The notes under the pieces: model-generated
What the model was told of the DNA's origin: nothing
The model's database searches: none
What the model saw: the letters and a program-made list of their open reading frames with translations, nothing else
DNA from: a virus
Virus record (IMG/VR): IMGVR_UViG_3300007512_000208
Coordinates: 1 to 23,488 of that record
Direction: 5' to 3' (one strand)
DNA length: 23,488 nucleotides
Shown: in pieces, positions 1-23,488 of the stretch
How the letters are laid out: each line of letters begins with the position of its first letter
Position numbering within the stretch: the stretch's first letter is position 1
Position numbers and translations under genes: made by a program

Positions 1-743
1 TGTGCTTTGAGAGGTTTCTCGACCGAGGCGCAGAAATCTACAACTTCATCGATGGTATATGCCTTTTCTTCAGCGAGAAATGACAGTCTCTTCGCTATTG
101 TTGGTATTCCAACCGCTGGGACACCTTCGAGGTTGTCGGACTTGTCTCCAGCGATAGCTCTTGCCAGAGCAAAGTTTGTTGGATGAATGCCATAGTTCTC
201 AAGGATGCGATGTTTGTTTGCAATCTCCGGAGGAAGACCGGACTTGTGCGGGGGTCGATATATAATAGTTTTATCGTCGCAGAGCTGATAAAAATCTTTA
301 TCTGCTGAGAATATTACCTTTTGCCAGTTAATATACTTTGGGTGCTGAACGACAAAAGATATAATGTCGTCTGCTTCAACACTGTCCAACATCAACTGGA
401 CTGTTGGCATCTCGTTGAGGATTTGAACGAGGAGTTGTTGTTGCCAAATTTTATTCTTTAAACTCTCCTCGGCGGTTAGAGTATTAACATCTCCTCGGTT
501 GAAACGAATCGGGCTTCGACCTTCTTTATAGTTTTTATTAAGAGCCTTCCTCTTGTTCGAACCTCCTGCCCCGTCCCAACATACGATGATGCCGTCAGGC
601 TTTGTTTCTCGAACAACCTTTTGAAGAATCTTGAGAAAACCAACTGTGCCGCCGATTGGCTTGCCATTGGTTGAGAGGCTTGGATTAACAATCCAAGCTC
701 TTGTAAACATATTTAGTGCGTCAACGACAAGAAGCCGATTCAT
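1..743 (-). CDS. rnh: T4 RNase H-type 5'-3' nuclease (partial, 3' end outside window)
   Basis: I translated this open frame by hand from the ATG at 743; it runs 247 codons to the window edge without a stop. It belongs to the 5' nuclease family (T4 RNase H, DNA polymerase I N-terminal domain), which removes RNA primers and 5' flaps during lagging-strand synthesis. The metal-binding acidic residues are all visible: D8 (VVDALN), D57 (CWDGAG), E123/D125/D126 (SVEADD), D148 and D150 (SADKDF), D200 and D203 (GDKSDN), followed by the helix-three-turn-helix segment EGVPAVGIPTIAKR. T4 RNase H is about 305 residues, so perhaps 50-60 are missing. The start follows AGAGGTGA closely and lies 17 bases after the lipoprotein gene. 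The separate nuclease complements the polymerase at 4740-5927, which lacks this domain. Confidence 0.9.
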   Translation of the reverse strand, partial: MNRLLVVDALNMFTRAWIVNPSLSTNGKPIGGTVGFLKILQKVVRETKPDGIIVCWDGAGGSNKRKALNKNYKEGRSPIRFNRGDVNTLTAEESLKNKIWQQQLLVQILNEMPTVQLMLDSVEADDIISFVVQHPKYINWQKVIFSADKDFYQLCDDKTIIYRPPHKSGLPPEIANKHRILENYGIHPTNFALARAIAGDKSDNLEGVPAVGIPTIAKRLSFLAEEKAYTIDEVVDFCASVEKPLKA

Positions 744-760
744 TATTCACCTCTGTTATC

Positions 761-1144
761 TTAATACCTGTACGTTCTGCGAACTGTCTTGCGGCGTAAT
801 TTTCCACGATTGTTATAGCGACGTGTTACAACGCGCTTTTTCAAACGTGGGCGGTGATGGCGACGCTGCACTCGAACTCTATTGTGGTAGCGAACACGGT
901 GGTGGTGTCGTCGATGGACACGGTGGTATCGACGGTGTTGATATCTGGTGTAGGGTGTCCAGTGGTGAGTGTTCACGTTGTGGACCTCTACGTGAGCTGG
1001 AAGGTGTGAAGTATATACCACAGAGTGTGGCTCCACCACCTCAACTCCCGCGTAACAGCCAGAGGTAGCAAACATCATACCGCTTGTTAATATATATAAA
1101 ATACACATTTTCAAAATGTTCTCCTTTTTATTAACCCTATTCAT
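761..1144 (-). CDS. Predicted lipoprotein, extremely His/Arg/Tyr-rich, function unknown
   Basis: The product is 127 residues from the ATG at 1144, which has AGGAG six bases upstream and overlaps the end of the DpnI-like gene by 8 bases. A TTG at 1117 is an alternative, also with AGGAG six bases upstream, giving MKMCILYILTSGMMFATSGC as a compact signal peptide; an ATG at 1111 is less likely. Either way there is a hydrophobic segment ending in the lipobox-like SGC, which suggests lipidation and transport to the envelope. The first 35 or so mature residues are ordinary; the remainder is dominated by His, Arg and Tyr (for example HRRYHRVHRRHHHRVRYH) and is strongly basic. I recognise no family. 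An envelope role such as superinfection exclusion, lysis or metal/polyanion binding is speculation. It is not Pro-rich like classic Rz1 spanins. Confidence 0.65.
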   Translation of the reverse strand: MNRVNKKENILKMCILYILTSGMMFATSGCYAGVEVVEPHSVVYTSHLPAHVEVHNVNTHHWTPYTRYQHRRYHRVHRRHHHRVRYHNRVRVQRRHHRPRLKKRVVTRRYNNRGKLRRKTVRRTYRY

Positions 1145-1643
1145 TTGCAACTCCTGTGCCAAAATTAACAACATCTTTATTAAACTTAAAATTACAACCC
1201 TGCCATCCTGCTCGTCTAGCATTTTTGCTTAGTGGTTTTCTGGGAATGATGTTGTCTTTTGTTATGTCTTCCTTGAAAACTGTTCCAACTTTTTTAATCT
1301 GAGAGGATTCCTTGTCATATTCAACAAGAATTAGATTCCATTTCTTCTCTTCTTCGAGAGAGGATAGCGTTGTACGATACTCTGCGCCAATAAACCCAAT
1401 TGTTCCGTCTCTTTTTTCAAAAGATTTTTTATGAGCCTTCACTTGAAAGAGTTCATCACAGCCGTTACAACGATGATCAACAGACTTCTCATTTGCTGTG
1501 AGCTTTTCTAGGGCTCCGACGCTGCAAGCTGGACAAGCATAGTTGTCGGAAATCCAATACTCACAGGCTTCTCCGTAGATTCTAGAAGGCGTCTTCCAGT
1601 GAGAGGGGATTTTATTAAGTGACTCTTTTAAAGAATTATTCAT
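1137..1643 (-). CDS. DpnI-like restriction endonuclease domain (PD-(D/E)XK, zinc-containing)
   Basis: The 168-residue product matches, by recall, the catalytic domain of DpnI, the enzyme that cuts N6-adenine-methylated GATC. Shared features in order: zinc-site cysteines C37-x2-C40 and C59-x2-C62 (DpnI C34/C37, C56/C59); D56 in the position of catalytic D53; Q67-V-K69 in the position of E64-L-K66 with identical spacing; and near-identical IIPRKPL then ARRAGWQGCN (residues 132-151; DpnI has IIQRPPL and ARRAGWIGCN). The DpnI C-terminal winged-helix domain is absent. The Glu-to-Gln change at the metal site is notable and leaves activity uncertain. The start at 1643 follows GAGGT and overlaps the preceding stop as ATGA, so translation is probably coupled; a longer frame from 1691 has no such support. 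Possible roles are degradation of methylated host DNA or attack on rival phages; both are inference. Confidence 0.85.
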   Translation of the reverse strand: MNNSLKESLNKIPSHWKTPSRIYGEACEYWISDNYACPACSVGALEKLTANEKSVDHRCNGCDELFQVKAHKKSFEKRDGTIGFIGAEYRTTLSSLEEEKKWNLILVEYDKESSQIKKVGTVFKEDITKDNIIPRKPLSKNARRAGWQGCNFKFNKDVVNFGTGVANE

Positions 1644-1819
1644 TTTCTTACCTCGCTCAACAAAGTTAATTGATCTACATAGTAGATCCAAGGAGTGTTG
1701 TCTCGAATACGATGAATAACAACCTCTCCTGTCGAGGGTAGAGTTTGGATGACAACTGCCAATTCTTCATTTAGTCCGTCTTGGTTGTCAGCTATCTTAA
1801 CCAAATCTCCAACCTTCAT
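1640..1819 (-). CDS. Small conserved-looking protein, possible SH3-like beta barrel
   Basis: The 59-residue product from the ATG at 1819 begins MKVGDLVKIADNQ and continues with alternating hydrophobic residues (ELAVVIQTL, EVVIHRI, IYYVDQLTLL), the pattern of a small all-beta domain of the SH3/KOW type common in phage small proteins; this is inference from sequence pattern. A longer start at 1867, inside the end of the recombinase gene, would add the basic stretch MKKLLNFFKKRKYNIK. I prefer 1819 because the product then starts with the domain, but the ribosome-binding site is weak in both cases. It ends in an ATGA overlap with the DpnI-like gene, so the two are probably co-translated. Function unknown. 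Confidence 0.6.
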   Translation of the reverse strand: MKVGDLVKIADNQDGLNEELAVVIQTLPSTGEVVIHRIRDNTPWIYYVDQLTLLSEVRK

Positions 1820-1825
1820 TTTAAT

Positions 1826-1854
1826 ATTATACTTTCTCTTTTTAAAAAAGTTAA
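1826..1854 (-). promoter_or_regulatory. Candidate sigma70-type promoter
   Basis: On the sense strand, TTAACT (1854-1849) is followed after 17 bases by a perfect TATAAT (1831-1826). The predicted transcription start falls on the A of the ATG at 1819, which would give a leaderless mRNA for the 59-residue gene. The same transcript would supply the DpnI-like, lipoprotein and 5' nuclease genes, which otherwise depend on readthrough past the terminator at 2977-3003. The region is AT-rich, so chance is possible. Confidence 0.4.
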
Positions 1855-2963
1855 GAAGTTTCTTCATCCCCGTCGTAAAAGTTCTCCGCGTCACCTGTGC
1901 GCTCATGAAACTTAAGAACAATTTCCTCGTCCATTATTTCAAGAATGCGTTTGCGGAATTTTTCGACCTTTAGTTTTTCAAGCCAGCCTGATGATTGGAA
2001 CTTTTCTTGTGTACCGTCCGCATACGTTAATGTCCACCAAGTACCAGTCTTAATGTGTGGAGAAGATTTAACTGCTTCAAGCCAAGACTCTTCATCCATC
2101 ACGCCGACCTCTTCTCCCCACAATATCTTAAAGAAACAATTGCGTCCCTGCGTTCCAAAGCGGCTCTTCTCAAGCTTTACTTTAACCTCTGAGCCTATCC
2201 TGTATCCTTTGTCGTCGGTAACAAAGGAGGCTTTTGACTTCCTGCCAGTCAACCAGACTCTCAAAGAATAAGTATATATTAAAGCTTTGCCTCCGGGGGT
2301 GACGTAAGGTGTCGTCATCGCCTCTGCCGGTGAGCGAGTTATGTTTGTTTTTAACTGGTTTAAGACCAGCAATGTTGATTGTGAGTTTGCAATCGGGACC
2401 GTAAGTTTCGACATTCCCTTTGCTAAAATTCTTGGCTTGACTGCCATTGACGACTGAGGATTAAAATCTCCTTCAATATCTGATATCGAGGGGGTTAGTG
2501 CCAAAGAGTCCCAGATAAACAGCATCCGATTTTCATTGGAACCTAACAACTCCTCAATTGTCTCTAACACAAACTCAACAGATGTTGCCTGCACGTACAA
2601 TACATTGTCCACATTGCACCCTGCCTTCTCAAGAAAGCCGGGATCAATTGCAGACTCCGAATCAAAATAAATAACATCAATGCCCATCTTCTGAGCGTTG
2701 GCTGCAATCTGAGCGGCCATATAACTTTTGCCCGTTGATTCTAGGCCAGCAATCTCTGTGACCTTTCCAACTGGAACTCCTGCAACCTGCCCTCGGCAGA
2801 TAATGGAATCCAACCACCTTGAACCTGTCGGTATCCAGCTCCTAACAATCGTTGGACTGTTCTCGTTGAGATTGTGTGCGACGTTCATTCCTGCCTTTTT
2901 ATTGACAAGTTTGCGCATGTCCGCGATTGAAAGCTTTCCTGCTTTCTCTTTCTTTGAAACCAT
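1851..2963 (-). CDS. uvsX: UvsX/RecA-type recombinase
   Basis: The 370-residue product is an ATP-dependent strand-exchange protein that forms filaments on ssDNA and drives recombination, repair and recombination-dependent replication. Walker A is GLESTGKS (73-80), the catalytic-glutamate segment is YFDSES (99-104), and Walker B is MLFIWD (147-152). The segment VLNQLKTN followed by TTPYVTPGGKAL corresponds to the L2 DNA-binding loop region of RecA/UvsX. The length is close to T4 UvsX (about 390). The C-terminus is acidic (DAENFYDGDEE). AAAAGGAG stands just before the ATG and directly abuts the U-tract of the upstream terminator. Its natural partner, the gp32-type protein, is the preceding gene. 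Confidence 0.93.
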   Translation of the reverse strand: MVSKKEKAGKLSIADMRKLVNKKAGMNVAHNLNENSPTIVRSWIPTGSRWLDSIICRGQVAGVPVGKVTEIAGLESTGKSYMAAQIAANAQKMGIDVIYFDSESAIDPGFLEKAGCNVDNVLYVQATSVEFVLETIEELLGSNENRMLFIWDSLALTPSISDIEGDFNPQSSMAVKPRILAKGMSKLTVPIANSQSTLLVLNQLKTNITRSPAEAMTTPYVTPGGKALIYTYSLRVWLTGRKSKASFVTDDKGYRIGSEVKVKLEKSRFGTQGRNCFFKILWGEEVGVMDEESWLEAVKSSPHIKTGTWWTLTYADGTQEKFQSSGWLEKLKVEKFRKRILEIMDEEIVLKFHERTGDAENFYDGDEETS

Positions 2964-2976
2964 TCTTTCTCCTTTT

Positions 2977-3003
2977 AAAAAAAACGGGGGGCCGAAGCCC
3001 CCC
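2977..3003 (-). terminator. Rho-independent terminator with CUUCGG tetraloop
   Basis: The sense strand reads GGGGGGC, loop TTCG, GCCCCCC, then G and eight T residues: a 7-bp all-GC stem with the exceptionally stable C(UUCG)G loop and a U-tract. It begins 14 bases after the ssDNA-binding protein stop and ends immediately before the AAAAGGAG of the recombinase gene. T4 is known for such CUUCGG intercistronic hairpins. No space exists for a promoter between it and the recombinase gene, so it must act as a partial terminator or 3'-end stabiliser, or be bypassed. Confidence 0.92.
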
Positions 3004-3017
3004 TAGCTACACACAAA

Positions 3018-3806
3018 TTATGCGTTGGCTGACAAAAGCTCGTCAAATGACGCTTCTACAGAATTGACTTCATCCGACGTGGAAGTGGGTTCGCTACTGC
3101 TCTTATTGCCGTAACGGGTCGTCTCAGATGAAGTGGTTTCGGAATCATCCTCATCAAGCAAATACTCATCCAGCATTGCTCGAACCTCTTCTGTTGATTT
3201 GCGCTCAAACAGTCCATCAAAATCTGGAATGTTGTCGAGCATTTCCGCACATTGTGTCGCATCTAAATCCTCGCAAAGTGGGGAACTTCGGCGGCGGGGA
3301 GTCAATTTAGTTTGAGGAAATGATGCTCCTGCTGGCTTTCCATACGAAAGCACAAGATCGGTTCCTTCATCAACGTCCGTGATGTCTCCGTACTCGGGAT
3401 TCAATACCAAAGACAGCAGACTTTCATAAGCCATCTTCCCATATCCCCAAACACGCACACCATCAACCTCTTCGCCTCGGACGAGGACGGGAGAGAAGAA
3501 ACGTTGACGGGCGAAGAACTTTTTCGCCTCTTTAATACTCTCAGGAGTCTTCTCGTTGTAGAGCTTTGTTGCAAAGTTACAAACAGGGCACTCATCTCCA
3601 AAGTTACGCTTTGGACACAAGAAGCCGGAATTCGCACCCACATTATAGTGGAAGTGAAAATCTTTAAACGGGTCTCCATCAGCCGTTGGCACAATTCGAA
3701 TGGTTTGTTCGCCATCTTGGGGTCGCCAGAAATCTTTATTTTTGCCGCCGCCATTATTTTTAAGCGAATCCATTCTTTCTTTCATTTTGGTCATATCTAA
3801 AGTCAT
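3018..3806 (-). CDS. 32: gp32-type single-stranded DNA-binding protein
   Basis: The 262-residue product is a T4 gp32-type protein that coats ssDNA at the fork and in recombination. The zinc site is visible as H51, C64, C73 and C76 (FLCPKRNFGDECPVC); the spacing H-x12-C-x8-C-x2-C closely resembles H64/C77/C87/C90 of T4 gp32. The N-terminal part is basic (MTKMKERMDSLKNNGGGKNK), as expected for the cooperative-binding arm. The C-terminus has an acidic block (YLLDEDDSE) followed by a Ser/Thr/Glu-rich tail ending FDELLSANA, equivalent to the acidic domain that recruits other replication proteins. T4 gp32 is 301 residues. AAGGAG lies 11 bases before the ATG, behind an extended -10 promoter, and a strong terminator follows, so it may form a highly expressed single-gene transcript. 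Confidence 0.88.
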   Translation of the reverse strand: MTLDMTKMKERMDSLKNNGGGKNKDFWRPQDGEQTIRIVPTADGDPFKDFHFHYNVGANSGFLCPKRNFGDECPVCNFATKLYNEKTPESIKEAKKFFARQRFFSPVLVRGEEVDGVRVWGYGKMAYESLLSLVLNPEYGDITDVDEGTDLVLSYGKPAGASFPQTKLTPRRRSSPLCEDLDATQCAEMLDNIPDFDGLFERKSTEEVRAMLDEYLLDEDDSETTSSETTRYGNKSSSEPTSTSDEVNSVEASFDELLSANA

Positions 3807-3861
3807 ATTATTTTTTTCTCCTTTAAAGTCAAAATAGCCAATATTCTATCTTGCTGGTTTT

Positions 3862-3870
3862 ATTATATCA
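3862..3870 (-). promoter_or_regulatory. Extended -10 promoter for the ssDNA-binding protein gene
   Basis: The sense strand reads TGATATAAT, a perfect TGn extended -10 plus TATAAT, 55 bases upstream of the gp32-type start in the 79-base gap after the tubulin-like gene. The -35 region (TTTAAT at 17 bases) is poor, as is usual for extended -10 promoters. The site suits early or middle transcription by host sigma70; no clear MotA box was found. Confidence 0.6.
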
Positions 3871-3885
3871 TATACTGAACAAGAA

Positions 3886-4743
3886 TTAAATACCTTTTTC
3901 ATTATTCTGGACCATTGAGGCGCGCGGAAAAGAATAAACAAGAGTGTTCTCGTATTGGGTTGAAAATATTCCGAAGCTTGTTTTCATTTCTTCGTATTCT
4001 ATTTTGCTTTTTACTTGATCAACAACCCTGCTTAACAATTTTCCATCCTCGTCCAGAACTTTATCTGGCATTGCATAATAGTATCGTATATCTCGTATCT
4101 TGTCAAGAGGAAAAAACAACTTTTCTTCACCATTTTCATAATTAATCAAACCAAACGTTGTTATTCGAAGCGATGGGATACCCTCTGAGGAGAACGTATC
4201 AATCACAGGCTCTGAATGTTTGAACACATTAATCATATGAAAGGTGGAAGCTATTGTTTCATTCACCCTGTCGTAATACTCTCGAATGGGAACGTCTCCA
4301 ACCACTTGAGACATCTGCTTGTTTGACACGAGGACCACTTTTTCGAACACTCCGGAGCGCGCATACTCCTGCATCACCCCGAACATTAAATTGTCTTGTT
4401 TCTTTTTAACCTCTCCCAACAACTCTCGGTCGGGCTGAATATAAAGTATTGTAATTTTGCATTTCTTTTTTGCAAGCTGTTCTAGAATGCGCAGTGCAGC
4501 ACCAGATACAGACCCGCAAGAACTAATGAACAGGACATCTTTCTTTGTTACTCCTTTAAAAAAAGTTCGAATCTTTAGCGCTGGGCATTCTTTCTCGTAT
4601 TTCTCGGGATGATTGTGAAGAGGCATATCAAAACACCTCTTACCTTTCAGTCCGACATCCAATTTAAAAACATTATATTGCGGGTATTGCTCTAGCTTCT
4701 CAGCAATGTTGCAGCCTGCCGCTCCAAGTCCAATAATAATCAT
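3886..4743 (-). CDS. Divergent tubulin/FtsZ-superfamily protein
   Basis: The 285-residue product has the layout of a tubulin/FtsZ nucleotide-binding domain. A first beta strand leads into the glycine loop IIIGLGAAGCN (2-12; compare GVGGGGSN in FtsZ). DVLFISSCGSVSGAALRILEQL (69-90; core 74-82) occupies the place of the G-box GGGTGTGA and its helix. KITILYIQP (96-104) fits the next strand. REYYDRVNETIASTFHMINVF (154-174; core YYDRVNETIA) resembles the base-contacting segment and helix H7, recalling DNEA in tubulins. The family's T7 loop NxDxxD is reduced to EPVIDTF (178-184), and most G-box glycines are lost, so GTPase activity may be weak or altered. Phage relatives of known role are PhuZ and TubZ; this protein is shorter and does not obviously belong to either. 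It overlaps the polymerase stop as ATGA. I infer a filament or nucleotide-binding role linked to replication. The fold assignment is by motif reading. Confidence 0.65.
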   Translation of the reverse strand: MIIIGLGAAGCNIAEKLEQYPQYNVFKLDVGLKGKRCFDMPLHNHPEKYEKECPALKIRTFFKGVTKKDVLFISSCGSVSGAALRILEQLAKKKCKITILYIQPDRELLGEVKKKQDNLMFGVMQEYARSGVFEKVVLVSNKQMSQVVGDVPIREYYDRVNETIASTFHMINVFKHSEPVIDTFSSEGIPSLRITTFGLINYENGEEKLFFPLDKIRDIRYYYAMPDKVLDEDGKLLSRVVDQVKSKIEYEEMKTSFGIFSTQYENTLVYSFPRASMVQNNEKGI

Positions 4744-5927
4744 ATCTTTAACTCTTTCATTTCTCCAAAGCTTTTTCCAGCGGACACGTTAACAAGGAAC
4801 TTTCCAAGTTCAGTGTCGGCGAACATGTTCTTTAATTTTACCAAATCTCGCATATCTTTTTCAGAAAAATCTAAAACAAGAGAGTCGTGCAGCGAAAAGG
4901 CGACATAAGAATCCTTACCTTCTAGACTTTCCCACACTTTAATCATCTGCCTTAAAAATAAATCGGCAGCGGTTGACTGAACAGTATAGTTGAGCGCGTG
5001 ATGCTCTCCTGCTGGGATTATTCTGTCGAACGCTGTCTTAACCTGTTTCCCGTCCCAATGTTTTTTCAGTAGCGCGCCCCTGTCATACATTTTATTGGAA
5101 AGAGTGTCCTTGGACTCGGGATTATACAGCCATGAAAAGATTCTTTTCTTAGCTTCCTCTCTCGTTAGCTTATTACCATAAACATTCTTTATGTTCCATT
5201 CGTGGATATCTTCTTGAGGTTGTCCCTTTCCTAAAAGCGCAATCATTACACGGAGTTCCATTGCGTTAAAGTCAAACTCAACAAACCAATCATTGTTCGG
5301 TTTAAGCACTTTCCGGTACGTCTTGTCCATTGTCAGAATTGGGAACGAGCCCTTCTGAGTTGATAGTCTCCCAGTCTTTGTTCCAAACATATCATATTTG
5401 ATATATTTTCCTTTGTTTTTGTACTTCTTGCAGAACTGATGGACTCTGACCTCGTGCATTCTACCCCTTAAAGCCAACACATCAACATTTAATTTTTTAT
5501 ATCTGATTTCCGTTAGAACCTTCTTGAGAGAAAGCAGAAAATCATAGTTGTCTGGTCTTTCAAAGTTCAATAAAACATACTCTGTAATTTTATTCTTGAC
5601 GGCGCAATAATCTACAAGGAATCTCTTGGGAACCATATCAAAAAAACAATGTTCTTCTAAATTCAGCTTGGCCTCTTCCATTGATCGGTGATATGCTCTA
5701 AGCTTACCGTAAGACTCTTCCCACTCTGGACGTAGGTAGTCTGGACAGACTTGATCGAGTGTTTGCCCTCCGCAAAACAGTTGTGCGTATTCAATGTTAT
5801 TGAATTTACCTAAGAACTCTGTATAGTTCCAAGTTCTTGTTGGGTCTTTTGGGAGTTTTTTGAAAAGCTTGGCGTTGTAGTAGGCAGTAACGCACTGATT
5901 CTTATCATCAAGTGTTTGAAAAATCAT
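4740..5927 (-). CDS. Family A DNA polymerase, polymerase domain only
   Basis: The 395-residue product carries the family A polymerase motifs in order: TKTGRLSTQKGSFPIL (183-198, the template-contacting RLSS-type motif); motif A FVEFDFNAMELR (215-226) with metal ligand D219; the O-helix R256-x3-K260-x3-F264-x3-Y268, exactly the register of R754/K758/F762/Y766 in E. coli Pol I; ALNYTVQSTAADLFLRQMI (311-329); and motif C SLHDSLVLDF (345-354) with D348. Motif C has HDS in place of the usual HDE. F264 predicts discrimination against dideoxynucleotides. No 3'-5' exonuclease domain is present, and the N-terminal 180 residues are too short and unlike it; the 5' nuclease is a separate gene at 1-743. 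It replaces the family B gp43 of T4. Only AGGA one base before the ATG serves as a ribosome site, which fits the nearly leaderless promoter at 5937-5964. A proofreading subunit may lie outside the window. Confidence 0.9.
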   Translation of the reverse strand: MIFQTLDDKNQCVTAYYNAKLFKKLPKDPTRTWNYTEFLGKFNNIEYAQLFCGGQTLDQVCPDYLRPEWEESYGKLRAYHRSMEEAKLNLEEHCFFDMVPKRFLVDYCAVKNKITEYVLLNFERPDNYDFLLSLKKVLTEIRYKKLNVDVLALRGRMHEVRVHQFCKKYKNKGKYIKYDMFGTKTGRLSTQKGSFPILTMDKTYRKVLKPNNDWFVEFDFNAMELRVMIALLGKGQPQEDIHEWNIKNVYGNKLTREEAKKRIFSWLYNPESKDTLSNKMYDRGALLKKHWDGKQVKTAFDRIIPAGEHHALNYTVQSTAADLFLRQMIKVWESLEGKDSYVAFSLHDSLVLDFSEKDMRDLVKLKNMFADTELGKFLVNVSAGKSFGEMKELKI

Positions 5928-5936
5928 ATCCTGTAT

Positions 5937-5964
5937 ATAATAACATATTTTCTCTAATAGTCAA
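5937..5964 (-). promoter_or_regulatory. Candidate sigma70 promoter for the polymerase-tubulin pair
   Basis: On the sense strand TTGACT (5964-5959) is followed after 16 bases by TATTAT (5942-5937), preceded by TG in the extended -10 position (5945-5944). Each hexamer matches consensus at five of six positions. It overlaps the last codons of the 441-residue gene. The predicted start is near 5930, only about three bases before the polymerase ATG, implying a nearly leaderless mRNA. The placement makes sense for separating replication genes from late structural genes. Confidence 0.5.
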
Positions 5965-7279
5965 CATTAAAATGTTCTGGGATTTTAAGGGATGGACTGC
6001 GGCGTGAAGGATCGTCGTTATAGATCTCCGCAACTTTTGTAATTTCATCTATATAATCTATCGTCGCAATCAAGCCTTTTGTTCTGAAGAGCCGGTGGAT
6101 GTGTTTCAGAATCCGTCGTTCGTCGCGGGAGTTTAGTTTCTGTCTTGCCTCTTTTGACCTAACGTGAAAGTAGATCGGAAGCCAAAAGCGATCATCGTAT
6201 CTTTTTTTAAAGGATTCAAAGCCTGACGCATTTTCCGTGTCAAAGAACGATTCTCTTTCCGCTGTCACAACGCTCGTCCTTCTCCCGTCACGACAATATT
6301 TCCACGTTTCGTAAAGCGGAAAAGCTCCTGTGTAGGAGTTGTAAGACTGGAACAAATATATCTTAAAGGACTCATAATCAAATCTAGATGTTAAATAATA
6401 GTATGATGAAAAAAGCTGTTCGGCATTTTGCACCGCACAATGCAACGTCCTTGGACCTGCTGTTCCTGCTATAAGTTGTTCTGCGGAGAATGCATAGTCT
6501 TGAATGATTGGTTCACAAGTGTTCTGTTTAATATATTTCATCATCTCTGGTGAGCTTATATTTCCCACCAATCTCCAAGGAGCATTCTTGTCGACATAGA
6601 AACCGAACCTTGCAGCGGTATTGCGATAGCACTCGAACTCGTATGTATTAAGATATTTTTGAAATTTAATGCGATCCTCGTCGTGAGCGTCAGATGCAAG
6701 ATCAATCATCAATCCAGAAGTAAGAGGTGAGCAGTATTTTGACAAAAGATATGATGTTTTCGTAAAGGGTAGATTGAGCGCGGAGGCATCGACAAACTTC
6801 ATAAACAAGTCGAGATAGCTGTCAAAGTCCTTCACCTTGTCTCTTCGATTGTTTAGGTTTAGAAAATTGCCAACAAACGATTCGTGAACTATTGAAAAAT
6901 ATGCATGATAAGCATTCTTTACGTTTAACCATCCCTGTGCCGGTGTAAGTCCCAAGAAAAAACTATCAGGAGGGAGGCTATTAACAGTCCTAACGGTTCT
7001 AATCTCAGAGATAAAATCGTGATAAGCGTCCGCAATAAAATCTGCCACAAAATAATCCGTTTGGAGAAGTGGTGCCATATTCGTTTCTGAAATGTGGATC
7101 GCTCGACCGTCCGTGTTAACTCGGCCATAAAAAGGACGACCGTACCAAAGGTCAATAGGGTTTACGCCCGATTCGGGATATATCCTTTCCTTATAGTAAT
7201 ACCGCATAATAGTCTTCTCTGGTAAGGGCGTTTGGTTGTTTGCGATAGGGGGTGTTATGTCATCTTCGTAAATTGGCAT
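5954..7279 (-). CDS. Protein of unknown function, probable virion/baseplate component
   Basis: The 441-residue product is not recognised. It is rich in aromatic residues and has no signal peptide, membrane segment or obvious catalytic motif. The N-terminal third (RIYPESGVNPIDLWYGRPFYGRV) and the helical C-terminus (DERRILKHIHRLFRTKGLIATIDYIDEITKVAEIY) look like ordinary globular protein. It starts 3 bases after the stop of the 858-residue baseplate candidate, with GGAGATAGGA upstream, so it is the last gene of the tail/baseplate transcript; that position suggests a structural or assembly role. T4 wedge genes at the equivalent place (gp6, gp7, gp8) are larger or not recognisably similar. Confidence 0.75.
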   Translation of the reverse strand: MPIYEDDITPPIANNQTPLPEKTIMRYYYKERIYPESGVNPIDLWYGRPFYGRVNTDGRAIHISETNMAPLLQTDYFVADFIADAYHDFISEIRTVRTVNSLPPDSFFLGLTPAQGWLNVKNAYHAYFSIVHESFVGNFLNLNNRRDKVKDFDSYLDLFMKFVDASALNLPFTKTSYLLSKYCSPLTSGLMIDLASDAHDEDRIKFQKYLNTYEFECYRNTAARFGFYVDKNAPWRLVGNISSPEMMKYIKQNTCEPIIQDYAFSAEQLIAGTAGPRTLHCAVQNAEQLFSSYYYLTSRFDYESFKIYLFQSYNSYTGAFPLYETWKYCRDGRRTSVVTAERESFFDTENASGFESFKKRYDDRFWLPIYFHVRSKEARQKLNSRDERRILKHIHRLFRTKGLIATIDYIDEITKVAEIYNDDPSRRSPSLKIPEHFNVDY

Positions 7280-7282
7280 CTT

Positions 7283-9859
7283 TTATTTTTTTCCTATCTC
7301 CTTTTCAGGAGTTGTTGTGGGCGCTCCTGTAGAATTAACCAGTTGAGTTGGTGCCGACGCTTGATAGTGTGAGTTCTTGTTTCTAACCGACCAGTCGGGG
7401 ACTGTTAATATTGCTTGAATTGTTGTGTCATATCTAACCGGGGTAAAGGAGCTTTTAATTTTGGTAATTGAATAATACCCTCCGAAAGCTAATTTATAAG
7501 CAGCAGAAAAGCCGCCGTCAATAAACGTGGTATCGATATATACCTGCTGACCAAGTTGAAACAGTGTGTTGCCAACCGTTGTGATGGTTGCATTGTATGC
7601 CTGCGGCTTGACTACTCCTGAGACGCGGGGCTCACCTTCTTCACCTGAAGCGGCCATATATGTTGCCACATTCCATGTTGGGTTTGAATTTTGAGAAAAT
7701 GCAATATTTTTTAAGATTCCAGAATCTGGCCCTCCAACAACAAAGTGATAAATATTATTTTCTAAATCCTCCGTCCAACGACCATGTAATTTTGGAGGAG
7801 CCCAGTCGGAAGCATATAAGATAAGATAATTGTGAACATTTTTCACAGAAGCGTGAGGGGCTTTGTTAAAATTAATGCTAGTGCTGCTTATTTTCTCTCC
7901 ATTTTTAACTCGACCTGCTCCCTTTGGACCGCCGGGGACTGAAAACGGTAATATATTCAGAGTTGCGGCGTTGCCTTGGCTTATTCCCGAACATGAGTCA
8001 AAAGCAACATGCACCAGTTCATTTATTAAATCTTCTAGAAACTGTTGAAAACTGTATGACTTTCTCCCTTCTCCGACGACTTTTTCCGTTAAAAATTTAT
8101 TAAATACTCGAACATCAATTGGAACTTCGGCAAGATTTAAATACAATACTCGGCGCGACACCAAGTCTCTAAACCTAATAGGTCCCATCAACACTGTGAG
8201 GTTTTTTAAGTGTAAGTTTTCTCGGACGTCTGGGCCGACTTTTTTTAACAGGTTGTTGATAATATCTCCGAGTTTAATAAAAGAGATTCTGCGAATATTA
8301 TCATTGTTTCTGCTGGTGTAACTCCACTTGGGAGCGTCTTTCATTCTTTTTAATTGTTGTTTTTTCACGGCGTCATTCGCGTTATCTATCTCGTTGCGCG
8401 CCTGCATTCCTTGAGCCTCTTCGTTTTTTTTCGCATCTTCTGAGGCTGCTGCGGTTGCATCGTAGCCTCCGGGGACAGAAGTGACGCGCTGTTGAGAAGC
8501 AACGGAGTTGAATATTTCTTTTACCTTGGCGTCTAGGCTGGCATCGATTTGCGAGAGTGGCTTATTTTCGTCGGCTTTCTCAACCAAATTAAGAGCCGTC
8601 ACAGCGGAGTTGATAACATTTATTTCACCTTCTGAAACATCAAAAAAGTAGAGTGAAGACTTTCCAATGTCTGCAAAAAAGTGCTGAATGTGAAGACTTT
8701 GATTTGCAGATTTTATGGAGGAAATTTGTTGATTCTTAGTATCAATCTCTCCTCGGAGCATTTTCTTGCGCTGGTCTATAAAGTGTCCCGGCTTAAGACT
8801 GACGCTCGTTTTGCCTTTCGAGTACTTGATATGGTCATCCGCGCCAAGTTGAGCAGCCTTTGTTTCCAAGTCCTCGTTCATCTTTTTAACACTCTCTTCC
8901 ATTTTTTTTATTTTTTCTTTACTAGATTTAAGTTTGTTTATTGAATTTTCTTCCAAAGCCATAATGTCGGCGTGATTAGAATTGAAGGCGTTCTCGATAG
9001 CACCCCTATAATGAATCCCCAGATTAACGGAGCCGTCGTTCGAAAAGTTAATTTCATGATCTATCAAATCAAGCATCATCACAAGCTGTGTATCTTTGAT
9101 CGCCCTTTGAAGTTCAGGGGAAATTAACTTGGTATCTTTTGGAATCTGCCAACCGGCGACCATCTTAATTCTAAAGTGATCAGTGTCAAGATCCTCCCTC
9201 TCTTTGCCGGGAATGCCGGGATATGTGATAAGGTGTGCAAAACTAATATTTCTTCCGGCGCCGTGTTTTTGAGGTGCAAAGAAATACTTTATATCTTGAA
9301 AATATAAGTTTAAACGAACATCAACGTGGTTTCTTGTGGCGGGGTTTTTACCTTCCAGGGTTACCTCTAGGTCCTTAATACCTGCGCCGTCGCCTCTATA
9401 AAACTTGTTTGATGTCAGGTTCTCAATGTGAGTGTGTGTTGGAAATGTAAATAAAAAATCTTCACCTTCATTTTGCTTGTCATAAAAAACTTTATATATC
9501 TCTATCTTCGGAACAAGAGATGATAGTTGTGCCGGTGTTATTGTTAAAAACTCGTTGATTGATTTATTCGCTGTAAGGTGGTTGATTATTAGGCCCGGAT
9601 CGCCGTCAATGATTGCATACTCTGATTGATCTTCTTTTGTGATTCCCTGCATCTGTTGCAGTCTAGCTGCAAAGGTCATAAGAAGGCACTGGTCTGAATA
9701 AACTTTTTTAAGCTCGGCATCATACTGCTTTAACTCTTCTTCGGTGATAGAGTTTTCTCTCGCCACTATCTCAGACTGACGTTCCTTCTGTATAGTAATG
9801 TTTGGACCAAGAGACGGGGCTCCTCCTTTGCCAAACTCATATTCAATCTTGTCGGCCAT
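7283..9859 (-). CDS. Large putative baseplate hub/central tail protein
   Basis: The 858-residue product lies between a LysM wedge protein and the end of the tail cluster. It starts one base after the preceding stop with a perfect GGAGG six bases upstream of the ATG. The N-terminal part has beta-rich stretches (PKIEIYKVFYD, DFLFTFPTHTHIENL, VDVRLNLYFQDIKYFFAP). Residues about 300-350 form a charged Lys/Glu-rich predicted coiled coil (KLKSSKEKIKKMEESVKKMN). A low-complexity Ala/Asp/Glu/Lys linker follows around residues 460-510. The C-terminus has the hub-like pattern GNTLFQLGQQVYIDTTF then GGYYSITKIKSSFTPVRYDT. That last pattern is typical of tail hub proteins (gp27/gpD type) near the tape measure gene, but I cannot assign it firmly. 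Confidence 0.6.
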   Translation of the reverse strand: MADKIEYEFGKGGAPSLGPNITIQKERQSEIVARENSITEEELKQYDAELKKVYSDQCLLMTFAARLQQMQGITKEDQSEYAIIDGDPGLIINHLTANKSINEFLTITPAQLSSLVPKIEIYKVFYDKQNEGEDFLFTFPTHTHIENLTSNKFYRGDGAGIKDLEVTLEGKNPATRNHVDVRLNLYFQDIKYFFAPQKHGAGRNISFAHLITYPGIPGKEREDLDTDHFRIKMVAGWQIPKDTKLISPELQRAIKDTQLVMMLDLIDHEINFSNDGSVNLGIHYRGAIENAFNSNHADIMALEENSINKLKSSKEKIKKMEESVKKMNEDLETKAAQLGADDHIKYSKGKTSVSLKPGHFIDQRKKMLRGEIDTKNQQISSIKSANQSLHIQHFFADIGKSSLYFFDVSEGEINVINSAVTALNLVEKADENKPLSQIDASLDAKVKEIFNSVASQQRVTSVPGGYDATAAASEDAKKNEEAQGMQARNEIDNANDAVKKQQLKRMKDAPKWSYTSRNNDNIRRISFIKLGDIINNLLKKVGPDVRENLHLKNLTVLMGPIRFRDLVSRRVLYLNLAEVPIDVRVFNKFLTEKVVGEGRKSYSFQQFLEDLINELVHVAFDSCSGISQGNAATLNILPFSVPGGPKGAGRVKNGEKISSTSINFNKAPHASVKNVHNYLILYASDWAPPKLHGRWTEDLENNIYHFVVGGPDSGILKNIAFSQNSNPTWNVATYMAASGEEGEPRVSGVVKPQAYNATITTVGNTLFQLGQQVYIDTTFIDGGFSAAYKLAFGGYYSITKIKSSFTPVRYDTTIQAILTVPDWSVRNKNSHYQASAPTQLVNSTGAPTTTPEKEIGKK

Positions 9860-9860
9860 C

Positions 9861-10199
9861 TTAAACCTCCAAAATCCTTAATATGCGCTCAAGCGGAAAC
9901 GGGATGTCTATAACATCTCCAGCGTTCAATTGAGTTTCTAAGGGAATTTGATTAAACCAAGCAATGACCCACCACAAATCTGCACTGCCGTAATGAAAAT
10001 GTGCCAATTTATAAAGTCTGTCTCCGAGTGACCAAATGTGACCAACAGTTGCCAAACCTGCAATTTCTTCGGGTGATGGATACACAAGCTCTGGAGTGGT
10101 GTATTGTCTGACCGCGCTTACGCCCCTATCTTCTAGAATCTCTTCATATCTTTCGTTAGAATTTATTCCAATTACTCTAAATGTAAATCGTGAATGCAT
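9861..10199 (-). CDS. 53: LysM-domain baseplate wedge protein (gp53-like)
   Basis: The 112-residue product contains a LysM-type domain from about residue 53 to 101: HIWSLGDRLYKLAHFHYGSADLWWVIAW (core YGSADLWWVIAWFN) then LNAGDVIDIP. This YG-x3-LWWVIA...G-x-IxIP pattern is characteristic of small baseplate/tail proteins of contractile phages such as T4 gp53 and P2 protein X, where it helps join the tube, hub and wedges. T4 gp53 is longer (196 residues). AAGGTAA precedes the ATG, and the gene is separated by one base from the 858-residue gene. Confidence 0.75.
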   Translation of the reverse strand: MHSRFTFRVIGINSNERYEEILEDRGVSAVRQYTTPELVYPSPEEIAGLATVGHIWSLGDRLYKLAHFHYGSADLWWVIAWFNQIPLETQLNAGDVIDIPFPLERILRILEV

Positions 10200-10213
10200 C
10201 GTTAATAATTACC

Positions 10214-10981
10214 TTACTTAGTTATCTTTTTCTCTGTACCTGCTTTTTTTGTAGGATTCTTTTTTGGAGATTTTGTTGCCACTGGATCTTTTGGGGAGGG
10301 GTCCGATGCCCTTCCGTATGGAAAGTTATGTCCCGCCTCTGCCCCAAAGGCATAAGAAGACCCTTTAGTTGCGGAGGGTGTTCTATACCAGCCCATCATA
10401 TGTTCATGCAACACTGTAAATTCTCCGCTTAAAGAAATCTCTTTTGGGAAAAGCTCTCCATTTAAATCAAAGAAACCGGGCTCGAAGTTTGGATTAAAAG
10501 ACATCCCACCCAAATGACCTAAGAGACCGCCGGAAAGACAATCTCCAGAAGGCTTGTACGATTTTCCAGCATCGTGGGCCACAGCAGTCGATTTCATACT
10601 TTTGACCCAGTTTGAAAACCTCATTCGCATAAGCGGAGGTTTTTCAATAATCGATGGTCCGAAAGTATTCTGGTCGAGAGAAGGTGCGGTATATGTCGGG
10701 TACAACATTTTTATTAACAAACCGACATCGCTCATGTTCTTTTTGGCCTCCTCTGGATCTGAGGCCACAGCAACCCAAGAAAGAGAAATGTTTCTTCTTG
10801 TTCCTCGATACACATCAATTGGGTCCATTCTACCATAAACTGTTTCAGAGTTCCAGTCAGAAACATACGCATCGCTAAACGCTGTTAAAAAAGCGTTAAA
10901 TTTCACACACTTGCCCGTTGGAACGTGTGTAAATCCTATAACGTATCCCCTGTTTGCCTGAGTTAGTACTCCACTATCCAC
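10214..10981 (-). CDS. Putative tail-tube/baseplate adaptor protein (gp48/gp54-type candidate)
   Basis: The 255-residue product starts with GTG at 10981, supported by AAGGAG nine bases upstream and the absence of a nearby ATG. The N-terminal 120 residues have a beta-rich pattern with VKFNAFLTAFSDAYVSDWNS and VYRGTRRNISLSWVAVAS, the kind of strand pairs seen in tail-tube-fold proteins. The C-terminal 30 residues are a Lys/Pro-rich tail (KSPKKNPTKKAGTEKK). It sits between the tape measure gene and the LysM gene, where contractile phages encode proteins that start tube growth on the baseplate. Assignment to gp48/gp54 is inference from position and pattern. Confidence 0.55.
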   Translation of the reverse strand: MDSGVLTQANRGYVIGFTHVPTGKCVKFNAFLTAFSDAYVSDWNSETVYGRMDPIDVYRGTRRNISLSWVAVASDPEEAKKNMSDVGLLIKMLYPTYTAPSLDQNTFGPSIIEKPPLMRMRFSNWVKSMKSTAVAHDAGKSYKPSGDCLSGGLLGHLGGMSFNPNFEPGFFDLNGELFPKEISLSGEFTVLHEHMMGWYRTPSATKGSSYAFGAEAGHNFPYGRASDPSPKDPVATKSPKKNPTKKAGTEKKITK

Positions 10982-10994
10982 TATATGTTTCTCC

Positions 10995-13742
10995 TTAACG
11001 GTTGATGCTTATGTTTGCACCGTGCCATGCTTCAATTAATTTATATATCTCTCGACCGTCCATTTGTATTGAAATGGGGGTTGGTGTCACTGTCACTTGA
11101 ACGTTACCTGAGCCACCTCCTTGCATTGCGGTTGCTCTCTCCATCGACATTTCTGCGTGGAACATCGCTCTATCACTACTTTCTTTTTGCAGTGATGTCT
11201 GAACAATCTTGTTTGATGTTTCTCTCGTATTGTTTACAATTCTCTTAAGATCCTGTGCCATTTGAACATCTGCTGCAGATGCCTGTTGTTGAACCGGTCT
11301 ACTCAGCATTTGCATTATACTACTGTTCATGTTCTGTAGTGTTGAAATATTTTGTTCTTGTCTTTGAATGCTCGAATTTGAAATAACGTTTGTGTGTTGG
11401 GGCAATGTGACCAACATCTCGCCGGGATGGATTCTTGTTGGGCCTCCAATTCCGTCTCGGCCTCTTGCCGCTGACTGTGCTGGCATTGCGTTGCCTTCAA
11501 GATTTTCGCGGCGTCCCCACCAACCCATTTCTTTACCGAGGCTATTCACTTGGGTTCCAATCACTCCCAAACTGGTGATGATTCCCACAATTGGGCCTGC
11601 CGCTGCGAGCATCCCTTTGATCCCTATAGATGCAGATCCCGCTGCTTGTGAAACACCTCCAAGCGACTGAGACATTGTTTGCGCTGCTTGTGAAACAACA
11701 TTTCCGGAGTTTGCGCCAGCTGCTGCGACCTGAGCCAGTGCGGTGGATCCGGCCTTAGCCACATCTCCCAATGCACTGCCAACGCCCATAACAGACTTTA
11801 ACAACATCCCTCCAAAAACAGCAGCCAAGCCTGTGGCAGCCGCCGTACCTACAACACCCCAGTTGTTAATGAAGTCTGCGCCGCGTTGTAGAAGGCCGTT
11901 TAATTTGTCAATGCCTTGGGAAAGATCTTTAGTGTTGGAGGCCATTGTCATCCTGCGGGCGTTTGCAGCCTCTTCCATCGTTTCGTTTCTTTTAACTTGA
12001 GCTTCGAGGCCCTGAAGGGAACCCTTATATCCTAGTGCTGCGTTTTGAGCGTTTTGAATTGCTGCGGACTGCGTGCCAAACAACCTTTCTGCCTCGGCCA
12101 TGTCGCCGCCAGTAAACATTTCTGCAATTGTTTTCTTAAGGTAATGCGATTTTGCACCCATTTGATCAAAGCTCAACCCAGCTTTATCAACAGCATCTTT
12201 AACGAGTCTCACTCTCTCTGCGGGATCAATCGTGTTGATCATTTTGAGCGTGTTCAAATATGGACCACCTAAAATGGCGTTTAATTGACCAACATTTGAA
12301 GCAGCACCCTCAAAAGTATCAAACTTTTTGGCAATTCCTGTTAATGTGTTCATTTCTGTACCAGTTATTTTCGCAATAACCGACAATCTTCTGAAGGTCT
12401 GGATTAGCTTTGGACCTCCGAAAGAAGCGTAGTCTCTCGACAGTTGATTAAACTGTTGAAGCGCCGTGTTTGTTTGCACTCCCAATTGAAGGGCGAAGCC
12501 TGTCAATCCGGCTGTAGCGCTCGCAGAATCTTGTTCTGTCATTCTCAACGTCTTTGTCATATTGTTCAAAGTGTCGGTGGTTGTGTTTGCTCCGACGCCG
12601 ACGCGCTCAAGAACAACAGCAAACCTTGTCATCTGGCTTTGGGCCTCTGGTCCTAACTGTACAAATCTGTGGAAATTATTATATAACTCTCCTGCCATTT
12701 GAGCAGCCTTATCATATGAAGGAATTATGTCTCTGTTTGCCTGCGTTATATCGTGAACAGCGTTTCTATATTTTTCACCTGCACCGGTTGAACGCATAAA
12801 TGATTTTTCAGCATTATTAAGGGCCTTGGCAACATCCCACTCATTCTTTGCCAAGAACAGCGCTGCTTCTTGAGCTTTCTCAAACGAAGAAATAATAATA
12901 TTTGTTGTGGAAAGGGTCTCGCGCATACCCTTTTGAACACCCTGCATTGCTGTTGCCCAGCCGTCTGTTGATTGACCTGCCTTTACCAGACTTCCAATCA
13001 TCCCCTGAGACTGATCTGTTATTCCCGTGAACTTGCTGAGAACATCTTTTGTCATTCCCGAGAAGCGATTGACCTCTTGGTTGGCTTTGCTTAATTTTGA
13101 AACCTTCTGGGTTAAAAGCTTTACAATTTGATCAATTAAGTCTTGAGCATTATTATATTCTACATTTTGGGCTTGAAGGCTGCTGCGAGCCGCTTCAACA
13201 TTGCCGTTGAACTGCTGGGCGAGTTGCCCAATTCTCTCAGAACTATTTAAAATTTGATTATTTTCTGCGACCTGTTCAGAAAGTTTAGCGCGCTTATCAG
13301 CGTGAAGTTCAATTTCTTTAAGAAGAGTTGCTTCTCTTCTTTCAGCGGCGGTTAGAAGCTGCCACTCTTCTTCTCGCTCTTTTGCTGCTGCGGCGGCAGC
13401 TTGCTGGGAGATATTTGCGAGTTGTGACTTTTGTTCAGTTGTCCCTCTTACGGCTTCTAAAATGGCTGCTGCGATATCCCTTTCTTGAGTAGCTGTTCCG
13501 AGAGATTGCTGCGCTGCAGCGGCTGCACTATTATATGCTTCTGCGATCTTTATCGCATTGTCGCGGATAGCAGCAGTGTGAACTTTTACTTTTGCTTGAG
13601 CCTCGGCAGATTGTTCTGCCGCTGCGGCGGCTTGCGCTTGTGCTTCTGCGACCGCCTGTGCCGCTGCCGCTGCTGCCTCGTCTAAAGGACCGCCACCACC
13701 GGCTCCGCCAGCCCCCCCAGCTTCTTTGGGATCATCAGCCAT
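10995..13742 (-). CDS. Tail tape measure protein
   Basis: The 915-residue product sets tail length and is ejected ahead of DNA. The first 70 residues are Gly/Ala/Gln low complexity (AAAAAAQAVAEAQAQAAAAA), followed by long helical coiled-coil stretches. A globular helical section holds TEMNTLTGIAKKFDTFEGAA and surrounding residues, resembling tape measure proteins of other large marine myophages. Two hydrophobic segments lie near residues 625-650 (VVGTAAATGLAAVFGGMLL) and 705-727 (LAAAGPIVGIITSLGVIG), as expected for membrane-insertion regions. The C-terminus is beta-rich (NVQVTVTPTPISIQM). By the usual 1.5 angstrom per residue rule the tail would be roughly 135 nm. AAAGGA precedes the ATG. 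Confidence 0.88.
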   Translation of the reverse strand: MADDPKEAGGAGGAGGGGPLDEAAAAAAQAVAEAQAQAAAAAEQSAEAQAKVKVHTAAIRDNAIKIAEAYNSAAAAAQQSLGTATQERDIAAAILEAVRGTTEQKSQLANISQQAAAAAAKEREEEWQLLTAAERREATLLKEIELHADKRAKLSEQVAENNQILNSSERIGQLAQQFNGNVEAARSSLQAQNVEYNNAQDLIDQIVKLLTQKVSKLSKANQEVNRFSGMTKDVLSKFTGITDQSQGMIGSLVKAGQSTDGWATAMQGVQKGMRETLSTTNIIISSFEKAQEAALFLAKNEWDVAKALNNAEKSFMRSTGAGEKYRNAVHDITQANRDIIPSYDKAAQMAGELYNNFHRFVQLGPEAQSQMTRFAVVLERVGVGANTTTDTLNNMTKTLRMTEQDSASATAGLTGFALQLGVQTNTALQQFNQLSRDYASFGGPKLIQTFRRLSVIAKITGTEMNTLTGIAKKFDTFEGAASNVGQLNAILGGPYLNTLKMINTIDPAERVRLVKDAVDKAGLSFDQMGAKSHYLKKTIAEMFTGGDMAEAERLFGTQSAAIQNAQNAALGYKGSLQGLEAQVKRNETMEEAANARRMTMASNTKDLSQGIDKLNGLLQRGADFINNWGVVGTAAATGLAAVFGGMLLKSVMGVGSALGDVAKAGSTALAQVAAAGANSGNVVSQAAQTMSQSLGGVSQAAGSASIGIKGMLAAAGPIVGIITSLGVIGTQVNSLGKEMGWWGRRENLEGNAMPAQSAARGRDGIGGPTRIHPGEMLVTLPQHTNVISNSSIQRQEQNISTLQNMNSSIMQMLSRPVQQQASAADVQMAQDLKRIVNNTRETSNKIVQTSLQKESSDRAMFHAEMSMERATAMQGGGSGNVQVTVTPTPISIQMDGREIYKLIEAWHGANISINR

Positions 13743-13758
13743 TAGCTATTTTTTTCCT

Positions 13759-14097
13759 TTATGTAAGTGGCCATTTTATTCCGGTCTCTCTTTCGAAATT
13801 TCCAACGGCACGCTCAAGTTCCCACTTTGAGTGAGAAGTTCTGGGGTCGCCGAGACCGTGATTGAGGTAGGAATCCATATATCTCTTCTCTCGTCCAAGA
13901 ACTTGAGCCAGAGCATTGACATCAGTCTTTCGACCTCTTACAGTTACTGGAATTGCAGATTGGTCGAACATTCTTTTTAAAACACCTTGAATGAGTCCTC
14001 CGAACATTCGCAGGAAACTCTCATTAAGTTGATTTTCTTTTTTCTTTATCTCCTCCAGATCGATCACAAGAGGGACAATATCATTGTTTTCAGACAT
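13759..14097 (-). CDS. Small protein of unknown function in the tail cluster
   Basis: I choose the ATG at 14097 (112 residues, MSENNDIVPLVIDLEE), because AAGGAG lies 12 bases upstream and a late-promoter-like motif at 14136-14148 falls inside the longer frames from 14223 and 14133. The product is largely helical: a Lys/Glu-rich segment (DLEEIKKKENQLNESFLRMF), then LIQGVLKRMFDQSAIPVTVRG, and a C-terminus with WELERAVGNFERETG. I do not recognise it. Its place between the gp26/gp51-like pair and the tape measure gene suggests a tail assembly role. Confidence 0.65.
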   Translation of the reverse strand: MSENNDIVPLVIDLEEIKKKENQLNESFLRMFGGLIQGVLKRMFDQSAIPVTVRGRKTDVNALAQVLGREKRYMDSYLNHGLGDPRTSHSKWELERAVGNFERETGIKWPLT

Positions 14098-14134
14098 CAG
14101 TTTGAAGGACTCCTTTTTGGCATTTTTCGTCATA

Positions 14135-14149
14135 TATAAATAGATCTGA
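14135..14149 (-). promoter_or_regulatory. Late-promoter-like repeat, copy 4
   Basis: The sense strand reads TCAGATCTATTTATA, sharing CTATTTAT with the copies at 15857, 18967 and 21671. It lies 38 bases upstream of the ATG at 14097. It is the least conserved of the four on its upstream side. The opposite strand contains TATAAATA, the T4 late -10 consensus, but that would direct transcription away from the gene. Confidence 0.4.
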
Positions 14150-14158
14150 GAAAGAAAA

Positions 14159-14434
14159 TTATCGGGATTGTTTTTTCTGTGCCTTTTCGGTGGCTTCTTT
14201 TTCGTTTTCTTTTTGTTGTGCAAGTCGTTTTAAGAACCAACGACGTAGGCCAACAGGAAGGTTGTAAAGTTCGGTTAAGCTCCAAGAGGTATAATATTTT
14301 AAAAGAAAAAACTCTTCGTATACTGCCTCAATATACTTATTGCTTAGGCCAAAAAAAGTCCGATGTAAACGGAACCTCCAGTCTATCTTCGAAGCCACAC
14401 TCAAGACAAGAGAAGTCATGACCCAAGTCCACAT
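14159..14434 (-). CDS. 51: gp51-like small tail/baseplate assembly protein; start uncertain
   Basis: The C-terminal 60 residues are clearly coding: YIEAVYEEFFLLKYYTSWSL, then YNLPVGLRRWFLKRLAQQ and a Lys/Glu tail. Small proteins with this LP-x3-RRWF-x-RL pattern follow the gp26-type gene in T4-like phages, hence the gp51-like label by position and pattern. The start is a problem. No ATG, GTG or TTG occurs in frame after the gp26-like stop at 14337; the ATGs at 14434 and 14419 lie deep inside that gene, lack a good ribosome site, and would add an N-terminus (MTSLVLSVASKIDWRFRLHR) that looks like out-of-frame translation. A frameshift from the gp26-like gene at the seven-T run at 14351-14357 would bypass the problem. 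Confidence 0.6.
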   Translation of the reverse strand: MWTWVMTSLVLSVASKIDWRFRLHRTFFGLSNKYIEAVYEEFFLLKYYTSWSLTELYNLPVGLRRWFLKRLAQQKENEKEATEKAQKKQSR

Positions 14435-15236
14435 TTGGTGTTGCGGCGTTATAGAGATTACGAAGATAGCGTGAATCTACAGCAGGGAGGTTATCAACCG
14501 CTTGGAAGATAACTGATCTTTCTTGTTGTTCATTAATTGAAACAATGAACATTTTTAATTGATTTGTGAAGCTAGACTCTGGAAGATTACTCTTTTTTCT
14601 CATCGCTGCTTGACTGACCAACTTTGCTTCGTCCGCGCTGTTCAAGAGGCGAATCTCAACAGTGAATTGTGACTTCGGTAAAGTTACAATGAATGTCTTA
14701 TTTGATGTGACCTCGACGTCGGGATACTTTTCTTTAACTGCCTCTCCAGAATATAGCTCCAGAGTGCTTAAGTCGAACGAGTGAGAATCTCTAGAGCCAC
14801 AAGCTGGACAAGAGATTCTTGTATCATACGCTGGACCATAACCTGTTACTCGGGAGGCCACAATAAGAGCGTTCTTGTCTCCTGACAATAGCTCTGAAAC
14901 TTTCACCCTCTTGTCTACAATAATGTTTTGCAAAAACCTGTCTATAGCAATACCCTTCTTAAGCAGGGCCGATGACGCTAAAATATCCTCATCTTTTGCA
15001 GTCATATGACGAATTTCTACTGTATCTGTATTGTGGAGTGGGTGTTCTGGCGGATAAAAGCGTCCGCCGCTTGGAATTTCCACAAACTCTGTCGGAGCAA
15101 CAAACGCCAAAGCTGGTGGTTGTTGGAACTCTGGTGGAGTTGGTGGTAATTCTGATTGGTCTATTGGAGGAGTTGGGGGTTGTGTTGGCTCAACCGCTGG
15201 TGCGGTCAATCTTTCTTTATTTTTTCTTGTGCTCAT
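14337..15236 (-). CDS. 26: gp26-like baseplate/tail assembly chaperone with zinc ribbon
   Basis: The 299-residue product has a Pro-rich disordered N-terminus (residues 12-50), then EFVEIPSGGRFYP and VEIRHMTAKDEDILAS (73-88), the opening pattern of the T4 gp26-type baseplate protein family. C143-x2-C146 and C277-x2-C280 form two halves of a probable zinc ribbon. T4 gp26 is 208 residues, so this form is enlarged. AGAGGG precedes the ATG at 15236. The last codons before the stop run through a seven-T tract (DFFWPKQ), and the gp51-like frame continues past it. Assembly chaperones of this kind act on hub or tape measure proteins, whose gene is nearby. Confidence 0.7.
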   Translation of the reverse strand: MSTRKNKERLTAPAVEPTQPPTPPIDQSELPPTPPEFQQPPALAFVAPTEFVEIPSGGRFYPPEHPLHNTDTVEIRHMTAKDEDILASSALLKKGIAIDRFLQNIIVDKRVKVSELLSGDKNALIVASRVTGYGPAYDTRISCPACGSRDSHSFDLSTLELYSGEAVKEKYPDVEVTSNKTFIVTLPKSQFTVEIRLLNSADEAKLVSQAAMRKKSNLPESSFTNQLKMFIVSINEQQERSVIFQAVDNLPAVDSRYLRNLYNAATPNVDLGHDFSCLECGFEDRLEVPFTSDFFWPKQ

Positions 15237-15272
15237 TTATCCCTCTTCTAAAGAATGTTAACATACACATAT

Positions 15273-15278
15273 ATTATA
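15273..15278 (-). promoter_or_regulatory. Possible promoter -10 element upstream of the gp26-like gene
   Basis: TATAAT stands on the sense strand in the 69-base gap between the tube and gp26-like genes, 36 bases before the ATG. No good -35 is evident, and the TG is one base too close for an extended -10. The gap is very AT-rich, so this is weak. Confidence 0.25.
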
Positions 15279-15305
15279 CATTAGAATTTTAGATTTTTTA
15301 AGTTT

Positions 15306-15836
15306 TTATGTTGAAAGTGATGCCCAGTCATAACGAATGGTCATTGAGACAGAAATCATTTCTTCTGAACCGTAGTCCAGACTTCCGAAGTCAACGTTCT
15401 CACACCAAGCATTGTGAAGTGTCCACTCTTCTACCGTTCTACCGAAGCCGTCAATTTGTTCAATTATGGGCGTTCCAAGAACTGCAGTTGATCGAAACTT
15501 TGAAATTGAGCTATACATACCCTCGGCGCCATCTTTAGATGGATCTTGATAACCGCTGTCATATATTGCTTTAAGCAGTGTCATTGAGGTGTCATCACCT
15601 ACAGCGTTGGCAGAATCGCCACCACCTGCAGGGTCCACCAAAGTAACGTCAACAGGGTTCCAATTAACTCTACCGGGGTAGTAAAAGGTGTGGTTGACAA
15701 ATTGATGTGCAATGTTTCCAACACTAAAGGATGGTTTTTTCACCGATCTCACCAAATAGGGGTGAATGATATTCGGCAAGTGAAAAAGCCACCGAAAGGA
15801 CCGTTTAGGATCTATGTTTACGTCACTCCAGAACAT
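15306..15836 (-). CDS. 19: Tail tube protein (gp19-type)
   Basis: The 176-residue product has the length and layout of contractile-tail tube proteins (T4 gp19 is 163 residues), which stack as hexamers to form the inner tube. Visible features: SFRWLFHLPNIIHPYLVRSVKKPSF near the N-terminus (core KKPSFSVG), the WNPVDVTLVDP strand, and the C-terminal WCENVDFGSLDYGSEEMISVSMTIRYDWA (core MISVSMTIRYDWA), the usual closing strand of the tube fold. It follows the sheath gene, as in T4. GAGGAG lies 11 bases before the ATG, behind a late-promoter-like motif. Confidence 0.87.
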   Translation of the reverse strand: MFWSDVNIDPKRSFRWLFHLPNIIHPYLVRSVKKPSFSVGNIAHQFVNHTFYYPGRVNWNPVDVTLVDPAGGGDSANAVGDDTSMTLLKAIYDSGYQDPSKDGAEGMYSSISKFRSTAVLGTPIIEQIDGFGRTVEEWTLHNAWCENVDFGSLDYGSEEMISVSMTIRYDWASLST

Positions 15837-15856
15837 TTATTTTTTTCTCCTCATCT

Positions 15857-15868
15857 ATAAATAGTCTG
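15857..15868 (-). promoter_or_regulatory. Late-promoter-like repeat, copy 3
   Basis: The sense strand reads CAGACTATTTAT, within the 42-base gap between sheath and tube genes and 20 bases before the tube ATG. If it works like a T4 late -10 element, the leader would be about 14 bases and would include the GAGGAG ribosome site. Confidence 0.5.
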
Positions 15869-15878
15869 TATTTATTTT

Positions 15879-18800
15879 TTAGTCCTCAAAAGAGGCTCCG
15901 CTATCAGTAATCACAAAGTCAAGTGCGATATATTCAATAGCTTGGGCTGGTTTCAAGAAAATCTTAGCATACATAATGTTTCTATCGACCAGATCTTGCG
16001 TAGTGGTTGTTCTGTCCAAAACGACCTTATAATCTGTCAAGCCCAATCTAGCTTTAACTGTGGCGAGGAATGGCTCAACTTGACCTCTAAACCTGTTCCA
16101 TGTTACCTGAGCATTCTGGTCAAACAAAATTGTTGCAGCCATTCTAGAAATCTGCTTCTTAAGATAGATTAAAAGTCTTCTGACATTAACTCTATCAAGA
16201 GCAGACGGTGTTACCTGCAGTGTCTTTTGACCAAAAATTACAATTCCTTCTGCCGGGAATGTTGCAATCGGATTAATATTTGCGTCATAAAGCTTGTCTC
16301 TCTCTTTCGAGGTCAAGCGCTGACGCACACCAATTACCGGTATTCCTGCGGCACCGTCAGTCAAGCCTCCGCGAGTGAAGCCTGCGGGAGCAAACCACAA
16401 CTCTGACGAGGACTGTCCAGAAGACATAGCTCCAAGTGCAGCGACTGAGGGTGGGCACCAAAGCGTTGAGCCGTTGATGTTATCCCTAATCTGAACCCAA
16501 GGATAGTATGTACATGCGTAGCTTGAATTCCATCCGTAACCGAGAAGGTTGTCAATTGTGGTATCAACGCTTCCAAGTCTTGCAGATTCAGAATCTGTTG
16601 ATTCTGTGTCTGGTTTATAGCCTCCTGCGAGGTCTACAATTGCCAGTGAGTCACCTCGTTCTTCACAGGTCTTAATCATGTGAGAATTCAGCGTTGAATT
16701 TGTCAATCCGGGGCAGAGAAGAGTGTCAAACTCTACAACTTCTGGATCGGAAACACAATCTATTGCCATCTTTATTGAGTTGAATGCATAGTTTGTGGTC
16801 TCGCTTGCATTAGCTTCGCCCAAGTATGTATTTCTAAAAGGCTCTCTCTCGGTTATATCCATTCCGTCAAAACCGCCGTGTAGAACGGTGGTAAATCTGT
16901 CGAAACCTTTACTAAGAACGTTTTTCCAAGAAGCTTCTGTGTATGAACCTGATTGAGAGGTCAGCGACGTGCCTGCGGCTCTATTCCCCTCGTTCCACCT
17001 TGCGTGGCTACCAGTAGGGGCTCCAGCAGTGGTGTCCGCCGTTGCATCCTCAAGCTTAACATCATCAAGAGAAAAAACATAAGAGAACTCAGTCAGACCG
17101 CTTGATGCCTCTGCAAAGTCATTGACGCCGTAGGGCTTTGCTCGAAGGACGTCGGGTGTGCTTTTATCATACTTCAGAGTGTTATATGTTGGGTCAACAC
17201 CAAAAAACGCATTTTGCGGATTTGAGACATTTCCTTCCCTAGTGTTCACTCTCATTCTAACCTGCGGGAATTTAATTGCTCCGAAGAAGTTCTCGTTCTT
17301 AAAAGCTGTAGGTTGCGGATTGACGCCGTTAAGATCACTACCTGTGTGTGACAAGATGAAAGAACCTCCAACACTTCTAGTGGAGAACCAGGAATTCTGG
17401 GTAAAGGCTCCTGCTGAGTTTGACGAGCTAGAGACAAAAGTGTTCGATTCGGCGACTGTGAAATTGGAAATATCTCTCGGACCAAAAGAACCGCTAAAAG
17501 AAAATCCTTTAAATCTTAATGGTGCCTTAAAGCCAAATGGCAAATACTCTGGATTTGCATTACCTTTGTCGACTGATTCGTCGACCTCGACTCTGACAAA
17601 TTGTGAACGATTTGTGTAATTTCCGTATTCAACATATCTTCTATCAGAATCTTGCCACGTTAAATACTTGTCGCCAATCTTCTTGCAAATATAGTTATCA
17701 GAGTGGGGGTTAAGGTCGCAGTTCGAATATCTTTCAATAACTCGAACAGCGCTGTCCGTATCCTCCATCCTTCGGATAAGAACGCTAAAAGTTCCATAAG
17801 GATTCTCTGTGTTTGTTGATGCCTTAATGTTTGTGATTGAAATTTTAAGATTTTTCTGATCCCATTCGCCTGTCTCAAGCGAAACAAACCTAAACAACTG
17901 TTGCATATCCTCCGCATCATATGCCGAGTGATTGTCACTGGCTAAGTCTTGTGATATGAACCACCCTGTTTTCGAAGCCTGTGTTGGTTTTCGTAAATCA
18001 CTTCCATAAATTGTACCATTTGACAAAGGAAGAATTGTCGCATAACTTTCACCAGTTACCGTACCTGTAACGTATTGTTTAAGGTGTCCATCATACGTTT
18101 CGCCGAGCCAGTAGCTTGTGAGCGGACTATCTTCAGAAACGTATGAATTTGTCAATGTTGGGTTTGTGTTAAAAACTTTTCGAATGTAATTTGGACTCGT
18201 TTCAGAAAAGTTAAATGTTCTTTTTGTGGTGGTTGATCCAGCACCGTTGGTAATTTCTGCAGTAAATGCAATTCCAGTATCTACGGACTTGATCCAAATA
18301 CCCGCACCACCTGCGTTTCCGCCATCTGTGGAAGAGCCTGTCAGAATAATCTTTCCATCATTCAAGTAAAAGATTGCACCGAGAGCGCCTGTTTTATGAG
18401 TGACTCCATTGTACAAACCACGATGGCCATCTGCAGTGGGTCCGCCGGTTGCGTGTGGACCCTCAATGATGAACAGACCAAATGCACCACCGTTGGCTGC
18501 GGCGGTCGGGTTGGGGATCGAAGGTTCGGCGCTGCTGTTTTCTGTCGCCCATCCTGCTCGACCTGTTGAAGCTACTCGATCAGTGTGTTCTCTTCCTAAG
18601 AGGCGGACTATTGTTGCGGGAGAGTTGTTTCTTAGCCATGCCTGTGCTGCGTATGCTGCATAAGTTGGGGCGGTATTGTTTCCATCGCGCCAAACGTCGC
18701 CGCCGCGTCCTCCCGGCAGTGGATTGCCAAAAACTTCCACAAAGTCTGAAAATGAATTGACCTGAACTGGGCGTAAAGATGGTCCGCGTTCGGTGCGACC

Positions 18801-18905
18801 AATAATAACCGGACCCATTGGGCCTGCTGGTGCTGGTAATTGTGAATTATCAATCTCGTTGATAAAAATCCCCGGCGATACAAATTTAAACTTCTTATCA
18901 GACAT
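15879..18905 (-). CDS. 18: Contractile tail sheath protein (gp18-type), enlarged
   Basis: The 1008-residue product is a sheath protein: it polymerises around the tube and contracts to drive the tube into the host. The N-terminus FVSPGIFINEIDNSQLP (8-24) followed by GPVIIGRTERGP is the family signature, and the last 100 residues (ILFDQNAQVTWNRFRGQVEP, then KIFLKPAQAIEYIALDF) form the conserved inner domain that contacts the tube. T4 gp18 is 659 residues; the roughly 350 extra residues are in the middle (about 130-650), where beta-rich, Ser/Thr/Asn-rich sequence suggests surface-exposed domains. AGAGGAG lies upstream of the ATG, behind a late-promoter-like motif. Confidence 0.93.
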   Translation of the reverse strand: MSDKKFKFVSPGIFINEIDNSQLPAPAGPMGPVIIGRTERGPSLRPVQVNSFSDFVEVFGNPLPGGRGGDVWRDGNNTAPTYAAYAAQAWLRNNSPATIVRLLGREHTDRVASTGRAGWATENSSAEPSIPNPTAAANGGAFGLFIIEGPHATGGPTADGHRGLYNGVTHKTGALGAIFYLNDGKIILTGSSTDGGNAGGAGIWIKSVDTGIAFTAEITNGAGSTTTKRTFNFSETSPNYIRKVFNTNPTLTNSYVSEDSPLTSYWLGETYDGHLKQYVTGTVTGESYATILPLSNGTIYGSDLRKPTQASKTGWFISQDLASDNHSAYDAEDMQQLFRFVSLETGEWDQKNLKISITNIKASTNTENPYGTFSVLIRRMEDTDSAVRVIERYSNCDLNPHSDNYICKKIGDKYLTWQDSDRRYVEYGNYTNRSQFVRVEVDESVDKGNANPEYLPFGFKAPLRFKGFSFSGSFGPRDISNFTVAESNTFVSSSSNSAGAFTQNSWFSTRSVGGSFILSHTGSDLNGVNPQPTAFKNENFFGAIKFPQVRMRVNTREGNVSNPQNAFFGVDPTYNTLKYDKSTPDVLRAKPYGVNDFAEASSGLTEFSYVFSLDDVKLEDATADTTAGAPTGSHARWNEGNRAAGTSLTSQSGSYTEASWKNVLSKGFDRFTTVLHGGFDGMDITEREPFRNTYLGEANASETTNYAFNSIKMAIDCVSDPEVVEFDTLLCPGLTNSTLNSHMIKTCEERGDSLAIVDLAGGYKPDTESTDSESARLGSVDTTIDNLLGYGWNSSYACTYYPWVQIRDNINGSTLWCPPSVAALGAMSSGQSSSELWFAPAGFTRGGLTDGAAGIPVIGVRQRLTSKERDKLYDANINPIATFPAEGIVIFGQKTLQVTPSALDRVNVRRLLIYLKKQISRMAATILFDQNAQVTWNRFRGQVEPFLATVKARLGLTDYKVVLDRTTTTQDLVDRNIMYAKIFLKPAQAIEYIALDFVITDSGASFED

Positions 18906-18966
18906 GTGCTTTGTCTCTCCTCTTGTCTACGTTAGGAATATAAAGTTATTACACTTTTAATCAATA

Positions 18967-18979
18967 ATAAATAGTTTGA
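18967..18979 (-). promoter_or_regulatory. Late-promoter-like repeat, copy 2
   Basis: The sense strand reads TCAAACTATTTAT, identical over 13 bases to the copy at 21671-21683. It lies in the 93-base gap before the sheath gene, 61 bases upstream of its ATG. No other recognisable feature is in that gap apart from the ribosome site. Confidence 0.55.
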
Positions 18980-18998
18980 GAAAATTCTAAAAACCCTT

Positions 18999-19895
18999 TT
19001 ATTCTTTATAAAAACCTCTCTTATCAATGTGTTTTGGAATATCGCCCACAATCACATGCTCGCGAGGTATCTTGACCTCGACTGCGCTCTGTCTTTTTAT
19101 AAGTTTTGGGCGCTCCTGATTGGGTCCTTCGCCCATCAAGTAGCCTAAAACTCGGACATTTATCTTGGACTCATATCGCCTCTCTTCTTCATTGAGGGCA
19201 TTCATGTTATTTCCCTGTCCAAAATTAGCATCAACGAATGCTTCATATCGATGGCCGTCGCGACTTATCATAAAAGAATTAATATGTCCTCCGAGCGTTG
19301 CGAACGGAGCGACCATTTCATTCATCTGTTGTTGATATTCTGCTCTCAAGGTTATAGAATATACCATATCCAGATAGACTGGCATTGGCATTGAAATTGT
19401 CTCGTACACTACTTTTTTATTTTTCTTCATTGATGGGAAATTCATTTGTTTATTTCCCGAGTCTGTGGTTCGTCTTCTAGCGTCAGCATTTGCATAATTT
19501 GCTGTTTTGTCTTGAACGATTTTTCTAGACACAACAATTCTTCCGCCGTGCTGACCTTCCATGTCTATTCCAGAAGCTCCATAGAAAATGCCTTTTTTTC
19601 CAAGGTCTTTCGTCACGGATAAACGCTCTACCGCTATCAGTGGTAAAATTAGTGTTCCATCAGAATCTCTAAGCTCTTTTGAGTGTTTTATTTGAAAGGC
19701 TCTCTCTGCAGACGCCCAGATAACAGGCGTTCTTTTCCAACCTTTCGAGGTTGTACAGAAAATTTTCATCGTATCTTCAAGCCAATCGGTTAATGCAAGA
19801 TCAACAGTTTCGATGGTAGATGGTTCTAAGTATTCTTCCTGCAGAACAGAGGTGTCTTCAATTTCTGTAAAAGTGTAATCTTTTTTATCTGGCAT
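18999..19895 (-). CDS. 15: Tail sheath stabiliser/terminator (gp15-like)
   Basis: The 298-residue product resembles T4 gp15 (272 residues), the protein that caps the tail and joins it to the neck. The pattern includes a conserved start of the domain (LTDWLEDTMKIFCT), the PVIWASAERAFQIK strand, LILPLIAVERLSV, and YETISMPMPVYLDMVYSITLRAEYQQQMNEM (core PVYLDMVYSITLRAEY), which matches the family's 'YTL-type strand followed by query of multimer loop' layout. The C-terminal 60 residues (RPKLIKRQSAVEVKIPREHV) are extra. It overlaps the gp14-like gene by 11 bases, has GAGGGA upstream, and lies just before the sheath gene, as expected. Confidence 0.68.
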   Translation of the reverse strand: MPDKKDYTFTEIEDTSVLQEEYLEPSTIETVDLALTDWLEDTMKIFCTTSKGWKRTPVIWASAERAFQIKHSKELRDSDGTLILPLIAVERLSVTKDLGKKGIFYGASGIDMEGQHGGRIVVSRKIVQDKTANYANADARRRTTDSGNKQMNFPSMKKNKKVVYETISMPMPVYLDMVYSITLRAEYQQQMNEMVAPFATLGGHINSFMISRDGHRYEAFVDANFGQGNNMNALNEEERRYESKINVRVLGYLMGEGPNQERPKLIKRQSAVEVKIPREHVIVGDIPKHIDKRGFYKE

Positions 19896-20373
19896 CGAAC
19901 ATTCCCTCGCGTGATTTTATACACCTTGCCTCGATCTCAATTTTGTGATCAACTTGGCCAAATATTTGTCTTGGCTCGTTTAGAGAAACTATCTCATAGT
20001 GTGTTTGACCGTATAGAACAAAATCACCTTCGCGAACAAAAAGATCTTGGTCTTCAGTTAGTCGTCTTTTGTGAAAATGAACAGTGATTGAGGGTCGCTT
20101 ATCTATTCCCAAGTTAGTTGTTGTGGTTGCAAAGCCCTGCCAGACAATAAGCGCGTACACTCTCACTGGAGGGAGGAACGATTTTTGAATTGCCTCTCCG
20201 TAAAGTGGGTGAAAATTTGTGTGCTCTAAGCTAATGGGGTAATATAGAACCTGCTGCCCTATAACTCTCTCAATCAGTTCGTCATTGACCTGCTTGACAA
20301 GGTTTCTTTCTTTCTCTCCCAAGAACATCGGAGGTGGTGGTGTGGCTGGCTGCGTCCATTTATCATCTGCCAT
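19885..20373 (-). CDS. 14: Neck protein, gp14-like
   Basis: The 162-residue product starts with a disordered Pro-rich stretch (WTQPATPPPPMFLGEKE), followed by a beta-rich domain: VLYYPISLEHTNFHPLYGEA, then PVRVYALIVWQG, SITVHFHKRRL, DFVLYGQTHYEIV and HKIEIEARCI. The YYPIS...LYGEA motif resembles the gp14 neck protein of T4-like phages, in which a similar 'YYxPR...IYGE' segment occurs; T4 gp14 is longer (256 residues). Position between gp13-like and gp15-like genes agrees. The ribosome site is weak (AGAGA), so it may depend on coupling to the upstream gene, which ends 6 bases away. Confidence 0.58.
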   Translation of the reverse strand: MADDKWTQPATPPPPMFLGEKERNLVKQVNDELIERVIGQQVLYYPISLEHTNFHPLYGEAIQKSFLPPVRVYALIVWQGFATTTTNLGIDKRPSITVHFHKRRLTEDQDLFVREGDFVLYGQTHYEIVSLNEPRQIFGQVDHKIEIEARCIKSREGMFDAR

Positions 20374-20379
20374 TCTCTA

Positions 20380-21642
20380 TTACCCCACGACAACAGGAGA
20401 GGGATAAGTCAGCCTTTCCTGCGCCTTGTTGACATTGCCCACCGTCACAGCATCTCTTTCTGCCAGTTTGGCGTAGGTTAATTCATCAAGAATTCCCTTG
20501 AGTTCCTCTCTTAATTTATCTTGTTCCGCTTGAGCTTGTGAAATTAGTTCCGAGCCGTTTAATGTCACCGATTCGCCGGGAATTGGAATGGTTGTAAATT
20601 TATTTCTTATATACCCCAGCATCTCTTTGCTTAGTGATAGTGCAAAACGCCTAATCCACTGTTTTCCAATAGCGTTGATGTTTTGATAAGGTATGTTTTC
20701 AAACGGTAAGGTGTTGATATTATTAATACCATCTCCTCCGCTTTGACGATCTTTGGACTCTTCCCAAGCGTCCTCTTGTACGAAGAATTCCACCCAAAAC
20801 TTCTTTGGGCTAGAGTCTACTGGGGTTGGGTATATTCTTACGTTGTTGTTTCTTATCTCGTAAGAGTAATGACTGTTTCTCGTCCAGATAGCATCCTCAA
20901 ATGCCATTGATTGTAGTTTGTTTTGCCAAGCTGGGATGATCTCGAATGTTGAGTCATCCGCGAACTGGCCGTAGTTGGACAAATTGCCCACAGTGTTCAA
21001 ACCACCGTAATAACCGTAAAATCTCCACATAGCATGAGGAGTCTTATAGTAAACTCTCGTAATATTGACCCGTTTATTGCCAACTTTGTCGTAAAAAGGA
21101 GTGCTTGAATCGGTGGAAGAGGCTGAAATGAGTGTTTGTAGGTCATAATCTTGTTTGTCTATTTCTCGGTCAAAAGATGCTGAATATATTGTTCTTTCTC
21201 CGCCGATTCCTGTCTCGGAAACCATTCCTGATGCTACTCGTTTGGCGTATGTAAGCTCAAATCTGGGGAATTTTAAATTTATATTTGAACCAGAGAGAGG
21301 TTCTCCTGATCTTATCTGGCCGTCGTTATCAAAAGAACCTGTTGAGTGGCCGAGAACGTCCGAGAGAATGTTTTTTGACTGGTGTATGTTCAGGATGTAT
21401 GAATATTCAAGCACCGCTTCTTCGTAAGAGGTATAAACTTGTTCTTTAGTTATTTCAATATCTAGAACATCGCCGCCGAGCTTTTTGTAGGTGTATGCAA
21501 CTTGATCCGAGGCTCCCGACAAGAAGTATCTATCTGTCGAATATATACCAAAAGGTAGTCCGGTTACGTCGCTCGGAGTTGAGCCGGAAGAGAGCGTTAT
21601 AGCGCTTGTTGCGCTGCTAGGTGTTAAAGTGGGTGTGGCCAT
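20380..21642 (-). CDS. 13: Neck/head completion protein, gp13-like
   Basis: The 420-residue product carries YTYKKLGGDVLDIEITKEQV (49-68) followed by YEEAVLEYSYIL, the 'LG-x-DV-x-DIEL-T' plus helix pattern of head-tail connector/neck proteins of the gp13 type. The C-terminal part has GKQWIRRFALSLSKEMLGYI, then FTTIPIPGESVTLNGSELIS and a Glu/Lys-rich helix ending TYAKLAERDA, all typical of gp13 relatives in T4-like phages. T4 gp13 is 309 residues; the extra length is mainly in the middle (about 90-280). Residues 1-30 are a Ser/Thr-rich flexible lead. AAGGA lies 11 bases before the ATG, downstream of late-promoter copy 1. Confidence 0.72.
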   Translation of the reverse strand: MATPTLTPSSATSAITLSSGSTPSDVTGLPFGIYSTDRYFLSGASDQVAYTYKKLGGDVLDIEITKEQVYTSYEEAVLEYSYILNIHQSKNILSDVLGHSTGSFDNDGQIRSGEPLSGSNINLKFPRFELTYAKRVASGMVSETGIGGERTIYSASFDREIDKQDYDLQTLISASSTDSSTPFYDKVGNKRVNITRVYYKTPHAMWRFYGYYGGLNTVGNLSNYGQFADDSTFEIIPAWQNKLQSMAFEDAIWTRNSHYSYEIRNNNVRIYPTPVDSSPKKFWVEFFVQEDAWEESKDRQSGGDGINNINTLPFENIPYQNINAIGKQWIRRFALSLSKEMLGYIRNKFTTIPIPGESVTLNGSELISQAQAEQDKLREELKGILDELTYAKLAERDAVTVGNVNKAQERLTYPSPVVVG

Positions 21643-21670
21643 TCACATCTATTTCCTTAAATACTATAAA

Positions 21671-21683
21671 ATAAATAGTTTGA
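21671..21683 (-). promoter_or_regulatory. Late-promoter-like repeat, copy 1
   Basis: The sense strand reads TCAAACTATTTAT, followed by TTTATAG. It stands between the capsid-gene terminator and the gp13-like gene, 28 bases before that ATG, exactly where a new promoter is needed. Confidence 0.55.
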
Positions 21684-21707
21684 ATTGTTATAAGACGAAA
21701 CTTTTAA

Positions 21708-21742
21708 ATAAAAAACCCCCTCTCCAAAATAGGAGAGAGGGT
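21708..21742 (-). terminator. Rho-independent terminator after the major capsid gene
   Basis: The sense strand has an 11-bp stem (ACCCTCTCTCC pairing with GGAGAGGGGGT, one G-U pair) with a six-base loop (TATTTT), followed by a T-rich tract. It begins 25 bases after the capsid stop and separates the capsid transcript from the neck-tail operon. Confidence 0.88.
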
Positions 21743-21748
21743 CTATAC

Positions 21749-21765
21749 ACTCATTATTAATGAGT
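21749..21765. repeat. Short palindrome after the capsid stop codon
   Basis: ACTCATTATTAATGAGT is an 8-bp inverted repeat around one central base, directly after the capsid stop and before the terminator. It could form a small hairpin that protects the mRNA 3' end or bind a protein; a loop of one base makes a long stem impossible without opening the centre. Confidence 0.5.
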
Positions 21766-21766
21766 A

Positions 21767-23482
21767 TTAACCAATAAGGTCAGAAACAACAACTAAGCCG
21801 TACATATCTGGGCGAACCATTTTCTTAGCATAGCGTGTCATCACACCCTTTCTTGGTACGAAGTCTTCCGTACCGAAGATGGTGGGCGTAACTTGTAGTG
21901 GTACATAAGGAGCATATACATAGCCACTCTCAAGGAAGCTATTACCCTTACGTCCTACAAGAACAACATTACGTGGGAAGTATGGATCAACCCAAACGTC
22001 CCATTTCTTGCTCATGCTACCAGCTTTAATTGCGCCAACAGTACCTTTCGCCTCATCAGCGGCAATGTTTGCACGGAAACCGCTAGTGAACTCAAGAATG
22101 TTAGCAACCTCGGGACCACAAACCAAGAAGTTTGCGCCTCCGCGAAGCGTCTTACGGTGGATCTGAGCCGAGCAGTCGTTGATTGTCTCAACAAGAGTCT
22201 CGTACCACTCAGAAACCGTACCGGTGAAGTCCGGGAAGAGTGTTCCGTTAACAGAGAGACCAGTCTCTTTGTTTACGAATTTACCCGGCTTGCGTGACCA
22301 GTAGTAAGTTGCTGCTTTTGCACCTTTAACTAGATCTTCAATAATCTCGCGATCAATCTCAAGAGCGATCTGCTCAGAGAGGATCGAAGTAAGCTCAACC
22401 TCTGCATCCAAGTTGTGATAAGCGTTGAGGTCCTGACCAAGTTCAGGGGTCCATTTTGCTTTCAACTTTTTGGTGATTGCAGTAACGGAGATCGAATCTA
22501 CTTTGATGTCGATTTCCGGAATCGCCTCAGTGTTCTCAAGGCCCCAGCTATCTTCACCAACCACTGCACCAAGAGCGTTTGTTGCGCCTGCTGCGGGAGT
22601 ACCTGTGAAGTCGTCGATAATTGGGAACTCTGCACGAGAGAAACCTTCCAAAGCTCCACGAAGATTTGCTGTGGTCTCACTACCAGTTGGTGCAAGAACA
22701 ACAAGAACACGTGTAACATCGGAACTACCAGTTGCTTGAACAGGGTCCAAGACCGACAAACGACGAACAAGGTGTGACGAGCCCGTGTGACCTTTAGATT
22801 TCAAAAGGTTCATTGAGATAAGGTTGTCGCGGTTGACTGGTGTGCTATTGCTATCTACCAATGCGGAAAGCAACAATGTACCAACAGCAACGGCAGAACC
22901 ACTAAGATCCGGGTCAAAGCGGACAAGCTTGTCGCCCATTGCCGAATATGAGTTTGCAGCTACATCACTGCGACCGCCGGGACCCCAGCTTGTGGGATCA
23001 CCAACAGTACCAGTTGCGCGAATAGTAACAGTTACTGTTGCGGAACCAGTTGGTGACGAATAACCATTGCTCAAGTTGTAGAAGCCCTTGTCTGAATCGA
23101 GTCCAGTTAGGACAACACCATCCTTGATGCCTTGACCAACCTTGCCTCCACCGTACAAAGAATCGTTAGAAGCTGGTGAGTGAATACCATCCTCATTGAT
23201 TCCAAGACGAGCGTTAGTGTGCTGGAAGTCTAGGAAGAAGATCAGACCAGAGGGTAAACTCATAGGCTGAACTGATACTAGATCGTTTGCGATGAGACCA
23301 CCGAATACTCGGCGGACGATTGGAAACGCTACGGAAGCGAAACCTTCAACATCACCTTGGGCCATTGTACTGGCCTCTCTAAGAAGCTCTCGGGCTTGAT
23401 TCTCAAGCAAGCGAGCCATTGTTTGACGAGAGTGATCAGCGTTAATACCTTCAAGCAAGCCGGTTTTTTCCCACTTGCCCAT
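21767..23482 (-). CDS. 23: Major capsid protein (gp23-type)
   Basis: The 571-residue product forms the head shell hexamers. The N-terminus KWEKTGLLEGINADHSRQ followed by ARLLENQ corresponds to KWKPLLEG...IFENQ of T4 gp23, and FPIVRRVFGGLIANDLVSVQPMSLPSGLIF (core LIANDLVSVQPMSLPSG) to the conserved VRR...DICGVQPMNSPTG. The C-terminus (PYVPLQVTPTIFGTEDFVPR then GVMTRYAKKMVRP) is the conserved end of the fold. A prohead-protease-like site LRE|A occurs at residues 34-37. This would remove about 36 residues, against 65 in T4. T4 gp23 is 521 residues. The ATG is six bases from the window edge, so its leader is not visible and a start further upstream cannot be excluded, although the N-terminal match supports this one. 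Confidence 0.93.
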   Translation of the reverse strand: MGKWEKTGLLEGINADHSRQTMARLLENQARELLREASTMAQGDVEGFASVAFPIVRRVFGGLIANDLVSVQPMSLPSGLIFFLDFQHTNARLGINEDGIHSPASNDSLYGGGKVGQGIKDGVVLTGLDSDKGFYNLSNGYSSPTGSATVTVTIRATGTVGDPTSWGPGGRSDVAANSYSAMGDKLVRFDPDLSGSAVAVGTLLLSALVDSNSTPVNRDNLISMNLLKSKGHTGSSHLVRRLSVLDPVQATGSSDVTRVLVVLAPTGSETTANLRGALEGFSRAEFPIIDDFTGTPAAGATNALGAVVGEDSWGLENTEAIPEIDIKVDSISVTAITKKLKAKWTPELGQDLNAYHNLDAEVELTSILSEQIALEIDREIIEDLVKGAKAATYYWSRKPGKFVNKETGLSVNGTLFPDFTGTVSEWYETLVETINDCSAQIHRKTLRGGANFLVCGPEVANILEFTSGFRANIAADEAKGTVGAIKAGSMSKKWDVWVDPYFPRNVVLVGRKGNSFLESGYVYAPYVPLQVTPTIFGTEDFVPRKGVMTRYAKKMVRPDMYGLVVVSDLIG

Positions 23483-23488
23483 AAGCGC

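Follow-up and report, generated by a model that had tools for sequence, protein, structure and literature searches.

A predicted tubulin-fold protein without conserved GTP hydrolysis residues, encoded among the replication genes of uncultured T4-related phages

The window, a stretch of 23,488 bases from a virus record, encodes a 285-amino-acid protein whose predicted structure supports membership in the tubulin/FtsZ superfamily. We hypothesize that it is a GTP-binding, hydrolysis-deficient tubulin-fold scaffold working with the phage replication apparatus, and give this reading a probability of roughly 45%. The known phage tubulins PhuZ and TubZ form filaments for positioning or partition. In a widespread uncultured phage lineage, the gene described here has a fixed place among the replication genes. 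Its protein family escapes the standard annotation profiles and no longer has the residues that serve in GTP hydrolysis. The family would either extend tubulin-type proteins into DNA replication or show a static use of the superfamily. The gene is located as follows.

3886 to 4743, minus strand: tubulin/FtsZ-superfamily protein, 285 amino acids (open reading frame; AlphaFold2 model; Foldseek and VIA matches)

The open reading frame, present as described in an earlier note made from the DNA letters, was a real and conserved gene as judged by its homologues and dN/dS. Patterns derived from the single sequence retrieved 8 homologues, and a six-sequence profile scan of IMG/VR retrieved 321 relatives. 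A broader profile confirmed 597 of 600 QEYARSG DNA-pattern matches, among the matches listed, as family members, which puts the family on at least 597 uncultured viral contigs. In 37 close pairs, the median dN/dS was 0.09 (maximum 0.17); the gene is therefore under purifying selection. The nearest relative (L001) differed from the window gene by a dN of 0.127 and a dS of 1.43, the latter near saturation. When three large contigs were scanned with the profile of the family, each proved to have a single copy. No match to the family was found in 50,697 phage records, a protein search of cultured phages and a search of plasmids gave no homologue, and no description of the family was found in the open-access literature searched. 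The sole bacterial match (L089) was in a WOR-3 metagenome-assembled genome (CP070664.1), where a phage piece of about 5 kb, carrying the DNA polymerase, tubulin-like, gp32 and UvsX genes, lay inside the chromosome between runs of N. As such runs flanked the cassette on both sides, the scaffold was taken to be a phage–bacterium chimera and a cellular or prophage origin was rejected.

A first model built with six sequences had a pLDDT of 73.5; with 44 homologues, AlphaFold2 gave a pLDDT of 94.3 and a pTM of 0.92. The model contained the architecture of the superfamily, namely an N-terminal Rossmann-like nucleotide domain, the central helix H7 and a C-terminal mixed domain. The best 50 Foldseek matches in the PDB were FtsZ throughout, with E-values down to 1.9e-12 and TM-scores of about 0.65–0.72 on the query. 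VIA-align 2 gave Z-scores of 25.2 for CetZ, 23.6 for TubZ, 23.2 for FtsZ and 22.5 for tubulin, where rows up to 1 Z unit apart count as ties. These alignments spanned the query from residue 1 to 285 and covered both domains, with 262–280 residues aligned. The best matches in a viral structure library were again FtsZ, tubulin and PhuZ proteins. The earlier note had read the protein as a tubulin/FtsZ-superfamily member and proposed structure prediction with Foldseek as a check; the confident model bore this reading out at full length, with a tubulin-type fold instead of a different one. A Rossmann dehydrogenase or ThiF-like fold was rejected, as the model matches tubulins and weak NAD-type profile matches in the window protein were limited to the glycine loop. 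The model likewise ruled out a new, unrelated nucleotide-binding fold, which had been one of the note's proposals.

Sequence comparison gave weaker signals. PF00091 (Tubulin) scored the window protein at an E-value of 0.12 (13.1 bits, cut-off 33) and matched 12 of the 44 homologues, with a best E-value of 1.9e-4. TIGR00065 (FtsZ) scored it at an E-value of 0.05 and 12.9 bits, below the curated cut-off of 295.2. The HHpred search that the note had proposed was approximated with hhalign, which gave a marginal p of 0.0013 against an eight-sequence FtsZ alignment, compared with 0.11 for UvsX as an unrelated control. No significant match came from profile searches of PDB sequences, and Pfam FtsZ_C had no match in the window protein. 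Since these scores are marginal, the superfamily assignment stands mainly on the predicted structure, with which the sequence agrees.

The motifs first noticed in the sequence were all present (GLGAAGCN at residues 5–12, SSCGSVSGA at 74–82 and YYDRVNETIA at 156–165). Residue conservation was counted over 108 homologues, and the elements concerned are listed here.

4708 to 4734, minus strand: T1 glycine loop, residues 4–12 (IGLGAAGCN; G5 104/108, G7 106/108, A9 101/108, G10 98/108)
4594 to 4605, minus strand: EKYE motif, residues 47–50, at the T3 position (E47 108/108, Y49 104/108)
4498 to 4527, minus strand: degenerate T4 loop, residues 73–82 (ISSCGSVSGA), where the consensus [GS][SC]Gx[VI][SA][GAN] replaces GGGTG[ST]G
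4351 to 4371, minus strand: QEYARSG family signature, residues 125–131, at the end of helix H5 (Q125 and R129 108/108, S130 107/108)
4315 to 4332, minus strand: T6 loop with Asn141, a guanine contact by homology (N141 108/108)
4219 to 4287, minus strand: core helix H7, residues 153–175, with Y157 and N161 at guanine-contact positions (N161 108/108)
4165 to 4218, minus strand: region replacing the T7 loop and helix H8, residues 176–193 (column counts; DSSP of the model)
4102 to 4128, minus strand: EEKLFFPLD hairpin, residues 206–214, in the place of FtsZ H9 (E207 103/108, K208 97/108, F211 101/108, L213 101/108, D214 98/108)

In the register obtained by hhalign with the broader profile, N141 corresponded to N165 (T6) of E. 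coli FtsZ, Y157 to F182, and N161 to N186 (H7), positions that contact guanine in established FtsZ and tubulin structures. Residue 157 was nearly always aromatic in the homologues (mostly Y, W, F or H), and P46-E47 aligned with P74-E75 of FtsZ by hhalign. The AlphaFold2 model showed the helix at 153–175 and, within the EEKLFFPLD hairpin, a strand at 207–209. These conserved residues suggest that the protein most likely binds a guanine nucleotide in the classical pocket. Invariant or near-invariant residues specific to the family were E47, Q125, R129, S130, Y221 and Q279. From the topology, Q125–S130 would lie at the edge of the sheet, on the far side from the nucleotide.

The elements used for hydrolysis had fared differently. 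The GGGTG[ST]G signature of the T4 loop was absent from the consensus of the 108 homologues. The loss of the canonical glycines claimed in the earlier note thus applied to T4, but not to T1, where G5, G7, A9 and G10 were strongly conserved. The note had called the catalytic NxDxxD of T7 largely lost, which understated the case: no conserved acid was present at residues 176–193 in the 108 homologues. DSSP assigned no helix H8 to the same residues in the model. The evidence for the absence of T7 and H8 comes from a single predicted monomer and from an alignment in which the T7 register is uncertain; an alternative hhalign register with a shortened H7 likewise contained no T7 acids. The conservation counts for T4 and T7 agreed with the degenerate hydrolysis machinery that had been proposed, and GTP hydrolysis by the window protein is probably poor or absent. 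As the T4 phosphate loop is degenerate, nucleotide binding may itself be weak or lost, in which case the conserved Asn residues may be structural.

The gene lies in a replication cassette with three further genes.

4740 to 5927, minus strand: short family-A DNA polymerase, 395 amino acids (Pfam DNA_pol_A, E-value 4.5e-17)
3018 to 3806, minus strand: gp32-like single-strand DNA-binding protein (Pfam gp32, E-value 3.5e-11; PHROG 1192, E-value 6e-26)
1851 to 2963, minus strand: UvsX/RecA-like recombinase (Pfam RecA, E-value 3.5e-35; PHROG UvsX-like, E-value 5e-52)

The ATG of the tubulin-like gene overlaps the TGA of the polymerase gene by 4 nt (tcat at 4740–4743), as expected from the start–stop coupling noticed earlier, and the polymerase-adjoining context was conserved. 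Among loci fetched by the tubulin-like gene, the order polA, tubulin-like gene, gp32, UvsX was repeated wherever the contig was long enough. When loci were picked by the polymerase alone, the tubulin-like gene adjoined it in 59 of 60; in the remaining one, the contig piece stops about 200 bases beyond the polymerase. The 4-nt ATGA overlap was found at 45 of 176 loci, and the two genes were at most 30 bases apart at 124 of 176. Gp32 was downstream on the same strand at all 212 loci (212/212). Pairwise distances of the tubulin-like protein correlated with those of polA (Mantel r = 0.83), gp32 (0.81) and UvsX (0.67), all far higher than with permuted data; the largest of 999 permutations was below 0.20 in the polA and gp32 comparisons. 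The tubulin-like gene is co-inherited with polA and gp32. Structural genes were located directly upstream of the polymerase.

The phages concerned form an uncultured lineage related to T4, in which the tubulin-like protein is a core protein and the large relatives measured 111–185 kb. The phage had been called T4-like, which was correct for the gp23-like capsid protein and the structural genes, yet the polymerase is a short family-A enzyme. The nearest capsid relatives were Flavobacterium phage immuto, Microcystis phage Mel-JY01, Rhodothermus phage RM378 and uncultured phages. RM378, immuto and Mel-JY01 had no match to the family profile, whereas three contigs of the lineage (155–185 kb) matched it. 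RM378 and Mel-JY01 likewise carry short polymerase I genes. Isolated phages in the collection contained no relative of the polymerase, and the one weak match was an uncultured faecal record. No canonical FtsZ or tubulin was found above the cut-off in five large contigs searched with TIGR00065 and PF00091, and a canonical host-acquired FtsZ was rejected on this basis. Canonical FtsZ genes with about 42–55% identity to E. coli FtsZ were seen in public 'phage' records (MT835756.1, MT835570.1, OR846604.1 and others), which look like bacterial contamination.

Some other features of these phages were observed. Against the nearest cultured relatives, the gp23-like capsid protein of the window (21767–23482) aligned as two separate segments covering about 60%, which suggests an inserted domain. 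The 157 kb relative G001 carried a tmRNA gene (L164:12515-12761, minus strand; Rfam 98.4 bits; ARAGORN tag ANDNVALSLAA), and this phage tmRNA may help to identify the host. Giant open reading frames were present in G001 (101473–111282; 3,269 amino acids) and in a second relative, G002 (62692–73047; 3,451 amino acids).

In the tubulin/FtsZ superfamily, the T7 acids and H8 complete the active site of the neighbouring subunit. As both are missing, the protein probably does not form a cytomotive filament that is dynamic and hydrolyses GTP. Its gene is clustered with those for a polymerase, a single-strand DNA-binding protein and a UvsX recombinase, and the protein would have a tubulin/FtsZ-type fold, most likely with a guanine nucleotide in the classical pocket. 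The nucleotide-loaded scaffold would then most likely act, as a single molecule or a static oligomer, with or beside the phage replisome. Among the proposals of the earlier note, the best match is a protein that does not hydrolyse GTP and is linked to replication. A role in replication is suggested by the gene's context, although gene position is no proof of action at the replisome. We also put forward, as a tentative idea, that the protein has given up dynamic polymerisation and is now a fixed subunit or loader of the DNA replication machine, rather than part of a cytoskeleton.

Alternatively, the protein could form stable filaments that are not dynamic and serve to position or organise replicating phage DNA, as a static counterpart of PhuZ and TubZ. 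The predicted tubulin fold across both domains is consistent with this, and both the nucleotide side (T1, T6, H7) and distant residues (QxxxRS, EEKxFF) are conserved, which end-to-end contact would require. A GTPase-dead T7 mutant of PhuZ still gives non-dynamic filaments (PMC7950403), so the loss of T7 alone is compatible with static filaments. However, the T7–H8 region that normally makes up half of the longitudinal contact is missing, which makes the usual protofilament less likely, and no TubR-like gene adjoined the tubulin-like gene at the loci examined. We consider static filaments rather unlikely.

A non-polymerising nucleotide-binding regulator or enzyme that merely reuses the fold, for instance a nucleotide sensor of the replisome, appears improbable. 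It would account for the invariant residues of the family that lie away from the known pocket (E47, Q125, R129, Y221, Q279) and for weak NAD-binding profile scores in some members. However, the NAD-type matches in the window protein span only the glycine loop (residues 1–30 or 2–21), which is common to Rossmann and tubulin folds, and no catalytic motif was recognised. Slightly less probable still is a protein that targets host FtsZ, as the earlier note had also proposed, blocking division during infection by capping or co-assembly through its nucleotide face: a nucleotide face without a T7/H8 face is what might be expected of a one-sided cap, and FtsZ ranked first in Foldseek, but sequence similarity to FtsZ is marginal, and the gene has a constant place between polymerase and gp32 and co-evolves with both, whereas genes for host takeover tend to be early and variable.

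Compared with known systems, the tubulin-like protein resembles FtsZ, the bacterial and archaeal cell division GTPase, in its full-length fold and in the alignment of the guanine positions of T1, T6 and H7. It differs in its low identity (10–14%), in lacking GGGTG[ST]G in T4 and NxDxxD in T7, in the replacement of H8 and H9, in having no FtsZ_C match and in its phage replication context. The archaeal CetZ gave the top VIA Z-score (25.2 over 262 residues, 3zid; CetZ2, 24.3), but identity was 17% and the window protein has the T4-loop, T7 and H8 losses. The context of CetZ is archaeal cell shape.

PhuZ of phiKZ-like jumbo phages is also a phage-encoded tubulin fold (BFVD match, E-value 6e-6) and has a similar T1-H1-S2 stretch, including an Asp after S2, which alone is not significant. 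PhuZ of phiKZ matched Pfam TubZ_C_2 at 1.7e-37, whereas the window protein had no match at E-values up to 10 and TubZ_C_2 was not among the 25 families listed for the homologues at E-values up to 1. PhuZ retains the catalytic T7 Asp (PMC3678025), in contrast to the tubulin-like family, which has no conserved T7 acid. In Chimalliviridae, PhuZ is missing in a third and is dispensable (PMC10299810). Searching with phiKZ gp54, we found no nuclear-shell protein in seven large contigs of the window lineage (111–185 kb), which may be incomplete and in which a distant homologue could be missed; as a control, the same search found 201phi2-1 at 6.6e-138.

TubZ, the plasmid and phage partition tubulin, aligned with a VIA Z-score of 23.6 over 279 residues. 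It works with TubR and tubS repeats (PMC7950403), whereas the window gene adjoins polymerase and gp32, with no tandem repeat array nearby in the window. FtsZl1 and FtsZl2 (Makarova and Koonin 2010) are likewise divergent, functionally unusual members of the superfamily. Both are cellular, membrane-linked families discovered through the T4 signature; in FtsZl1 the T6-H7 elements could not be located, FtsZl2 retains T1, T4, T6 and T7, and phages go unmentioned in that paper (PMC2875224). FtsZl1 was thus recognised through the very signature that the tubulin-like family has lost. By its fold, the tubulin-like protein is a member of the superfamily, and by the features tested it is outside the FtsZ, PhuZ and TubZ families.
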